From Saccharothrix algeriensis (GTDB lineage Bacteria > Actinomycetota > Actinomycetes > Mycobacteriales > Pseudonocardiaceae), in assembly GCF_016907655.1 (NCBI RefSeq), contig NZ_JAFBCL010000001.1:124001-188000 (forward strand): 64,000 nt of DNA. Reading direction: 5' to 3'. Shown one piece after another: positions 1-64,000 of this stretch. A program made the position numbers and the translations under genes. The notes below the pieces were generated by a model. The model saw only the letters and a program-made list of their open reading frames with translations. It searched no databases and was not told the origin of the DNA. The first letter of the stretch is position 1. Each line of letters begins with the position of its first letter.

Positions 1-294
1 GAGCCGTCCTCTGGCGCGGTAGCCACCCGATCGGCGCAGCTGTGATCACTCTGGTCATCATCGCCTCGCCCGAATACCTCCGACTGGACTACCCACACTG
101 TGGGCCTTCCGGCCGCTCGACGCCAGTCCTCCGGCCCTGGTGGAACCCGTTCGTGCGGACTGCGCCGTGACCGACCACGCTGCGTGAACGCCCGTGGTGG
201 CCGGTCGGCGGCACCGGCCACCGTGGACGCCGCGAGGTGCGGTCCACGGTGGACCGCGCCGTTTGGCGGTGGCGGTTCGGGGAATCTTCGATTC
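1..294. other. Left-edge region, possible 3' end of an upstream gene
   Basis: No complete gene is visible. On the + strand a frame entering from the left edge stays open from base 3 to a TGA at 168-170 (about 55 codons). It contains a short hydrophobic run (AAVITLVIIA) and could be the tail of a truncated upstream membrane protein. The second half reads less like coding sequence and I cannot identify the product. The rest is the upstream region of the methyltransferase that starts at 295; I see no convincing promoter there. Confidence 0.3.
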
Positions 295-942
295 ATGTGG
301 CTGTGGAGACCACCTGGGGTGTACCGCCCGCAGGAAGACACTTGGCTGGTGGCCGAGGCACTGGCGGTCGCGGGGGTCACCCCCGGCGCGAGGGTGCTCG
401 ACGCGTGTGCCGGCACCGGGGCGCTCGGCGTCGCGGCCGGGTTGGCCGGCGCCGGCCGGGTGACCGCCGTCGACCGCAGCAGGAGGGCGGTCTGCACGGC
501 TTGGCTCAACGCGCGGGTGCGCGGGTTGCCCGTGCAGGCCCGGCGCGGGGACTTCGGCGACCTGGTGGGCCGCGGCAGGTTCGACGTCGTGCTCGCCAAC
601 CCCCCGTACGTGCCCGCCGCGGGGACGTCGCCGAAGGGGCGCGCCAGGGCGTGGGACGCGGGACCGCGGGGTCGGATGGTGCTCGACCGGCTGTGCGCGG
701 TGCTGCCGCTGCTGCTGGCCGACAAGGGCATGGCGCTGGTGGTGCACTCCACCATGTGCGACGAGGACGTGACGCTGCACCAGCTGCGGGGAGCCGGGTT
801 GAAGGCTTCCGTGGTCGCCCGCCGGACCGTTCCGTTCGGACCCGTGCTGCGGTCGCGGGTGGACTGGCTGGTGGCCAACGGGTTCATCGAGGAAGGCCAG
901 GACAGCGAGGAACTGGTGGTGGTCCGTGCCGACGCCGCGTGA
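295..942 (+). CDS. MTQ2/HemK2-type class I SAM-dependent methyltransferase
   Basis: This 215-residue protein is a Rossmann-fold methyltransferase of the HemK/PrmC superfamily. It has a glycine-rich SAM loop (DACAGTGALG, about residues 39-48), an acidic strand end (VTAVDRS), and the N6/N5-amide methyltransferase signature NPPYVP at about residues 102-107, the motif used to bind a planar amide or amine. It lacks the long N-terminal helical domain of PrmC, so it fits the short HemK2/MTQ2-like group; the substrate is unknown. The ATG at 295 is chosen because the conserved MWLWRPPGVYRPQEDTWL start of this group begins there; sequence upstream in frame is low-complexity and arginine-rich. Its stop overlaps the following CDGSH gene by 17 bases, suggesting one transcript. 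Confidence 0.85.
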   Translation: MWLWRPPGVYRPQEDTWLVAEALAVAGVTPGARVLDACAGTGALGVAAGLAGAGRVTAVDRSRRAVCTAWLNARVRGLPVQARRGDFGDLVGRGRFDVVLANPPYVPAAGTSPKGRARAWDAGPRGRMVLDRLCAVLPLLLADKGMALVVHSTMCDEDVTLHQLRGAGLKASVVARRTVPFGPVLRSRVDWLVANGFIEEGQDSEELVVVRADAA

Positions 943-1123
943 CGACCGCCGCCGCATCACCCCGGTGCCCGGCGGTCCCCTGCTGGTGGAGGGGCCGGTC
1001 GAGGTCGTCGCGGAGGACGGGACGACCGTGACGTCCGACCGGTTCGTGGTGGCGGTGTGCGCGTGCCGCCGCAGCAAGAGGTACCCGTGGTGCGACACCA
1101 GCCACCGCAAGCGCAGCCGCTGA
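926..1123 (+). CDS. CDGSH iron-sulfur domain protein
   Basis: This 65-residue protein carries one CDGSH-type 2Fe-2S motif near its C-terminus: CAC-RRS-KRYP-WCD-TSH. It supplies the three cysteines and one histidine that ligate the cluster in mitoNEET-like proteins. The last residues are basic (KRSR). It has no membrane anchor or second CDGSH motif, so it is a minimal soluble single-motif version. It starts at a GTG inside the end of the methyltransferase gene (17-base overlap) and is probably co-translated with it. Known CDGSH proteins transfer clusters or electrons; a role as redox partner for the diiron-type protein encoded convergently next door is only an inference. Confidence 0.88.
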   Translation: MPTPRDDRRRITPVPGGPLLVEGPVEVVAEDGTTVTSDRFVVAVCACRRSKRYPWCDTSHRKRSR

Positions 1124-1148
1124 CCGCTGTGCCCCGGGGGGGCGCCGT

Positions 1149-1177
1149 GAGGACGCCGGATCCCGTCCGGCGTCCTC
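1149..1177. terminator. Bidirectional hairpin terminator
   Basis: A perfect 12-bp inverted repeat (GAGGACGCCGGA, 5-base loop TCCCG, then its complement) sits between the convergent CDGSH gene and the diiron-protein gene. No T-run follows, as is common for actinomycete terminators. Confidence 0.75.
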
Positions 1178-1213
1178 GACCCCTGCCACGACACCGCGTC
1201 CGCCCTCACGCCG

Positions 1214-2215
1214 TCACAACGGCCTGAGCAGGGAGCTGTCCCCGTTCTTCCACGACCGGAGCAGGTGGTCGGCCAGCCGCTGCTCCAGCAGTTCGGTGGC
1301 CCGCACGCCGAACACGACCGACTCCGCCAGCTCCGGCTCCCGCCCGACCAGGTCCCCGACGACGTCGTGGCGCATGACCTGCTCGTGCACCGCGTCCGCC
1401 TCGATGTGCTCGGTGAAGAACTCGACGCAGTCCGGGTGCGCGCCCAGCCGCTCCAGCGCCTTGGCCATCCGGGCGGCGCTGGGCGCGGTGGTGATCTCGG
1501 CGGCGGCGAAGTGGCCGACCAGCGCGCCGCGCAGCCGCTGGTGCAGCCCGCACAGCGACATCAGGTTGACCGCCGCGAGCATCGGCGCCGGCACGTGGTC
1601 CAGGTAGTGCAGGTAGCCGGTCTCCAGGCCCGCGCCCGCCAGCAGCCGCGCGTAGAGCTGGGAGTGCATCCGGTCCCCGCGCCCGCCGCCGAACTCGTCG
1701 AACTCCACGGCCACCAGCGCGGCCTTCGCCGTGCCGCTGAGCCGGGGGATCACCCACGCGTGCGGGTCGGCCTCCTTGTGGTGGTAGATCGACCGGTGCA
1801 CCAGGTACTCGCGCATCTGCCACCACTCGCCCTCGTCGCGCAGGTGGTGGCTCACGCCGGCGCCGTCGACCGGCTCCACGAGCAGCTCGCCCAGCACCTC
1901 GTCGACGGAGGGCCGGCCGGGCAGCTCGGCTTCCAGGGCGGCCAGGAACGTCCGTTCCAGCACGGCCCGCAGCCGCAGCAGCTCCGGCTCCCACTCCCAG
2001 TCCGGCGAGACGCCCCGGAAACCCCGGTAGTGCAGCTCGTAGCAGACGTGCAGGGCCAGCTGGAGGTCTTCGCCGAAGGGGTCGGCGGACCCCACCTCGG
2101 CCGGCGGCAGGGCGGCGGGCGGCGGGTCGGACCGCAGCGCCTCCACGACGGCGGCGGACAGGGGTCCGCGCGGAACGGGCAGCGTGGCCGTTTCCAGCCC
2201 GAGCAGTTGCGTCAC
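1214..2215 (-). CDS. Iron-containing redox enzyme, haem-oxygenase-like diiron (HDO) family
   Basis: This 333-residue all-helical protein resembles the iron-containing redox enzyme family of the haem-oxygenase-like fold. Members such as UndA, CADD and SznF bind two irons and oxidise or fragment small substrates. Candidate metal ligands are YELHY (about 59-63), EFDEFGG followed by MHSQLY (about 171-187), and EHIEADAVHEQ (about 269-279), giving the Glu/His/Asp-rich pattern expected. The GTG start at 2213-2215 overlaps the TGA of the upstream ligase gene by four bases (GTGA), so the two are translationally coupled. The substrate cannot be told. Coupling to a GCS2-type ligase and proximity to a CDGSH protein suggest a shared small-molecule or thiol-related pathway. 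Confidence 0.82.
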   Translation of the reverse strand: MTQLLGLETATLPVPRGPLSAAVVEALRSDPPPAALPPAEVGSADPFGEDLQLALHVCYELHYRGFRGVSPDWEWEPELLRLRAVLERTFLAALEAELPGRPSVDEVLGELLVEPVDGAGVSHHLRDEGEWWQMREYLVHRSIYHHKEADPHAWVIPRLSGTAKAALVAVEFDEFGGGRGDRMHSQLYARLLAGAGLETGYLHYLDHVPAPMLAAVNLMSLCGLHQRLRGALVGHFAAAEITTAPSAARMAKALERLGAHPDCVEFFTEHIEADAVHEQVMRHDVVGDLVGREPELAESVVFGVRATELLEQRLADHLLRSWKNGDSSLLRPL

Positions 2216-3321
2216 GGTCGCGGGTTACCCGGTTCCGGGCCGGCGATGCACGCGGCGGCCAGCAGCTCGACCACCGCCGCCGGACCGCCGCCCGCCGCCG
2301 CGGCGCGCTGCCGCCGCGCGCCGCTGCCGCCCTCGACCGCCGACCACACCGGACCGGTGAAGGACACGTGCTCCACCAAGGACCGCAGCAGGTCGGCCGC
2401 GGGCACCGGGACACCGCGCCACGGGTCGACGCCGGGCCCGTCCAGGCCGTAGCGGGCGGCCGACCACACGGCGGCGGCCAGCACCTGGTCGTCGAGCCGC
2501 GGCGCTTCCCGCCCGGCGGCCAGGTCGTCCAGCGCCCGGTCCACCAGGGCCCGCGTCAGCTCGGCCTGCAGGACGGCGTCGGCCGCCGTGACCGCCGCGT
2601 CGGCGGCCCGCACCTCCACCGTCGGGTACTTCGGCGACGGCCTGGCCAGCCAGAACGTCATGCTCCCGTCCACCAGCACGCCGCACTCGGCCAGCCGCGC
2701 CACGGCCGCGTCGTGCTCGGCCGCCGAGGCGAACCGCGGCGGGACGCCCGAGCCGGGGAACCGGGCCTGCTGCACCATCCGCCAGCTGCCGAACCCGGTG
2801 TCCCGACCGGCCGAGAACGGCGAGTTCACCGACAGCGCCAGCAGGGTCGGCAGCCACGGGCGCAGGTGGTTGACCACGGCCACCGCGGTCTCCCGGTCCG
2901 GCACGCCGACGTGGACGTGGCAGCCGCAGCACTGGTAGTCGGCGACCTGGCCGCGGTAGAGGTCGGAGATGCGGGTGAACCGGTCGCCCCCGGTCGGCGG
3001 CGGCACCGGCCCGGCCAGGACGGGCGTGCCGGAGGGCACCACCAGCACGCCCTCCGCCGCGGCGGCGTCGACCAGCGCCCGGCGGCCCGCGAGCAGCTGC
3101 CCGTGCAGGTCGGCGGGCTCGGTGCACACGCCGCTGGCGAACTCGACCTGGGTGGCCAGCAGCTCGCGCTCGGCCTTGGCCCCGGCGGGCAGGGCGCCGA
3201 CCCGCGCGAGCACGGCGTCGGCGCGCGCGGCGGTGCGGCACGTCGCCGGGTCCACGAGGAGGAACTCCTCCTCCACTCCGAGGGTCGACGCGCGCCGCGT
3301 CGGGGCGGCGGTCGTGGTCAT
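2212..3321 (-). CDS. Carboxylate-amine ligase, glutamate-cysteine ligase family 2 (YbdK-like)
   Basis: The 369-residue product belongs to the GCS2 group of ATP-dependent carboxylate-amine ligases. It opens with the family signature TLGVEEEFLLVDP, whose glutamates bind ATP-magnesium, and continues with VEFASGVC, a CHVHVGVPD motif and SVNSPFSAG further on. Length is normal for YbdK-type enzymes, which ligate glutamate to an amine or cysteine. The ATG at 3321 directly precedes TTTAAPTRRASTLG; another ATG four codons upstream (3333) is also possible. The gene overlaps the diiron-protein gene by four bases. The product could be a gamma-glutamyl compound but the real substrates are unknown. Confidence 0.85.
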   Translation of the reverse strand: MTTTAAPTRRASTLGVEEEFLLVDPATCRTAARADAVLARVGALPAGAKAERELLATQVEFASGVCTEPADLHGQLLAGRRALVDAAAAEGVLVVPSGTPVLAGPVPPPTGGDRFTRISDLYRGQVADYQCCGCHVHVGVPDRETAVAVVNHLRPWLPTLLALSVNSPFSAGRDTGFGSWRMVQQARFPGSGVPPRFASAAEHDAAVARLAECGVLVDGSMTFWLARPSPKYPTVEVRAADAAVTAADAVLQAELTRALVDRALDDLAAGREAPRLDDQVLAAAVWSAARYGLDGPGVDPWRGVPVPAADLLRSLVEHVSFTGPVWSAVEGGSGARRQRAAAAGGGPAAVVELLAAACIAGPEPGNPRP

Positions 3322-3333
3322 CCGGGCTTCCAT

Positions 3334-3677
3334 GCCGGTTACTGTCCACTGAACGGCGGCCCGGCGCACCCACCGGTCGATCACCGGCGGCCCGAGCGCC
3401 CGGCCGCCGGCCCCGGCCGCCGCCGGCTCGCGGCCGGGCGCTCGGGCCGCCTCGCGGGCTCCGGTCCGTGCGCGCGGACCGCGCCGGCTCCCCTGGGCGT
3501 GACCGGCTGCCGCCCGACGAGTGGCCCGCGAGAACTTTTCCAGCGCATTGCGCGGCAGCGCCACACGACACGCCCTCGTCGGATTGAACCCGTCACACGA
3601 TCGCGGTCCACCTGCTGCGGATTTTCCGGATCCGAGGTGACCATGGGACGGCTTGGCCACATTCCAAGGAGGAACCC
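3334..3677. other. Divergent intergenic region
   Basis: These 344 bases separate the ligase operon (leftward) from a secreted-protein gene (rightward) and must hold both promoters. A strong ribosome binding site, AAGGAGGA, lies at about 3666-3673 just before the rightward ATG. I see no confident -35/-10 pair and no gene. Confidence 0.4.
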
Positions 3678-4031
3678 ATGCGCAACATCTGTCGCTTGAT
3701 CGCCGCGGGAGCGCTCACCGCGCCGCTCCTGATCGGCGCCGCAGGGCTGGCGTACGCCGACTCGGGGTTCAACCAGAGCAGCACCTACGCCGGGAACACC
3801 GGCGCCGCCGCGTACTCGGTCACGGCGGTCGCGGTCGACGGTGTCGCCCTCTACCAGGAGGAACTGGTGTACGCGGGCCCGTGGGGCGCCGGCACCTCCA
3901 CCACCTCGGCGGCGGCCACCAACGGCGGGCACGGCGGCGGGCACGCGCAGGCGTACTTCTCCAACGAGCAGACCTTCGCCGGACCGCTCGGCGCTTACCA
4001 GGGGGAGACCAGCAGCGGCGTGAGCGGCTGA
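3678..4031 (+). CDS. Small secreted protein of unknown function
   Basis: This 117-residue protein begins with a clear Sec signal peptide: MRNICR, a hydrophobic core (LIAAGALTAPLLIGAAGLA), then a cleavage site near YADS, about residue 28. The mature part is about 90 residues, rich in Gly, Ala, Ser and Thr. It has two related segments, EELVYAGPWGAG (about 61-72) and NEQTFAGPLGAY (about 96-107), suggesting an internal duplication. No cysteines remain after cleavage and no enzyme motif is visible. It is preceded by a near-consensus Shine-Dalgarno sequence, so it is probably well expressed. I do not recognise the family. Confidence 0.8.
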   Translation: MRNICRLIAAGALTAPLLIGAAGLAYADSGFNQSSTYAGNTGAAAYSVTAVAVDGVALYQEELVYAGPWGAGTSTTSAAATNGGHGGGHAQAYFSNEQTFAGPLGAYQGETSSGVSG

Positions 4032-4236
4032 CCGGCGACCGGGGCGGCGGCTCCGACCGATGGCGGCTCCGCTGCGCGCGGTGGAGCCGTTGTCGGACAA
4101 CCGATGCGGTGCGCACCGCGGCCGAGCGGCCGTTCCCGCTCGGCCTGTTCGCGATTCCCCCGCGATGGCCGGGGAGGAGGGGAGCGCCACCGGGACCCGG
4201 TGCGGCGCGGTCGCGCGCCGGCGCCGGACCGCGTCG

Positions 4237-4265
4237 TTGACTCGCGCGCGGGCCGTGTCTATAAA
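4237..4265 (+). promoter_or_regulatory. Housekeeping-type promoter for the CBM2/beta-helix gene
   Basis: TTGACT at 4237-4242 and TATAAA at 4260-4265 are separated by exactly 17 bases, close to the sigma-70/HrdB consensus. Transcription would start near 4272, giving a leader of about 55 bases before the ATG at 4328. Such a good match is striking in DNA this rich in G+C. Confidence 0.7.
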
Positions 4266-4327
4266 GGTCCAGACCACGGGTGTGGGCCGCGACACCCCGG
4301 AGCCCACCGCTGCGAGGGGTGCCTGGC

Positions 4328-5986
4328 ATGAGGAAACACCTGTCGGTCCTGGTCGCGGCCTGCGCGGTCGCCCTGTCCCCCGGCCACGCCCAGGCCCAGG
4401 CCCCGGCCGTGGCCGTGGCCGCCGCGTTCACCCAGGAGTCGGTGTGGAGCACCGGGTACGGCGGGCGGTTCACCCTGACCAACACCGGTGACGCCGACAG
4501 CACCGGGTGGGTCGTCGAGTTCGACCTCCCGGCCGGCACCAGCGTCACCAACTCCTGGAACGCCGTGCTCACCCGCACCGGGCAGCACTACCGGTTCGCC
4601 AACGCGGGCTTCAACGGCCGCCTCCGCCCCGGCGGCACGGCCGGCTTCGGGTTCAACACCACCGGCCTCGGCCTGCCCACCGGCTGCACCGTCGACGGCG
4701 TCGCGTGCGCGGGCGTCGGCCCGGCCCCCGACACCGAGCCGCCGGCCGCGCCGGGCGGACCCCGGGTCACCGGGGTGACGTCGGGCTCGGTGACGCTGGC
4801 GTGGGAGGCCGCCACCGACGACCGCGGCGTCACCGACTACCAGGTGCTGGACGGGACCGCGGTGGTCGCGACCAGCACCTCGACCTCGGCCACCGTCACC
4901 GGGCTGACGCCGGGCACCGCCTACGCGTTCACCGTCCGGGCGCGGGACGCGGCGGGCAACACCTCCGCCCCGAGCGCGCCGGTCGGCGCGACCACCAGCC
5001 CGTCCGACGGCGGGCCCGCGGTGGACGTCGCCACCGCCGCGCAGCTGCGCGCGGCCCTGGCCGCCGCCGTCCCCGGGCAGGTGATCCGGCTCGCGCCGGG
5101 CGTCTACCGGGGCTCGTTCGCGATCACCCGGCCCGGCGCCGCGACCGCCCCCATCACGCTCACCGGCCCCGCCGACGCGGTCCTGGTCAACGACGGCCCG
5201 TCCGGCTCCGGCCCGGCCTGCCCGACGCCGACGCCGGGCTGGGACCCCGGCTACGGGCTGTGGCTGCACGGCGCGCCGCACTGGAACCTGACCGGGTTCA
5301 CCGTGCGGGAGTCCAAGAAGGGCATCGTCGTCGACGACTCCCACCACACGGTCATCTCCCGCGTGTCGGTGCACCACGTGGACGAGGAGGGCGTGCACTT
5401 CCGGCGCTCGTCGGCCGACAGCGTGCTGCGCGACTCGACCGTCACCGACACCGGCCTGGTGCAGCCCGGTTACGGCGAGGGCGTCTACATCGGCTCGGCG
5501 AACTCGAACTGGGGCTGCCACGGCAACTCCGGCGGCGTGGACCGCAGCGACCGGGTGCAGGTGGTCGGCAACCGGATCGGCCCGCGCGTCGCGGCGGAGG
5601 CGGTGGACGTCAAGGAGGGCACCTTCCACGGCGTGATCCGGGGCAACGCGTTCGACGGGTCCGGGCTGTCCGGCCAGAACTCGGCCGACTCGTGGGTCGA
5701 CGTCAAGGGCATCGGCTACACCATCGAGGACAACACGGGCTCGTTCGCCTCCCCCGGCGTGTTCGCCAACGGGTACGAGACGCACAACCCCGCCACCACG
5801 CCGTCGTTCGCCAACGGCTGCGGCAACGTGTGGCGCGGCAACCGCTCGGACCTCGGCGGCGTCGGCCGGTACGCCATCAAGATCACGTCCACCTCGAAGT
5901 GCTCCGGACTCCCGAACGTGGTGCACGCGTCGAACTCCGTCACGCGGGCCGTCACCGGGCTGACCAACGTCCCGGTCACCCCCTGA
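4328..5986 (+). CDS. Secreted carbohydrate-active protein: CBM2, FN3 and right-handed beta-helix
   Basis: This 552-residue protein has a signal peptide (MRKHLSVLVAACAVALSPG, cleavage near AQA). A family 2 carbohydrate-binding module follows (about 30-125, with SVWSTGYGGRFTLTN, SWNAV, NAGFNGRLRPGG and FGFN), then a fibronectin type III domain (about 137-225, SVTLAWEAATDD to YAFTVRARDAAGNTS). The rest is a pectate-lyase-like right-handed beta-helix (about 230-552, opening AAQLRAALAAAVPGQVIRLAPG). The layout suggests an extracellular polysaccharide lyase or hydrolase anchored to plant or cell-wall glycan, but the exact activity is not evident. The ATG at 4328 starts a normal signal peptide and follows GAGGGG; a GTG 48 bases upstream would add a non-signal extension. 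Confidence 0.85.
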   Translation: MRKHLSVLVAACAVALSPGHAQAQAPAVAVAAAFTQESVWSTGYGGRFTLTNTGDADSTGWVVEFDLPAGTSVTNSWNAVLTRTGQHYRFANAGFNGRLRPGGTAGFGFNTTGLGLPTGCTVDGVACAGVGPAPDTEPPAAPGGPRVTGVTSGSVTLAWEAATDDRGVTDYQVLDGTAVVATSTSTSATVTGLTPGTAYAFTVRARDAAGNTSAPSAPVGATTSPSDGGPAVDVATAAQLRAALAAAVPGQVIRLAPGVYRGSFAITRPGAATAPITLTGPADAVLVNDGPSGSGPACPTPTPGWDPGYGLWLHGAPHWNLTGFTVRESKKGIVVDDSHHTVISRVSVHHVDEEGVHFRRSSADSVLRDSTVTDTGLVQPGYGEGVYIGSANSNWGCHGNSGGVDRSDRVQVVGNRIGPRVAAEAVDVKEGTFHGVIRGNAFDGSGLSGQNSADSWVDVKGIGYTIEDNTGSFASPGVFANGYETHNPATTPSFANGCGNVWRGNRSDLGGVGRYAIKITSTSKCSGLPNVVHASNSVTRAVTGLTNVPVTP

Positions 5987-6195
5987 TCCCACGGGTCGCC
6001 GGCGCCGGGCGCCGCCGGCCGGGTCGTCGCACGCCGGCGGCGGTCCCCCGCCGCGCCACCGGCCGCCGCGCCGGGCGCCGGCGCTGCGCCGAGCGCCCCC
6101 GACGCGGTGGACCGCTCGACCGCGGGCCTCCCCCGAGTCGCCCAAACCGAACGGGTTGGTCCGTTTGCGCGGCAGGCGACGGGCGCGGCGGGCGC

Positions 6196-6201
6196 TAGCT
6201 T
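6196..6201 (+). promoter_or_regulatory. Candidate -10 element for a leaderless AhpD-like gene
   Basis: TAGCTT ends eight bases before the ATG at 6210, the spacing expected if transcription starts at or near the start codon; no Shine-Dalgarno sequence is visible. About 30 bases upstream is a short inverted repeat, AACGG-N6-CCGTT (6150-6165), a possible operator. No good -35 is present. Confidence 0.35.
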
Positions 6202-6209
6202 CAATGACC

Positions 6210-6779
6210 ATGGCCCACATCCAGCTCGGCGTCGACGAGACCTTGTACCCGGGTATCACCGGTCTGCTGCGGTTCCGCCCCGAGGCGGCCGGGCCGCTCA
6301 ACCAGTTGGCCGAGACCCTGTTGCGGGGCCCGCACACGTTGCCGCCCGGTGAGCGGGAGCTGATCGCCGCCTACGTGTCGGGGCTCAACCAGTGCCAGTT
6401 CTGCCGCGACGCGCACTCCGCGATCGCCGGCGAGCAGCTGGACGACGGGACGGCCCTGGTCAAGGAGGTGCTCGCCGACCTGTACGGCGCGCCCATCTCG
6501 GACAAGCTGCGGGCGCTGCTGCACATCGCGGCGGCGGTGCGCGAGTCCGGCCACAACGTCACCACCCAGCTGGTGGACGAGGCGCGCGCCGAGGGCGCCA
6601 CCGACGTCGAGATCCACGACACGGTGCTGATCGCGGCGGCGTTCTGCATGTTCAACCGCTACGTCGACGGGCTGGCCACCGCGGTCCCGGAGTACCCCGA
6701 CGTCTACTCCGCGCGGGCTCAGCACATCGTGGAGCACGGCTACGTCGGCCAGGAAGCCCCCGGGCACCCGACGGCTTGA
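6210..6779 (+). CDS. Carboxymuconolactone decarboxylase/AhpD-like peroxidase-related enzyme
   Basis: The 189-residue product carries the AhpD-type redox motif C-x-x-C-x-x-x-H (CQFCRDAHS, about residues 57-65) inside an all-helical CMD domain, with YVSGLNQCQF before it and FCMFNRYVDGLAT near the C-terminus. These are hallmarks of the peroxidase-related enzymes of the alkylhydroperoxidase D group. It probably acts in the cytoplasm as a thiol-dependent peroxidase or reductase. Two ATGs are possible (6204 and 6210); 6210 gives MAHIQLGVDE and fits a leaderless transcript. The gene stands alone and converges on the acetate kinase operon. Confidence 0.85.
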   Translation: MAHIQLGVDETLYPGITGLLRFRPEAAGPLNQLAETLLRGPHTLPPGERELIAAYVSGLNQCQFCRDAHSAIAGEQLDDGTALVKEVLADLYGAPISDKLRALLHIAAAVRESGHNVTTQLVDEARAEGATDVEIHDTVLIAAAFCMFNRYVDGLATAVPEYPDVYSARAQHIVEHGYVGQEAPGHPTA

Positions 6780-6787
6780 CCCCCGGC

Positions 6788-6828
6788 CCGCACCCGCCCC
6801 GGCTCGACCCGAGCCGGGGCGGGTGCGG
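6788..6828. terminator. Strong bidirectional terminator hairpin
   Basis: A perfect 19-bp stem around the 3-base loop ACC (arms 6788-6806 and 6810-6828, core GCACCCGCCCCGGCTCG) lies between the convergent AhpD-like and acetate kinase genes. Confidence 0.8.
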
Positions 6829-6833
6829 CCCGC

Positions 6834-7916
6834 TCAGGGGGCCGCGCCGACCGCCCGGCGCACGCCGCGGGCGATCTCGACGTCCTCCCGCGCCCGGACC
6901 ACCAGCACACCGACCGCGGCGCCCTCACGGCCGATCGGCGCGTCGCCGGAGCACTCCGCGTTGCGCCGCTCGTCCAGCTCGACGCCGAGGAACCCCAGCC
7001 CCTCCACCGCCCGCGCCCGCACCACCGCGTCGTGCTCGCCGATCCCGCCGGTGAACACCAGCGCGTCCAAGCCGCCCAGCGACGCCGCCATCGCCGCGAC
7101 GCCCTGCCGCAGCCGGTGGACGAAGACCTCCAGCGCGAGGGCGGCGTCGCGGGAACCGGCCCCCGCCGACCGGTGCAGCTCCCGGAAGTCCGCGCTGCCG
7201 CCGAGGCCGAGCACGCCCGAGGCGTGCTCCAGCCCGTCCTCGAGGTCCGCCGCGCCCAGCTCGCCGTTGCGCAGCAACCACATCAGCAGCCCGGGGTCCA
7301 CGTCGCCGCTCCTGGTGGCCATCACCAGGCCCGCCAGCGGCGTGAAGCCCATCGTCGTGTCGACCGAGCGCCCGTCCCGCACCGCCGCCAGCGAGCAGCC
7401 CGCGCCCAGGTGGCAGGTGACCACCCGCGAGCCGCCGGCCAGCTCCGCCGCGCGCCGCGACGCGTAGGCGTGCGACAGGCCGTGGAAGCCGTAGCGGCGC
7501 AGGCCCCACTCCCGCCGCCACCGCGCCGGCAGGGCGTAGGTGCGCGCCACCTCGGGCATGGTGTGGTGGAAGGCGGTGTCGAAGCACGCCACCTGCGGCA
7601 CGTCCGGCAGGTGCGCGGTGACCGCGTCGATGCCGGCCAGCGCCCGCGGCTGGTGCAGCGGCGCGAGGTCGGTCAGCCGCTCGATCTCCGCGCGCGTCCC
7701 GGCGTCCACGACGACGGGCTCGCCGAAGCGCGGCCCGCCGTGCACCACCCGGTGGCCCACGGCGGTGATGCCCGGCGCGTCGGCGAGGAAGTCCGACACG
7801 CCGCCGGAGCCGTCCCACCGCTCGACGTGCTCCTGCGCCAGCACCGCGTCGTCCTCGGCCAGCACCGACAGCTTCAGGCTGGACGAGCCCGCGTTGACCA
7901 CCAGCACCGCGCCCAT
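6834..7916 (-). CDS. ackA: Acetate kinase
   Basis: This 360-residue enzyme interconverts acetyl phosphate plus ADP with acetate plus ATP. It shows the ASKHA fold signatures of the family: an N-terminal phosphate loop (VLVVNAGSSSLKLSV), HRVVHGG, the substrate-site segment FDTAFHHTMPEVARTYALP, and VFTGGIGEHDA near the C-terminus. It is somewhat shorter than the usual 390-400 residues. It lies 46 bases downstream of the phosphoketolase gene on the same strand. The pair makes a short route from xylulose-5-phosphate or fructose-6-phosphate through acetyl phosphate to ATP, useful when respiration is limited. The universal stress protein gene upstream supports a hypoxia or dormancy role. Confidence 0.93.
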   Translation of the reverse strand: MGAVLVVNAGSSSLKLSVLAEDDAVLAQEHVERWDGSGGVSDFLADAPGITAVGHRVVHGGPRFGEPVVVDAGTRAEIERLTDLAPLHQPRALAGIDAVTAHLPDVPQVACFDTAFHHTMPEVARTYALPARWRREWGLRRYGFHGLSHAYASRRAAELAGGSRVVTCHLGAGCSLAAVRDGRSVDTTMGFTPLAGLVMATRSGDVDPGLLMWLLRNGELGAADLEDGLEHASGVLGLGGSADFRELHRSAGAGSRDAALALEVFVHRLRQGVAAMAASLGGLDALVFTGGIGEHDAVVRARAVEGLGFLGVELDERRNAECSGDAPIGREGAAVGVLVVRAREDVEIARGVRRAVGAAP

Positions 7917-7962
7917 CAGCGCCCGCTCCGCCGCGCCGGGCCCGTCGCTGCCCGCGCTCCCG

Positions 7963-10320
7963 TCAGTACGGCCACGTCCACTCCCGGACCTCGGGCAGGT
8001 CTTCGCCGTGCTCGCGGATCCAGGTGTGGTGGCGGTTGCGCTGGTCGGTCATGCGCTGGCGCAGCCCGGCGGCCCGCACGCCGAGGCCGGGGACGCGGTC
8101 GACGACGTCGATGACCAGGCGGTAGCGGTCCATGTCGTTGAGCACCAGCATGTCGAACGGCGTGGTGGTGGTGCCCTCCTCCTTGTAGCCGCGCACGTGG
8201 ATGTTGTGGTGGTTGGCGCGGCGGTAGGTCAGGCGGTGGATCAGCCAGGGGTAGCCGTGGTAGGCGAAGATGACCGGCTTGTCCGGGGTGAACAGGGCGT
8301 CGAACTCCCGGTCGGGCATCCCGTGCGGGTGCTCGGTCTCCGGTTGCAGCCGCATCAGGTCCACCACGTTGACCACCCGCACCCGCAGTTCGGGCAGGTG
8401 CTCGCGCAGCAGGGCGGTGGCGGCCATGACCTCCAGCGTCGGCGCGTCGCCGGCGCAGGCCAGCACCACGTCCGGTTCGGACAACCCGTCGTCGGTGCCC
8501 GCCCAGTCCCAGATGCCCGCGCCGCGGGCGCAGTGCAGCGCCGCCTCCTGCGGGCCCAGCCAGTCCGGGGTGGGGTTCTTGCCCGCCACGATGACGTTGA
8601 CGTAGTCGCGGCTGCGCAGGCAGTGGTCGGCCACCGACAGCAGCGTGTTGGTGTCCGGCGGCAGGTAGACGCGGACGACCTCGGCCTTCTTGTTCATGAC
8701 GTGGTCGATGAACCCGGGGTCCTGGTGGGAGAAGCCGTTGTGGTCCTGCCGCCACACGTGCGAGGACAGCAGGTAGTTCAACGACGCCACCGGACGCCGC
8801 CACACCAGCCTGCGGTGCACCTTGAGCCACTTGGCGTGCTGGTTGAACATCGAGTCCACGATGTGGATGAACGCCTCGTAGCAGTTGAACACCCCGTGCC
8901 GCCCGGTCAGCAGGTAGCCCTCCAGGAAGCCCTGGCACAGGTGCTCCGAGAGCACCTCCACCACCCGACCGTCGTGCTCCAGGTGCTCGTCGGTCGGCAG
9001 CACCTGCGCCTGCCACTGCTTCGCGGTCACCTCGTACACCGCGTCCAACCGGTTGGAGGCCGTCTCATCCGGACCGAACAACCGGAAGTTGTCCTCCTCC
9101 GCGTTGAGCGTCAGCACGTCGCGCAGCATCCGGCCCAGCACGCGGGTGGGCTCGGAGTTCGTCGTGCCGTGCTTGGCCACCTCCACCGCGTGCGCCGCCA
9201 CGCCCGGCAACCGCAGATCGCGCAGCAGCAGACCGCCGTTGGCGTACGGGGTGGCGCCCATCCGCAGCGGACCCTCCGGCGCCAGCTCCAGCAACTCCGG
9301 CTTCGGCCGGCCCTCGGCGTCGAACAGTTCCTGCGGCCGGTACGAGCGCAACCACCCCTCCAGGATCTTCAGGTGCTCGGGGTTGTCCCGCACGCCCGAC
9401 AGCGGCACCTGGTGCGACCGCCACGTGCCCTCCACCGGCTTGCCGTCCACTTCGGACGGACCGGTCCAGCCCTTCGGGCTGCGCAGCACGATCATGGGCC
9501 ACCGCGGTCGCTCGGTGTTTCCGGCGCGGGCGGCTTCCTGGATGCGCTTGATCTCGTCGAACACCTCGTCGAAGACCTCGGCCATGCGCGGGTGCATCAC
9601 CTCCGGGTCGTCGCCCTCCACGTAGTGCGGCGCGTAGCCGTAGCCGCGCAGCAGCGCGTCCAGCTCCTCGTGCGGGACGCGCGCCAGGATCGTCGGGTTG
9701 GCGATCTTGTAGCCGTTGAGGTGCAGGATCGGCAACACCGCGCCGTCACGCACCGGATCCAGGAACTTGTTGCCGTGCCAGCTCGCCGCCAGCGGCCCGG
9801 TCTCCGCCTCGCCGTCACCCACGACGCACGCCACGACCAGGTCCGGGTTGTCGAACGCCGCGCCGAACGCGTGCGCCAGCGAGTACCCCAGCTCCCCGCC
9901 CTCGTGGATCGACCCCGGCACCTCCGGCGCCACGTGGCTGGGCACCCCGCCGGGGAAGGAGAACTGGCGGAACAACCGCCGCATCCCGTGCAGGTCCCGC
10001 TGCACGTCCGGGTAGTTCTCGCTGTAGGAGCCCTCCAGCCAGGTGTTGGCCAGCAGCGCCGGGCCGCCGTGCCCGGGACCGGTCACGAACAGCACCTCCT
10101 GCCCGTGCTCGCGGATCACCCGGTTCAGGTGCGCGTACACGAAGTTCAGGCCCGGCGTCGTGCCCCAGTGCCCCAGCAGCCGGGGCTTGATGTGCGCCGG
10201 CGCGAGGGGTTCGGTCAGCAGCGGGTTGTCCAGCAGGTAGATCTGCCCCGCCGACAGGTAGTTCGCGGCCCGCCAGTACGCGTCGACCAGCGACAGGTCC
10301 GTTCCGGTGTTCGACGACAT
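7963..10320 (-). CDS. xfp: Xylulose-5-phosphate/fructose-6-phosphate phosphoketolase
   Basis: This 785-residue thiamine-diphosphate enzyme splits xylulose-5-phosphate (and probably fructose-6-phosphate) with phosphate to give acetyl phosphate. Recognisable parts are the N-terminal domain ([57 protein letters not shown]), the TPP/Mg site region ([20 protein letters not shown]), and the central and C-terminal domains with [19 protein letters not shown] and [17 protein letters not shown]. Length and motifs match bacterial phosphoketolases closely. It sits 27 bases after the universal stress protein gene and 46 bases before acetate kinase, so the three form one operon. The substrate preference cannot be told from sequence by eye. 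Confidence 0.95.
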
Positions 10321-10347
10321 CGCTCTCCCCTGGGCGTCGTGGCGTGG

Positions 10348-11217
10348 TCAGTCGGCGGCCGGCGGGCGGACCACGGCCAGCGGGCACGGCGCGTGGTGCA
10401 CCAGGGTCTGGCTGGTCGACCCCAGCAGCATCCCCTTGAAACCGCCGCGGCCCCGGCTGCCGACGACGACGAGAGCGGCGCCCGCGGCGAGGGTCAGCAG
10501 CGCCCGCGCCGGCCGCTCGCGCACCACCACCCGGTCCACCCTGACATCCGGGAACTTCTCCTGCCACCCGGCGAGGCGTTCGGCCAGCACCCGGCGCTCC
10601 TCGTCCTCCACCTGCGCCCAGTCGGCGGTGATCCGGTCGCCGAACGGCCCGTCCACGGCGAACTCGCTCCACGCGTGCACGGCGACCAGGGTGGTGTCGC
10701 GCATCGACGCCGCCTCGAACGCGAACCCGATGGCCTGCTCGCTCGCGGGCGACCCGTCGATGCCGACCACGACCGGGCCTTCGGCGGGCGCCTCCTCGCG
10801 CACCACGACGACCGGGCACTCGCCGTGCGCCACGACGGCCACCGCGACCGAGCCGACGATCATCCCGGTGAACCCGCCCAGCCCGCGCGACCCGAGCACG
10901 ACCAGGCGGGCGCGCTTGGACTCCCACACCATCGCGCCGGCCGCGCCCGAGTGCTCCAGCGACACCGAGACCTCCACGTCGGCGGTCCCGCGCGCGACGG
11001 ACTCGGCCTCGGCCAGCCACTGCCTGCCCTGCTCCTCCAGCGCCCGGCGCACCTCGTACCCGCTCAGCACCACCTCCGGGTAGCCGCGGGAAGGCAGCAG
11101 GTAGGCGTGCACCAGCTTGAGCGGCACCCGGTGCCGGGCGGCCTCCGCGGCGGCCCACCGCACCGCCGCCGTCGACGAAGCCGAACCGTCCACCCCGACC
11201 ACGATCGGAACTCCCAT
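10348..11217 (-). CDS. Universal stress protein with two UspA domains
   Basis: The 289-residue protein contains two tandem UspA domains. The first begins MGVPIVVGVDGSASSTAAV and carries an ATP-loop pattern ending VVLGSRGLGGFTGMIVGSVA (about 115-135). The second begins at about residue 147 (PVVVGIDGSPASEQAI) and ends with VVVGSRGRGGFKGMLLGSTS. Both G-x2-G-x9-G-S/T loops look intact, so it likely binds ATP. Tandem-domain proteins of this kind are typical of the DosR dormancy regulon in mycobacteria. It is the first gene of an operon with phosphoketolase and acetate kinase and diverges from an Acg-like nitroreductase. A TAGCGT (revcomp of 11266-11271) may be its -10. Confidence 0.93.
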   Translation of the reverse strand: MGVPIVVGVDGSASSTAAVRWAAAEAARHRVPLKLVHAYLLPSRGYPEVVLSGYEVRRALEEQGRQWLAEAESVARGTADVEVSVSLEHSGAAGAMVWESKRARLVVLGSRGLGGFTGMIVGSVAVAVVAHGECPVVVVREEAPAEGPVVVGIDGSPASEQAIGFAFEAASMRDTTLVAVHAWSEFAVDGPFGDRITADWAQVEDEERRVLAERLAGWQEKFPDVRVDRVVVRERPARALLTLAAGAALVVVGSRGRGGFKGMLLGSTSQTLVHHAPCPLAVVRPPAAD

Positions 11218-11302
11218 GGGTCAATCCTTTCCGAATCCACCGCGACCCGCGCGTCGACGGCACCGACGCTAGGCACGCCGGGGGCCGGCGGCAGCGGGCG
11301 GA

Positions 11303-11331
11303 GGTCCCGGTCCGACCGGGCCCTTGGACCG
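11303..11331. promoter_or_regulatory. Near-perfect palindrome overlapping a DosR-like box
   Basis: Bases 11303-11323 form a 21-base inverted repeat centred on CGGTCCGACCG with one mismatch between 10-base arms. It overlaps GGGCCCTTGGACCG (11318-11331), which matches the mycobacterial DosR consensus GGGACTTTAGTCCC at 9 of 14 positions by eye. It lies 30-60 bases upstream of the putative -10 of the leftward universal-stress-protein operon, a normal place for an activator. Family-based inference only. Confidence 0.4.
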
Positions 11332-11400
11332 CGTCGGGACACCGGGTCGCCGTGCCGGCCACCGGACGGGTGAGGGGGAGCCGCCGGTCCCGGCCCGCCC

Positions 11401-11414
11401 GGGACCTTCGGCCG
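11401..11414. promoter_or_regulatory. DosR-like box upstream of the Acg-like nitroreductase
   Basis: GGGACCTTCGGCCG matches the DosR consensus GGGACTTTAGTCCC at 10 of 14 positions, and GGGAC-N4-GGCC is a form seen in real mycobacterial sites. It is about 70 bases before the nitroreductase start. With the box at 11318 it would place both divergent units under one hypoxia regulator. No dosRS gene is in the window. Confidence 0.45.
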
Positions 11415-11485
11415 TGTGCGCGGGCCGCGCGGCGGCGGACAGTGGGTGTCGGCTGGATCGACCGGGTGAATGCGAGGTGGCGGCG

Positions 11486-12517
11486 GTGGACGGGACGACG
11501 ACGGGCGAAGCGGTGGTGGACCCGACCGCGGCGGGCGGGGCGGCGAACGGGCTGACCGGGGCGCTCGGGCTGCCGCCGGAGGAGGTGGAGCGGGTGCTGG
11601 AGCTGGCCGCGCTCGCGCCGTCGGTGCACAACACCCAGCCGTGGCGGTTCCTCCCGGCGCACGACCGGATCGAGGTCCACCCGGACCTCACCCGGCGGCT
11701 GCCCGCGACCGACCCGGAGGACCGGGAGCTGCGGCTCGCCTGCGGCGCGGCCCTGTTCAACCTGCGGCTCGCGGTGCGGGCGCGCGGCATCCGGCCGCTG
11801 GTCTCGCTGCTGCCCGGCGGCGACGCGCTGGCGGCGGTGCGGCGCGGCGGCCGGCTCCCGGCCGACGAGGAGGTGCGGCGGCTGCTCGCGGCCGTGCCCG
11901 CGCGGCGGACCAACCGCAAGCCGTTCCGCGACGTGCCCGTGCCGGTGGCGCACCGGCGGGCGCTGGTGCGCGCGGCCGAGCGGGAGCGGTCGTGGCTGCA
12001 CGTCGTCACCGGCCCCGAGCAGCGCTTCCGGCTCCAGCAGCTGGTCGCGAAGGCGCACCGGGCGCAGGCGGGCGACGAGCGCGTCCGGGCCGAGCTGGCC
12101 GCGTGGACCGGCCGCCGGTCCGGCGACGGCGTGCCGCCCGGGTCCGCCGGCGTCCGCCCCGCGCCGCAGGACGAGTGGGCGCTGCGCGACTTCGGGGCGG
12201 GTGAGCGCCCGCCGGGCAAGGACTACGAGCCCGACCCGCTGGTGGTCGTGCTGTGCTCGTTCTACGCCGGGCCGCCGGCCGAGCTGCAGACCGGCCAGGC
12301 CCTGCAGCGCGTGCTGCTGACCGCCACGTCGCTCGGGCTGTCCGCCTCGTTCCTGTCCCAGCCGGTCGAGGTGCGCCCGGTGCGCGACGAGCTGCGCCGC
12401 GCGCTGGGCGGCATGGTGGTCCCGCAGGCCGTGCTGCGCCTGGGGTTCGGCTCGCCCGTGCCGCGGTCGCCGCGCCGCGCCGTGCGCGACCTGCTGGTGG
12501 AGCGCGCCGCCCGCTGA
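11486..12517 (+). CDS. Acg-like nitroreductase family protein
   Basis: The 343-residue protein resembles the Acg (Rv2032) group, which carries two half nitroreductase folds and sequesters FMN rather than acting as a classic nitroreductase. Visible motifs are LAALAPSVHNTQPWRF (about 36-51), the usual N-terminal flavin-binding stretch, ARRTNRKPFRDVPVP in the middle, and LCSFYAGPPAELQTGQALQRVLLTA with LGLSASFLSQPVEV in the second half. The GTG at 11486 is chosen because GAGG sits eight bases upstream; a GTG at 11477 is an alternative. It diverges from the stress protein, phosphoketolase and acetate kinase operon across a spacer with DosR-like boxes. Mycobacterial relatives of this gene and of the stress protein belong to the DosR regulon. 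Confidence 0.85.
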   Translation: MDGTTTGEAVVDPTAAGGAANGLTGALGLPPEEVERVLELAALAPSVHNTQPWRFLPAHDRIEVHPDLTRRLPATDPEDRELRLACGAALFNLRLAVRARGIRPLVSLLPGGDALAAVRRGGRLPADEEVRRLLAAVPARRTNRKPFRDVPVPVAHRRALVRAAERERSWLHVVTGPEQRFRLQQLVAKAHRAQAGDERVRAELAAWTGRRSGDGVPPGSAGVRPAPQDEWALRDFGAGERPPGKDYEPDPLVVVLCSFYAGPPAELQTGQALQRVLLTATSLGLSASFLSQPVEVRPVRDELRRALGGMVVPQAVLRLGFGSPVPRSPRRAVRDLLVERAAR

Positions 12518-12542
12518 TCACCCCGGCGGCTAGGCTGGCCCC

Positions 12543-13508
12543 GTGCCACGTACCCGCCGCTACCGGCACGGCGTGCTGGAGGCCGAGGGGTTCCCCGTCG
12601 GCGACGTCGCCGACCACCTCGGGGACCGGGACGTCACCGTGTGGGTCGACCTGTGCGGCCCGTCGCCCGACGAGCTGGCGCGCCTGGCCGAGGAGCTGGG
12701 CCTGCACGAGCTGGCGGTGGAGGACGCGCTGCACCCGCACGAGCGCCCCAAGCTCGACCGGTACGACACGCACTGCTTCCTGTCCGCCTACGCCGTGCGG
12801 CTGGACGCCGACTCGGGGCGGCTGACCACCTCCGAGCTGTCGGCGTTCCTCACCCCGCGGGCGCTGGTGACGGTGCGCGCCGACGACGGGTTCGACGTGG
12901 ACGCCCTCACCGCCCGGTGGGACTCCTCGCCGCGGCTGGCCCGCAGCGGCGTCGGCTTCCTCGCGCACGGGCTGCTGGACGCCGTGGTGGACGGCCACTT
13001 CGAGGCCGTCCAGGCGCTGGACGACCACATCGAGCACCTGGAGGACCTGATCTTCGCCGACCACCCGGACGACCGCGAGGTGCAGCGCCGCGGGCTGGCG
13101 CTGCGCAGGTCGCTGGTCACGCTGCGGCGGGTGGTGCTGCCGATGCGCGAGGTGGTCAACGGCCTGATGCGCCACGACGTCGTGGACACCACGATGATGC
13201 CCTACTACCAGGACGTCTACGACCACGTGCTGCGCGCGACGGAGTGGACCGAGTCGCTGCGGGAGACGGTCGCCACCATCCGGGAGACCCAGCTCAACAT
13301 CCAGGGCAACCGGCTGAACCTGATCATGAAGAAGGTGACGGGCTGGGCGGCGGTGATCGCGGTGCCCACCGCGATCACCGGGTTCTACGGGCAGAACGTG
13401 CCCTACCCCGGCGCGGACCAGCCGTGGGGCTTCTGGGTGTCGACCGCCGCGATCCTGGGCGTGTCCGGCGGGCTGTACGCGCTGTTCAAGCGCCGCGACT
13501 GGCTCTGA
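12543..13508 (+). CDS. CorA-family divalent cation transporter with a GQN variant motif
   Basis: This 321-residue inner-membrane protein has the long helical cytoplasmic domain and two C-terminal membrane helices of CorA. The family signature normally reads GMN at the end of the first membrane helix. Here it is GQN (residues 283-285, FYGQNVPYPG), followed by the second helix (FWVSTAAILGVSGGLYALF) and a basic tail (KRRDWL). The Met-to-Gln change is in the ion-selectivity loop, so transport specificity might differ from magnesium; GxN variants are known in the wider 2-TM-GxN group. It starts at a GTG 25 bases after the nitroreductase stop and may be cotranscribed with it. Confidence 0.88.
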   Translation: MPRTRRYRHGVLEAEGFPVGDVADHLGDRDVTVWVDLCGPSPDELARLAEELGLHELAVEDALHPHERPKLDRYDTHCFLSAYAVRLDADSGRLTTSELSAFLTPRALVTVRADDGFDVDALTARWDSSPRLARSGVGFLAHGLLDAVVDGHFEAVQALDDHIEHLEDLIFADHPDDREVQRRGLALRRSLVTLRRVVLPMREVVNGLMRHDVVDTTMMPYYQDVYDHVLRATEWTESLRETVATIRETQLNIQGNRLNLIMKKVTGWAAVIAVPTAITGFYGQNVPYPGADQPWGFWVSTAAILGVSGGLYALFKRRDWL

Positions 13509-13639
13509 CGCGGTGCGCGACCTGCCCCCTGGGCCGGTTGTGAGCGCGGCTTGGCCGGGCCGGCGCCGACGGCGGTGGGTGCGGCTCCCGGTCCGACCGG
13601 CGTGGCGCCGGTGGCCGGGCTCGTCCGGCCGGCGCGTGC

Positions 13640-14461
13640 TCAGGGCTTGCGCCCCACCGCGGCCAGCAGCGACGCGTGCGACGGCGGGCCGGTGACGAGG
13701 GAGATGCCCTCCTCCGGCCGCCACTGCGAGGTGTAGACCAGGCCGGGCTCCACCACCTCCAGGCCGTCGAACAGCCCGGCGATCCACTCCCGCGAGCGCG
13801 CGACGCCCGCCGAGGACGTGGTCTTCGACAGCTCCACCAGGTCGCTCACCTCGCGGCCGGTGTCGCCGTCGTCGGCCAGGTGCGACAGCACGAGGTGACT
13901 GCCGGGCGGCACGGCGTCCAGGTAGGCCGCGACGGTGGCCGCCGCCCGGTCCGCGTCCAGCACGAAGTGCAGCGACGAGGCCAGCACGACGGCCACCGGG
14001 CGGTCGAGGTCCAGCAGCCGCCGCGTGGTGGGGTGCCCGAGGACGTGGTCCGGGTCCGCGAGGTCGGCCTCCACGACGCCCGCGTGCGGCACGCCCGCGA
14101 GGACCACCTCGCAGTGCGCCACCGCGACCGGCTCGCGGTCGACGTAGACGACCCGGCTCGTCGGGTCCTGCCGCCGGGCCAGCTCGTGCACGCCGAGCCC
14201 CGTGGGCATCCCGGAGCCCAGGTCGAGGAACTGCCGGGCGCCGTCGGCCGCGCAGTAGCGCACGGCCCGGCCGAGGAAGCGCCGGTTGTGCCGGGCCAGG
14301 TCCCGCACCCAGGGCATCGCCTCCACCGCCCGGCGCGCGAACTCCCGGTCGACGGCGAAGTTCCGGTTGCCGCCCAGCAGGTAGTCGTACACCCGGGCCG
14401 GGTTGGCGCGCTGGACGTCGACGTGGCGCGGAACCCACTCCCCGGCGCTCACCGTGTTCAT
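13640..14461 (-). CDS. SAM-dependent methyltransferase, DUF574 (PF04672) family
   Basis: The 273-residue protein matches the large actinomycete family of presumed S-adenosylmethionine methyltransferases. Its N-terminus contains HVDVQRANPARVYDYLLGGN, the family hallmark, followed by a SAM-binding loop (FLDLGSGMPTGLGVHELA, about 88-105) and an acidic strand end (VVYVDREPVAVAH). The substrate of this family is unknown; members are numerous in Streptomyces-like genomes and some lie in biosynthetic clusters. It stands alone, converging with the CorA gene. The upstream spacer is relatively A+T-rich and includes the palindrome CATTATGCGTAATG (14589-14602). Confidence 0.9.
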   Translation of the reverse strand: MNTVSAGEWVPRHVDVQRANPARVYDYLLGGNRNFAVDREFARRAVEAMPWVRDLARHNRRFLGRAVRYCAADGARQFLDLGSGMPTGLGVHELARRQDPTSRVVYVDREPVAVAHCEVVLAGVPHAGVVEADLADPDHVLGHPTTRRLLDLDRPVAVVLASSLHFVLDADRAAATVAAYLDAVPPGSHLVLSHLADDGDTGREVSDLVELSKTTSSAGVARSREWIAGLFDGLEVVEPGLVYTSQWRPEEGISLVTGPPSHASLLAAVGRKP

Positions 14462-14588
14462 CTCCCACCAATGGGTCGACGGATGCGCGGAAAGCGTAGT
14501 GGTCGCTGGTCAACCACCCGGTTGCCAGTACACGATCGGGCGAGAATCCCTACCTGAAAGAATGCAGGAATACTACGGTAACGGTCCG

Positions 14589-14602
14589 CATTATGCGTAA
14601 TG
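14589..14602. promoter_or_regulatory. Candidate operator palindrome
   Basis: CATTA-TGCG-TAATG is a perfect 5-bp inverted repeat in the A+T-richer part of the 253-base gap (14462-14714) between two leftward genes, about 130 bases upstream of the DUF574 methyltransferase start. I see no gene in the gap. The regulator is unknown. Confidence 0.3.
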
Positions 14603-14714
14603 TCCCGCTCGCCTTCCCCGAAAGGGCGCTCGGCGCGTCGCGATCGCGCAAGGCGCCGTCACCTCCGCCGGCCGCGCGGCCCCGGTGACCGGCCGGCCGC
14701 GCCGAGGGGGCCGG

Positions 14715-15167
14715 TCACTTCTCCCGGTCCAGCGAGCCCCACTCGCCGTCGTGCCGCCGCACCAGCTCCTCGCACTGCCGCAGCACGTCCTCGGAGACCC
14801 ACGCGACGGGCTCCTCGCAGCGCACCAGCGGCTCGTTGTCCGGTCCGCGCCCGGCCTCCGACCCGACCAGCAGCCACGGCCGGACGCCGGGCCCGCGCCG
14901 CCGCGGCAGGTGGCGGTAGTCGTACAGGCGGCGCGCCACCCACACCTTCAGCGACCGGTCGCCCCACCACGGCTCGACCGCCAGCGGGTTCGCGGACAGG
15001 CCGGGCAGGCGGATCCCGGTCAGCCCGTCCCTGCTGCACCCGCCGGCGTCCACCTCCGGCCCCCTGGACCAGCGCACGAACAGCTCCGACCCGCGCTCCT
15101 CGACCAGCTGCACCAGCTCGGCGAGGTCGGTCAGCGTGCGCATCTCCTGCGGATCGTCTGTGCCCAT
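14715..15167 (-). CDS. Small conserved actinobacterial protein (DUF6098-like)
   Basis: This 150-residue soluble protein reminds me of the DUF6098 family of actinomycetes, a recollection I could not verify. It has an N-terminal helix ([16 protein letters not shown]), then RWSRGPEVD, a serine/glycine-rich stretch ([22 protein letters not shown]), a central segment [19 protein letters not shown], and a C-terminal helix rich in charged residues. No catalytic motif or membrane segment is visible. The ATG at 15167 is used; another Met eight codons later is possible. It diverges from the FAD-Rieske gene 60 bases away, so the two may share a control region. Confidence 0.7.
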
Positions 15168-15227
15168 GTCGGGGGCATTGCCCGCCCCGCCCGGTTCAAA
15201 CGCCGCCACCACGGGTACGTGGTGCCC

Positions 15228-16718
15228 ATGCCTCGCGAAACGGTGACCGCCGCCCACTCGCTGTGGACGGCCGACCTGCCCGACAACGCCTACCCCGCGG
15301 TCCGCGACACCCGCGTCGACGTCGCGGTGGTCGGCGGCGGCATCGCCGGGGTGACCACGGCGCTGCGCCTCAAGCGGGCGGGCCTGACCGTGGCCGTCGT
15401 GGAGGCCGACCGGGTCGGCGGCGGGGTCAGCGGCAACAACACCGCCAAGGTGACCGCCCTGCAGTCCACCGTCTACTCCACCATCACCGACAAGCACGGC
15501 ACGGGCGCGGCGGCCGACTACGCGACGGCCAGCCTCGCCGGCGTCGCCGAGGTCGCCGCCCTGGCCGGTTCGGTGGACTGCGACCTGCGCCGCGCGCCCG
15601 CCTACACCTACGCGTTCGGCCCGGACGAGCTGCCCGCCGTCGAGCACGAGGGCCTGGCCGCCGCGCGGGCGGGTCTGCCGGTCGACCGCGACCGCGGCGA
15701 GGGCATGGGCGTGCCGTTCGAGGTCTACGGCGCGGTCCGGCTGGACGACCAGCTGGCCCTGCACCCCGTGCGCTACGTGCGGGGCCTGGCGGCCCTGGTC
15801 GACGGCGACGGCAGCCACGTGTTCGAGCACAGCCGCGCCACGCACGTCTCCGAGGGCTCCCCGTGCCGGGTGCACACCGCGACCGGCGACGTCACCGCGG
15901 ACCGCGTCGTGATCGCCACCCACTACCCGATCCTGGACCGCGGCGTCTACTTCGCCCGCCTGGAGCCGACGCGCTCCTACTGCGTGGCCGTCGGCCTGCG
16001 CTCCGGCGCGCCGCCCACCGGCCTGGCGATCAGCGCCGGCAGCCCGTCGTGGTCCCTGTCGGCCTACCGCGACCAGCTGATCGTGTGCGGCCAGGGCCAC
16101 CCGACCGGTGACCGGCCCGGCGAGCCCTACGCCGTGCTGGAGGCGTTCGCGCGCGAGCACTGGGACGTCGAGGAGGTCACCCACCGCTGGTCCGCCCAGG
16201 ACCCGAGCGCCTACGACCAGCTGCCCATGGTCGGCCCGTACACGCCCGGCTCGACCCGGCTGTTCGTCGCGACCGGCTTCATGAAGTGGGGCCTGTCCGG
16301 CGGCACGTTCGCGGCGATGCTGCTGTCCGACCTGATCACCGGCGTGGACAACCCGTGGGCGGCGCGGTTCAGCCCGCACCGCTTCTCCCTCAAGTCCGCG
16401 CCCAAGCTGCTGGAGCTCAACGGCAGGACCGCGGCCAGCATGGTCGGCGACCGCCTGCGCCCGCCGGACACGCGGGACCTCGCCGACGTGCCGCGCGGCC
16501 AGGCGCGGGTGGTCGGCAAGTCGGGCGTCTACCGCGACGAGGACGACACCCTGCACGCGGTCTCGCTGCGCTGCACCCACCTGGGCTGCCTGGTGCGGTT
16601 CAACGACGCCGAGCGCAGCTGGGACTGCCCGTGCCACGGCTCCCGCTTCGACGTGGACGGCAACGTCCTGGAGGGCCCGGCCACCAAGCCGCTCACCCGC
16701 CACGACGTCGACTGCTGA
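15228..16718 (+). CDS. FAD-dependent oxidoreductase fused to a Rieske iron-sulfur domain
   Basis: The 496-residue protein begins with a DAO-type FAD-binding fold ([20 protein letters not shown], about 25-44). It continues through a substrate-binding region ([32 protein letters not shown]) and ends with a C-terminal Rieske domain. The cluster ligands are CTHLGC (about 445-450) and CPCHGSRFD (about 463-471), the C-x-H and C-x-x-H pair for a 2Fe-2S cluster. Such fusions are known in bacteria but the substrate is generally not. The ATG at 15228 gives [13 protein letters not shown], typical of homologues that begin with a short SxWxx segment. Two hairpins follow the gene. Confidence 0.9.
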
Positions 16719-16743
16719 CCCGGCCGGACCTCCCCGAACCGGT

Positions 16744-16781
16744 GGAGGGGATCTTCCCTCCTGGGCGCGGGGGTTCCCCCG
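16744..16781. terminator. Tandem short hairpins between convergent genes
   Basis: GGAGGG-N6-CCCTCC (16744-16761) and CGGGGG-TT-CCCCCG (16768-16781) lie downstream of the FAD-Rieske gene in the 184-base convergent gap. They probably terminate transcription. Confidence 0.45.
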
Positions 16782-16902
16782 TGCTGCGTCACACCACCCT
16801 CGTCGGCGCCTCGTGCGCGCCGTTCCTGCCGGGCGGGTCGGACCGGCCGGTCGTCGGGCGCGCGGCGGGCGATGCCGCACGGCGCGCGCCCGCGCCGCGT
16901 CA

Positions 16903-18288
16903 TCACGTGAACTCCCACGGCGAGGCCGGGAAGGCGCACCCGTCGCGCACCAGCGCGCGGGCGAAGCGCGGGTCGCGGGCCAACGCCGCCAGGTCCGTGC
17001 ACACCGGCACGCGCAGCGGCGCGGTGCACCGGCCGCGCGACCGGGCGTTGAGCCGGGACGCCGCCGACAGCAGCGACGTCTCCACCGACTGGCCGCGGCC
17101 CGTCCGCACCCGCCGCAGCAGCGCGGCCACGACCCCGTGCGCCGCGACCAGCCCGCCGAACACGTCGACGACCGTCATCAGCGTGGGCGGCACCCCGGCG
17201 TGCGCCTGCACCGCGAAGTCCGTGCCCAGCGGCGGTTTCGGGCCCAGCTCGTCACCCCAGCCCGACGCGTGGGCGTGCACGACGCCCGGCCGCACGCGCG
17301 CGACGTCCTTGGCGCGCAACGACCACGCCGCCGCCTTGCCGGGCGCCCAGTCGTGCAGGAACACGTCGGCCCCCGACGCCAGCTCCAGCACCGCGCGCCG
17401 CCCGGCGACGGTCGACAGGTCGGCCTGCCGGACCTCCTTGCCGCGGTTGAGCGCCAGGAACCGGGCCGAGCAGCCGCCCACCAGCGGCGGCGCCCCGCGC
17501 GCCGGGTCGCCGCCCGGCGGTTCCACCCGCACCACCGACGCGCCGAGCAGGCCGAGCAGGTGCCCGGCCAGAGGGCCCTGCACCCGGCGGCACGACTCCA
17601 GCACCACCAGGCCGGACAGCGGCAGCGGCCCGGCCGGCGGCGGCAGCGGCGGCGCGCCGCCCAGCGAGGCCAGCCGGTACGGGGGCAGGTGCCCGACCAC
17701 CCGCGACGACACCCGGACCAGGCTCATCCCGGTCGCCCTCGCGGCGTTCTCCAGCACGTGGATCGCCGTGCGCGAGGTCAGGGCGGTCAGCTCCGCGGGC
17801 AGCGGGCACGTCGCGGTGGCGTACCGGTGCGGGAACGGCCGCCAGCCGCGCTCCACGACCCGCCCGGCCGCGCCCAGCGCGGCCCAGAACCGCCGCCACA
17901 CCCGCGCGTCGGGCGCCTCCAGCTCGAAGGGCACCCCGTCGGCGGACACGAACGGCGGGCCGCCGGGCAGGAACGGCTCGGGCCACCGCTCGGCCGTCGC
18001 GGTCGCCAGGTACTGCGCCACCGCCAGCAGCGCGGCCTGCGCGACCGACGTGGTGGCCCGCCGCAGCGCGACGCCCCGCGCCCGCGCCAGCTCGACCGCG
18101 GCGGCGCCGGTCGCGGCCAGCTCCGCCGCGACGATCGACGCGTAGTCCAGCCCCAGCCGGGTCGGGCGGCCGAACCGGCGGCCGTGGACGTGCATGAGCC
18201 CGCACGCCGCCTGCACGTCCAGCTCGCCGCCCATCGGCAGGGCGACCGGCCCCGACCAGTCGACGGCCCGCGGCGCGGCGAGGGTCAT
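16903..18288 (-). CDS. CaiB/BaiF-like CoA-transferase, atypical domain order
   Basis: The 461-residue protein contains a stretch (about 225-415) that looks like the usual start of a CaiB/BaiF type III CoA-transferase: LSGLVVLESCRRVQGPLAGHLL, then GASVVRVEPPGGDP, LNRGKEV, and VDVFGGLVAAHGVVAALLRR. Family members normally begin with this segment. Here it is preceded by about 220 residues, including FGRPTRLGLDYASIVAAELA, that look like another family half, and the C-terminal half is short. The gene may be a rearranged or two-half version, and activity is uncertain. It is the last gene of a leftward set with the FAD amine oxidase and membrane protein. The ATG at 18288 begins MTLAAPRAVDW. Confidence 0.72.
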   Translation of the reverse strand: MTLAAPRAVDWSGPVALPMGGELDVQAACGLMHVHGRRFGRPTRLGLDYASIVAAELAATGAAAVELARARGVALRRATTSVAQAALLAVAQYLATATAERWPEPFLPGGPPFVSADGVPFELEAPDARVWRRFWAALGAAGRVVERGWRPFPHRYATATCPLPAELTALTSRTAIHVLENAARATGMSLVRVSSRVVGHLPPYRLASLGGAPPLPPPAGPLPLSGLVVLESCRRVQGPLAGHLLGLLGASVVRVEPPGGDPARGAPPLVGGCSARFLALNRGKEVRQADLSTVAGRRAVLELASGADVFLHDWAPGKAAAWSLRAKDVARVRPGVVHAHASGWGDELGPKPPLGTDFAVQAHAGVPPTLMTVVDVFGGLVAAHGVVAALLRRVRTGRGQSVETSLLSAASRLNARSRGRCTAPLRVPVCTDLAALARDPRFARALVRDGCAFPASPWEFT

Positions 18289-18367
18289 GCGGGCCTCCGA
18301 CCGCAGGGCGCCGGCCGCGCGCGGCCGGCGCGGGTGGCTCCGCACCGCGCCGGGGCCGCCCGGGACC

Positions 18368-19663
18368 TCACACGCGCTCCTTGCGCCGCGCCGCGAGCAC
18401 GCGGGCGGCGGCCCGGCGGCCGGAGCGGACGGCGGCCTCGCTGGACGGCATCACGCCCACCCAGTCGCCGGCGTAGTCCACGACCCCGCCGGCGCGGGCC
18501 GCGAAACCCGCGCGCAGCGCCAGTGCCCGCGGCGTCGCCTCGGGCAGCCCGTCGCGGAACCGGTGCACCACCACACCCGTGGTGGCCGCGCGCAGGCCCG
18601 GCACGAACTCCTCGGCGGCGGTGACCAGGACGTCGGCCGCCTCGCCGTCGGGGGCCGCGAGCAGCCGCCCGGCCACCGACGGGTGCGCGACCAGCGTGAC
18701 CAGGCCGCGGCCGGCCGGCGCGCGGTCGGGGTGCTTGAGGTGGTCGAACAGGACGCTCGCCAGCGTGCGGCTCGCCACCCGCGGCACCACGCCCAGGTAC
18801 ACGCCCGCCGACAACCGCCGGTCCAGCACCAGGTGCACCTTGACCACCGGCACGTAGGTCGACGCCGCCAGGAAGGGCACCTCGTGCGCGGGCGGGTTGG
18901 CGTAGATCCGCCGCACGACCGGCGCGGGCACGGCCAGCACCACCGAGCGCGCCCGGACCTCGGTGCTGCCGGCGAACACCCGGGCCGAGAGCGAACCGGC
19001 CACCACCTCGTCCACCGGGCACGACAGGCCCACGTCGAGCCGCTCGGCCAGCACCCGCGCCAGCAGGTCCGTGCCGCCGCGGTAGGCGCGCCACCCCGAC
19101 GACGGGCCGATCGACGTCAGCAGCGCCAGGAACGGCCCGGCGGCCGACCGCTCCGGGTCCCAGCCGCAGAACCCGGCCACCACCGGCTGGCACAGGTAGT
19201 CCAGCAGGTCGGGGTGGTGGCGCGCGGCGAACCCGGCGACGGTCTCCGCGCCGGCCTCCTCCGGGCGGTCGAAGTCGTACCGGTCGCGCAGGACCCCGAT
19301 CAGGTCCAGCCGCGCCCGCGCGGACAGCCCCGCGCCGGTGATCAGGCCCAGCGGGTGGGCCAGCCCGCGGCGGAACCGGCCGTCGCGCCACACGCCGGCC
19401 CACTGCCCGATCCGGGGCAGCTCCGACGGGCCGACCCCCAGCTCGGCCAGCAGCGCCCAGGTGGCGTCGTAGCCGCGCTCGGACAGCTGCTCCGCGCCCG
19501 TGTCGATCACGAAGCCGTCCTGCCTCGTGGTCGCCATCCGCCCGCCGACCCGGTCGGCCGCCTCCAGCACGCACACCCGGCGGCCCGCCTTGCGCAACTC
19601 GTGCGCGGCGGTGAGGCCGGCGACGCCGGCCCCGACCACCACCACGTCCACGTCGGTGCTCAC
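18368..19663 (-). CDS. FAD-dependent amine oxidase/protoporphyrinogen-oxidase-like oxidoreductase
   Basis: The 431-residue protein has an N-terminal dinucleotide-binding fold ([20 protein letters not shown], about 5-24), the FAD motif VLEAADRVGGRMAT (about 32-45), and a C-terminal FAD segment (VDYAGDWVGVMPSSEAAVRSG). This is the flavin amine oxidase superfamily that includes protoporphyrinogen oxidases and carotenoid desaturases; the substrate is unknown. The GTG start (19663) overlaps the stop of the membrane-protein gene by four bases, so the two are translationally coupled. The CaiB-like gene follows 79 bases later. Coupling to a UbiA-like membrane protein could indicate an isoprenoid-type substrate, an inference only. 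Confidence 0.83.
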   Translation of the reverse strand: MSTDVDVVVVGAGVAGLTAAHELRKAGRRVCVLEAADRVGGRMATTRQDGFVIDTGAEQLSERGYDATWALLAELGVGPSELPRIGQWAGVWRDGRFRRGLAHPLGLITGAGLSARARLDLIGVLRDRYDFDRPEEAGAETVAGFAARHHPDLLDYLCQPVVAGFCGWDPERSAAGPFLALLTSIGPSSGWRAYRGGTDLLARVLAERLDVGLSCPVDEVVAGSLSARVFAGSTEVRARSVVLAVPAPVVRRIYANPPAHEVPFLAASTYVPVVKVHLVLDRRLSAGVYLGVVPRVASRTLASVLFDHLKHPDRAPAGRGLVTLVAHPSVAGRLLAAPDGEAADVLVTAAEEFVPGLRAATTGVVVHRFRDGLPEATPRALALRAGFAARAGGVVDYAGDWVGVMPSSEAAVRSGRRAAARVLAARRKERV

Positions 19664-20472
19664 AGCAGGTTCACCGCCACGAGCGCGGCGACGGTGAGCC
19701 GGTGCGCGCGGACGTCCAGCCGCCGGGCCCGGGCGGCGTCGCCCCGCGCGAACCCGACCCGCAACCGGCAGCAGCGCACCACCGCGGTCGGCAGCAGCGC
19801 GAACGGGAACCACCAGGGCGCGCCGACCAGCGGGGCGGCGCACACCAGCAGGAACTCGACCGCCGAGACGGCCGTGACGAACAGCGCGCCGCCGCGCGGG
19901 CAGGCGGGCGCGGTGGTGGTCGGGTCGTCGCCGGCGGCGGAGCGGACGCCGAGCAGCAGCGGCCCCAGGCCGAACAGCAGCGCCTGGACCACGACGGCCC
20001 CGTCCGGGTCGCCCGCCACCAGGCCGTGGGGCACGAGCACGAACGCCCAGCCCAGCGCCGCCGGGAAGGGCGCCCGGCGGCGGCCCGGCCGCGGGCGCCG
20101 GGAGCGCAGGAGGGCGACGAGGGGCGCCACCGCGACCAGCGCCACCGCCCACGTCGGGCGGTGCGGCGCCAGGACGAGGGCTACCGCCCACAGCAGCGCG
20201 CCGACCGTCGCGAGGCGCAGCGCCCGCGGCCCCGTCGGCGGCGCCCCGCGGACCCGCTCGCCGCCGTCGCGCGCCAGCGCGGCGAGGACCACGCAGACCT
20301 CGCCGAGCAGGAAGACCGCCGCGGTGGCCAGGACCCGCCCGTCGAACCGGAGGTCGGGCGCGAGCAGCGCCCACACCACCAGCGCGCCCAGGTGGCGGTC
20401 GACGGCGCCCGGCCCCGCGAGCCGGACCCGGACCCGGGCCCGGACCCGGTCCGGCGCGACGAGCGCCGTCAC
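19660..20472 (-). CDS. Polytopic membrane protein, possibly a degenerate UbiA-type prenyltransferase
   Basis: The 270-residue protein has about seven to eight predicted membrane helices (for example LGALVVWALLA, VLATAAVFLLGEVCVVLAAL, WAVALVAVAPLVALL, LFGLGPLLLGV, AVSAVEFLLVCAAPLV). The overall layout, with a basic, proline-containing loop (RDGGERVRGAPPTGPRAL) after the second helix pair, recalls UbiA prenyltransferases. However, the two aspartate-rich motifs (NDxxD and DxxxD) that bind the prenyl diphosphate are not intact. It may be a divergent or inactive relative, or an unrelated membrane protein. The GTG at 20472 is chosen because upstream in-frame sequence lies in the promoter spacer. 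It is coupled by GTGA overlap to the FAD oxidase gene. Confidence 0.6.
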   Translation of the reverse strand: MTALVAPDRVRARVRVRLAGPGAVDRHLGALVVWALLAPDLRFDGRVLATAAVFLLGEVCVVLAALARDGGERVRGAPPTGPRALRLATVGALLWAVALVLAPHRPTWAVALVAVAPLVALLRSRRPRPGRRRAPFPAALGWAFVLVPHGLVAGDPDGAVVVQALLFGLGPLLLGVRSAAGDDPTTTAPACPRGGALFVTAVSAVEFLLVCAAPLVGAPWWFPFALLPTAVVRCCRLRVGFARGDAARARRLDVRAHRLTVAALVAVNLL

Positions 20473-20845
20473 GCCGGCTCCGCCGGCGGCACGGCGGCCC
20501 CTCGGGGCGGCGCGGACCGGCGCGCCACCGCCGACGACCGCTCCCGGCCGCGCGGGCGCCGCCCACCGCCCATCACCCCGACAATGCGCTGCGGGGCCGT
20601 CGGGCACAATCGGGAAAACGCGGCCGATTGCGTGGAAAAGGGGACGAGCAGCGTGCTCACCTCCGCTGTCGAAGCACGGTTCGGAAGCGTATGGCAGGCG
20701 CTCCGACGGACCCCGGCAGGCACGGGAGTTCACTCTTCCTGGTCAATTCTCGGAATCGTGGTTGACAGTGACCGCCCCGGTCGGACAGCGTCGGCGCGGA
20801 GCGAATTCGATCGTTTATTCCGGCCCGACCAACTCCAGGGACTCA
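20473..20845. promoter_or_regulatory. Divergent promoter region
   Basis: These 373 bases separate the leftward membrane-protein operon from the rightward Gfo/Idh/MocA gene. A consensus -35 hexamer TTGACA occurs at 20762-20767, reading toward the oxidoreductase, but the sequence 17-19 bases downstream (around CAGCGT) is a poor -10. The stretch 20575-20830 is clearly richer in A+T than the flanking genes. I see no gene. Confidence 0.4.
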
Positions 20846-21877
20846 ATGGTGCGGACACTCGTCGTGGGATTCGGTCGGGGCGGTGCGGACCTGCACCTGC
20901 CGGTGCTCGCCAGGGCGCGGGCCGCCGCCCGGCAGCTGTTCGGCGACCAGCCGGTCGTCGTGTGCGACCCGAGCCGGGTGCTCGGCGCCCGCCCCGGCCT
21001 GGTGACCGCGGCCGGCGTCGCCGAGGCCGCCGCGCTGCTGGACCCGGAGGACGCGGTCGCGCACGTGTGCACGCCGCCCACCGTGCGCGCGGAGGTGATC
21101 GGCGAGCTGGCCGAGCACGGCTTCCGCAACCTGGTCGTGGAGAAGCCGCTCGCCACCGACACCGACGACCTGGCCCGGGTCATCCGGCTGCGCCGCAAGC
21201 ACGGCCTGCGGATCGCCGTGGTCGAGCCGTGGCTGACCAGCTCGCTGACCGCGCGGCTGACCGAGCTGGTGCGCGGCGGCGCGCTGGGCGAGGCCAGGTC
21301 GATCGCCATCGTGCAGAACAAGCCGCGCTTCCGGCGCTCGCTGGCCCGGTCGAGCCACCCGACGGCGTTCGACGTCGAGCTGCCGCACGGCGTGGGGCTG
21401 GCGCTGCGGCTGGCGGGCAACGCGCGGGTCACCCACGCCGCCGGCTTCGACCTCGTGGTCGGTGACGTCGTGGTCCCCCGGATGGGTGGCGCGCGGATCG
21501 GGCTGCGGCACAACAGCGGGGTGCGCGCGGAGATCAGCTCGGACCTGATGTCGCCGGTGCGGGAACGCCGGGTCACCATCACCTTCGACCACGGCAGCGC
21601 GGTGGGCCACTACGCGGTCAGCGCCGACGACGACCACTCGCAGCTCACCGTCACCCGCAACGGCCGCCGCGAGCACCACGTGCTGCGCGACGACTCGCTG
21701 ACCGAGTGGGTGGTGCGCGCCTACCAGCAGTTCCGGGGCACGGGCGACCAGCACGCGCGGAGCTTCGCCTTCGCCACCGACGTGGTGCAGCTGCTGTCGG
21801 TGGCCAAGAACATCTGCGCCGAGCCCGTGGTGCCCGAGGTCCGCGGGAGGGCAGCGGTAGCCGCCCGTGCGCACTGA
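20846..21877 (+). CDS. Gfo/Idh/MocA family oxidoreductase
   Basis: The 343-residue protein begins with an NAD(P)-binding Rossmann fold (VRTLVVGFGRGGADLHLPVL; the GxGxxG here reads GFGRGG). It has the family motif EKPLATDTDDLARVI (about 99-113), in which the lysine of EKP contacts the cofactor and substrate. The C-terminal domain is the usual mixed alpha/beta fold and includes FDVELPHGVGLALRLAG. Members act on sugars, inositols or amino-sugar derivatives; the substrate is not evident. It is transcribed away from the membrane-protein, FAD-oxidase and CaiB-like set and may belong to the same small pathway. The ATG at 20846 begins MVRTLVVGFG. Confidence 0.85.
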   Translation: MVRTLVVGFGRGGADLHLPVLARARAAARQLFGDQPVVVCDPSRVLGARPGLVTAAGVAEAAALLDPEDAVAHVCTPPTVRAEVIGELAEHGFRNLVVEKPLATDTDDLARVIRLRRKHGLRIAVVEPWLTSSLTARLTELVRGGALGEARSIAIVQNKPRFRRSLARSSHPTAFDVELPHGVGLALRLAGNARVTHAAGFDLVVGDVVVPRMGGARIGLRHNSGVRAEISSDLMSPVRERRVTITFDHGSAVGHYAVSADDDHSQLTVTRNGRREHHVLRDDSLTEWVVRAYQQFRGTGDQHARSFAFATDVVQLLSVAKNICAEPVVPEVRGRAAVAARAH

Positions 21878-22029
21878 ACCGCCGCGCAGCCGTTCCGACA
21901 CCGGCGACGACGTGCCGCACCACGATGTCGGGGGACTTGGCACACGTGCACATCGAGGACGCGGTCGGCGACCACTGCGCGCCGCCGGGGCAGGGCGCCG
22001 CGCAGGTCGCCGACTGCGTCCGCCTGCCG

Positions 22030-22068
22030 GCTCCCCCGCCGCCTGCGCAGCAGCGGCCATCCACCACC
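22030..22068. repeat. Diverged copy of the 39-bp hairpin repeat
   Basis: This segment shares GCCGCCTGCG-AGCAGCGGC-ATCCA-CAC with the two tandem units at 22161-22238, with single-base changes between the blocks. It is about 130 bases upstream of them in the same spacer. Confidence 0.6.
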
Positions 22069-22094
22069 GCGAGGCCGCGTCGGTGGTTCGCGGC

Positions 22095-22135
22095 GCGTGT
22101 CTCGCCGATCACGCTTTTCGATCGGCGAGACACGC
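22095..22135. terminator. Perfect 16-bp stem-loop
   Basis: GCGTGTCTCGCCGATC (22095-22110) and its exact complement (22120-22135) enclose a 9-base loop. It sits between convergent genes, the Gfo/Idh/MocA oxidoreductase and an HTH protein, so it probably terminates both. It may also be part of the repeat element around it. Confidence 0.65.
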
Positions 22136-22160
22136 CCCGCGAGCCGCCGACTTTCAGGCG

Positions 22161-22238
22161 GCCGAGCCGCCGCCTGCGAAGCAGCGGCAATCCAACACAG
22201 CCGAGCCGCCGCCTGCGAAGCAGCGGCAATCCAACACA
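22161..22238. repeat. Two tandem 39-bp units, REP-like hairpins
   Basis: Units 22161-22199 and 22200-22238 are identical over 39 bases, beginning GCCGAGCCGCCGCCTGCGAA. Each contains a small hairpin (GCCGC-C-TGC, loop GAA, GCAGCGGC, one bulged C) followed by ATCCAACACA. A third diverged copy is at 22030. They occupy the non-coding gap 21878-22259, with no gene inside. The look is that of a bacterial intergenic palindromic repeat. Confidence 0.75.
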
Positions 22239-22259
22239 GCCATCAGACACAACAACCAT

Positions 22260-22895
22260 TCAACACAGCACCCCTCGCGTCCGGGCGTGCGCGATCAGCG
22301 CGGTGCGCTTCCAGCCGGGACGGCGGATCGGGGGTTCGGGCAGGTCCAGCTTCTGCGCCAGGTAGTCGATGTGCGCGTCCACCGCGCGCGGGCTCATGCC
22401 CAGCCGGGCGGCGATGGCGGCCGAGGTCGGCGCACCGGCGCACAGCTCGACCAGGACGGCGAAGTAGCGCGCGTCCGGGTCCAGCCGCGGCGCGCCCGGC
22501 CGGATCGCCGGGCAGCGCGGCAGCAGCGACCGGGGTGGTTCGGCCACCGCGGCGAACACCGTCAGCGCCAGCGCGCCGGGCTCGGCCGCGGGTGACACGA
22601 GCGCCATGTCCAGGCCGAACGGCAGCCGCTCCCCCGGCCGCACGGCGGTGACCTCCGCCGGGCGGTCCACGTCGGCCACGAACAGCGGTTCCCGGTCGGA
22701 CAGGTTGGCCACCCACCAGACCCCGCCGTCGGCCGACACCGAGCCGCGGAAGTCCGGTTCCGCGGCGATCGCCAGGTCCCACGAGCACGCGCCGCACGCG
22801 CACGTGCCGAACGTCCGCGTGCCCCCGCCCGGCACGTCCACCCGCCTCGGGTCCCGACCCCGTTCGACCGGGCCCTGCACGGTCACACCAGTCAC
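22260..22895 (-). CDS. HTH (LuxR-like) protein with N-terminal FHA-like region
   Basis: The 211-residue protein has an N-terminal half resembling the FHA-like sensor region of a common actinomycete family (TFGTCACGACSWDLAIAAEP, then VWWVANLSDREPLFV). The C-terminal half carries a helix-turn-helix (YFAVLVELCAGAPTSAAIAA, RLGMSPRAVDAHIDYLAQKL, about 150-190). The cysteines of CACGAC could bind a metal. The GTG at 22895 is chosen because GGGGAG lies just upstream. It is probably a DNA-binding regulator; its targets are unknown, but it diverges from the MbtH gene and lies at the edge of the Pls region. Confidence 0.7.
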   Translation of the reverse strand: MTGVTVQGPVERGRDPRRVDVPGGGTRTFGTCACGACSWDLAIAAEPDFRGSVSADGGVWWVANLSDREPLFVADVDRPAEVTAVRPGERLPFGLDMALVSPAAEPGALALTVFAAVAEPPRSLLPRCPAIRPGAPRLDPDARYFAVLVELCAGAPTSAAIAARLGMSPRAVDAHIDYLAQKLDLPEPPIRRPGWKRTALIAHARTRGVLC

Positions 22896-23232
22896 AGCTC
22901 TCCCCCGAACGTCCCCCGGTACGCGGGGCCGGCCACCGCCCGACGCCCGCCGTCCAACGGTGGCGCGCCGGCGCGGATACCGGAATGGGCACAACTACCC
23001 ACACCCGCGCGTAGCAGGCCGGGCGCCGGCGCGCAACGGCGGTCCTCCCGGGACCGCCCGGATTATCCGGTCGGGGCGCGGGCCGGACCCTTGCGGCACG
23101 ACATCGCGGAAGGGGCGCCGGACACCGCGCACGCCGGCGGCCCGGTGGGTGGCCGGCGGCGTCGGGGCGATCCTCCGGCGGCCCGGCCGCTCGTGCCCGG
23201 CCGCGCCGAGTCCGCCGACTGCGGGGGGACCC
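22896..23232. other. Divergent spacer between HTH and MbtH genes
   Basis: This 337-base non-coding gap must contain promoters in both directions. It includes an A+T-richer patch (GGATTATCCGG around 23060-23070, and GGCACAACTACCCACACC near 22990). I see no gene and no confident hexamer pair. Confidence 0.35.
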
Positions 23233-23430
23233 GTGTTCCAGGACCACGACGACAGCCGCTACGCGGTCTTGCGCAACGCCGGCGGGCAGTACGCGATCTG
23301 GCCGGCCGACCGCTCCCTGCCGCACGGCTGGACCCCGGACGGCACGACCGGCACCAAGACGGAGTGCCTGGACCACATCCGCGCGCTGTGGGCGGGCCTC
23401 CGCCCGACCGGCACGCGGGAGGACGGGTGA
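23233..23430 (+). CDS. MbtH-family protein (orphan)
   Basis: The 65-residue protein shows the MbtH signature: NAGGQYAIWPADRSLPHGW (about 14-32), where the consensus is NxExQxSxWP-x5-PxGW, followed by CLDHIRALWAGLRP (about 44-57). MbtH proteins bind and activate or stabilise adenylation domains of non-ribosomal peptide synthetases. It is not next to a synthetase; the nearest adenylation domain is in the Pls-like protein starting at 29181, about 6 kb away on the same strand. It starts at GTG 23233 after GGGGGGA. The usual glutamate is Gly here, so the protein is slightly divergent. Confidence 0.88.
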   Translation: MFQDHDDSRYAVLRNAGGQYAIWPADRSLPHGWTPDGTTGTKTECLDHIRALWAGLRPTGTREDG

Positions 23431-23449
23431 GCCGCGGCGGACCGGGTGC

Positions 23450-26149
23450 TCAGCGGTCCGCGACTGCGGGCACTTCGGCAGGCACGACAGCAGGCACAGC
23501 CGCGGGCGCGTCGGGGAGCAGCCCGAGCGACTGGGCGCGCAGCACCGCGGACAGGCGGTCGGTGGTGCCCAGCTTCCGGTACAGGTGCTGGAGGTGGCGG
23601 TGCACGGTGCGCGGCGAGATGTCCATCCGCCGGGCGATGGCGTCCGCCGTCAGCCCTTCGGCGAGCACGCCGAGCACGGCCAGCTCGCGATCGGTCAGGC
23701 CGTGGCCGGCCGGCGCGCCCGGCGGCCACGCCCCGGCCAGGCGGTCGGCCAGGCCCGGTTCGCACGCGTCGAGCAGGGCTCGGGCGCGGGCGCGCTCGCG
23801 GCGTGCCCGGCGGGCGCCGGTGGTCGGACCGGTGCGGCGGAACAGCGCGGCGGCGACCAGGCGGGCGCGGCCGGCGTGGACGGGTTCGCCCGCGCCCTCG
23901 AACGCCCTGGCCGCGCGCACGGCGTGCACGGCGGCCTCGGCGGGCGAGCCGTGGCCGAGCGCGCCCGCCCGCGCGACGTGCGCGTGGGCGCGCCGCAGCC
24001 CCGCCGGGAGGCCGGCGGTGAGCGCCGCGGCGCGCTCGGCCCACCGGGCGGCTGCGGCGGTGCGGCCCAGCGCGCCGTCGGCCAGCGCGAGCAGGGCGCA
24101 CCACCGCACCGCGGTCGGCGGTTCGACCAGGGGCAGGTCGGGGCCGCCGCCCGCGGCGAGCAGCTGGGCCGTGCAGCGCGCCGGGTCGCCGGTGTGCAGC
24201 AGCGCCAGGGCCAGCGCGAAGTGCGCCGGTAGGGTCGGGTGCGCCGCGACGGCCCGCTCGGCGAGCCGGCGGCCCTCGGCGGCGTCGCCCCGCCACACGG
24301 CGATCCGCGCCCGCCCGGCCAGCGCGCGCGAACGGGCCTGGGCCGCGCCGGACAGGAACGCCGACTCGGCGGCGTCGGCGTAGCACTCGTGGGCCTCGGC
24401 GAGGCGGCCGAGGTGCTCCAGCGCCGCGCCCCGGGCCTCGGCCAGCGGGACGACGAGGTCGTCGCGCCCGCCGGCGCGCGCGACGGCCGGCGCCCGGTCG
24501 AGGTGGCGGAGGGCGTCGGCGGGGCGTTCCAGCGCGGTTTCGGCGCGCCCCAGCCAGAGCAGGGCCTGCGCGGGGCAGTCGGCGAGGCGGTCCGCCCGCG
24601 CCGCGGCCTCGTCGAGCAGGGCCGGGTCGCGGGCGGGCCCGAGCTGCCGGACGGCCAGCGCCGACACGAGCGCGGCGTCGTCGCCCAGGGCCCGCGCGGC
24701 GGCGAGCACGCGGTCCGCGCGGTGGTGGCCGGCGGCGGGGTCGGCGGCCAGCCCGAGTTCCAGCAGCACGCGGCCGCGCGCGTCGGCGCGGCCGCGCAGT
24801 TCGCGCTCCAGCAGGGCGTTGGCCTCGGCGTGCCGGCCGTGCGCGCGGTCGGACAGGGCGCAGCGCAGCGCCACGTCGGCGCGGTCCGCCGGCCGCAGGT
24901 CCAGCAGCTCCCGGATCGCGCGGCGGTTCGGCCGCCCGGTGGCCTCCGCCGCGGCGACCAGCCTGCGCAGCACGCGCGACCTCGCCGACGTCGCGCCCCG
25001 CGGCAGCAGCGCCCGGGCGGCCTCCAGCAGGCCGACGGCGACGGCGGGCGCGACGCGGGACGCCGCGTCGGCGGCGGCGACCAGGTCGGCCACCGCGTCC
25101 AGGTCGCCCGGCCGGGCGGAGCGGGCCACGTGGTGCGCGCGGGCGGTGACCGGCGCGCCGTCCTCGGCCAGCACCCGGGCGGCGCGGGCGTGGGCCCGCC
25201 GCACCCACCGCCCGTCCGCGGCGTCGAGCAGCGACCCCGGCGGCCGACCGCGCCCGGCCGCCGCCAGCCTGACCAGGGCGGCCCGGGCCTCGTGCAGCGT
25301 CGTCCCGGCCACCGCCGCCACCAGCCCCGGCTCGGCGCCGCCCAGCACGGCCGCCGCCCTGGCCACCAGGAGGTCGGCCGGCGGGAGGACCGGCGCCGCG
25401 GCCGCCGGCGGCGCGCCCAACTCGACCACCTCGTGCCCGACGGGGCCGTCCACCCCGTCGGGCGGGTCCGGCGGGACGACCGCGCCCGGTGGGTGGGCGA
25501 CCACGAGCAGGAGGTCGGCCTCCGGCGGGTGGCGGAGCAGGTGGCCGAGGAGTTCCCGGGAGCCGGGGTCGGCCAGGTGCGCGTCGTCCACGGCGACCAG
25601 CAGCCCGGCCGGCCGGGCGAGGGCCGCCACCAGGTCGGCCACCGTGCGGTAGAGGCGGTGGCGTTCCGCGGCGAGCAGGGTCGACGTGCCGCGCTCGGCG
25701 GCCAGCAGCGAGTGGAACACCGCGCGCAGCAGCAGGAGCGCGTCCTGGGCGGCGGGCGCCCCCGCGCCCGTGTCGGGCGAGTCGCGCAGGGCGTCGCGGA
25801 GCGTGCCGAACGGCACCGCGCGGCCGGCCTCCGTGCCGCACGCGGCCAGGGCCGGCAGGCGGCGGTGGCGGGAGCCGCGCACCAGCTCGTCCAGCAGGCG
25901 GGACTTGCCCGCACCCGCACCGCCGACCACGCGCACCAACCTCACGCCCGAGCCGCGCGCGCCGTCGAGCAGGGCCGAGGCGTCCAGCCCCGCACCGCCC
26001 CCGCGCGGACCGGCGGCACCCGCAGCGGGGCCACCCGAACCGAACACCACCGGGCCCGACCGGACCACCTCCAGCGCGCCCGAGCCGGGCTCTGCCCCTT
26101 CCAGCGCCCCCTCCAGCGCATCCGGACCGAACGGTTCCGCTGTGCCCAT
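23450..26149 (-). CDS. LAL-type LuxR transcriptional regulator with AAA ATPase domain
   Basis: The 899-residue regulator has a P-loop near the N-terminus (GGAGAGKSRL, about 76-85) and a likely Walker B segment (GLLVAVDDAHLADPGSRELL). A long helical TPR/MalT-like region rich in Ala and Arg follows, then a C-terminal LuxR-type HTH (LTDRELAVLGVLAEGLTADA, then IARRMDISPRTVHRHLQHLY). This is the LAL architecture common among activators of actinomycete secondary-metabolite clusters. It is transcribed away from the PLP-decarboxylase gene across a 482-base spacer and lies between the MbtH gene and the Pls-like synthetase, so it could control this region. An alanine- and proline-rich tail follows the HTH. 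Confidence 0.9.
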   Translation of the reverse strand: MGTAEPFGPDALEGALEGAEPGSGALEVVRSGPVVFGSGGPAAGAAGPRGGGAGLDASALLDGARGSGVRLVRVVGGAGAGKSRLLDELVRGSRHRRLPALAACGTEAGRAVPFGTLRDALRDSPDTGAGAPAAQDALLLLRAVFHSLLAAERGTSTLLAAERHRLYRTVADLVAALARPAGLLVAVDDAHLADPGSRELLGHLLRHPPEADLLLVVAHPPGAVVPPDPPDGVDGPVGHEVVELGAPPAAAAPVLPPADLLVARAAAVLGGAEPGLVAAVAGTTLHEARAALVRLAAAGRGRPPGSLLDAADGRWVRRAHARAARVLAEDGAPVTARAHHVARSARPGDLDAVADLVAAADAASRVAPAVAVGLLEAARALLPRGATSARSRVLRRLVAAAEATGRPNRRAIRELLDLRPADRADVALRCALSDRAHGRHAEANALLERELRGRADARGRVLLELGLAADPAAGHHRADRVLAAARALGDDAALVSALAVRQLGPARDPALLDEAAARADRLADCPAQALLWLGRAETALERPADALRHLDRAPAVARAGGRDDLVVPLAEARGAALEHLGRLAEAHECYADAAESAFLSGAAQARSRALAGRARIAVWRGDAAEGRRLAERAVAAHPTLPAHFALALALLHTGDPARCTAQLLAAGGGPDLPLVEPPTAVRWCALLALADGALGRTAAAARWAERAAALTAGLPAGLRRAHAHVARAGALGHGSPAEAAVHAVRAARAFEGAGEPVHAGRARLVAAALFRRTGPTTGARRARRERARARALLDACEPGLADRLAGAWPPGAPAGHGLTDRELAVLGVLAEGLTADAIARRMDISPRTVHRHLQHLYRKLGTTDRLSAVLRAQSLGLLPDAPAAVPAVVPAEVPAVADR

Positions 26150-26631
26150 GGCGTCCTCCCGCGACTAATGAGGGCACCGCCGAGTGGCGGATACCCCTCC
26201 GCGCCGGTCATCGCCCGAACGGTGGACGCGGGCGGTGATAGCGCGCAGCCGGCAGGACGCGCGCCCGTTCCGGCGCGGAGGAGAGCGCCGACTGTTGGAG
26301 GAAGAACGACTGCGGGATTGTTCGGCCCACTGCCGCGCGCACCGCGATGGTGGAACGTCGACCGGTTCCTCCGGTCCCCCACCGGCTCAACACGCTGATG
26401 TTCCGACCCCCGGAGCGCGCGGCTGCGCAACGCCCGGCTTCCCGGGTTGGAGTTGCGCGCCAGGACGCCGCGTCAGGAGCCAAGAGCAAAAGCCTGAACG
26501 GTGCGGGGTGTGGGAGCCCGGGGTGGGGTGACGTGGTGGAGCCGGTTCCGGTGGGGTGGATCGGGACGGTGGGTGGGTGGGCGTGCCAGGATCGGGAGCG
26601 CTGGTAGATCGCTTCGACGCCTGGAGCCGCT
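26150..26631. promoter_or_regulatory. Long divergent control region
   Basis: This 482-base gap lies between the LAL regulator (leftward) and the PLP decarboxylase (rightward). It contains an imperfect palindrome with 5-base arms (GGAAC-N8-GTTCC, 26352-26369, with GTCGAC inside), a possible regulator site. I find no gene or clear -35/-10 pair. Confidence 0.35.
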
Positions 26632-28011
26632 GTGGATCCCGTGTTGGCAGCCGACCTCGCGAAGCTCCGGGACGTGCTGGGCGCGGCCGGGAGGTACGCG
26701 GCGGACGTGGTGGTGGGGATGGGTGAGCGGCCCGTCGTCGCGCCGACCGGGGTGGAGCCGGTCGGGTTGCCGGAGGCGGGGTTGGGGTTCGACGGGGCGT
26801 TGGCCGCCTTCACCCGGCGGTGGGAGCCGGGTTTCTCCGGTTCGGCCGGCCCGCGCTACCTGGGGTTCGTCACCGGCGGGGCCACGCCCGCGGCGTTGGC
26901 GGGCGACTGGCTGGCGGGCGCGTTCGACCAGAACGCGGCGGCCCACGACGGGTCCGCGGCCAAGGGGTTCGAGCAGGAGACGGTGCGGTGGCTGGCGTCG
27001 CTGTTCGGGTTGGGCGGTGCGCACTCCGGCGCGTTCGTCAGCGGCGCCACGATGTCGACGTTCGTCGGGCTGGCGCTGGCCCGGGAGTGGCTGGGCGAGC
27101 AGCGCGGCGTGTCCGTGGCGCAGCACGGGACCGGCGGGCTGGGGCCGGTCGCGGTGTTCTCCGGCGCGCCGCACTCCAGCGTGCACAAGGCGTTGGCGAT
27201 GCTCGGCCTGGGCCGGGACAGCCTGCGCCCGGTGCCCACCCTGCCCGGTCGCGAGGCGGTGGACGTCGAGCGGTTGCGGGTGGCGTTGGCGGGGGTGGGC
27301 GGGCCCGCGGTCGTGGTGGGCAACGCGGGCACGGTGAACACCGTCGACTTCGACGACCTGGCGGCGCTGGCGCGGTTGCGCGAGCAGCACCCGTTCTGGC
27401 TGCACGTGGACGCCGCGTTCGGCGCGTTCGCGGCGCTCTCCCCCGCGCACGCGCCGCTGGTGGCGGGACTGGCGGAGGCCGACTCGGTGTGCGTGGACCT
27501 GCACAAGTGGCTCAACGTGCCCTACGACTCGGCGGTGCAGTTCACCCGCCGCCCGGACCTGCAGGTGCGGGTGTTCCGCAACTCCGCCGCCTACCTCGGC
27601 CTGCCGACCGAGGACCCCGACTTCGTCCACCTCACCCCGGAGAACTCCCGCCGGCTGCGGGCGTTGGCCGCGTGGTTCACGCTCAGCGCGTACGGCCGGG
27701 ACGGGCACCGCGAGGTCGTGGAGCGGTGCGCCGCCTCCGCCCGGCGCCTCGGCGACCTGCTCGCGGAGACGCCGTCGGTGCGGTTGCTGGCCCCGGTGCG
27801 GCTCAACGTCGTGTGCTTCACCCTCGCCGACGACCCCTCGCCCGAGCGGGTGGCCGAGGTGTCGCGGGCCATCGCCGCGACGGGCGAGACGTTCCTGTCC
27901 CCCACCGTCTACAACGGACAGCACGCGCTGCGGGCGGCGTTCGGCAACTGGCGCACCACGTCCTCGGACGCCGACCGGGCGTACCGCGCGATCGCGCGGG
28001 CGATGGGCTGA
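26632..28011 (+). CDS. Group II PLP-dependent amino-acid decarboxylase
   Basis: The 459-residue enzyme belongs to the pyridoxal-phosphate decarboxylases that act on aromatic amino acids, glutamate, or 2,4-diaminobutyrate. The PLP lysine is K292 in DLHKWLNVPYDS. The cofactor-pairing aspartate is D260 in WLHVDAAFG, and GNAGTVNTVDFDD (about 230-242) is the usual segment before it. The substrate-side segment AAAHDGSAAKGFEQE (about 102-116) is of the type seen in aromatic or diaminobutyrate decarboxylases, but specificity cannot be assigned. It starts at GTG 26632. Its place beside the LAL regulator and upstream of the Pls-like synthetase suggests it may supply or modify a monomer, an inference. 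Confidence 0.88.
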   Translation: MDPVLAADLAKLRDVLGAAGRYAADVVVGMGERPVVAPTGVEPVGLPEAGLGFDGALAAFTRRWEPGFSGSAGPRYLGFVTGGATPAALAGDWLAGAFDQNAAAHDGSAAKGFEQETVRWLASLFGLGGAHSGAFVSGATMSTFVGLALAREWLGEQRGVSVAQHGTGGLGPVAVFSGAPHSSVHKALAMLGLGRDSLRPVPTLPGREAVDVERLRVALAGVGGPAVVVGNAGTVNTVDFDDLAALARLREQHPFWLHVDAAFGAFAALSPAHAPLVAGLAEADSVCVDLHKWLNVPYDSAVQFTRRPDLQVRVFRNSAAYLGLPTEDPDFVHLTPENSRRLRALAAWFTLSAYGRDGHREVVERCAASARRLGDLLAETPSVRLLAPVRLNVVCFTLADDPSPERVAEVSRAIAATGETFLSPTVYNGQHALRAAFGNWRTTSSDADRAYRAIARAMG

Positions 28012-28045
28012 CGCGAGGCGCCGGGACGGCGCGGCGGGCGACCGC

Positions 28046-28921
28046 CTACCCCAAGCCGGGCAGCACTTCCGCCGCGACGGCCTCCAGGACGCGCTCGTCG
28101 CCCGCGAACACGCCGGACTCCCGCGGCCAGGGGGCGGCCACGTCGGTGAAGCCCGCTTCCCCCGCCCTGCCCAGGAAGTCGCGGTAGCACTCCACGCTCG
28201 ACAGCGAGAACACCGGGGCCCCGTCGGTCTGCAGGAAGCGGCGGACCCCGGCGCGCGGGCGGTCGTGGGCGGACAGGGCGTCGTCCAGCCGCACCGACAG
28301 CTCCGCCACCGACTTCCACCAGTCGTCCAGGGTGTCCCGGCGCGTGCCGGTGGTGATCCAGCCCTGGCCGAAGCGGGCCACCAGGCCCAGCGCCTTGGGG
28401 CCGTTGGCCGCCACCACGAACGGGATGCGCGGGCGCTGCACGCAGCCGGGAAGGTTCCGCGCGCCCGAGGCCCGGTAGTACTCGCCCGACCAGGTGACGT
28501 CGTCCCGCGTCAGCAGCAGGTCCAGCAGTTCCACGAACTCCGCGTACCGCTTCGCCGGGCTGGCCGCCCGGTTGGTCCCCCCGAACACCTCCGCGTCGTA
28601 CCCGCCCATCCCGCCGGCTCCGACGCCGAGCGTGAACCGGCCGCCCGACACGTCGTCCAGGGCGGTCAGCTCGCGCGCGAAGGGCACCGGGTGGCGGAAG
28701 TTGGGCGAGGCCACCAGCATCCCCAGCTCGATGCGCGAGGTGGCCGCCGCGGCCAGCGCCAGCGTGGGCACGGAGCCGAACCACGGGCCGTCGACCAGCG
28801 TCCGCCAGCCCAGGTGGTCGAAGGTCCACGCGTGGGCGAACCCGTACTCCTCCACCGCCCGCCAGCGCGGTTCCGCCTCGGCCCACCGGTACTCCGGCAG
28901 GATCGTGATCCCGGCCTTCAC
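28046..28921 (-). CDS. LLM-class flavin-dependent oxidoreductase
   Basis: The 291-residue protein is a luciferase-like monooxygenase-fold enzyme. It starts VKAGITILPEYRWAEAEPRW and contains YGFAHAWTFDHLGWRTL, LALAAAATSRIELGMLVASP, and LDDVSGGRFTLGVGAGGMGGY (about 92-112), all typical of the F420- or FMN-dependent branch. Which flavin it uses cannot be told by eye. The GTG at 28921 is preferred because upstream in-frame residues are not family-like. It converges with the decarboxylase gene (34-base gap) and diverges from the Pls-like synthetase, so its promoter shares the 28922-29151 spacer. Confidence 0.85.
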   Translation of the reverse strand: MKAGITILPEYRWAEAEPRWRAVEEYGFAHAWTFDHLGWRTLVDGPWFGSVPTLALAAAATSRIELGMLVASPNFRHPVPFARELTALDDVSGGRFTLGVGAGGMGGYDAEVFGGTNRAASPAKRYAEFVELLDLLLTRDDVTWSGEYYRASGARNLPGCVQRPRIPFVVAANGPKALGLVARFGQGWITTGTRRDTLDDWWKSVAELSVRLDDALSAHDRPRAGVRRFLQTDGAPVFSLSSVECYRDFLGRAGEAGFTDVAAPWPRESGVFAGDERVLEAVAAEVLPGLG

Positions 28922-29103
28922 CCCGCACCCCCGTCCGTCGACGGGTTCGAGCGAACAGACCCGCTGCCCGGCTGTCAAGGAGGTCACCGCGTGTGAATCC
29001 CCCCACTCGGGGTCACGTTCCCCGGGCGCGCGGCGACATTCCCGGTAAAGTCGCTCTTCGGCGGTTTTCGCCGTGGCGATCGCCCAAGGCTGCCTGGCCG
29101 GTC

Positions 29104-29118
29104 CCGCACCGGGTGCGG
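29104..29118 (+). promoter_or_regulatory. Small hairpin upstream of the Pls leader peptide
   Basis: CCGCAC-CGG-GTGCGG forms a 6-bp stem with a 3-base loop, 22 bases before the GGAGG ribosome binding site of the leader reading frame. It could influence translation, or be incidental. Confidence 0.3.
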
Positions 29119-29151
29119 AGCAGCTACCCCCCCACCCCTCGGAGGACGACA

Positions 29152-29184
29152 GTGCGTCTGCGTTCAGCCGGTGCGCGCCGGTGA
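29152..29184 (+). CDS. Ten-residue leader peptide coupled to the Pls-like synthetase
   Basis: A GTG at 29152 follows a good Shine-Dalgarno sequence (GGAGG at 29141-29145, six-base gap) and encodes [10 protein letters not shown], then TGA at 29182-29184. That stop overlaps the GTG start of the synthetase (29181) as GTGA. The synthetase GTG has no ribosome binding site of its own, so translation is probably coupled through this tiny reading frame. Four of ten codons are arginine. Whether the peptide has a regulatory role is unknown. Confidence 0.55.
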   Translation: MRLRSAGARR

Positions 29185-32100
29185 CCATCGCTCCCGACTT
29201 CACCCTCGCACCAGCCCTGTTCCGCGCCCGCGCCGCCGCGCCGGAGCGCACCCTGCTCGACGTCCTGGCCGACACCGCCCGCCGGCACCCCGACGCGCCG
29301 GCCGTGGACGACGGGACGACGGCGCTGACCTACCGGGCGCTGCTCGACGAGGTCGACCGCGCCCGCCGCGAGCTGGCCGCGCGCGGCATCGGCGTCGGCG
29401 ACCGCGTGGGCATCCGCGTCCCCTCGGGCACGGTCGACCTGTACGTGTCGATCCTGGCCGTGCTGGCGGCCGGCGCGGCGTACGTGCCCGTCGACGCCGA
29501 GGACCCGGACGAGCGCGCGGAACTGGTGTTCAGCGAAGCCGGCGCGTGCGCGGTGCTGGTCGCCGACCGCGAGCTGGTCCCGCGCGGCGCGCCGATGGGC
29601 ATGGTGGGCGCGCCCGGCCCGGACGACGACGCGTGGATCATCTTCACCTCCGGCTCCACCGGCAAGCCCAAGGGCGTCGCGGTGTCGCACCGGTCGGCCG
29701 CCGCGTTCGTGGACGCCGAGGCGCGCCTGTTCCTCGCCGACGAGCCGATCGGGCCCGACGACCGGGTGCTGGCCGGCCTGTCGGTCGCGTTCGACGCCTC
29801 CTGCGAGGAGATGTGGCTGGCGTGGCGGCACGGCGCGTGCCTGGTGCCCGCGCCGCGCTCCCTGGTGCGCACCGGCATGGACCTCGGGCCGTGGCTGGTG
29901 GAGCAGGAGATCACCGTCGTGTCCACGGTGCCGACGCTGGCCGCGCTGTGGCCGGTCGAGGCGCTCGACGACGTGCGGCTGCTCATCTTCGGCGGCGAAG
30001 CCTGCCCGCCGGAGCTGGCCGAGCGGCTGGCCGTCGACGGGCGCGAGGTGTGGAACACCTACGGGCCCACCGAGGCGACCGTCGTGGCGTGCGCCGCGCC
30101 GCTGACCGGGGACGGCCCGGTGCGGATCGGGCTGCCGCTGGACGGCTGGGAGCTGGCCGTGGTCGACGCCGACGGCCGGGTGGTCCCGATGGGCGGCACC
30201 GGCGAGCTGGTCATCGGCGGCGTCGGCCTGGCCCGCTACCTGGACCAGGCCAAGGACGCCGAGAAGTTCGCGCCGCTGCCCGCCCTGGGCTGGTCCCGCG
30301 CCTACCGCAGCGGCGACCTGGTCAAGGCCGAGGAGGCGGGGCTGCTGTTCCTGGGCCGGGCCGACGAGCAGGTCAAGCTCGGCGGCCGGCGCATCGAGCT
30401 GGGCGAGGTCGACGCGGCGCTGCAGGCCCTGCCGGGCGTGGCCGGCGCCGCCGCGGCGGTGCGCACCACCAGGGGCGGCAACCAGGTCCTCGTCGGCTAC
30501 GTGGTGGCCGCTGAGGGCTTCGACCAGGCCGGCGCGGTGGCCCGGCTGCGCGCCGCGCTGCCCGCCGCCCTCGTGCCGCTGCTCGCGGTCGTGGACACGC
30601 TGCCCACCCGGACCTCCGGCAAGGTCGACCGCGCCGCGCTGCCGTGGCCGCTGCCCGCCCTGGACGCCGAGGTCGAGTCGCGCCTGGAGGGCACCGAGGC
30701 GTGGCTGGCCGAGCAGTGGGCCGAGGTGCTCGGCTCGCGGGTCGCCGGCGCCGACGCCGACTTCTTCGCCAGCGGCGGCGGCAGCCTCGCCGCGGCGCAG
30801 CTGGTGTCGCTCGTGCGCGCCCGGCACGCCGGGGTCTCGGTCAGCGACGTCTACCAGCACCCGACGCTGCGCGCGCTGGCCCGGCGGCTGGACGAGCTGG
30901 CCGCCCACGACGCGCCCGCGCGGGTCGTGGCGCCGACCCCGCGCCGCACCGCGGTGGTCCAGGCCCTGCTGACCGTCCCGCTGATGACCGTGGCGGGCCT
31001 GCGGTGGACGGTCGCCCTGGCGGCGATCGGCAACGTCCTCGGGCTGATGTCGGTGTCGTGGTGGTGGGTCGCCGCCGGCTGGGTCGCGTTCGTCAGCCCG
31101 CCCGGCAAGCTCGCCGTCGCCGCCGGCGGCGCGCGGCTGCTGCTGCGGGGCGTGCGGCCGGGCTCCTACCCGCGCGGCGGGGGCGTCCACGTGCGGCTGT
31201 GGGCCGCCGAGCGGCTCGCGGAGTTCAGCGGCGCGACCAACCTCGCCGGCTCCTGGATCACGCACTACGCGCGCGCCCTGGGCGCGAAGGTCGGCCCGGA
31301 CGTCGACCTGCACTCGCTGCCGCCGGTCACGGGCCTGCTCAAGCTCGGCCGGGGCTGCGCGATCGAACCCGAGGTCGACCTGTCCGGCACCTGGGTGGAC
31401 GGCGACCGCGTGCACGTCGGCCGCATCCGGGTCGGGGCGGGCGCGACGGTCGGCGCGCGCAGCACCCTGCTGCCCGGCGCGCGGATCGGCAAGCGGGCCG
31501 AGGTGGCGCCCGGCTCCGGCGTGGTCGGCTCGGTGCCGACCGGGCAGCGCTGGGCGGGCGTGCCCGCGCAGCGCACCGGCAAGGCCGCGCGGCCCGGTCC
31601 GCGACCGCCGCGCTCCCCGTGGTGGCAGGCCGTGTACGGGGTGACGACGTTCGCGCTGGGCCTGCTGCCCGCCGTGGCGGCGCTGCCGGCCCTGCTGCTG
31701 GTCGTGCGCGGCCCGCTGACGCTGGGCAGCGCGCTGCTCGCGGTGCCGTTGGCGACGGTGGCGTGGCTGGTCTCCTACGCGCTGCTGGTGCTGGTGTCGG
31801 TGCGGCTGCTCGGCGTCGGGCTGCGGGCGGGCGTGCACCCGGTGCACAGCCGGGTCGCGTGGCGGGCGTGGACCACCGAGCGGCTGATGAACATGGCGCG
31901 GGTGGCGCTGTTCCCCCTGTACGCCAGCCTGTTCACGCCCGTGTGGCTGCGGGCGCTGGGGATGCGGGTGGGGCGCGGCGTGGAGGCGTCGACCGTGCTG
32001 GCGCTGCCGAAGATGACCAAGATCGGCGACGGCGCGTTCCTCGCCGACGACACCATGGTCGCCTCCTACGAGCTGGGCGGCGGGTGGCTGCGCATCGCGT

Positions 32101-32963
32101 CCGCCCGGGTCGGCAAGCGGGCGTTCCTGGGCAACTCGGGCATGACCGCGCCCGGTCGCGCGGTGCCCAACCGGGGCCTGGTGGGCGTGCTGTCGGCGGC
32201 TCCCAAGCGGGCCAAGGCGGGCAGCTCCTACCTGGGGATGCCGCCGATGAAGCTGCCGCGCGCGACCGAGGAGGGCGACCAGAGCCGCACGTTCGACCCG
32301 CCGCGGCGGCTGGTCGTGGCGCGCGCGCTGGTCGAGCTGTGCCGGGTGGTGCCGGTGATGTGCCACGTGGCGCTGGTCGTGCTGGTGCTGTTCGCGCTGC
32401 GGGAGCTGGGCGCCCTCGCGCCGCTGCTGGCCGGGGCCGTGCTGCTGGCGGCGGGCGTGCTGGCGTGCGCGGTGGCGGTGCTGGCGAAGTGGGTGCTGGT
32501 CGGGCGGTTCCGGCGGCGCGAGTACCCGCTGTGGAGCGCGTTCGTGTGGCGCAACGAGCTGGCGGACACGTTCGTCGAGGTGCTGGCGGTGCCGTGGCTG
32601 GTGGGCTCGGCGGGCGGCTCGCCGCTGATGGGCGCGTGGCTGCGGGCGCTGGGCGCGCGGATCGGGCGCGGCACCTGGGTCGAGTCGCACTGGTTCCCGG
32701 AGTCCGACCTGGTCTCGCTGGGCGACGGCGCGGCGGTGAACCGGGGGTGCGTGGTGCAGACCCACTTGTTCCACGACCGGATCCTGCGCATGGACCGGGT
32801 GGAGCTGGCCGCCGGCGCGACCCTGGGGCCGCACGGGATCGTGCTGCCCGGCGCGACGGTCGGCGCGCACACCACGGTGGGGCCCGCCTCGCTGGTGATG
32901 CGCGGCGAGGAGGTGCCGGCGGGCAGCCGCTGGCTGGGCAACCCGATCTCCGCGTGGCGATGA
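29181..32963 (+). CDS. Pls/PosA-family membrane non-ribosomal peptide synthetase (poly-amino-acid synthetase-like)
   Basis: The 1260-residue protein has the Pls layout. An adenylation domain (about 1-485) shows [13 protein letters not shown] (153-165), NTYGPTEAT (292-300) and SGKVDR with K481. A carrier domain follows, with Ser535 in [11 protein letters not shown]. Three pairs of membrane helices (about 590-640, 815-875, 1050-1105) then separate three tandem C-domain-like units with acetyltransferase/hexapeptide character (about 650-800, 880-1020, 1110-1260). Known Pls enzymes (about 1319 residues) make epsilon-poly-L-lysine. The pocket residues read by eye are D205, A206, E209, S248, I269, G271, T293, V301, V302, K481 (DAESIGTVVK), consistent with lysine or another diamino acid. 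The GTG start overlaps a leader peptide stop. The ATGA overlap with the next gene couples it to an M1 peptidase. Confidence 0.9.
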
Positions 32964-34204
32964 CCGGGCAGCTCGCGCGGCACGGCGACCCGGCCGTGCG
33001 GGTCGAGGACTACGACCTGGAGCTGGACTACCGGCCGCTGACCGGGCGGCTGTCCGGCCGCGCCCGGCTGTGGGTGGCGGCGGACGGGCCGATCTCGCTG
33101 GACTTCGGCCCGTTCGCCCTCGGCAAGGTCCTGGTGGACGGCAAGCCGGCGCGGTACTCGCACGGCGGCGGCAAGCTGCGGCTGCGGCACCGGGGCGGGC
33201 GCTGCCTGGTGGAGGTGCGCTACGCCGGCACGCCCCGGCCCGTGCGGACGCGGCACTGGGGCGACCTGGGCTGGGAGCAGCTGGCCGACGGCGCGCTGGT
33301 CGCCGGGCAGCCGATCGGCGCGCCCTCGTGGTTCCCCTGCAACGACCTGGTGCGGGACAAGGCGCCCTACCGGATCTCGGTGACCACCGCGTCGCCTTAC
33401 GCGGTGGTGGCCAACGGGGTGCTGGTCGACCGGCGGACCGGGGGCAGCACCACGACGTGGGTGTACGAGCAGGTCGAGCCGATGGCCGCCTACCTGGCGT
33501 CGGTGCAGGTGGGGCAGTACGAGCGGCTGGTGCTGGCGCCGGGGCAGGGCGTCGCCGCGCCGGCGCGGCTGCGCGCGGCGGTGGCCCACGACTTCGGCCG
33601 GCAGCCGCGGATGGTGGAGCTGTTCGCGGAGCTGTTCGGGCCCTACCCGTTCCGCGAGTACCACGTCGTGGTGACCGACGACGAGCTGGAGGTGCCGGTC
33701 GAGGCGCAGGGCATGTCGGTGTTCGGGTCCAACCACGTCGACGGGCGGCGCGGGTTCGAGCGGCTGGTCGCGCACGAGCTGGCGCACCAGTGGTTCGGCA
33801 ACAGCGTCGGATTGGCCGACTGGCGCGACATCTGGCTGAACGAGGGCTTCGCCTGCTACGCGGAGTGGCTGTGGTCGGAGCACTCGGACGGCCCGCCGGC
33901 GGCCGTGCTGGCCGCGCGCGCCCGCGCCCGGCTGGCCCGGCTGCCGCAGGACCTGCGCATCGGCGACCCCGGCGAGGCCGGCATGTTCGACGACCGGGTC
34001 TACCAGCGCGGGGCGCTCACGCTGCACGCGCTGCGCGAGCGCCTGGGCGACCAGGCGTTCTTCACCCTGCTGCGGGACTGGACCAGGACCCACCGCCACG
34101 CCACCGCCACCACGGCCGACTTCGCGGCGCTGGCCCAGTGGCACAGCGTCGCTCCGCTGGGGCCGTTCTTCGACACCTGGCTGCTGGACCCGCGCCTGCC
34201 CTGA
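32960..34204 (+). CDS. M1-family zinc aminopeptidase
   Basis: The 414-residue protein carries the gluzincin motif HELAHQ at 272-277 and a third ligand E295 in WLNEGFACY, giving the exact HExxH-x18-E spacing. The exopeptidase motif usually written GAMEN is altered to QGMSV (about 250-254), so N-terminus recognition may differ. It lacks the large C-terminal helical domain of classic M1 enzymes. No signal peptide is obvious. Its ATG overlaps the synthetase stop by four bases, so the two proteins are made together. Streptomyces poly-lysine producers carry zinc aminopeptidases that degrade their own polymer; this gene may play the same processing or self-protection role, an inference from context. 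Confidence 0.88.
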
Positions 34205-34245
34205 GCGCGCCGCCGCGTTCCCGGCGCCGGGCCGGGCGCGGCGCG

Positions 34246-34247
<2 letters not shown>
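34204..34247. terminator. Hairpin between convergent M1 peptidase and dehydratase genes
   Basis: AGCGCGCCGC (34204-34213) pairs with its complement at 34238-34247 around a 24-base G+C-rich loop that has its own internal pairing. It overlaps both stop codons and probably ends both transcripts. Confidence 0.55.
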
Positions 34248-35400
<1,153 letters not shown>

Positions 35401-37113
35401 TCAGAACCTGCGGATGATCCGCAGCCCGTTCGCGTACTCGCCGTTACCGTCCAAAGTGGACTCCCCGCCCAGGTCGGAGATCGTCGGGCCGTTGACCGTC
35501 TTGCGGCTCGACACGAACCGGGGCCGGCCGTCCTGGTCCCGGCCGGCGTAGATGCCCACGTGGTCGATCGACCCCGGGCTCCCGTCGGCGTCGAAGCAGA
35601 CCACGTCGCCCACCCGGATGCCCGTCAGCGAGGGCTTCCCGCCGTCGTCGCGCTCGATCACCACCCCGGGACCGTGCGGGCCGATGTGCACCGCCTTGCG
35701 GGGCAGGTTGCGGCCGTCGAAGTCGGCCGGGCGGTCGGTGACCAGGGGCACGCCCAGGTGGTAGCCGAAGACCATCCGGATCATCCCGGAGCAGTCCAGC
35801 GCCCGGTGCCACTCCGGGCCCGGCGCGGGCCGGTGCTCGCCGTCGGGGAACGTCCACGCGATCCCCATGTACTCGTGGAAGTCCGCGCCCTCCCGGCGCG
35901 TGCCGTCGTCCGGGTCCAGCGGGCCGTAGCCCGACTCGCCCAGCACCTGCGGCCCGCCGCGCGTCGGCGAGCGGTAGGGCGCGGCGCCGGTCTGGAGCAT
36001 CGCCGCGTACGCCAGCGCGTCCGGTGTGATGTCGGTCGGCCAGGCCCGCACCCGCTCCTCCACGTCCGGCGTCCACGTCCCGCTGTAGGGCGCGGGCAGC
36101 AACCGGACCCACGTGTCGTGCGCGATCACCGGTGGCCGGACCCACACCCCGGACGCGGCGAACTCGGTGACCAGCACGCGGGTCCGCGAGGCGGTGCTGC
36201 CCTCGGCCGCGACCGCCCGGAGGGCGAGCCTGCCCGCGCCGAACGTGCTGTCGCGCACGGTGTGCACCCACCCGGCCGGTTCCGCCCGGTCCGCCGGCCA
36301 GGCCCGCGTCCGCAGCACCTCGCCGGTCCGCTCGACCCGGATCCGCCAGGGCCGGCCGGCCGTGAACCCGCTGCCCACCTCGACGCCGGCGGCCAGCGGG
36401 GTGTCGACCTTCGCCTGCTCCACCTCGACGCTCAGCCGGACGGAACCGGTGGGGCCGAACGCGAGCCGCGCCCGGTAGTGGTCCTCGTAGCCCTGGTAGC
36501 CGAAGGCGACGGCGACGGAGGTGAGCGCGCCGGCGGGCATCTTGTCCAGCGTCACCGTGGCGGTGGCGGAGAAGTCGCCGATCCGGTCGTCGGCCAGCGA
36601 GGTGAAGTAGCTGTGCCCGGTCGTCGCCAGCAGGACGACCCCGCGCCCGGGCTCGACGGAGAAGTTCTCCGGCGCGCCCCGGTCGGTGCTCCACGCGCCG
36701 CCTCCGGGCGACGGCCCCCACCCGTCCCGCACGGTGCGCTCGAAGCGGTCCGCGAACGGCCTCTTCTGCTCCGTGAACGACCGGGGCGCGCCCGTCACGG
36801 TCACCGTGCGCGCCCCGGTCGTCAGCACCGCGAACACGCCCCGGGAGTCCGTGGACACCTCGGTTCGGTCACCCGGAGCCGCCTTGACCGCGAGCGGTTC
36901 CCGGATCGGGTCCGGGAACCACGAGGGACCGCCTGATCGGGTCATCCCCGGTATCCGGTCGCGCGCGTACTCGATCCCCGCCGCCACCGGGTCGGACGCC
37001 GGGCCCGGCGCCGCGGTCGACGTGGGCGTCGCGGCGTCGGCGGCCGTGCCGAGCAGCGGCACGGCCGCGGTCGAGGCCAACCCGGCCAGCACTGATCTGC
37101 GGTCGAACACCAT
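35401..37113 (-). CDS. Secreted NlpC/P60-like cysteine peptidase with long N-terminal region
   Basis: The 570-residue protein begins with a Tat-like signal ([20 protein letters not shown], cleavage near ADA). Residues about 120-310 resemble a laminin-G/concanavalin-type beta domain ([32 protein letters not shown]). The C-terminal 180 residues resemble NlpC/P60: the catalytic cysteine in [16 protein letters not shown] and the histidine in [16 protein letters not shown], after [11 protein letters not shown]. Such enzymes cut peptidoglycan peptides or related amides. It starts 19 bases after the MFS transporter stop with GGGGAGCAGGA as ribosome binding site, so it is probably cotranscribed with the benzoylformate genes, an unusual partner. 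Confidence 0.82.
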
Positions 37114-37132
37114 TCCTGCTCCCCCCGGGGCA

Positions 37133-38365
37133 TCACTGCGAAGTGCGTGCCTCCCCAGCGTAGGCCCCGGGAACGCGGGCCAGCAGCAGCACTGCGGCCA
37201 ACCCGAAGGCGGCGATCACCGCGAAGAACCAGAACCCCCACGGGTAGGCGATGCCGGCCGTCACCAGGGCCCCGGTCACGAACGGGCCGAGGATCGAGCC
37301 GAGCCGGCCCACCGCCGAGGTGAAGCCCAGCGCCGTGCCGCGGGCCTGCGCCGGGAAAGCCTGCGCCACGTAGCCGTAGATCAGCACCTGCGCGGAGAAC
37401 ACGAAGACGCCGGTCAGCAGCACCATCAGGTTGAGCAGGAAGCTGTTGCCCACCCGCAGGCTCAGCGCCGCCAGCAGCACCGCCGACGCGCCGAACCACA
37501 GCACCGCCACCGGCTTGACGCCGTGGCGGTCGGCGATCAGGCCGGCCGCCAGCAGGCCGATCACCGCGCCGACGTTGAGCACCAGCAGCAGGGTCACCGC
37601 CGTCGAGATCGGGTAGCCGGCCGTGCGCATGAGCTGCGGCAGCCACGTGTTCAGGCCGTAGACCAGCAGCAGCCCCATGAACGAGCCCACCCACACCGCG
37701 AGGCTGGTCCGCCGGAACCGGGGGCCGAGCAGGTCGCGCGGCCTGAGCCGGTCGACGGGCTCGTCCCGGACGGCCAGGAACGCCGAGGACTCCGGCAGCC
37801 GCCACCACATCAGCGGCACGACGGCCAGGCCCGCGAGGCCGCCGCCGTAGAACAGCACGTGCCAGTCCTCCCCGACCGCCAGCGCGAGCACGGACATCAG
37901 CACCGCGCCGACGTGGTAGCCGGTCATCGTGAAGGTGCTGGCGCTGGCCCTGCGCCGGGCGGGCAGGTTCTCCGACATCACGGTGAGCGCGACCGGCATG
38001 CAGGCGCCCAGCCCCAGCCCCGCCACGAACCGGAACAGCGCGAAGACCCCCACGCTCGGGGACAGGGGGATCACGAGCGTGAAGACCGAGAACAGCAGCA
38101 CTGAGCCGATGAGCAGCCGGCGGCGGCCGAAGCGGTCGGTCAGCGGGCTCAGCACCGCCGCGCCGAACGCGACCCCGATCAGCGACACGGTGGCCACCAG
38201 TGTCGCGCCGGCCGGGGTGAAGCCGAGGTGCCCGGTCTTGAGCAGGGTCGGGATCGTCGCGCCGAACGCGACCAGGTCGTAGCCCTCCAGCAGGACGGTC
38301 AGCCAGCAGAACACCGCCGTCCAGGTCGAACGGGCGGGGGTCGGGCTGGTGGGAGACGCCGCCAT
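37133..38365 (-). CDS. MFS transporter, aromatic acid:H+ symporter type
   Basis: The 410-residue protein has about 12 membrane helices and the signatures of the AAHS group. These include an acidic motif in the first helix (LLEGYDLVAFGATIPTLL, about 25-42) and the MFS loop 2-3 motif (LSPLTDRFGRRRLLIGS, about 72-88). Members import benzoate, mandelate-like or hydroxybenzoate compounds with protons. It lies 67 bases downstream of benzoylformate decarboxylase on the same strand, which suggests it imports benzoylformate, mandelate or a related acid. The ATG at 38365 gives MAASPTSPTPARS before the first helix. Confidence 0.88.
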   Translation of the reverse strand: MAASPTSPTPARSTWTAVFCWLTVLLEGYDLVAFGATIPTLLKTGHLGFTPAGATLVATVSLIGVAFGAAVLSPLTDRFGRRRLLIGSVLLFSVFTLVIPLSPSVGVFALFRFVAGLGLGACMPVALTVMSENLPARRRASASTFTMTGYHVGAVLMSVLALAVGEDWHVLFYGGGLAGLAVVPLMWWRLPESSAFLAVRDEPVDRLRPRDLLGPRFRRTSLAVWVGSFMGLLLVYGLNTWLPQLMRTAGYPISTAVTLLLVLNVGAVIGLLAAGLIADRHGVKPVAVLWFGASAVLLAALSLRVGNSFLLNLMVLLTGVFVFSAQVLIYGYVAQAFPAQARGTALGFTSAVGRLGSILGPFVTGALVTAGIAYPWGFWFFAVIAAFGLAAVLLLARVPGAYAGEARTSQ

Positions 38366-38432
38366 TGCCGTGCTCCTTCCGGTGGTCGGTCGCTGCGGGG
38401 TTCGGGGCGGGGCCGGGCGCTCGGCCCAAGGG

Positions 38433-40019
38433 TCACTGGGGCGTGGTCAGGTGCGTGTCGACCTGGATCAGGCGGGGGCCGTCGGTCGGGGTCTTGAGCT
38501 GCGCGCGCAGGTCCTCCAGCCCGGTGACGGCGGTGGCGGGCACGCCGTAGCCCTCGGCGATGCGGGTGAAGTCCAGGCCCGGGATCTCGGTGCCGGGCAC
38601 GTCGGGCGTGCCGAGCAGCCCGCCGAACCAGCGCAGCGCGCCGTAGGTGCCGTTGCGCAGGATGACGAACGTGACCGGCACCCGGTGTCGGGCCGCGGTC
38701 CACAGGGCGGTGATGCCGTAGTTGGCCGAACCGTCGCCGATCACGGCCACCACCGGGCGCTCCGCCCGGCGCTCCGCCAGGCCCATCGCCATCCCGACGG
38801 CCGCGGGCAGGCCGAAGCCCAGGCCGCCGGAGGCCGGGAAGAAGTACGAGCCGCCGTGCCGCAGGTCCACCTGCCGCCACCACGCCGAGTTGGTCGAGGT
38901 GGACTCCACGACGTAGACGGTGTCGGCGGGCTGGGTCTCGCGCAGCGCGGCGAACACCTGCTCCGGGTGCAGCGCGTCGGGGGCCGTGGCCGGTTCGGGG
39001 TTGGGCGTGAAGCCGGTCTCCCCGGCGCGCGGCGCGGCCCGGTCCAGCAGCGCCTCGATCACCGCCGCCGGGTCGGCCACCAGCGCCTCGCCCATCGGGG
39101 CGCGGGTCGCCGCGCCCGCGTCGTCGGTCACCTGCACCAGCCGGCAGCCCTCGGGCAGGTACGGGCCGGGCACGTGCTGGTGGTAGCGGAACACCGGGGC
39201 GCCCAGCACGAGGACCAGGTCGTGCCCGGCCAGCTCGGTCGACACCGAGGCGATCCCGGCGGGCAGCACGCCCCGGAACAGCCGGTGCCGGTTCGGGAAG
39301 GGCAGCCGGTGCGGCGAGGGCGCCACCCACGTCGGCAGCGCCAGGTGCTCGGCGAGGGCCACGGCCCGGTCGAACAGCCCGGCCGCGTCGACGTCGCCGC
39401 CCAGCACCAGCGCGGGGTTGCGGGCGCCGTCGACCAGCTCGACCAGCTCCGCCAGCTGCCCCTCCCCCGGCGCGGACCCGCGCCGCACCTCGCGGCCGAG
39501 CACCGCCTCGGCGTTGGCGTCCAGCTCCTGGGCCCAGTCGTCGTAGGGCACCGACAGGTAGGTGGGGCGGCGGTGCAGCTCGGCCTCGAACACGGCCTGC
39601 GCCACCGACCGCGGCACGTCCGCCGCGCAGGTCGGCTCGCCCGACCAGCCCACCAGCGGGCGCATCAGGTGGGCGGCGTCGACGTTGGCCAGCATCGCCT
39701 CCAGCCCGATCGCCGGGCGCACCTGCTGCCCGGCGGTCAGCACCAGCGGCGAGCGCGAGTAGACGGCGTTGGTCAGCGCGCCCATCGCGTTGCCCGACCC
39801 GGCGGCGGCGTGCAGGTTGACCAGGACGGGCCGGCCGGTCGCCTGCGCGTAGCCGTCGGCCATGCCCACGACCACGCCCTCGTGCAGGCCCAGGACGTAG
39901 CGGAACGACCCGGGCAGCTCGGCCAGGAACGGCAGCTCGTTGGAGCCGGGGTTGCCGAAGATGGTGGTCAGACCTCGGCGTTCCAGGAATTCGTGGACGA
40001 TCCGGCGGACGGTCGGCAT
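38433..40019 (-). CDS. mdlC: Benzoylformate decarboxylase
   Basis: The 528-residue thiamine-diphosphate enzyme has exactly the length of characterised benzoylformate decarboxylases. Visible features are the N-terminal TFGNPGSNELPF-like segment (TIFGNPGSNELPFLAELPG, about 19-37), the cofactor glutamate in LGLHEGVVVGMADGYA, LHAAAGSGNAMGAL, and the TPP/Mg motif GDGSANYGITALW (about 425-437). It decarboxylates benzoylformate to benzaldehyde in the mandelate pathway. AGAAGGAG lies eight bases before the ATG. It diverges from a LysR gene and heads a likely transcript with an aromatic-acid transporter. No mandelate dehydrogenase or benzaldehyde dehydrogenase is in view, so the pathway is incomplete here. 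Confidence 0.88.
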   Translation of the reverse strand: MPTVRRIVHEFLERRGLTTIFGNPGSNELPFLAELPGSFRYVLGLHEGVVVGMADGYAQATGRPVLVNLHAAAGSGNAMGALTNAVYSRSPLVLTAGQQVRPAIGLEAMLANVDAAHLMRPLVGWSGEPTCAADVPRSVAQAVFEAELHRRPTYLSVPYDDWAQELDANAEAVLGREVRRGSAPGEGQLAELVELVDGARNPALVLGGDVDAAGLFDRAVALAEHLALPTWVAPSPHRLPFPNRHRLFRGVLPAGIASVSTELAGHDLVLVLGAPVFRYHQHVPGPYLPEGCRLVQVTDDAGAATRAPMGEALVADPAAVIEALLDRAAPRAGETGFTPNPEPATAPDALHPEQVFAALRETQPADTVYVVESTSTNSAWWRQVDLRHGGSYFFPASGGLGFGLPAAVGMAMGLAERRAERPVVAVIGDGSANYGITALWTAARHRVPVTFVILRNGTYGALRWFGGLLGTPDVPGTEIPGLDFTRIAEGYGVPATAVTGLEDLRAQLKTPTDGPRLIQVDTHLTTPQ

Positions 40020-40056
40020 GGGCGGGGCTCCTTCTCGCGACGGCGGCGTGGCCCAG

Positions 40057-40087
40057 ACCCTAGGAAGCGCGACCGAGTGTGTTCCAA
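40057..40087 (-). promoter_or_regulatory. Promoter of the benzoylformate decarboxylase operon
   Basis: On the minus strand TTGGAA (revcomp of 40082-40087) and TAGGGT (revcomp of 40057-40062) are spaced by 19 bases. Transcription would start near 40050, about 30 bases before the ATG. The -35 overlaps the LysR-type palindrome. Confidence 0.55.
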
Positions 40088-40098
40088 TAAATGTTGGA
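40083..40098. promoter_or_regulatory. LysR-type operator palindrome
   Basis: TCCAA-TAAATG-TTGGA is a perfect inverted repeat with an A+T-rich centre in the 102-base gap between divergent decarboxylase and LysR genes. It covers the -35 of the leftward promoter and lies 10-25 bases upstream of the -10-like TATAGA (40108-40113) of lysR, so one dimer or tetramer could control both. Confidence 0.6.
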
Positions 40099-40121
40099 GC
40101 CGATCGGTATAGACGGGATCT

Positions 40122-41030
40122 ATGGTGCGGGACTTCGACCTCAACCTGGTGCGCACGTTCGTGCTGCTCTACGAGACGCGCAGCGTCACCGCGACCGCCG
40201 AGGCGATGCACCTGACCCAGCCGACGGTCAGCTACAGCCTCCAGAAGCTGCGGCGGCGGTTCAGCGACGAGCTGTTCCGGCGGGCCCGGGGCGGCCTGGT
40301 GCCGACGGCCACCGCGCAGGCCCTGTACGAGCCGCTGCACAGCGCGCTGGCGGGCATCGAGGCGGCGGTCAGCGGGGCGTGGTCGTTCGACCCGGCCACC
40401 GCGCACGCCACGTTCACGCTGTGCCTGTCGGACCTCGGCGAGGTGACGCTGCTGCCCCGGCTGGTGGCCGCCCTGCCGGCGCGCGCGCCGGGCGTGACGC
40501 TGACCGTGCGGCCGCTGGACGTGGTCAACGCGCCCGACCAGCTCGGGCGCGGCGAGATCGACGCGTTCATCGCGTCACCGCTGTTCAGCACCCCGCGCGT
40601 GGCGCGCGTCCCGCTGTTCGCCGAGGGCTACGTCGGCATGGTGGCCGCCGACCACCCCCGGCTGGCGGGCCGGGTGGACCCGGCGGCGCTGGCGGTGGAG
40701 CGGCACATCGCGGTCTTCGGCCCCACCGGGCACGACGGGCCGCGGCGGGCGCTGGAGGCCAACGGGCTGCTGCACCGGGTCGTCCTGGAGACCACCCGCT
40801 TCACGTCCCTGCCGCACCTGGTCCGGCAGGGCGAACTGGTCGCGATGGTGCCGCGCCTGGTGGCGGAGGTGTTCGCGGCCGACCACCCGGTCCGCCTGTT
40901 CGAGCTGCCCTTCGACATCGAGCCCGCGCAGGTCTCCATCTACGCCCGCCACGCCCACGCGCGCAGCGCGGCCCAGGCGTGGCTGGTGGGGTTCATGACG
41001 GAGGTGCTCGCCGGGGCGGGGGTCCGGTGA
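40122..41030 (+). CDS. LysR-family regulator of the benzoylformate operon
   Basis: The 302-residue protein starts MVRDFDLNLVRTFVLLYETR and has the winged HTH SVTATAEAMHLTQPTVSYSL followed by QKLRRRFSDELF (about 21-52). It is of the subgroup related to aromatic-degradation and NodD-type regulators. The effector domain (about 95-295) has the usual two alpha/beta subdomains. It diverges from the decarboxylase over a 102-base spacer with a palindrome. TATAGA ends nine bases before its ATG, so the message may be leaderless. Benzoylformate, mandelate or a related acid is the expected inducer, an inference from neighbours. Confidence 0.88.
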   Translation: MVRDFDLNLVRTFVLLYETRSVTATAEAMHLTQPTVSYSLQKLRRRFSDELFRRARGGLVPTATAQALYEPLHSALAGIEAAVSGAWSFDPATAHATFTLCLSDLGEVTLLPRLVAALPARAPGVTLTVRPLDVVNAPDQLGRGEIDAFIASPLFSTPRVARVPLFAEGYVGMVAADHPRLAGRVDPAALAVERHIAVFGPTGHDGPRRALEANGLLHRVVLETTRFTSLPHLVRQGELVAMVPRLVAEVFAADHPVRLFELPFDIEPAQVSIYARHAHARSAAQAWLVGFMTEVLAGAGVR

Positions 41031-41244
41031 CCGGCGGGCGGGGCGCCGGTCCGGGGCGGTTCGCCACCACGTCGCGCGGCGGGGTCGGGCCGGTCGCGTC
41101 CGCGGCGTGCGTCGACGAGGGCCTGTCCGTCACCCGGCGGCGTCGACGGGTCGTCGGAGAAGCGCCTGGACCGGCAGACCCGGACCAGGCCCTCCCGCAC
41201 CTCGCGGTTTCGTCACGACCTCGTCCTGCCGGCGGACAGCGCAG
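41031..41244. other. Convergent intergenic gap
   Basis: These 214 bases between the LysR gene and the leftward unknown gene hold no recognisable gene, promoter or strong hairpin. Confidence 0.4.
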
Positions 41245-42540
41245 TCACGACCAGTGCCCGAGCTCGGCGTCGATGCGCGGGTCGGTGCGGACCCACACCT
41301 CGCCGGAGGCGGCCCCCGGCGGGGCGTCGACGCGCTCGAGGCCGAGCGCGTCGACCAGCTCCAGGAGCTCGTCCCGGGCTTCGCCCGCCTCCTCGATCGT
41401 GCGGCTGTCGAACAGGACGTAGTGCACGTCCCAGCGGTCGTTGTACCCGGAGTCGGCCCAGATCCGGCAGAAGCGGTCCACCGCCTCCCGGTCGAGCGGC
41501 GCGGTCACGGGCCGCTCCCGCCCGAGCGCGGCGGTCGCAGCGGTCGCGGCGAAACCTCTGGCGATGTCCTCGGCGCCCCACCGCTTCGCCGCTTCGGCGA
41601 CCGCGGCGGGGGTGAAGTCGCCCGGCGCGAGGAAGACCTCCAGCAGCCGGCCGACCCCGGTGCCCTCGACGCCCGACCGCGTCTCCTGCAAGCGGGACAC
41701 CAGGCCCTCCGCCATGGCGCAGGGGCCCGCGAAGGTGAAGACGCCGGTGGCGGCCACCTGGGTGCCGCCGTCGGGGTGCGGGACGTTGAGCGTCGTGCCC
41801 GTTCCCGGCGCGTTCCTCACCAGGCCGAGGAGGTCCGCCGGCACGCCGTCGTACAGCGCTGCCTGCGCGTGGGCGTCGTCGGAGCAGTCGAGCCCGCCGG
41901 CGCGGTCGAACGTCACCAGCAGGCCGCGACCACCGGCGGTGAACCAGGCGTTGACGGTGTCGCCGTCGCCGAAGCCGAGGTGGGTGACCCCGGCGACCGC
42001 CACCGGCTCGCGCCCGTCGACGCGGGTCAGGACCTCCAGCCGACGGCGCAGCTCGCGCGGGTGGGTCCGGCGCAGCACGGACCCGTCGAACTCGGCTCGG
42101 AGCCGTTCCGCGCGCCGGTCGCGGGCTCCGCCGGTCGCTTCACCGCCCGGGCGGGCGTTGCGCGCGGCCCGTTGGCGCAGGTGGGCCGACCGCGCGAGCA
42201 GGAAGCTGTCGGCGTCCGGCAGCCAGGGGCCGTGGCGGTCCAGGGCGGTGAAGCCGCCGCGGGCGAAATCGGCCGCCAGGGTCCGGTGGTCGCCCCGGTC
42301 GGTGACCACGCGGTACTCGTGCCGCGGGTCCTGCCGCCCCTTGACCCGGCAGATGGCCCCGACCTCGAACATGAACAGCAGCGCTTCCCCGTTCTCCTCG
42401 TCCTCGATGCCGAACGACGCGTTGCCGGCGCCGCGGTGCCGGGCGATGAACTCCAGGAACGCGTCGACGGCGGGTCGGGGGTCGCCGGGGAGCCACTCCT
42501 GCTCGTGGTCCTCGTCGTCGCTGAAGGTCAGTGCTCTCAT
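41245..42540 (-). CDS. Protein of unknown function, 431 residues
   Basis: This soluble, acidic protein opens MRALTFSDDEDHEQEWLPG and contains AVDAFLEFIARHRGAGNASF and EENGEALLFMFEVGAICRVK. These N-terminal segments loosely recall Imm1-type immunity proteins, a weak impression. A second region from about residue 185 (VAGVTHLGFGDGDTVNAWFT, GGRGLLVTFDRAGGL) repeats a similar strand-rich pattern, and the C-terminal part is helical with RFCRIWADSGYNDRWDVHYV. No signal peptide, membrane helix or catalytic motif is visible. The frame is long, has normal codon use and starts with ATG. I do not recognise the family. It stands alone between convergent and divergent neighbours. Confidence 0.7.
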   Translation of the reverse strand: MRALTFSDDEDHEQEWLPGDPRPAVDAFLEFIARHRGAGNASFGIEDEENGEALLFMFEVGAICRVKGRQDPRHEYRVVTDRGDHRTLAADFARGGFTALDRHGPWLPDADSFLLARSAHLRQRAARNARPGGEATGGARDRRAERLRAEFDGSVLRRTHPRELRRRLEVLTRVDGREPVAVAGVTHLGFGDGDTVNAWFTAGGRGLLVTFDRAGGLDCSDDAHAQAALYDGVPADLLGLVRNAPGTGTTLNVPHPDGGTQVAATGVFTFAGPCAMAEGLVSRLQETRSGVEGTGVGRLLEVFLAPGDFTPAAVAEAAKRWGAEDIARGFAATAATAALGRERPVTAPLDREAVDRFCRIWADSGYNDRWDVHYVLFDSRTIEEAGEARDELLELVDALGLERVDAPPGAASGEVWVRTDPRIDAELGHWS

Positions 42541-42788
42541 CGCCGTCCTCGGTGTGCCGGTCCGCGCGTCCTTCCCCGGACGTCGCGGCGGTGCGGGCCG
42601 CGACCGCGCTTCGCCACGGCGCGTCCCGCGGGCGGCACGCCACCCGAAGGATGCCTGACCGGCGCCGGTGGGGGGACGGAGGGGTTCGTCCGCGACGAGC
42701 AGACGCGCGCCTTCCGGTTGATCTAGTGTTCGGGCCGGGTTCAGCGGGTCTCGGCGCAGCGAGCCGCGTGACCGGAGGAGGGGCTGGG
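42541..42788. other. Divergent gap between unknown gene and cyclase gene
   Basis: These 248 bases contain the ribosome binding site GGAGGAGGGG just before the cyclase ATG. Further upstream, TTGATCTAGTGTTC (about 42719-42732) is relatively A+T-rich. No confident promoter pair is seen. Confidence 0.35.
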
Positions 42789-43745
42789 ATGGCGGCAGGG
42801 CGATCGGTGCCCACGCAGGACGACGTGCTCGGGTACTTCGACGCGCTGTCGAACTGGGGGCGGTGGGGTGACGACGACGAGCGCGGCACCCTGAACCACA
42901 TCACCGACGACGTCCGGCTGGCGGCGGCGCGGGCCGTGCGCCACGGCAGGAGCGTGTCGTGCGCGTGGGAGGTCGCCGCGCCGGAGGAGGTGGAGCGGTC
43001 GACGACGGCGTGCCCGTGCGCCGCCGACATGCCGGGCGCCGAGAACATGCCGGCGCCCGGGTTCCGCGACGACCGGCGCTGGGGCTTCTCCACCGAGCGG
43101 CTCGGCCTCACCTTCCACGGCAACACCGTCACCCACGTGGACTCGCCGTGCCACATCTTCTGGGACGGCGCGATGTACAACGGGCGGCCGCACTCGCTGG
43201 TCGACGCCGCGACGGGATCGGCGTGGGCGGCCGTCACGGCGGCGGCGGACGGGATCACCACGCGGGGTGTGCTGCTGGACATCGCGGGGGTCCGCGGTGT
43301 GCCGTGGCTGGAACCGGGGCAGGGCGTGTTCCCCGAAGACCTCGAAGAGGCCGAGCGCCGCCAGGGCGTGCGGGTGCGGCCCGGCGACGCGGTGCTCCTG
43401 CGGACCGGGCGCGGCCGAGCCCGGCGCGAGGCCGGCGCGGACGGCGGCTTCGCCCAGGCCGGCTGGCACGCGTCCTGCCTGCCGTGGCTGCACGAACGGG
43501 AGGTCGCGCTGATCGGCGCCGACACCCCCCAGGACGTCCAGCCGTCGGGGTACGGGGACGTGCTGATGCCGGTGCACGCCGTGGGCCTGGTCGCGATGGG
43601 CTTGTGGCTGCTCGACAACTGCGACCTGGAGGGGTGCGCGGCGACGGCCGCCGAACTGGGCCAGTGGGACTTCCACCTCGCGGTCGCGCCGGTCCGCTTC
43701 GCCGGCACGTCCGGCAGCCCGGTCAACCCGATCGCCACGTTCTGA
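42789..43745 (+). CDS. Cyclase family (kynurenine-formamidase-like) hydrolase
   Basis: The 318-residue protein belongs to the cyclase/KynB metal-dependent hydrolase family. The metal-binding motif usually written HxGTHxDxPxH reads FHGNTVTHVDSPCHIFWDGA here (about 109-128), keeping the His, Asp and His ligands. LMPVHAVGLVAMGLWLLDNC near the C-terminus is also family-like. It starts at ATG 42789 after GGAGGAGGGG. Members hydrolyse amides such as N-formylkynurenine, cyclic esters, or act in polyketide and isatin metabolism. The tryptophan-dioxygenase-like gene 10 kb away might share a pathway, but nothing here proves it. Confidence 0.85.
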   Translation: MAAGRSVPTQDDVLGYFDALSNWGRWGDDDERGTLNHITDDVRLAAARAVRHGRSVSCAWEVAAPEEVERSTTACPCAADMPGAENMPAPGFRDDRRWGFSTERLGLTFHGNTVTHVDSPCHIFWDGAMYNGRPHSLVDAATGSAWAAVTAAADGITTRGVLLDIAGVRGVPWLEPGQGVFPEDLEEAERRQGVRVRPGDAVLLRTGRGRARREAGADGGFAQAGWHASCLPWLHEREVALIGADTPQDVQPSGYGDVLMPVHAVGLVAMGLWLLDNCDLEGCAATAAELGQWDFHLAVAPVRFAGTSGSPVNPIATF

Positions 43746-43914
43746 GCCGGGGCGGCCCGGCCGGTGGCCGCGGGGGGACCTGCCCCGCCCCGGCGACCCG
43801 GGTGTACGGTTCGCGTCGCAAGGACGAACCCTGGTCGGCACCAGGTCGGTGGTCGGAGCGTGCTGGCCGTCCCGCGCGTGCGCGGGTACGGACACCGTGA
43901 GGAACAACCACACC

Positions 43915-44502
43915 ATGCACGAGAACGATCAGCTCATCTCCCTCTTCCGCGAGCACGTCGCGCCGTCCGCGCCGCTGGACGAGGTCGACGCGGAGGCATC
44001 GCGGATCGCCGCCGCCGTGGGCGGCTCCAGCCCGCACCTGCCGCTGACGGCGCTGGTGGCGGGCGCCTACCGGGTGCTGCTGCGGCGGTTGCCGCGGGCG
44101 GCGGCCATGTCTTTGGTGGCCAAGGCGTTCCACGAGCCCGTCCGGCCGTACGTGCACGACGGCACCAGGGCCGCGCTGGACGCCTCCGACGACCCGTTCT
44201 CCGTGATCACCGGTCTCTCCCAGGACCGGGAGGAGAACTACTTCGGCGCGGACTTCTCGTTCAGCCGGGTCGAGGACCGGTCGCAGTACCTGGTCGACGT
44301 GCACCGGTGCTTCTACGTGCGGGTGCTGGACGTGGCGGGCGTGCCCGAGCTGGGCACCGTGTTCTGCGAGTTCGACACGGCGTGGATCAGCGCGATCGAC
44401 CGCGAACGGCACGGCGTGGACTTCCGGCGGCCGACGACGATCGCCCGCGGCGGGGCGACGTGCCCGTTCCACTTCCGCAGGGTGGCCCCGGACTCGCCCT
44501 GA
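43915..44502 (+). CDS. L-2-amino-thiazoline-4-carboxylic acid hydrolase-like protein
   Basis: The 195-residue protein resembles the ATC-hydrolase family (PF14196 from memory). It has VDVHRCFYVRVLDVAGVPEL, then VFCEFDTAWISAI (about 142-154) and a closing TIARGGATCPFHF motif with conserved Cys and His. True members open the thiazoline ring in bacterial L-cysteine synthesis, but many homologues are of unknown role. ATG 43915 has GAGG 12 bases upstream; an in-frame GTG at 43897 would add six residues and cannot be excluded. It lies 169 bases after the cyclase gene and may or may not be cotranscribed. Confidence 0.75.
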   Translation: MHENDQLISLFREHVAPSAPLDEVDAEASRIAAAVGGSSPHLPLTALVAGAYRVLLRRLPRAAAMSLVAKAFHEPVRPYVHDGTRAALDASDDPFSVITGLSQDREENYFGADFSFSRVEDRSQYLVDVHRCFYVRVLDVAGVPELGTVFCEFDTAWISAIDRERHGVDFRRPTTIARGGATCPFHFRRVAPDSP

Positions 44503-44513
44503 GGCGGGCGTCC

Positions 44514-44552
44514 GGCAGGCCGGCGGCGCGAGGTCCGCGCCACCGGCCTGCC
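44514..44552. terminator. Long hairpin terminator between ATC-hydrolase-like and kdpC genes
   Basis: A 10-bp stem (GGCAGGCCGG and complement), one C/A mismatch, then 6 bp (GGCGCG/CGCGCC) and a 5-base loop. It sits between convergent genes and probably serves both. Confidence 0.7.
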
Positions 44553-44569
44553 CGGGGACGGCGCCCGGC

Positions 44570-45106
44570 TCACCCCAGGGCGCGGTTGAGCGCGGTGACG
44601 TTGACGCCCGGTTCGCCCAGCACGCCGGCCGCCCGGCCCTCGGTGTGCCGCGCCACCAGCGCCCGCACCCGGTCCTCGGGCAGCCCGCGGGCCCTGGCCA
44701 CGCGCGGCACCTGCAGCTGCGCGTAGGCGGTGCTGATGTGCGGGTCCAGGCCGGAGGCCGACGCCGTCACCGCGTCCTGGGGCACCCGCTCCTCCGGCAC
44801 GCCCTCGCGCCGGGCGACGGCGGTCCGGCGGCCGGCCACCACGGCGTCGTGGTCGGCGTTGCGCTCGCCCTTGTTCGACCCGCCCGAAGCGGGCGGCGTC
44901 GCCGCGGACGGCCGGGTGCGGAACCACTCGTCGCCCTCGCGGTCCACGCCGACCAGCGCGGTGTCGACGGCCTCCGCGTGGGCGCGCAGGCCGGGCAGCC
45001 GGGACACGCCCCAGACCGCCGCCGGGTAGAGGACGCCGGTGAGCAGGGTGAGGGCCAGCAGGACGCGCAGCCCCGCCACGGCCTGTCTGCCGAAGTCTTC
45101 CACCAC
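44570..45106 (-). CDS. kdpC: Potassium-transporting ATPase subunit C
   Basis: The 178-residue protein has one N-terminal membrane helix (LRVLLALTLLTGVLYPAAVWG, about 13-33). A periplasmic-type domain with the KdpC signatures follows: FRTRPSAATPPASGGSN, VTASASGLDPHISTAYAQLQ (about 119-138) and GVNVTALNRAL at the C-terminus. KdpC stabilises KdpA-KdpB coupling. The GTG start is one base after the kdpB stop. It is the last gene of the kdp operon; no kdpD or kdpE follows, since the next gene is convergent. Confidence 0.95.
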   Translation of the reverse strand: MVEDFGRQAVAGLRVLLALTLLTGVLYPAAVWGVSRLPGLRAHAEAVDTALVGVDREGDEWFRTRPSAATPPASGGSNKGERNADHDAVVAGRRTAVARREGVPEERVPQDAVTASASGLDPHISTAYAQLQVPRVARARGLPEDRVRALVARHTEGRAAGVLGEPGVNVTALNRALG

Positions 45107-45107
45107 G

Positions 45108-47159
45108 TCACCCGATCCCGGGGATGAGCCGCACGAGCAGGTCGATGAGCAGGATCCCGGCGAACGGGGCCACGACCCCGCCCAGGCCGTAGACCAGCAG
45201 GTTGCGCCGCAGCAGCGCCGCGGCGCTCGACGGCCGGTACCGCACGCCCCGCAGCGCCAGCGGGATCAGCGCGACGACGACCAGGGCGTTGAAGATCACC
45301 GCCGACAGGATCGCCGACTGCGGCGTGGCCAGGCGCATGACGTTCAACCGGTCCAGCTGCGGGTGCACGGCGGAGAACATCGCGGGCAGGATCGCGAAGT
45401 ACTTCGCGAGGTCGTTGGCCACGCTGAACGTCGTCAGCGCGCCGCGCGTGATCAGCAGCTGCTTGCCGACCTCCACGACCTCGACCAGCTTCGTCGGGTC
45501 GGAGTCCAGGTCCACCATGTTCCCGGCCTCCTTGGCGGCGGAGGCGCCGGTGTTCATGGCCAGGCCCACGTCGGACCGCGCGAGCGCCGGCGCGTCGTTG
45601 GCGCCGTCGCCGGTCATCGCGACCAGCCTGCCGCCCTCCTGCTCGCGCCGGATCAGCGCCAGCTTGTCCTCCGGCCGGGCCTCGGCGAGGAAGTCGTCGA
45701 CCCCCGCCCGCGCCGCGACGGCCCTGGCCGTCAGCGGGTTGTCCCCGGTCACCATCACCGTGCGGATGCCCATTGCGCGCAACTGCGCGAACCGTTCGCG
45801 CACACCGGGTTTGACCACGTCCGACAGCCGGATCACGCCCAGCACCGCGTCGTCCACCGCGACCACGAGCGGTGTGCCGCCCTGCGCGGCGATCCCGTCG
45901 ACGAGGTCGCGGGTCGGGGCGTCCAGGGTGAACGCGCTCGCGGCGCCCTTGCGCACGCGCCGGCCGGCCAGGTCGACGCCGCTGACCCTGGTCCGCGCGG
46001 TGAACGGCACGAACTCGCCGGTCTTCTCGTGGTCGGACGGCTCGGCCGCGCGGCCGTGCCGCCGCGCGCACAGCTCGACCACGCTGCGGCCCTCGGGGGT
46101 GCCGTCGGCCAGCGACGACAGCCGGGCGGCGTCCACCAGGGCGTCGAGGTCGGCCCCGCCCACGGGGATCAGCTCGGTGGCCCGCCGGTTGCCGTGGGTG
46201 ATGGTGCCGGTCTTGTCCAGCAGCAGCGTGCCCACGTCGCCCGCCGCCTCGACCGCCCTGCCCGAGGTGGCCAGGACGTTGCGCTGCACCAGCCGGTCCA
46301 TGCCCGCTATGCCGATCGCCGACAGCAGCGCGCCGATCGTGGTCGGGATCAGGCACACCAGCAGCGCCGTCAGCACGACCACGGACTGCTCGCCGCCGGA
46401 GTGGACCGCGAACGGCTGCAGCGCCACGACCGCGAGCACGAAGACGAGCGTCAGCGCGGACAGCAGGATCGTCAGCGCGACCTCGTTGGGCGTCTTCTGC
46501 CGGCGCGCGCCCTCCACCAGCGCGATCATCCGGTCCACGAAGGACTCGCCGGGCGCCGCGGTGATCCGCACGACGACCCGGTCGGACAGCACGGTCGTGC
46601 CGCCGGTGACCGCCGACCGGTCGCCGCCCGACTCCCGGATCACCGGCGCGGACTCGCCGGTGATCGCCGACTCGTCCACCGCGGCGATGCCCTCCACCAC
46701 GTCGCCGTCGCCGGGGACCACCTCACCGGCCGCCACCACGACGAGGTCGCCGACCACCAGCTCGGCGCCGGGCACCACGCGGCCGTCGACGAGCCGCGCG
46801 ACCGCGTCCTGCCTGCTGCGGCGCAACGAGTCCGCCTGCGCCCTGCCCCGCCCCTCGGCGACGGCCTCGGCCAGGTTGGCGAACAGCACGGTGGCCCACA
46901 GCCACAGCGCCACCGCGACGGTGAACGCGCTCGGGTCGCCGACCGCGAACACCGTGACCAGCAGCGAGCCCACCCACACCACGAACACCACGGGGTTGCG
47001 CGCCTGGTGGCGGGGGTGGAACTTGCGCAGCGCGGCCGGCAGCGAGCGCAGCAGCTGCCGGGGGTCGAAGGCGCCGGCGGCGACCGGGCGGCCCGGCCCG
47101 CGGGCGGGTCCGCCCCGGGCGTCCTGGTCGGTCCTCTGTGGACTGTCGGTGGTGATCAC
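45108..47159 (-). CDS. kdpB: Potassium-transporting P-type ATPase subunit B
   Basis: The 683-residue catalytic subunit hydrolyses ATP to power high-affinity potassium uptake. It has the actuator motif TGES (167-170), the phosphorylated aspartate D315 in [10 protein letters not shown], and the hinge [20 protein letters not shown]. The KdpB-type membrane motif [18 protein letters not shown] (about 269-286) is also present. The GTG start overlaps the kdpA stop (GTGA). A proline- and glycine-rich N-terminal extension of about 30 residues precedes the conserved start, so translation could begin slightly later. Confidence 0.95.
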
Positions 47160-48778
47160 AGCAGGGCCTCCGCGATGGGACCGAGGGCGAGTGCGGGGAC
47201 GTAGGTCAACGCCGCCACCAGGACGATCGAGCCGGCCAGCAGGGTCGCGAACAGCGGACCCGCGGTCGGCAGCGTCCCGGCGGTGGCCGGTGTCGTGCGC
47301 TGGGCGGCGAGGGAACCGGCCAGGCACAGCACGGCCGCGATGGGGACGAACCGGCCCAGCGCCATGCAGATCCCCAGCGAGACCTGGAACCAGTCGCCGG
47401 TGGCGGTGAGCCCGGCGAACGCGCTGCCGTTGTTGTTCGAGGCCGACGCGTAGGCGTAGAGGACGCCGGTCAGCCCGTGCTCGCCGGGGTTGCCCAGCGC
47501 GTCCGGGGTGCCGGGCAGGACGGCCGCGACACCCGCGCCGGTCAGCAGCACGGCGGGCACGGCCAGGATCGACAGCGCCGCGGCGGTCACCTCGCGCCGC
47601 CCGAGCTTCTTGCCCAGGTACTCGGGTGTGCGGCCGACCATCAGGCCCGCGAGGAACAGCGCGATGACCGCCATCACGAGGATGCCGTAGAGCCCGGTGC
47701 CGACACCGCCCGGCGTCATCTCGCCGAACAGCATGTTGAGCAGCACCGCGCCGCCGCCCAGGCCGGTGTAGCTGTCGTGCATCGAGTTGACCGCGCCGGT
47801 GGACGTGGCCGTGGTGGTGTTCGCGAACAGCGCCGACGACGGGATGCCGAACCGCAGCTCCTTGCCCTCCAACGGGCGCAGCCCGTGCGCCTCGGCCGCC
47901 CAGACGACGGCCAGCACCCCCGCCCACAGCGCGCCCACGACGCCCAGCAGCACGCGGCCCTGCCGCCGGTCGCCGACCAGCGTGCCGAACGCGCGGGTCA
48001 GCGACACCGGGATCAGCAGGATGAGGAAGACCTGGATCAGGTTGGACCAGCCGGTGGGATTTTCGAACGGGTGCGCGGAGTTCGCGTTGAAGACGCCGCC
48101 GCCGTTCGTGCCCAGCACCTTGATCGCCTCCTGGCTCGCCACCGGGGCGATCGCGACCTGCACGCCGTCGACGGTGACGGCGGGGCGCAGGCTCATCACC
48201 ACGCCGGTGGCCACCAGCACGACCGCGAACAGGAACGCCACCGGCAGCAGGACGCGGGTGGTGCCCCGCACCAGGTCCACCCAGAAGTTGCCCAGGCGGT
48301 CGGTCCGCTGCCGGGTGAAGCCGCGCACCAGCGCCATCGCCACCGACAGCCCCACCGCGCCGGACACGAAGTTCTGCGCGGTCAGGCCCGCCATCTGGAC
48401 GGCGTGGCCCAGGGTGACCTCGGGCACGTAGGACTGCCAGTTCGTGTTGGTCACGAAGCTGATCGCGGTGTTGAACGCGACCGCCGGCGGCACCGCGCCC
48501 CGGTCGAAGTCGAACGGCAGCAGCGGTTGCAGGCGCTGCAGCAGGTACAGCAGCACGACGCCCGCGAACGAGAAGGCGAGCACGCTGCGCGCGTAGGCGC
48601 CCCACCGCTGCTCGGACGCGGGGTCGACCCCCGCCACCCGGTACACCGCGCGCTCCACCGCGAGGTGCCGGGTGTCGGTGTGGACGCGGGCCAGGTAGTC
48701 GCCGAACGGCCGGTGCGCCACGGCCAGGGCGAGCAGGAGGACGCCGACCTGCGCCAGGCCGGCCGCGGTCGACGACAT
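47156..48778 (-). CDS. kdpA: Potassium-transporting ATPase subunit A
   Basis: The 540-residue membrane subunit forms the potassium channel. Visible KdpA hallmarks are [17 protein letters not shown] (about 108-124), [17 protein letters not shown], the loop segment [20 protein letters not shown] (about 226-245), [18 protein letters not shown], and [14 protein letters not shown]. These include the four selectivity-filter-like loops. Start and stop overlap neighbouring genes (ATGA with kdpF, GTGA with kdpB), so the operon is tightly coupled. Confidence 0.96.
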
Positions 48779-48879
48779 CAGAACCTCTCCGGTCGGACCA
48801 GCGCGACGAGCAGGTACACCGCCAACGCCAGGGCGAGCACGCCGGCGACGGCGTTCGCCACCACCCCCGTGCCGCTCAC
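48778..48879 (-). CDS. kdpF: Potassium-transporting ATPase subunit F
   Basis: This 33-residue peptide is one membrane helix ([20 protein letters not shown]) with the conserved KdpF ending ALVRPERF. It starts at GTG 48877-48879 and its TGA overlaps the kdpA ATG. KdpF stabilises the KdpABC complex. Its start overlaps the stop of a further 27-codon membrane peptide upstream. Confidence 0.9.
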
Positions 48880-48959
48880 AGCCGCTCCAGGCCGCGCACG
48901 CCCAGCGCCAACAGCAGGAACACACCGATCAGCAGCAACGCGCAGGCCAAGTCGGCCAT
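48876..48959 (-). CDS. 27-residue membrane peptide leading the kdp operon
   Basis: An ATG at 48957-48959, preceded by AAGGGAG at eight bases, encodes [27 protein letters not shown]. It is a single hydrophobic helix with a short charged tail, and its TGA overlaps the kdpF GTG by the GTGA pattern. The good ribosome binding site, hydrophobicity and coupling indicate a real translated peptide. It looks like a second KdpF-like subunit (xRGLERL compared with VRPERF) or a regulatory small protein; I do not know a function. Confidence 0.7.
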   Translation of the reverse strand: MADLACALLLIGVFLLLALGVRGLERL

Positions 48960-49179
48960 CGACGCGCTCCCTTCGCGACAAGCACCGGCCCCCGATGGGC
49001 CGGGACGCCCGAAAGGCTGCATCACGAAGCGGGGCGCCCGGACGTGCCTGACGTGCCCTTGACACCGCCGCCCCGCATCTTCACGGGCCGTTGACGGGTG
49101 GGAGACGCGCCTCTCACCAGGGGGTTCGCCCGAACGGGCCCGACCGGCTACCGCCGGTCACGCCGAGGGGTCCGGCGCG
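48960..49179. promoter_or_regulatory. Upstream control region of the kdp operon
   Basis: This 220-base gap lies before the first kdp peptide and after the LysR gene. It has a tandem 8-base repeat GACGTGCC at 49041-49048 and 49050-49057 (9-base period), which may bind a response regulator such as KdpE. It also has an 8-bp hairpin with one mismatch at 49097-49118 that may end the LysR transcript. I see no riboswitch-like structure I can name. Confidence 0.4.
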
Positions 49180-50154
49180 TCAGCCGGCGACCAGCAGCTC
49201 GCGGCCGCGTTCCCGCCACCACGAGTCGAACGCGGGGTTGCACCCCTGGCGGGCGGCGTAGCTGCCCAGGACGTGGGCGTGGATCTCGTCGATGTGCGCC
49301 GCCACCACCGTGTCGGGGCGGTAGAACAGGCGCAGCTCCTGCCACAGCGGCGCGCCCTCGATCGCCCGCACCACGACGCTGCCCGGCCGGTCGCGGCTGG
49401 TGGCCAGCGCGGGCCCGACGGCCAGCCGCGCGCCGACCAGCTCCAGCATCGTGGCCAGGCACCGGGTGCTGTGCGGCTGGCGCAGCGGCACGCCGTGCCC
49501 GTGGCAGACCTGGTTGAGGTAGGTCCACCAGCGCGACGTGCCCGGCGGCTCGTCCACCCAGGGGTGCTCGAAGACGTCCGCCACCGGCACCGGGGCCGCC
49601 CCGACGAGGGGGTGGTCGTGGGCCATCGCGACGAACACCGGCTCGGCCGGGTGCACCAGGACGCTGGCCACCCCGGGCGGCGTCGTCAGGCCGGGCAGCG
49701 GCGGCCGGTAGACCAGCGCGAGGTCCAGCTCGCCGATCGCGACCTTGTCCACGCTGATCCGCTCGTCGGTGTCCTCCTGGAGGTTGACCTCCGCGCACCA
49801 CGGCTGCTCGCGCAGCCAGCGGCTCACCGCCACGTGCAGGAAGCCGCAGTAGCCGCCGACGCGCAGCGGGTCGGACGGCCCGCCCCGGCGCGACCACTCG
49901 CCGACGCGCCGGGCGATGGTGGACATGCTGCTGAGCACCACCCGCGCCTCGCCGAGCACCTCCGCGCCCAGCGGGGTCGCCTGGCAGCCGTGCTCGGCGC
50001 GGAAGAACAGCGCGCCGCCGACGCTCTGCTCGATCCGCTTGAGCAGGCCGGACAGCGCGGGCTGCGACATGCCCAGCCGCTTGGCGGCACGGGTGAGGCT
50101 GCCGGTGTCGTCGATCGCGGCCAGCGCCCGCAGGTGGCGTACTTCCAGCTCCAC
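49180..50154 (-). CDS. LysR-family transcriptional regulator
   Basis: The 324-residue protein starts MELEVRHLRALAAIDDTGSL with the winged HTH TRAAKRLGMSQPALSGLLKR followed by IEQSVGGALFFRAEHG (about 20-56). The C-terminal effector-binding domain contains GELDLALVYRPPLPGL and PVFVAMAHDHPLVGAAPVPV. A basic, tryptophan-containing C-terminus (FDSWWRERGREL) is slightly longer than average. It lies between the S1 protease gene and kdp, all on the same strand. Its targets are not evident, and no divergent partner gene is adjacent. Confidence 0.88.
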   Translation of the reverse strand: MELEVRHLRALAAIDDTGSLTRAAKRLGMSQPALSGLLKRIEQSVGGALFFRAEHGCQATPLGAEVLGEARVVLSSMSTIARRVGEWSRRGGPSDPLRVGGYCGFLHVAVSRWLREQPWCAEVNLQEDTDERISVDKVAIGELDLALVYRPPLPGLTTPPGVASVLVHPAEPVFVAMAHDHPLVGAAPVPVADVFEHPWVDEPPGTSRWWTYLNQVCHGHGVPLRQPHSTRCLATMLELVGARLAVGPALATSRDRPGSVVVRAIEGAPLWQELRLFYRPDTVVAAHIDEIHAHVLGSYAARQGCNPAFDSWWRERGRELLVAG

Positions 50155-50256
50155 TGGACCTCCGCTCCCCCGGTGGTCCAGCGACCGTACCGCCGCCCGG
50201 CGCGCGCGGGAAAGGGGTCCGCTCCCCGGCGGACCCCTCCCCCGCGCGATCCCCGC

Positions 50257-51699
50257 CTAGGGCTTGGCCGTCTCCAGGGTGTAGCCGCCGGAGCCGCTGT
50301 AGGAGCGCACCTGCCAGCGGTAGCGCCCGGCGGTGCCGTTGTAGGTCACCGTCTCGGTCGAGTCGGGGCCGGTGCCGGAGGCGACGGTGCGCCACGACGT
50401 CCCGCTCTGCTTCTGCAGGTACAGGTCGAAGTCGGTGCCGGCCGGGCCCTTCAGGCAGCCCTTCTGCGCGCCGGCCGCCGCGTCGAAGTAGCCCGACTTG
50501 GGCTCCACCGCCGTGGCGCCCCGCGACAGGGTGCCGGTGACGGCCGTGCCGCAGCCCGGCGGGTTCGGCCCGGGACCGCCGTCGGTGGTCAGCAGCGTCA
50601 CGCCGTACGCGCGCAGGATCTCCGGCACGGGCTGGAAGTACGTGGTCGCGGCGCCGCCCTTGCAGTCGCCGGACCCGCCCGAGGTCACGCCCTGCGCCTG
50701 CCCGTCGGAGATGGCCGAGCCGCCGGAGTCGCCGGGCTCGGCGCACGCCGTGGTCTCGATCGCCTGGTAGACCTTGCCGATCGACGGGCCGTAGTCCACC
50801 GTCGCGTCGCGGGACCGGATGGTGCCGCAGTGCCAGCCGGTCGTGCCGCCGGAGCGGCAGATGGACGACCCGACCGGCGCCTCCTGCGCGCCCTTCACCG
50901 CGACCCGGCCGCCGTTGTAGTCGTTCACCGCGCCGACCGGCGTCTCGCCCGCGCTGGTGCGCACGAACGCCATGTCGTCGGTGGGGAAGCTCGACCCCTC
51001 GAACCTGCCGCCCGGCTGGGTGGTGGTCTCGCCGACCTCGCCGCAGTGCCCGGCGGTGATGAACCCGCCCTGCACGGAGAAGCCGACCGAGCAGCCGTAC
51101 TGGCTGGTCCAGTAGCGGTTGCCGCCCACCACGTCGATCAGCGGGCGGGGCCGCTCCGGCGATTCGACGTAGCCGACGGCGCCGGCGTCCACCCCGGTCG
51201 CGGCCACCCAGGCGCGCGCCCGGTCCAGCGCTCCCGGCGCGTGCTTGACCAGCACGCGGTTCGCGGCGGGGTCGGTCCGCCACCCCGGCACCGACGCCGG
51301 CGCGGCGGGCGCGGCGGCGTCGAGCGCGCGCTTGACCGCGGCCAGGGTGGCCTCGCCGCGCGGGACGAGCCGGGGCTCCGCGCCCCCGGCCCGCACGGTC
51401 GCGGCGGCGCGGGGGTCGGTCACCGCGACGACGAGCGTGCCGCGCTCGGCGTCGAACCAACTGCCCCCGAGACGGTCGCCGAGGGCCGCCCGCAGCCCCC
51501 GGTCGGCCCGGGCCGCGGCCCGTTCCGCGGTCAGCCTGGCCACGGGGTCGGCGACGCCGAGGTCGCGCCGCAGGGCGGCCAGCACGGGCTGTTCGGCGGC
51601 AGGGGTCTCACCGGACGCCGGCGGCGCGACCGCCACGGCGCCCGCGACGGTCGTCATCACCACCAGGGCGACGACCGGTGGCACACGAAGTCTGGACAT
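50257..51699 (-). CDS. Secreted S1-family (streptogrisin-like) serine protease with prodomain and C-terminal domain
   Basis: The 480-residue preproprotein has a signal peptide (MSRLRVPPVVALVVMTTVAG), an alpha-lytic-protease-type prodomain (about 35-185, with GGSWFDAERGTLVVAVTDP), and a chymotrypsin-fold domain starting near IDVVGGNRYW. The triad is H218 (FITAGHCG), D242 (TDDMAFV) and S325 (EPGDSGGSA). Residues about 370-480 form an extra beta-rich domain (FDLYLQKQSGTSWRTVASG, GRYRWQVRSYSGSGGYTLE) like pre-peptidase C-terminal domains, which may bind substrate. GAGGAG precedes the ATG. It is secreted and probably self-activates by cutting the prodomain. Confidence 0.92.
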   Translation of the reverse strand: MSRLRVPPVVALVVMTTVAGAVAVAPPASGETPAAEQPVLAALRRDLGVADPVARLTAERAAARADRGLRAALGDRLGGSWFDAERGTLVVAVTDPRAAATVRAGGAEPRLVPRGEATLAAVKRALDAAAPAAPASVPGWRTDPAANRVLVKHAPGALDRARAWVAATGVDAGAVGYVESPERPRPLIDVVGGNRYWTSQYGCSVGFSVQGGFITAGHCGEVGETTTQPGGRFEGSSFPTDDMAFVRTSAGETPVGAVNDYNGGRVAVKGAQEAPVGSSICRSGGTTGWHCGTIRSRDATVDYGPSIGKVYQAIETTACAEPGDSGGSAISDGQAQGVTSGGSGDCKGGAATTYFQPVPEILRAYGVTLLTTDGGPGPNPPGCGTAVTGTLSRGATAVEPKSGYFDAAAGAQKGCLKGPAGTDFDLYLQKQSGTSWRTVASGTGPDSTETVTYNGTAGRYRWQVRSYSGSGGYTLETAKP

Positions 51700-51941
51700 G
51701 CGGGATCTCCTCGCGGTGCAGGGGAACCGCCGACGGGCGCGCGACCGCCTCCGAGCGCGCGCCGAGCGGGCCGTCGACGGCCCGCCCCGGCGGTCACCCG
51801 ACCGTAGACCGGGCCCGATCGGCGAGGGGACATCCCAGATCGCCATAGCACCGCCGGGCGACCCGCGGTCACGCGCTCGCGCCGGATCCGGTGTGGACGC
51901 GCGGCGGGAGGCCCGCGGCGGGCGGAGGCCCGCGGCGGGCG

Positions 51942-52766
51942 CTACGCGAGCCGGTCCGCGCCGCGGTCCGGTCCCACCTCCGGCAGGGACCGGCACAGCA
52001 CGGCGCGGGCGTGGAAGCTCGCCCGGCGGAGCAGGTCGTAGGTCGCGGCCCGGTCGAACAGCCCCTGGTACGCGGCGACGCTCAGGGCCGCCACCGGCCG
52101 CTCCTCGTCCCCGAACAACGGCACCGCCATCGCCACCGCGCCCGCGTCGGTCAGCACCGCGACGCCGCTGCGCCTGATCCTGGCCAGCTCCGCGCACAGC
52201 CCCGGCGACAGGTCGAGGCCGTGCGCCCGCGCCGGTTCCCGGTCGCGGCCGGCGACGAGGTCCGCGACCGGTTCCCCGTCGTGGGCCAGCAGCACCCGGC
52301 CCGCCGCGCTGGCGCGCAGGTCGGCCGCCTCGCCCCAGGCGCAGGCGAGGCGGCTGTAGCGCCGCGTGTAGACCAGGTCGATGAACTCGACGGTCGCGCC
52401 CCGGCGCACGCCCAGGCCCACGAGGTGGTGGGTGTTCGCGTGCAGCGCCACCAGCAGCGGCTTGACCGCGTGGCGGATCGCCCTGGTCCGGGCGGTGTCG
52501 CGGGGCGCGGCCAGGCGGAGCGCCGCCGCGCCCAGTTCGTAGTGGCCGCCCGTCCGGCTCACCGCGTCGTGGGCGCGCAACTCGGCCAGCAGCCGGTGGA
52601 CGGTGCTCTTGGGCAGCCCGGTCCGGCGCACGACACCGGAGAAGGTCAGGGGTTCCCCGGAGTCCCTGATGACGCCGAGGACGGTGAACGCCCGCCCGAT
52701 CAGGCTCTCGCGGTCGTTCTCCCCGCCGCCGGTCGCGTTCCCGACCGGTTCGGGGTCTTCGGGCAT
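51942..52766 (-). CDS. IclR-family transcriptional regulator
   Basis: The 274-residue protein has an N-terminal winged HTH (SLIGRAFTVLGVIRDSGEPL, TFSGVVRRTGLPKSTVHRLL) and a C-terminal IclR effector domain (LLVALHANTHHLVGLGVRRG; LRASAAGRVLLAHDGEPVAD; GAVAMAVPLFGDEERPVAAL). The ATG at 52766 starts MPEDPEPVGN. It diverges from the TDO-like operon across a 504-base spacer containing a 17-bp inverted repeat, so it is the obvious candidate regulator of that operon, an inference. IclR proteins usually respond to small catabolic acids. Confidence 0.88.
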   Translation of the reverse strand: MPEDPEPVGNATGGGENDRESLIGRAFTVLGVIRDSGEPLTFSGVVRRTGLPKSTVHRLLAELRAHDAVSRTGGHYELGAAALRLAAPRDTARTRAIRHAVKPLLVALHANTHHLVGLGVRRGATVEFIDLVYTRRYSRLACAWGEAADLRASAAGRVLLAHDGEPVADLVAGRDREPARAHGLDLSPGLCAELARIRRSGVAVLTDAGAVAMAVPLFGDEERPVAALSVAAYQGLFDRAATYDLLRRASFHARAVLCRSLPEVGPDRGADRLA

Positions 52767-53270
52767 GTGGTTCCCGCTCCGGAGGCTCGCGTCGGGGAAC
52801 GCGAGGGACACCGGAGGGTGCGGCAGCGGTGGACGGGTGAGGCGCACGGCGGACCTCCGGCTCACACCCCGGGGACTCCTGGTGGATCCCGGTTCGAGGA
52901 TGACCCGCCGGGGTTACACGCCTGCCCGTCGGACCATGCGCGCATTCCGGGTCCTCACCCGATCCGCCCACCGGATGCCCTGCCGCGCAACGGGAATTCG
53001 ATCACCACCGGCATCCCGCGCTCCCCGGTGGAACCGTCCCGGAGCGGCGAAGACGCGCGTGCCGCGCCGGTGGCCGGGCGGGGGCGGCGACCGACCCGCC
53101 GCACCGGTGCGCGGCCACCGCCGGGTTTCGCCGGGCGGAACACCGGGTGGCCGCGCACCGGTCGCGGTGACACCGTTGCCGCAGCGGTATTCCCCTCGCG
53201 TTGGGCGGCACAGCCCGCGGCCACGCGCACGTGGTGGTCCGATGAGGGGATGTGCCACCGAGGAGCGCGC
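52767..53270. other. Long divergent spacer of the TDO-like operon
   Basis: This 504-base gap between the IclR gene and the TDO-like operon contains no gene I can support. Besides the inverted repeat at 53103-53162 it has GGATGCC and GGCATCC arms (about 52974-53012) and the 6-base palindrome GAATTC near 52994. The ribosome binding site GAGGAG precedes the ATG at 53271. Confidence 0.45.
53103..53162. promoter_or_regulatory. Perfect 17-bp inverted repeat upstream of the TDO-like operon
   Basis: ACCGGTGCGCGGCCACC (53103-53119) and its exact complement (53146-53162) flank 26 bases. Each arm is itself a partial palindrome (GGTG-GCCGCG-CACC), so the pair could be two operator sites for a dimeric regulator such as the adjacent IclR protein. 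It could alternatively be a strong RNA hairpin about 110 bases before the ATG that attenuates transcription. Which of these holds is not decidable by eye. Confidence 0.6.
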
Positions 53271-54656
53271 ATGAAGACGGTCGAAGCCGGACCCGACGAC
53301 CACCCCCGGACGCGCGCCTGGTTGCGGGAGTACCTCTCGCGCGACCACGAGCACCTGGGCAGGGCGGGCAACGTGTGCCCGTTCGTCCGCCCGGCCTTGG
53401 CGGGCGAGGCGATCGCCGTGCGGACGGCCCACCACGACGCCGACACCGGGCTGGCGACCCTGTGCCGGCTCATGCGCGAGGAGCTGGACCGCTTCGACGC
53501 GATGCAGTGGCCCGAGGGCAAGGAACCGTTGGCGGCACTGGTCGTCGTGCTCCCCGACCTGCCCGCGCACCACGGCGTGCTGCTGGACGAGGCGCAGCGC
53601 AGGACGAAGCCCTGCGCCGTGCGGCGCGGCATGATGATCGGCCAGTTCCACCCGCGGTGCGCCGAACCCGCGGTGTGGAACCCGGTGTTCCCCGTGTCCC
53701 GCTCGCCCGAGCCCCTGTTCGCCGTGCGGCGCATGGCTTTCCACGACATCCTCTTCCTGCACGGGAACCCGGGGCTGTTCGCGGAGTACCGCAAGCGCTT
53801 CGGCGACCGCTACGACCAACCCGGCGCCCACGTGCCCGAGGCGTTCACCCGGCTCCACGACCTGGCCCGCCACCGGGGCAGCGGGCGGGGCGAGTACGTC
53901 GACTACCAGAGCGTCGACGTCCTGCTCTCCCTCCAGCAGCCCCACACCGACCACCCGGCGGAACTGGCCTTCTACCTCACCGGGCAGGTCAAGGAGCTGT
54001 TGTTCAAGCTGCTGCACGAGCAGGCGCGCGCGGTGCGCCTGGACCTCGCGGCGGACCGGGTGGACGACGCCGCCTGGGGCCTGCGCCGCCTGGCCGCCGC
54101 GCTGGACGTGCTCACCCGCGTGTGGGACGTGCCCGCGACGCTGTCCCCCGCGGAGTTCGCCGCCTTCCGCGACCGGCTGGGCGGCGCGTCGGGCGTCGAC
54201 TCCTACATGTACCGGATGGCGGAGTTCGCGCTCGGCCGCAAGTCACCCGCGCTCGCCGCGCGCCACCTGCCGGTGCCGGGGGTCGCCGAGGACGTGTACC
54301 GCGCGCTGCACGACAGCAGCGTGCACGACGAGGCCCTGGCGCTGCTGGCCCGCCGCGGGTTGCTGGCGGACGGGGCGGACAGCGCCGCGGTGGCGGCGGC
54401 GTGGGCGGCGGTCTACCGCGCCGCCGGTCCGTCCGACGACCTGTTCCGGCTGGCCGAGGCGCTGATGGACGTCGCCCAGGGCTTCAGCAGGTGGCGGGCG
54501 CTGCACCTGCTGGTCGTCGAGAGGACGATCGGCGCGAAGCCGGGCACCGGCGGCACCTCCGGCGTGGACTGGCTGCGCGGCGCGGCCGACCACCGCTTCT
54601 TCCCCGAGCTGTGGCACGCCCGCACGCTCCTGCCCGGCGGCGTGGGCCGGCCGTGA
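53271..54656 (+). CDS. Tryptophan-2,3-dioxygenase-like haem enzyme fused to an N-terminal DUF6875-like domain
   Basis: The 461-residue protein has two parts. Residues about 1-200 form a domain I associate from memory with DUF6875 (NVCPFVRPAL at 34-43, MMIGQFHPRC, HDILFLHGNPGLFAEYRKRF). Residues about 205-455 match the TDO superfamily: DYQSVDVLLSLQQPHTDHPA, FRDRLGGASGVDSYMYRMAE with the substrate-carboxylate arginine at R315, and LHLLVVERTIGAKPGTGGTS with H412 as probable haem ligand. The position of the distal histidine (HQ in F-x3-HQ-x2-EL) is Gly238 (FYLTGQVKEL). It may therefore act on tryptophan or an indole derivative, but not necessarily as a classic TDO. It starts at ATG 53271 after GAGGAG and leads a four-gene operon. 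Confidence 0.85.
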   Translation: MKTVEAGPDDHPRTRAWLREYLSRDHEHLGRAGNVCPFVRPALAGEAIAVRTAHHDADTGLATLCRLMREELDRFDAMQWPEGKEPLAALVVVLPDLPAHHGVLLDEAQRRTKPCAVRRGMMIGQFHPRCAEPAVWNPVFPVSRSPEPLFAVRRMAFHDILFLHGNPGLFAEYRKRFGDRYDQPGAHVPEAFTRLHDLARHRGSGRGEYVDYQSVDVLLSLQQPHTDHPAELAFYLTGQVKELLFKLLHEQARAVRLDLAADRVDDAAWGLRRLAAALDVLTRVWDVPATLSPAEFAAFRDRLGGASGVDSYMYRMAEFALGRKSPALAARHLPVPGVAEDVYRALHDSSVHDEALALLARRGLLADGADSAAVAAAWAAVYRAAGPSDDLFRLAEALMDVAQGFSRWRALHLLVVERTIGAKPGTGGTSGVDWLRGAADHRFFPELWHARTLLPGGVGRP

Positions 54657-54673
54657 CGACGAGGAGGACCCCG

Positions 54674-56077
54674 ATGAGCGCGAACGACCCCGTGGCGCGG
54701 GGCATCCGCGAGCGGTACCTGGCCGCGAGCCCGGCCTCCGCCGCGGCGTTCTCCGCCGCCGCGTCCGTGCTGCCCGGCGGCGACACCCGCACCATGACCA
54801 CCTACCGCCCCCACCCGCTGTACTTCGAGCAGGGCTCGGGCACGCGGCTCAAGGACGTGGACGGCGTGTGGCGCGAGGACTTCCTGGCCAACTACGGCGC
54901 CCTGGCCCACGGCCACGACCACCCGGCGATCGTGGCGGCCGTGCGCGAGCAGGTGGCGCTGGGCACCGCGCCCGGCGGTCCCGGCACGCTCCAGCACCGG
55001 CACGCCCGGCTGCTGCGCGAGCTGGTGCCGTCGCTGGAACGCCTGCGGTACGCCAACTCCGGCACCGAGGCGACGATGTGGGCCATCCGCACCGCGCGGG
55101 CGCACACCGGTCGCGAGGTCCTGGTGAAGATCGACGGCGGGTACCACGGCACCCACGACTGGGGCCACGTCAACGCCTTCATCACCACCGGCGACACGCG
55201 CCCCCAGCCGGTCGCCGGGCTGCCGCCGGCCCACCTCGCCCGCGGCGTGCCCGCCGGCGTGCTCGACTCGGTGGTGGCGATCCCCTACAACGACACCGCG
55301 ACCGCCGCCCGCGTGCTGGCGGAGCTGCGGGGGCGGGTAGCGGCCGTGCTCGTCGAACCGGTGCTCGGCGTGGGCGGCGGCGTCCCCGCCGACCCCGCCT
55401 ACCTGGCCGCCCTGCGCCGGCTCACCGCGGCCGACGGCGTGGTGCTGATCTTCGACGAGTGCGCTACCGTGCGGCTGGGCCCGTGGCAGGTCAGGCACGG
55501 CGTCGAACCGGACCTGAGCACCTTCAGCAAGGTGGTCGGCGGCGGGCTGCCGATCGGGGTGTTCGGCGGCCGGGCCGACATCATGGCGATCTTCGACCCC
55601 GCGGGCGACGACCCGGTCTACCACGCGGGCGCGTTCGTCGGGAACAACCTCTCGCTCGCGGCCGGTGTCGCCGCGCTGGAGCACCTGGGCGCCGAGGACT
55701 TCGCCCACCTGGACGCGCTGGGCGAGCGGCTCCGCGCCGGCCTGGCGCGGGCCGCGGCGTCGGTCGGCGTCACCGGCCGCGCCGCGGGCGAGGGCGGCCT
55801 GACCTACTTCCACTTCACCGCCACCCCGCCCCGCGACGCGGCGGACACGGCGCGCGCCCGGCGCGGGCGCGGGGAACTGCGGGCGCTGGTGCACCTGCAA
55901 CTGCTCAACGAGGGCTTCGTGACCGCCCGCCACGGGCTGCTGTGCCAGCACGTGACGACCGACCCGGCGGCGGTGGACGCGTTCGTCGAGGCGTACGGCA
56001 ACACGCTGGACCTGCTCCTGCCGTACCTCTCGCGACACCACCCCGACCTGCTGGAGCACGCCGGCGCGCGGTCGTGA
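54674..56077 (+). CDS. Class III PLP-dependent aminotransferase (glutamate-1-semialdehyde aminomutase-like)
   Basis: The 467-residue enzyme has the class III layout. An N-terminal segment with SVLPGGDTRTM and YFEQGSGTRLKDVDG is typical of the aminomutase-like branch. Other features are LRYANSGTEATMWAIRTARA (about 124-143), the cofactor aspartate D261 in IFDECATVRLG, and the PLP lysine K286 in TFSKVVGGGLPIGVFGG. The usual DEVxTGFR motif is altered to DECATVRLG, so substrate handling may differ. GAGGAGG precedes the ATG, 17 bases after the TDO-like stop. Its GTGA overlap with the amidase gene couples them. Substrate unknown; a true HemL role is unlikely given the context. Confidence 0.88.
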   Translation: MSANDPVARGIRERYLAASPASAAAFSAAASVLPGGDTRTMTTYRPHPLYFEQGSGTRLKDVDGVWREDFLANYGALAHGHDHPAIVAAVREQVALGTAPGGPGTLQHRHARLLRELVPSLERLRYANSGTEATMWAIRTARAHTGREVLVKIDGGYHGTHDWGHVNAFITTGDTRPQPVAGLPPAHLARGVPAGVLDSVVAIPYNDTATAARVLAELRGRVAAVLVEPVLGVGGGVPADPAYLAALRRLTAADGVVLIFDECATVRLGPWQVRHGVEPDLSTFSKVVGGGLPIGVFGGRADIMAIFDPAGDDPVYHAGAFVGNNLSLAAGVAALEHLGAEDFAHLDALGERLRAGLARAAASVGVTGRAAGEGGLTYFHFTATPPRDAADTARARRGRGELRALVHLQLLNEGFVTARHGLLCQHVTTDPAAVDAFVEAYGNTLDLLLPYLSRHHPDLLEHAGARS

Positions 56078-57420
56078 CCCCCGCGTCCTGGTCGCTGACG
56101 ACCGCCCTGCGGGCGCTGCGGGCCGGCCTGCTCAGCCCCGCCGAGTACCTGACCGACCTCCTCGCGCACGAGCGGTCGGTCGGCCCGCTGGGCGTCTACA
56201 CCACGCGCACCCCGGAACGGGCCGCGGCCCGCGGGGGCGCCACCGGGCCGCTGCGGGGGATCCCGTTGGTGGTGAAGGACAACATCGACGTGGGCGGCGT
56301 CCCCACGACCGCGGCCACACCGCTCCTGCGCGACCACGTGCCCCGCGCCGACTCCGCCGCGTGGGGCCGGCTCGCCGCGGCCGGCGCGCTGCTGCTGGGC
56401 AAGACCGCCATGCACGAACTGGCCTACGGCGTGACCGGGGCCTGCACCGGCGCGCCGACCGCCCTGAACCCGGCCGACCCCCGCCGGCTCGCGGGCGGCA
56501 GCAGCTCCGGCACCGCCGCCGCGGTCGCCGCCGGCCTCGCCCCGGCCGGGCTGGGCACCGACACCGGCGGATCGGTGCGCATCCCCGCCGCCGTCTGCGG
56601 GATCGCCGGCTTCCGCCCCACCACCGGCCGCTACCCCCACCGCGGCGTGCTGCGCATCTCGCCGACGCGCGACGCGGTCGGCCTGCTGGCCCGCGCCCCG
56701 GAGGACCTGCTGCTGCTCGACGCCGTCCTGCGCGGCGGCGCCGAGCCGGACCGGCCGGCGCCGCGGGCGCCGCGGCTCGCCGTGCCCGAGCGCGGCTGGA
56801 GCGGCCTGGACGCGGAGGTCGACCGCGTCGCCACGGCGGCCCTGGCCGCCCTGGAACGGGGCGGCTGCGCCCTGGTCGGCACGCGGGGCTGGGACGCGGA
56901 CCTGGTGCTGGACGTGGCGACCGCGGTGCCCTCCGCCGAGACCCCGGCCGCAGTGGACGCCTACCTGGCCGCCACCGGCTCGACCGCCCGCTACGAGGAC
57001 GTGGTCGCGGCCGTGGCGTCCCCGGACGTGCGGCGCGCGCTGGACCGCCGGGTCGGCCCCGGGCGGTACCGGGCGGCGCTCAGGGCCCAGCGCGCCCTGC
57101 GCTCGTGGGACCGGGTGTCCCGCCGGGACGTGACCGCGACGGTGACGCCCACGACGGTCCTGCCCGCCCCGCCGGTCGGGACCGGCGACCACGTCGTGCT
57201 GCGCGGCGAGGTCGTCACCACGTTCCACACCTACATCCGCAACACCGCGCCGGCCGCGGTCCTCGGGCTCCCCTCGGTCACCATCCCGGCCGGCGTCACC
57301 GCCGACGGGCTCCCGGTCGGCCTCCAGCTCGACGGCCACCCGCACGCCGACACCGCCCTGCTGCGGCTGGCCGTGCGCTGCTCCCGGCTGCTCGACCCCC
57401 GCCCGACCACCCCACCGTGA
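56074..57420 (+). CDS. Amidase signature family hydrolase
   Basis: The 448-residue enzyme carries the Ser-cisSer-Lys triad of the amidase signature family. K68 lies in GIPLVVKDNIDVGG, the cis-serine S143 in LAGGSSSGTAAAVAAG, and nucleophile S167 in LGTDTGGSVRIPAAVCG; the 24-residue gap between the serines matches the family. It hydrolyses an amide to acid and ammonia or an amine; the substrate is unknown. No GatB or GatC gene is nearby, so it is not the tRNA amidotransferase subunit. The GTG start overlaps the aminotransferase stop. Possible alternatives are indoleacetamide-type or allophanate-type hydrolases. Confidence 0.9.
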   Translation: MTPASWSLTTALRALRAGLLSPAEYLTDLLAHERSVGPLGVYTTRTPERAAARGGATGPLRGIPLVVKDNIDVGGVPTTAATPLLRDHVPRADSAAWGRLAAAGALLLGKTAMHELAYGVTGACTGAPTALNPADPRRLAGGSSSGTAAAVAAGLAPAGLGTDTGGSVRIPAAVCGIAGFRPTTGRYPHRGVLRISPTRDAVGLLARAPEDLLLLDAVLRGGAEPDRPAPRAPRLAVPERGWSGLDAEVDRVATAALAALERGGCALVGTRGWDADLVLDVATAVPSAETPAAVDAYLAATGSTARYEDVVAAVASPDVRRALDRRVGPGRYRAALRAQRALRSWDRVSRRDVTATVTPTTVLPAPPVGTGDHVVLRGEVVTTFHTYIRNTAPAAVLGLPSVTIPAGVTADGLPVGLQLDGHPHADTALLRLAVRCSRLLDPRPTTPP

Positions 57421-57445
57421 CCGCCGAGCCGAGGGAGGAACACCC

Positions 57446-58684
57446 GTGCACGCACCCGACGACGTCCTGGACAGCGGAGCGCTGCCCGACCTGCTGGCGG
57501 ACGCCCGGCTCATCGCCGACCACGTCCGCGCCGGCGGGGACGCCGACGAGCTGGTCTACCTCAGCCTGGGCGAGACCTGGCACCGGCCGCCGCCCGGCCT
57601 GGTCGCCGCGCTGGGCCGGGTGGCGGACCACGCGCACGGCTACACCCTGTCCCCCTACGGGCTGCCGGCGCTGCGCCGGGTGCTCGGCTCCTACATCACC
57701 CGGACCCACGACCTCACCGGTCCCGGCCTCGGCGACTTCGACGTCGCCGTCAGCCAGGCCGGGACGCGGGCCGCCATGTCCGACTTCGGGCAGCTCGTGC
57801 GCGCCCGCGCGACCGGCCGGCCGGTCGCGCTGGTCCCCGCGCCGGGCTGGGACTACGCGGGGGTGCTGGAGCCGCTGGGGTTCGCCGTCCGCCCCTACCG
57901 GGTCACCGCCGAGCGCGACTGGCAGCCCGCCCCCGACGAGGTGGCCCGGTCCCTGCCGGGCGCGGCCCTGCTGGTGCTCAACCCGCAGCACAACCCCACC
58001 GGATCCGACTGGTCGCCGGCCACGGTGACCGGCCTGGTGCGGGCCGCGTTCGAGCACCGGACCGCGGTCCTGCTCGACGACGCCTACTTCGCCGTCCACA
58101 CGCCCGGGTCACCGCCCACCAACGCCCTGCGGATCCTGCTCGCCGAGTCCCGCACGCCGCCGCCGTGGCTCGCCGTGCGCACGATGGGCAAGCAGTTCCG
58201 CTGCAACGGCTGGGGGATCGGCGCGCTCACCGCGCACCCCGACACGCTCGCCGAACTGGCCGCCATCGCCCACCAGCGCACCTTCGGCACGGCCCTGCCG
58301 CTGCAGGCCGCCATGGCGACGTGGTTGCAGGACCCGGAATCCGAGGTCCACCTCGACCGCCTGCGCCACCACTACGCCGACGCGCGGCGAACCGTCACGC
58401 GGCGGCTGCTCGACTCGCTGGACTTCCCGCGCGACGCCGTGCACCCCGGCACCTGCACCTCGTACCTCAGGTTCCGGGTCCCGCCCCGCTTCGCGGTCCA
58501 CGGCGACGAAGAGCCCTACCGCCGCCGATGCCTGCAGGCCGGTGTGCTGCCGGGCCGGGGGAGCATGGCGGCCGAAGCGCGGCACGACCGCACCACCCAC
58601 GTGCGCGTCCACTTGGGACACCCGGTGGCGGTGCTGGAACGCACCCTCGACCGCCTGCGGGACGCCGGCCTCGGGTGGAACTAG
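57446..58684 (+). CDS. Class I/II PLP-dependent aminotransferase
   Basis: The 412-residue enzyme has the fold-type I features of class I/II aminotransferases. These are VLNPQHNPTGSDWS with the pyridine-contacting N183 (about 178-191), the D212/Y214 pair in LLDDAYFAVH, and the PLP lysine K249 in VRTMGKQFRCNGWGIGAL. The unusual GKQFRCNGWG around the lysine and the LSLGETWHRPP start recall some enzymes acting on unusual amino acids; specificity is unknown. It starts at GTG 57446, 25 bases after the amidase stop, with GAGGGAGGAA upstream. It completes the operon with the TDO-like, class III and amidase genes. Confidence 0.88.
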   Translation: MHAPDDVLDSGALPDLLADARLIADHVRAGGDADELVYLSLGETWHRPPPGLVAALGRVADHAHGYTLSPYGLPALRRVLGSYITRTHDLTGPGLGDFDVAVSQAGTRAAMSDFGQLVRARATGRPVALVPAPGWDYAGVLEPLGFAVRPYRVTAERDWQPAPDEVARSLPGAALLVLNPQHNPTGSDWSPATVTGLVRAAFEHRTAVLLDDAYFAVHTPGSPPTNALRILLAESRTPPPWLAVRTMGKQFRCNGWGIGALTAHPDTLAELAAIAHQRTFGTALPLQAAMATWLQDPESEVHLDRLRHHYADARRTVTRRLLDSLDFPRDAVHPGTCTSYLRFRVPPRFAVHGDEEPYRRRCLQAGVLPGRGSMAAEARHDRTTHVRVHLGHPVAVLERTLDRLRDAGLGWN

Positions 58685-58719
58685 TCCACCGCGCCCAGGG
58701 CTCCGCACCTCGTGGTCCT

Positions 58720-58811
58720 CGACGAGCCGGCTACCCGGCTCGTCGCCGACGGCCGGGGCCCACCCGGATGACGAGCACGACGGCTGCCCCCCGGGGTGGG
58801 GGCAGCCGTCG
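58720..58811. terminator. Tandem hairpin terminators between convergent genes
   Basis: Two perfect stems lie in the 142-base gap. CGACGAGCCGG with its complement encloses a 4-base loop (58720-58745). CGACGGCTGCCCCC with its complement encloses a 6-base loop (58778-58811). They separate the aminotransferase operon from the leftward MoaF-like gene. Confidence 0.78.
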
Positions 58812-58826
58812 CGCGAACCCGTCCGC

Positions 58827-59618
58827 TCAGTCGAGGGCCGGGTCGTACTCCTGCGGGTGGACCGTGTTGCTGAGCAGGCGGCCGTGCGCGCCGAAGGTGA
58901 AGTGGGTCGGCTTCTCGCCCGTCTCGTCCAGGCCGAACAGGACGCCGTGCGAGCGCAGGCGGTGGACGTCGCGGTGGTCGGCGACCGTCACCGACGCGCA
59001 CGGGATGACCTTCTCCCGCCAGGTGAACACGTAGATGCCCGGGCGCAGCCGGTACACCGAGTTCTCATCGGTGTCCGCCAGGCCCTTCTCCGGGCCGGAC
59101 AGGCACTGCCAGGTGTACCAGTGCGGGCTGAGGTAGACGTGCTCGTAGGCGTGCTCGGCGCTGTAGACCCACATCGCCCGGCGGCCGATCAGGGCGCGGG
59201 TCGGGGCCGGGGCCTCGCCGCCGACGTCCGCGCCGCGCAGCGTCGCGGGCACGAACCGCTGGGTGACGCGCGGGGTGCCCTCCTCGCCGATGGTGGTGGT
59301 CACGAGCAGCGCGCGGCCCTCGCGCAGGTCCAGGAACAGCGACACCGCCTCCTGCGGGCGGGACCGCGGGTGGAACTGGGTGAAGTACAGGTCGTCGTCC
59401 ACGAGGAACGTCTCGCACTCGTCCGCGCCGTGGTCCCACTCGATCCGCGACCCGGTGAACCGCGCGCTGAGCACCGGCCCGTCGGGCCCTTCGAGGACCA
59501 CCTCGCGCCCGTGCAGGTCCCCGACCACGGGCGCCTTGTTCGCGTCGAAGCCCGGCGCGAGGCCGTCCAGGGGGAGCCAGGTCGAGGTGTCCGACAGGGT
59601 CGATGCGGTCTCGGTCAT
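58827..59618 (-). CDS. MoaF-like protein
   Basis: The 263-residue protein resembles the MoaF family, named for association with the aryl-sulfatase/tyramine-oxidase (moa) operon and predicted to be lipocalin-like beta barrels. Visible are LPLDGLAPGFDANKAPVVGD near the start and the C-terminal half with WVYSAEHAYEHVYLSPHWYT, CASVTVADHRDVHRLRSHGV and LFGLDETGEKPTHFTFGAHG. No catalytic motif is clear. AAAGGA precedes the ATG at 59618. It diverges from the SDR gene and converges on the aminotransferase operon, so it may serve the same pathway, perhaps binding a small aromatic molecule, an inference. Confidence 0.8.
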   Translation of the reverse strand: MTETASTLSDTSTWLPLDGLAPGFDANKAPVVGDLHGREVVLEGPDGPVLSARFTGSRIEWDHGADECETFLVDDDLYFTQFHPRSRPQEAVSLFLDLREGRALLVTTTIGEEGTPRVTQRFVPATLRGADVGGEAPAPTRALIGRRAMWVYSAEHAYEHVYLSPHWYTWQCLSGPEKGLADTDENSVYRLRPGIYVFTWREKVIPCASVTVADHRDVHRLRSHGVLFGLDETGEKPTHFTFGAHGRLLSNTVHPQEYDPALD

Positions 59619-59764
59619 GGTGTTCCTTTCTCGGCCGACCGGGGCAGTGTCCGGCTGCCGGCCGGCCCGGCGGAACGCCCCGGCGCGCACCCGTGCGGCC
59701 CGGGACAAGGACGGTGCGCCGACCGTCAACCCCGCCGGGGCGCCGAAGCCGCACGATGGGGCGC

Positions 59765-60475
59765 ATGGACTTGGCGTTCGACGACCGGAAGGTGCTGGTC
59801 ACCGGAGGCGCCTCCGGGATCGGGCTGGCGTGCGCGCGGGCGTTCCTCGCGGCGGGGGCGCGGGTCGTCGCGCTCGACCGCGCGCCGGGACCCCCCGACG
59901 TGGACACCGAGCACGCCGACGTGGCCGACGAGGCCGGCCTGGCCGCCGCCGTCGCCGCGGCCGTCGAGCGGCTGGGCGGGCTGGACGTCGTGGTGGGCTG
60001 CGCGGGTGTCTCCGGGCCGGTCGGCACGCCGCTGGTGGACACCCCGGCGGCCGACCTGGCGGCGGTGCTGGCGGTCAACGTCACCGGCCAGCTCCTGCTG
60101 GCCAAGCACACCTACCCGCACCTGGCGACCGGCGGCGCGATCGTGTTCCTGGCCAGCGACTCGGCTTTCGTGGCCGCGCCGGGCATGGCGCCCTACTGCG
60201 CCTCCAAGGGCGCGGTGGTCTCGCTGACCCGGGCCCTGGCGGTGGAGCTGGACCGGGTCCGGGTGAACTGCGTGTGCCCGTCCGTCGTGGACACCCCGAT
60301 GGCCAGGGCCGACCTCGGCGACGAGGCACTCGACCGGGCCGACTTCCCCGTCCAGGCGGCCGACGAGGTGGCGCGCCAGGTGCTGTTCCTGGCCGGCCCC
60401 CACGCGCGGCCGGTCAACGGGCACGCCCTGCTGTCGGACTTCGGCTTCTCCGCCCGCTCCTCGTTCCCCGCCTGA
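59765..60475 (+). CDS. Short-chain dehydrogenase/reductase
   Basis: The 236-residue enzyme is a classical SDR. The cofactor motif TGGASGIGLACARAF lies near the N-terminus. Next come the adenine-pocket DVADEAGLAAA and GCAGVSG (the usual NNAG replaced). The catalytic Ser in SDSAFVAAPGMAPYCASKGA is followed by Y-x3-K (YCASK). An Asp after the second strand (VVALDRAPG) suggests NAD rather than NADP. The ATG at 59765 starts MDLAFDDRKVLVTGG; another ATG three codons upstream (59756) is possible and neither has a good ribosome binding site. It diverges from the MoaF-like gene. Confidence 0.88.
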   Translation: MDLAFDDRKVLVTGGASGIGLACARAFLAAGARVVALDRAPGPPDVDTEHADVADEAGLAAAVAAAVERLGGLDVVVGCAGVSGPVGTPLVDTPAADLAAVLAVNVTGQLLLAKHTYPHLATGGAIVFLASDSAFVAAPGMAPYCASKGAVVSLTRALAVELDRVRVNCVCPSVVDTPMARADLGDEALDRADFPVQAADEVARQVLFLAGPHARPVNGHALLSDFGFSARSSFPA

Positions 60476-60554
60476 GGCTCCGCCGCGCCCCGGGTGCCCG
60501 CCGGGCCGCGGGGTCGCCCTCGCCCGGCAGGACCGCGCCGGGGTCCGGACGCGA

Positions 60555-60589
60555 CCGTGCCGGGGCCGCGAAGCGCGACCCCGGCACGG
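60555..60589. terminator. Hairpin terminator between SDR and S8 protease genes
   Basis: CCGTGCCGGGG (60555-60565) pairs perfectly with 60579-60589 over 11 bp around a 13-base loop that has an inner CGC-GAA-GCG pairing. The flanking genes are convergent. Confidence 0.72.
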
Positions 60590-60605
60590 GAACGATCGAC
60601 CGCGA

Positions 60606-62114
60606 CTACTTCTTGCGGTGCCACCAGACCTTGCCGGGCCCGTACAGGACGACGTTGTCGTCATCCTGGACGACCAGGCGGTCCGCCGTCGTGTTGGCGG
60701 TGTTGGTGGACCAGCGGGCCACACCGGCGGCCGAGTACAGCACGAAGTTGCCGTTGGGCTCCAGCACCGCGCGGGTCACGTCCGAACCCCACGTGCCGGT
60801 GCTCCACAGCGGGCGGCCCTCGGCCTTGACGTAGAGCACGAGGTTGCCGTCGGGCTGCAGCACCAGGAAGTACTTGCCGTTCAGCGAGGTCCGCGACTGA
60901 CCGACGGTCAGCTCCTCACCGCGGATCAGGCGGTCCGGACCGGCCTCGACCGGCAGCGAGGCGTGCAGCAGCAGGTTCGGCGAACCGGTGCCCGGATCCG
61001 CGATGCGGTCCCGGGTGCTGAGGTGGACCAGCGTGTCGCGGAGCGCGGCCGGGGTCGCGGTCGGCCTGGCGACGAGGTTCTGCGCCACGACGCCCGCGAC
61101 GTGCGGGGCGGCCATCGAGGTGCCGGAGATCGTCTCGAACGAGTCGTCCGCGTCCATCCACGCCGAGGTGATGTCCTCGCCCGGCGCGAACAGGTCGGTG
61201 CAGGCGCCGAAGTTGGAGAACCACGCCTTCTGGTCGTCCCTGTTCGTGGCGCCGACCGTGATCGCCTCGGGCAGGCGGGCCGGGGACTGCTGGCACGCGT
61301 CGCCCTCGGAGTTGCCCGCCGCCGCCACGACGGTGACGCCGGCGTCGATCGTCCGCTTCACGGCCGAGTCGAACAGGTCGTTGGGCGGCGAGCCGAGGCT
61401 GAGGTTCGCCACGGCCGGCTTGGCCTGGTTGGCGACCACCCAGTCCAGCCCGGCAACCGCGTTGGCGACCGTGCCGCGGCCCTCGCAGTCCAGCACCTTC
61501 ACGCCGTGCAGGCGGACGTCCTTCGCCACGCCGGCGGTGGCGCCGCCGATCGTGCCCGCCACGTGCGTGCCGTGGCCGTTGCAGTCGGTGTTGTTCGTGT
61601 CGATGGCGTTGTAGTCGAAGCTCGCCCGACCGCCGAACTCGCCGTGCGAGGCCCGGATGCCCGTGTCGATCACGTAGACGTGCACACCGGTGCCCGTGTT
61701 CGGGTAGGTGTAGGAGTTGTTCAACGGCCGGTCGCGCTGGTCGACCCGGTCGAGGCCCCACGACGGCGGGTTGGGCTGCACGCCCGAGGCCCGGACCACC
61801 TGGTCCTGGACCACCGACGCCACCGCCGGGTCCCCGGCCAGCCGCTTGGCCTGCTCCTCGGTCATGGTGGCCGCGAACCCGTCGACCACGGCCTGGTACC
61901 GGTGGGTGACCTTGACGCCCGCCTTGTCCGCGAGCGCGTTGACCTGGTTGCGATCCTTCAACACCACGATGTAACTACCCGCGACAGCGTCAACGCTGTT
62001 CGCGCCCACAATGCCCCCCTGCGCGGACGCCGGTGCGGCACTGAGCCCCACGGCGACCACCGCAGCCGCTCCAACACCGGCGAACCGTCTCCAGGACGCG
62101 CCGAACTCTCCCAT
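60606..62114 (-). CDS. Secreted subtilisin-like S8 protease with bulb-type lectin domain
   Basis: The 502-residue preproprotein has a signal peptide (FAGVGAAAVVAVGLSAAPAS, cleavage near AQG), an I9 inhibitor-type propeptide (SYIVVLKDRNQVNALADKAG to about 107), and a subtilisin domain. The triad is D150 (YVIDTGI), H181 (NGHGTHVAGT) and S333 (ISGTSMAAPHVAG), with oxyanion N268. The C-terminal domain (about 385-502) has three QxDxNxVxY-type repeats (LQPDGNLVLYV, LEPNGNFVLYS, VQDDDNVVLYG) of the bulb-type mannose-binding lectin fold. This would let the protease bind glycan. GAGGGAGACC precedes the ATG. It is secreted and self-processed by family precedent. Confidence 0.93.
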   Translation of the reverse strand: MGEFGASWRRFAGVGAAAVVAVGLSAAPASAQGGIVGANSVDAVAGSYIVVLKDRNQVNALADKAGVKVTHRYQAVVDGFAATMTEEQAKRLAGDPAVASVVQDQVVRASGVQPNPPSWGLDRVDQRDRPLNNSYTYPNTGTGVHVYVIDTGIRASHGEFGGRASFDYNAIDTNNTDCNGHGTHVAGTIGGATAGVAKDVRLHGVKVLDCEGRGTVANAVAGLDWVVANQAKPAVANLSLGSPPNDLFDSAVKRTIDAGVTVVAAAGNSEGDACQQSPARLPEAITVGATNRDDQKAWFSNFGACTDLFAPGEDITSAWMDADDSFETISGTSMAAPHVAGVVAQNLVARPTATPAALRDTLVHLSTRDRIADPGTGSPNLLLHASLPVEAGPDRLIRGEELTVGQSRTSLNGKYFLVLQPDGNLVLYVKAEGRPLWSTGTWGSDVTRAVLEPNGNFVLYSAAGVARWSTNTANTTADRLVVQDDDNVVLYGPGKVWWHRKK

Positions 62115-62172
62115 GCCTGGGTCTCCCTCATGCGGGTAATCGACTACAAGAGGTCCGCGCGAACCGTTGTGC

Positions 62173-62178
62173 AGCCTA
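62173..62178 (-). promoter_or_regulatory. Candidate -10 of the S8 protease gene
   Basis: TAGGCT on the minus strand lies about 60 bases upstream of the protease ATG, a common actinomycete -10 form. No clear -35 accompanies it. The gap 62115-62408 holds no gene. Confidence 0.35.
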
Positions 62179-62408
62179 GCGCCCGTTGCTCGCTGCGCAC
62201 TCGCGATTTGCGACAAAGCTGCGGCCAAATCGGTGCGGCCGAAGCACTTCCGCCGCGAATGGACGAACAACGGCGGTACCGCCGTGCTCCGCGATCTGCT
62301 AGCACCGCGCCGCACGACGGCGTGGGACCGCATCCTGCGGGCTCGTCCGCCCGTTCCGGGCCTTCGGCAAACCGCACCCCGGACCGGCGGGGCGCCCGCC
62401 GGGCGGGG

Positions 62409-63338
62409 TCAGGCGTCGGTCGGACCGGCGGGCGTCACCAGGCCCGTCTCGTAGGCGGCGATCACGGCCTGCACGCGGTCACGCAGGCCGAGCTTGCCCG
62501 GGATGCGGGCCACGTGGGTCTTCACCGTCGCCTCGGACAGGTGCAGCCGGCCCGCCGGCTCGGCGTTGCTCAGGCCGCGCGCCGGCAGGCGCAGGACCTC
62601 CAGCTCGCGCGGGGTCAGCGCGGCCAGGTCGCGGTGCACCGCGTCGTGGTCGCGGTGCGCGAAGCGCTCCACCAGCCGGCGGGTGATGGTCGGGGCCGGC
62701 AGCGCGTCGCCGGTGCGCACCAGGCGGACCGCGGCCACCAGGTGCTCGGGCGTCACGTCCTTGAGCAGGAACCCGCTCGCGCCCGCCGACAGCGCCGCGT
62801 ACACGTAGTGGTCCAGGTCGAACGTGGTCAGGATGACGACCCGGGGCTCGCCGGGCAGGATGCGGCGGGTGGCCTCCAGGCCGTCCAGCTCCGGCATCCG
62901 GACGTCCATCAGGACCACGTCGGGGCGGGTGCGGCGGACGGCGTCCACGGCCTCGACCCCGTTGGTGGCCTCGGCCACCACGTCGACGCCGTCGGCGGTG
63001 AGGATCATCCGGAAGCCCGTGCGCACCAGCAGCCGGTCGTCCGCGATCACCGCCAGCGGGTACCGGCGGCGCAGCGCCAGCGGCGCGGAGGCCAGCAGCG
63101 CTACCACCACCGCGGTGACCACCGGCGGCTCGGGCGGGTGCAGCAGGAGCTGCGGGGGCAGCAGGTCCCGGTCGACCGGTCGCGGCCGGTCCATGCGGTT
63201 GAGCGCGTACTCGACCGAGAGCACGCACAGCACCAGCGCCAGCACGGCGTCGAACAGCCGGTTGCGCGGGGTCGGGTCCGGCAGCGGGCCCGACGGGCGG
63301 GCGAGCACCGCGACCGCCCTGCGCACCTGTTCCGCCAT
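62409..63338 (-). pseudogene. Histidine-kinase N-terminus fused to a NarL-type response regulator; probable decayed fusion
   Basis: Residues 1-96 look like the N-terminus of a NarL-partner histidine kinase: MAEQVRRAVAVLARPSGP, a membrane helix AVLALVLCVLSV, a second helix VVTAVVVALLASAPLAL, then RRRYPLAVI. From residue 97 the frame becomes a response regulator without its own start: VIADDRLLVRTGFRMIL, phospho-acceptor D145 (LMDVRMPELDG), K193, and a C-terminal LuxR HTH. The kinase core is missing. Prolines sit inside HTH helices at 252 (RLPARG), 261 (NAEPAG) and 280 (ARIPGKL), where relatives usually have aliphatic residues. An in-frame deletion joining a kinase-regulator pair, followed by decay, explains this best; a working membrane-anchored regulator is less likely. 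Confidence 0.65.
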
Positions 63339-63717
63339 CGCACCCACGCCGCCCACCCTCCCCGACGCGCGGCCGGGGCGGATCGGCCCCGCGACCCACC
63401 GCCACGGCGCCGCCGGACTACTCCGCGAGGATGACCCGCGCCGCCCTCGTCCCGGCGCGGTAGCGGAAACGGCCCGGCCGGCCGACGTGGCCCGCGCTCC
63501 CGGCGTCCAGCGCGCCGGGCGTCCAGCGCGCCGGGCGCCGAACGGCTGCCGGACCGCCCGCACGTGCACCGCCACCGCGCCGCGCGCCGAGCAGCCGCCC
63601 GCGCCGCCGGACCGGGGGCTCCACTGTGGACGGAGGGCGATATTCGATCGCACCGCTGCGCCCCGCTGCGGCAGCATGGCCCGGCAAGCGCCGGCGACTG
63701 CCCTGGGAGGGGAACGG
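63339..63717. other. Divergent spacer with a 16-bp tandem duplication
   Basis: This 379-base gap lies between the kinase-regulator chimera and the ABC exporter. GCGTCCAGCGCGCCGG is present twice head to tail (63503-63518 and 63519-63534). GATATTCGATC near 63640 is A+T-richer and may be part of the exporter promoter. I see no gene. Confidence 0.45.
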
Positions 63718-64000
63718 ATGTCTGTGCCCGGGTCTTCCGGCACCGCGGACCGGGGTTCACCCGATCGCCGGAAGGCGGTGGCGCTGGCGCTGCGGTTCTA
63801 CGGCGGCGAGCTGCTGCGCCGGCGCGGGAACGCCGTGCCCGCGCTGCTGCTGCCCGCCCTCGGCAACACCTGCCTGGCCTACCTGGCGCCGCTCGCGGTC
63901 GCCGCCCTGGTCGACCGGCTCGCCGGCGGCGGGCGGGCCGACCTCGGCTCGCTGCTGCCGTACGCGCTCGGCTTCGGCGGGCTGATGCTGCTGGGCGAGC
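63718..64000 (+). CDS. ABC exporter transmembrane/ATPase protein, 5' part only
   Basis: The reading frame starts at ATG 63718 after GGGAGGGGA and runs off the window end after 94 codons. It has a polar start (MSVPGSSGTADRGSPDRRKA), then ALALRFYGGELLRRRGNAVP, a first membrane helix (ALLLPALGNTCLAYLAPLAV) with AALVDRLAGGG after it, and the beginning of a second helix (YALGFGGLMLLGE). This is the usual start of an ABC exporter half-transporter (type I membrane domain), with the ATPase domain expected beyond the edge. The substrate is unknown. Confidence 0.75.
   Translation, partial: MSVPGSSGTADRGSPDRRKAVALALRFYGGELLRRRGNAVPALLLPALGNTCLAYLAPLAVAALVDRLAGGGRADLGSLLPYALGFGGLMLLGE

Follow-up and report, generated by a model that had tools for sequence, protein, structure and literature searches.

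The gene at positions 29181-32963 of the window, i.e. of the whole 64,000-nucleotide stretch of Saccharothrix algeriensis DNA that was analyzed, very probably directs the synthesis of epsilon-poly-L-lysine, and together with the peptidase gene behind it would represent an actinomycete pls-pldII operon. The computation yielded the domain order of the enzyme, the identity of its pocket, its clade, the gene pair, and a fold prediction that includes three beta-helix units. Because the specificity code equals that of the epsilon-poly-L-lysine synthetase (Pls) of Streptomyces albulus, the enzyme falls into the Pls clade, and a peptidase gene lies beside it, the locus is most likely another instance of a known system rather than a polymer maker of a new kind. 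The features referred to below are as follows:

29181-32963, plus strand: epsilon-poly-L-lysine synthetase (Pls) orthologue, assigned from TIGR02353, the pocket code and the tree
29268-30641, plus strand: adenylation domain (about residues 66-523 of protein P0001), from PF00501 and 70.1% identity to PDB 7wew over 482 columns
29793-29807, plus strand: codons of D241, A242 and E245 (code positions 1-3), from motif-anchored columns
30702-30890, plus strand: carrier (phosphopantetheine) domain, residues 544-606, from PF00550 (44.6 bits)
30942-31142, plus strand: predicted membrane helix pair 1 (model helices 624-656 and 663-690), from hydropathy and the AlphaFold2 (AF2) model
31287-31583, plus strand: left-handed beta-helix unit "C1" (about residues 739-837), from PF00132 at 785-817, AF2 and PDB matches
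31617-31814, plus strand: predicted membrane helix pair 2 (849-914), from hydropathy and AF2
31959-32234, plus strand: left-handed beta-helix unit "C2" (about 963-1054), from AF2 and PDB matches
32304-32498, plus strand: predicted membrane helix pair 3 (1078-1142, mostly one long run), from hydropathy and AF2
32697-32942, plus strand: left-handed beta-helix unit "C3" (about 1209-1290) with a QTHLFHD motif, from AF2 and the alignment
32960-34204, plus strand: M1 zinc aminopeptidase, PldII-like, from PF01433, the HELAH-18x-E zinc motif and the ATGA overlap
C1:4350003-4352075 of the same genome: second Pls/PosA-family synthetase (L002, also L105 7911-12215, minus strand), code DFECLSVVTK

Architecture of the synthetase

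The synthetase frame was open from 29073 to 32963 on the plus strand. The GTG at 29181 is a plausible start, and the likelier one because the homologues L009 and L011 have the same VTIA stretch there. Scans with Pfam and NCBIfam gave the order adenylation domain, carrier domain, TIGR02353 membrane domain, reproducing the Pls-type order that the initial annotation had read from the letters. PF00501 matched residues 66-388, and the small C-terminal subdomain of the adenylation domain (PF13193) was matched at residues 445-517 with 22.3 bits, below its cut-off of 24.5. The NCBIfam model TIGR02353 ("Pls/PosA family non-ribosomal peptide synthetase") was matched at model positions 1-695 of 695 (residues 628-1292) with 745.4 bits, compared to a cut-off of 423.1. 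It is exceedingly improbable that the frame is no Pls enzyme but a fragment of an ordinary NRPS in which hydrophobic stretches occur by chance: this reading is refuted by the TIGR02353 match along the whole length and by the confident AF2 model, and nothing was found in its favour.

It had also been proposed that six membrane helices in three pairs alternate with three condensation-like units. The helix pairs were borne out by prediction from hydropathy and the AF2 model. The family-mean hydropathy exceeded 1.4 at residues 625-684, 852-921, and 1085-1144; pair 1 is moderately hydrophobic, and in the protein itself it stayed below the threshold of 1.6, such that it was seen only in the family mean. 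The hydropathy scan also flagged the stretch 120-143 within the adenylation domain and, in the protein itself, 488-512, neither of which was taken as a membrane helix. The AF2 model of residues 620-1296 was based on an alignment of 67 rows (66 of 91 loci and the window sequence) and reached a mean pLDDT of 90.4 and a pTM of 0.89. It consisted of three repeats of a helix pair, helices, and beta-helix strands, with helix pair 3 appearing as a single helical run of 51 residues (1092-1142).

The "condensation-like" part of the proposal did not hold. Pfam (PF00132), the AF2 model and the PDB matches identified the three units as hexapeptide left-handed beta-helices, and neither a condensation nor a thioesterase model was among the four Pfam families found in the synthetase at E 0.001 or better. 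The condensation-domain reading was thus ruled out by Pfam, the AF2 model and the Foldseek matches. The best PDB matches found by Foldseek were hexapeptide acetyltransferases (E 1.9e-4 and weaker), which, among the matches listed, covered single beta-helices only; TMq was at most 0.18 among the 50 matches listed. The C units are thus acyltransferase-like, in line with passages on Pls in PMC8117764 and with the prediction described for PosA in PMC10522769. By analogy with that PosA prediction, the three units may pack as a pseudo-trimer. The 67-row alignment contained 42 invariant columns, and H1231 in C3 is the sole invariant histidine. Q1229, H1231, and D1235 were identical in 67 of 67 rows, including four distant paralogues, and we conjecture that this Q-x-H-x-x-x-D motif of C3 belongs to the active site.

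Substrate pocket, tree and census of family loci

Motif-anchored columns yielded the pocket residues D241, A242, E245, S284, I305, G307, T329, V337, V338, and K517, i.e. the code DAESIGTVVK, and thus the same ten residues that the initial annotation had aligned by eye. The acidic residue predicted for the third position was found as E245, at the site of the pocket Glu that we take to be position 239 in GrsA numbering. The closest solved relative was PDB 7wew, the adenylation domain of the S. albulus epsilon-poly-L-lysine synthetase. All ten pocket positions and 338 of 482 aligned adenylation domain columns (70.1%) were identical between the two, which supports the earlier proposal of a basic, lysine-like pocket. 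7wew is listed in PMC11253843 as solved with Lys-AMP, and the Pls_A contact residues given there (D213, E217, S256, T301, and K495) agree with D, E, S, T, and K in the respective columns of the window enzyme. By analogy with E217 of Pls_A (PMC11253843), E245 is expected to form a salt bridge with the side-chain amine of the substrate.

Codes of other enzymes are given in passages of PMC10522769: code position 2 is Phe in Dap/Dab enzymes and Ala in lysine enzymes, the ornithine enzyme PosA has DMEHNGTVSK, and a beta-lysine enzyme has DGESISVVNK. The window enzyme has the lysine-type Ala at position 2, and not the Phe of poly-Dab and poly-Dap enzymes or the Met of PosA. The code DAESIGTVVK was present in 80 of 80 close relatives (the best 80 of 588 confirmed matches); this uniformity is in part due to their being the best matches to the query and carries little weight by itself.

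A tree was calculated from 68 adenylation domains, with the ten pocket columns included and with 10 of 76 loci left out for which no code was read; 7wew was the only proven enzyme on it. The 41 rows with the Lys code, which include 7wew and the window enzyme, formed one side of a 100/100 branch. Five coarse code groups, defined by the first three and last two letters, together required four changes on the tree, which is the minimum possible, and the DFE..TK group by itself was not one side of a branch. The tree program warned that long branches meet between the Lys-code group and the DSECYGGVTK group; this concerns the joining of groups more than the unity of the Lys-code group.

Codes and neighbouring genes were compared at 76 loci, comprising 66 family matches, 9 of 19 further genus matches, and the paralogue from the same genome. 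The 66 comprised every match with E at or below 1e-100 in 60 family genomes, apart from those in the own genome (itself one of the 60); 62 of them were above the TIGR02353 cut-off and 4 below, and the second, short piece of one match was not counted separately. DAESIGTVVK was found at 39 of the 76 loci, and the other 37 had DFE.., DGESVSVVNK, DSECYGGVTK, DCQ.., or no readable adenylation domain code in frame. L131, L140, and L158 each showed FDFS.EE, i.e. Phe at code position 2. A full-length M1 peptidase homologue (at least 49% identity over at least 412 amino acids within the fetched stretch) was present at 34 of 39 Lys-code loci compared to 0 of 37 other loci (n = 76), three of the latter (L152, L154, and L163) having weak partial M1 matches (29-34% over 185-278 amino acids). 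A homologue of dat, the diaminobutyrate-2-oxoglutarate transaminase gene, occurred at 14 of the 76 loci, all 14 outside the Lys-code set.

Five of the 39 Lys-code loci were without the peptidase in the fetched stretch. One of these, L117, sits on a 4.2-kb contig. The other four (L145, L146, L155, and L167) are not in the main Lys-code clade but in a separate group of five with weak support (81/61), of which the fifth row, L141, has the peptidase; therefore, the code and the peptidase do not always occur together. They largely do, and the combination of code and neighbour gene (peptidase or dat) can thus separate likely poly-lysine loci, likely poly-Dab loci, and truly unassigned loci.

Several family relatives were unusual. 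L106, L112, L116, and L119 had Pls-type membrane domains, 49-54% identical to the Dab-type paralogue of the own genome, without an adenylation domain in frame. In L112 and L119, the two that were scanned, the frame retains a carrier domain, and behind the frame lies a gene of 1083 amino acids with adenylation, carrier, and thioesterase domains, resulting in a split layout. Four synthetases under the TIGR02353 cut-off (L168, L169, L170, and L171) had the code DSECYGGVTK; for a Bdellovibrionales enzyme with this code, PMC10522769 describes modest activation of arginine, the four diamino acids tried not being favoured. The pocket of L107 was DCQCLSVVT, with the last position unaligned. Gln replaces the conserved acidic third residue, and its substrate is therefore perhaps non-basic.

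Peptidase gene and genomic context

The stop codon of the synthetase gene overlaps the start codon of the M1 peptidase gene by four nucleotides (ATGA), and such an arrangement, with PldII, is described for epsilon-poly-L-lysine loci. The peptidase is probably translationally coupled to the synthetase, by analogy with PldII of S. albulus, which is described in PMC9223678 as an aminopeptidase that is located outside the membrane, has its translation coupled to that of the adjacent pls, and is required for self-protection. In C. variabile, Pls is also encoded beside a peptidase gene, and that Pls made epsilon-poly-L-lysine in S. coelicolor (PMC8117764). Among the close relatives (best 80 of 588), a peptidase homologue with HExxH-18x-E followed the synthetase in 80 of 80 cases; its start codon lay within 60 nt of the synthetase stop codon in 74 of 80, and the exact four-nucleotide overlap was found in only 30 of 80.

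Beyond the gene pair, the neighbourhood is not conserved. The upstream gene for an F420-type oxidoreductase was common to three of seven congeners and the MFS transporter gene to two of seven; neither was found in the flanks of the 80 close relatives (best 80 of 588). With regard to a foreign origin, the GC and GC3 contents of the synthetase and peptidase genes were like those of two neighbour genes. Upstream, at 26632-28011 on the plus strand, the window encodes a pyridoxal-dependent decarboxylase (PF00282), of which the best NCBIfam match was L-2,4-diaminobutyrate decarboxylase, far below the cut-off; this decarboxylase was not found near pls in 87 relatives (flanks of about 2-5 kb). On the minus strand, the window contains genes for a benzoylformate decarboxylase (38433-40406, 702.6 bits, cut-off 493) and an MFS transporter (37133-38365), the best match of which was of the aromatic-acid type (260.3 bits, below the cut-off of 418.55). 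These two genes are possibly a locus for mandelate/benzoylformate use.

The genome (6.88 Mb, one contig) contains one match to the phosphopantetheinyl transferase family (PF01648) over the cut-off. Within the genus, a TIGR02353 member over the cut-off was present in 18 of 25 genomes, the own genome included, and 7 were without. A second full-length Pls/PosA member is encoded at C1:4350003-4352075. It adjoins dat (TIGR00709, 430.1 bits, cut-off 401.6) and a gene resembling those for aspartate kinases (best match 230.1 bits, below all curated cut-offs), and a legend in PMC8117764 on the gene contexts of poly-diaminobutyrate synthetases names dat and ask. This paralogue is likely a poly-diaminobutyrate locus. 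Since its Phe-type (Dab/Dap) pocket lies beside dat, the Dab idea belongs to the paralogue and not to the window gene; dat and ask do not stand beside the latter, its neighbours being the genes for the F420-type oxidoreductase, the M1 peptidase, and a dTDP-glucose dehydratase.

Proposed product, alternatives and known systems

By analogy with characterised relatives, the adenylation domain would activate L-lysine to lysyl-AMP, and the lysine would be loaded on the carrier domain. The C-terminal membrane domain would then link successive lysines by isopeptide bonds between the alpha-carboxyl group of one and the epsilon-amine of the following one, and the resulting epsilon-poly-L-lysine would exit the cell. 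The downstream M1 peptidase would break down the polymer and thus protect the producer.

The initial annotation had held that the polymer (of lysine, ornithine, diaminobutyrate, or diaminopropionate) could be new. A new polymer, built from ornithine, Dab, or Dap, was not upheld, as all ten code positions agree with those of Pls, the enzyme falls into the Lys-code group with 100/100 support, and the peptidase neighbour goes with the code. A homopolymer of another diamino acid (ornithine, Dab, Dap, or beta-lysine) is accordingly rated as very unlikely. The Pls/PosA family does include enzymes for other diamino acids (PMC10522769), and genes for a diaminobutyrate transaminase and another synthetase are present elsewhere in the genome; the genome further has two lysine-aminomutase-family matches, both below the cut-off, so that a supply of beta-lysine is conceivable. 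However, the published codes for these substrates differ from that of the window enzyme at position 2 and elsewhere (PMC10522769), the Lys-code rows cluster as a single group on the tree, and this genome has its Dab-type enzyme in the paralogue with the code DFECLSVVTK.

An alternative to which we give a smaller, yet appreciable chance differs on the biology only and is compatible with a lysine-type Pls: the gene may be silent in ordinary culture, or the enzyme may make a short oligomer that serves some purpose besides antibiosis. C. variabile gave no epsilon-poly-L-lysine under the conditions tried, and its enzyme works in S. coelicolor (PMC8117764). A promoter and terminator scan at the locus found nothing, and the lack of a sigma-70-like promoter by consensus says little in a high-GC actinomycete. 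Against silence, the frame is intact and the gene pair is conserved across genera. It is unlikely that residues outside the code, or the C-terminal domain, change the length, stereochemistry, or decoration of the product, or that the strain makes poly-lysine and poly-diaminobutyrate from the two loci as a tuned mixture. Epsilon-poly-L-lysine, our preferred product, is a known antimicrobial polymer. A number of countries have approved it as a food preservative (PMC8117764), and another Pls orthologue would have practical use at most.

Compared to known systems, the window enzyme is closest to S. albulus Pls, with which it shares the pocket (10 of 10 positions), 70.1% adenylation domain identity (7wew), and, as described in PMC8117764, the domain order and the downstream peptidase gene. 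The two differ in the organism and in about 30% of the residues of the adenylation domain, over which they were compared. The downstream gene product, likened by description to S. albulus PldII (PMC9223678), has the same aminopeptidase family, zinc motif, position directly after pls, and overlapping stop and start codons. PosA, the delta-poly-L-ornithine synthetase of Acinetobacter baumannii, belongs to the same family, and its C-terminal domain is also predicted as beta-helices over membrane helices (PMC10522769), but its code is DMEHNGTVSK instead of DAESIGTVVK. The gamma-poly-diaminobutyrate synthetases share family and architecture with the window enzyme, whereas their dat and ask context fits the paralogue L002/L105 and not the window gene.
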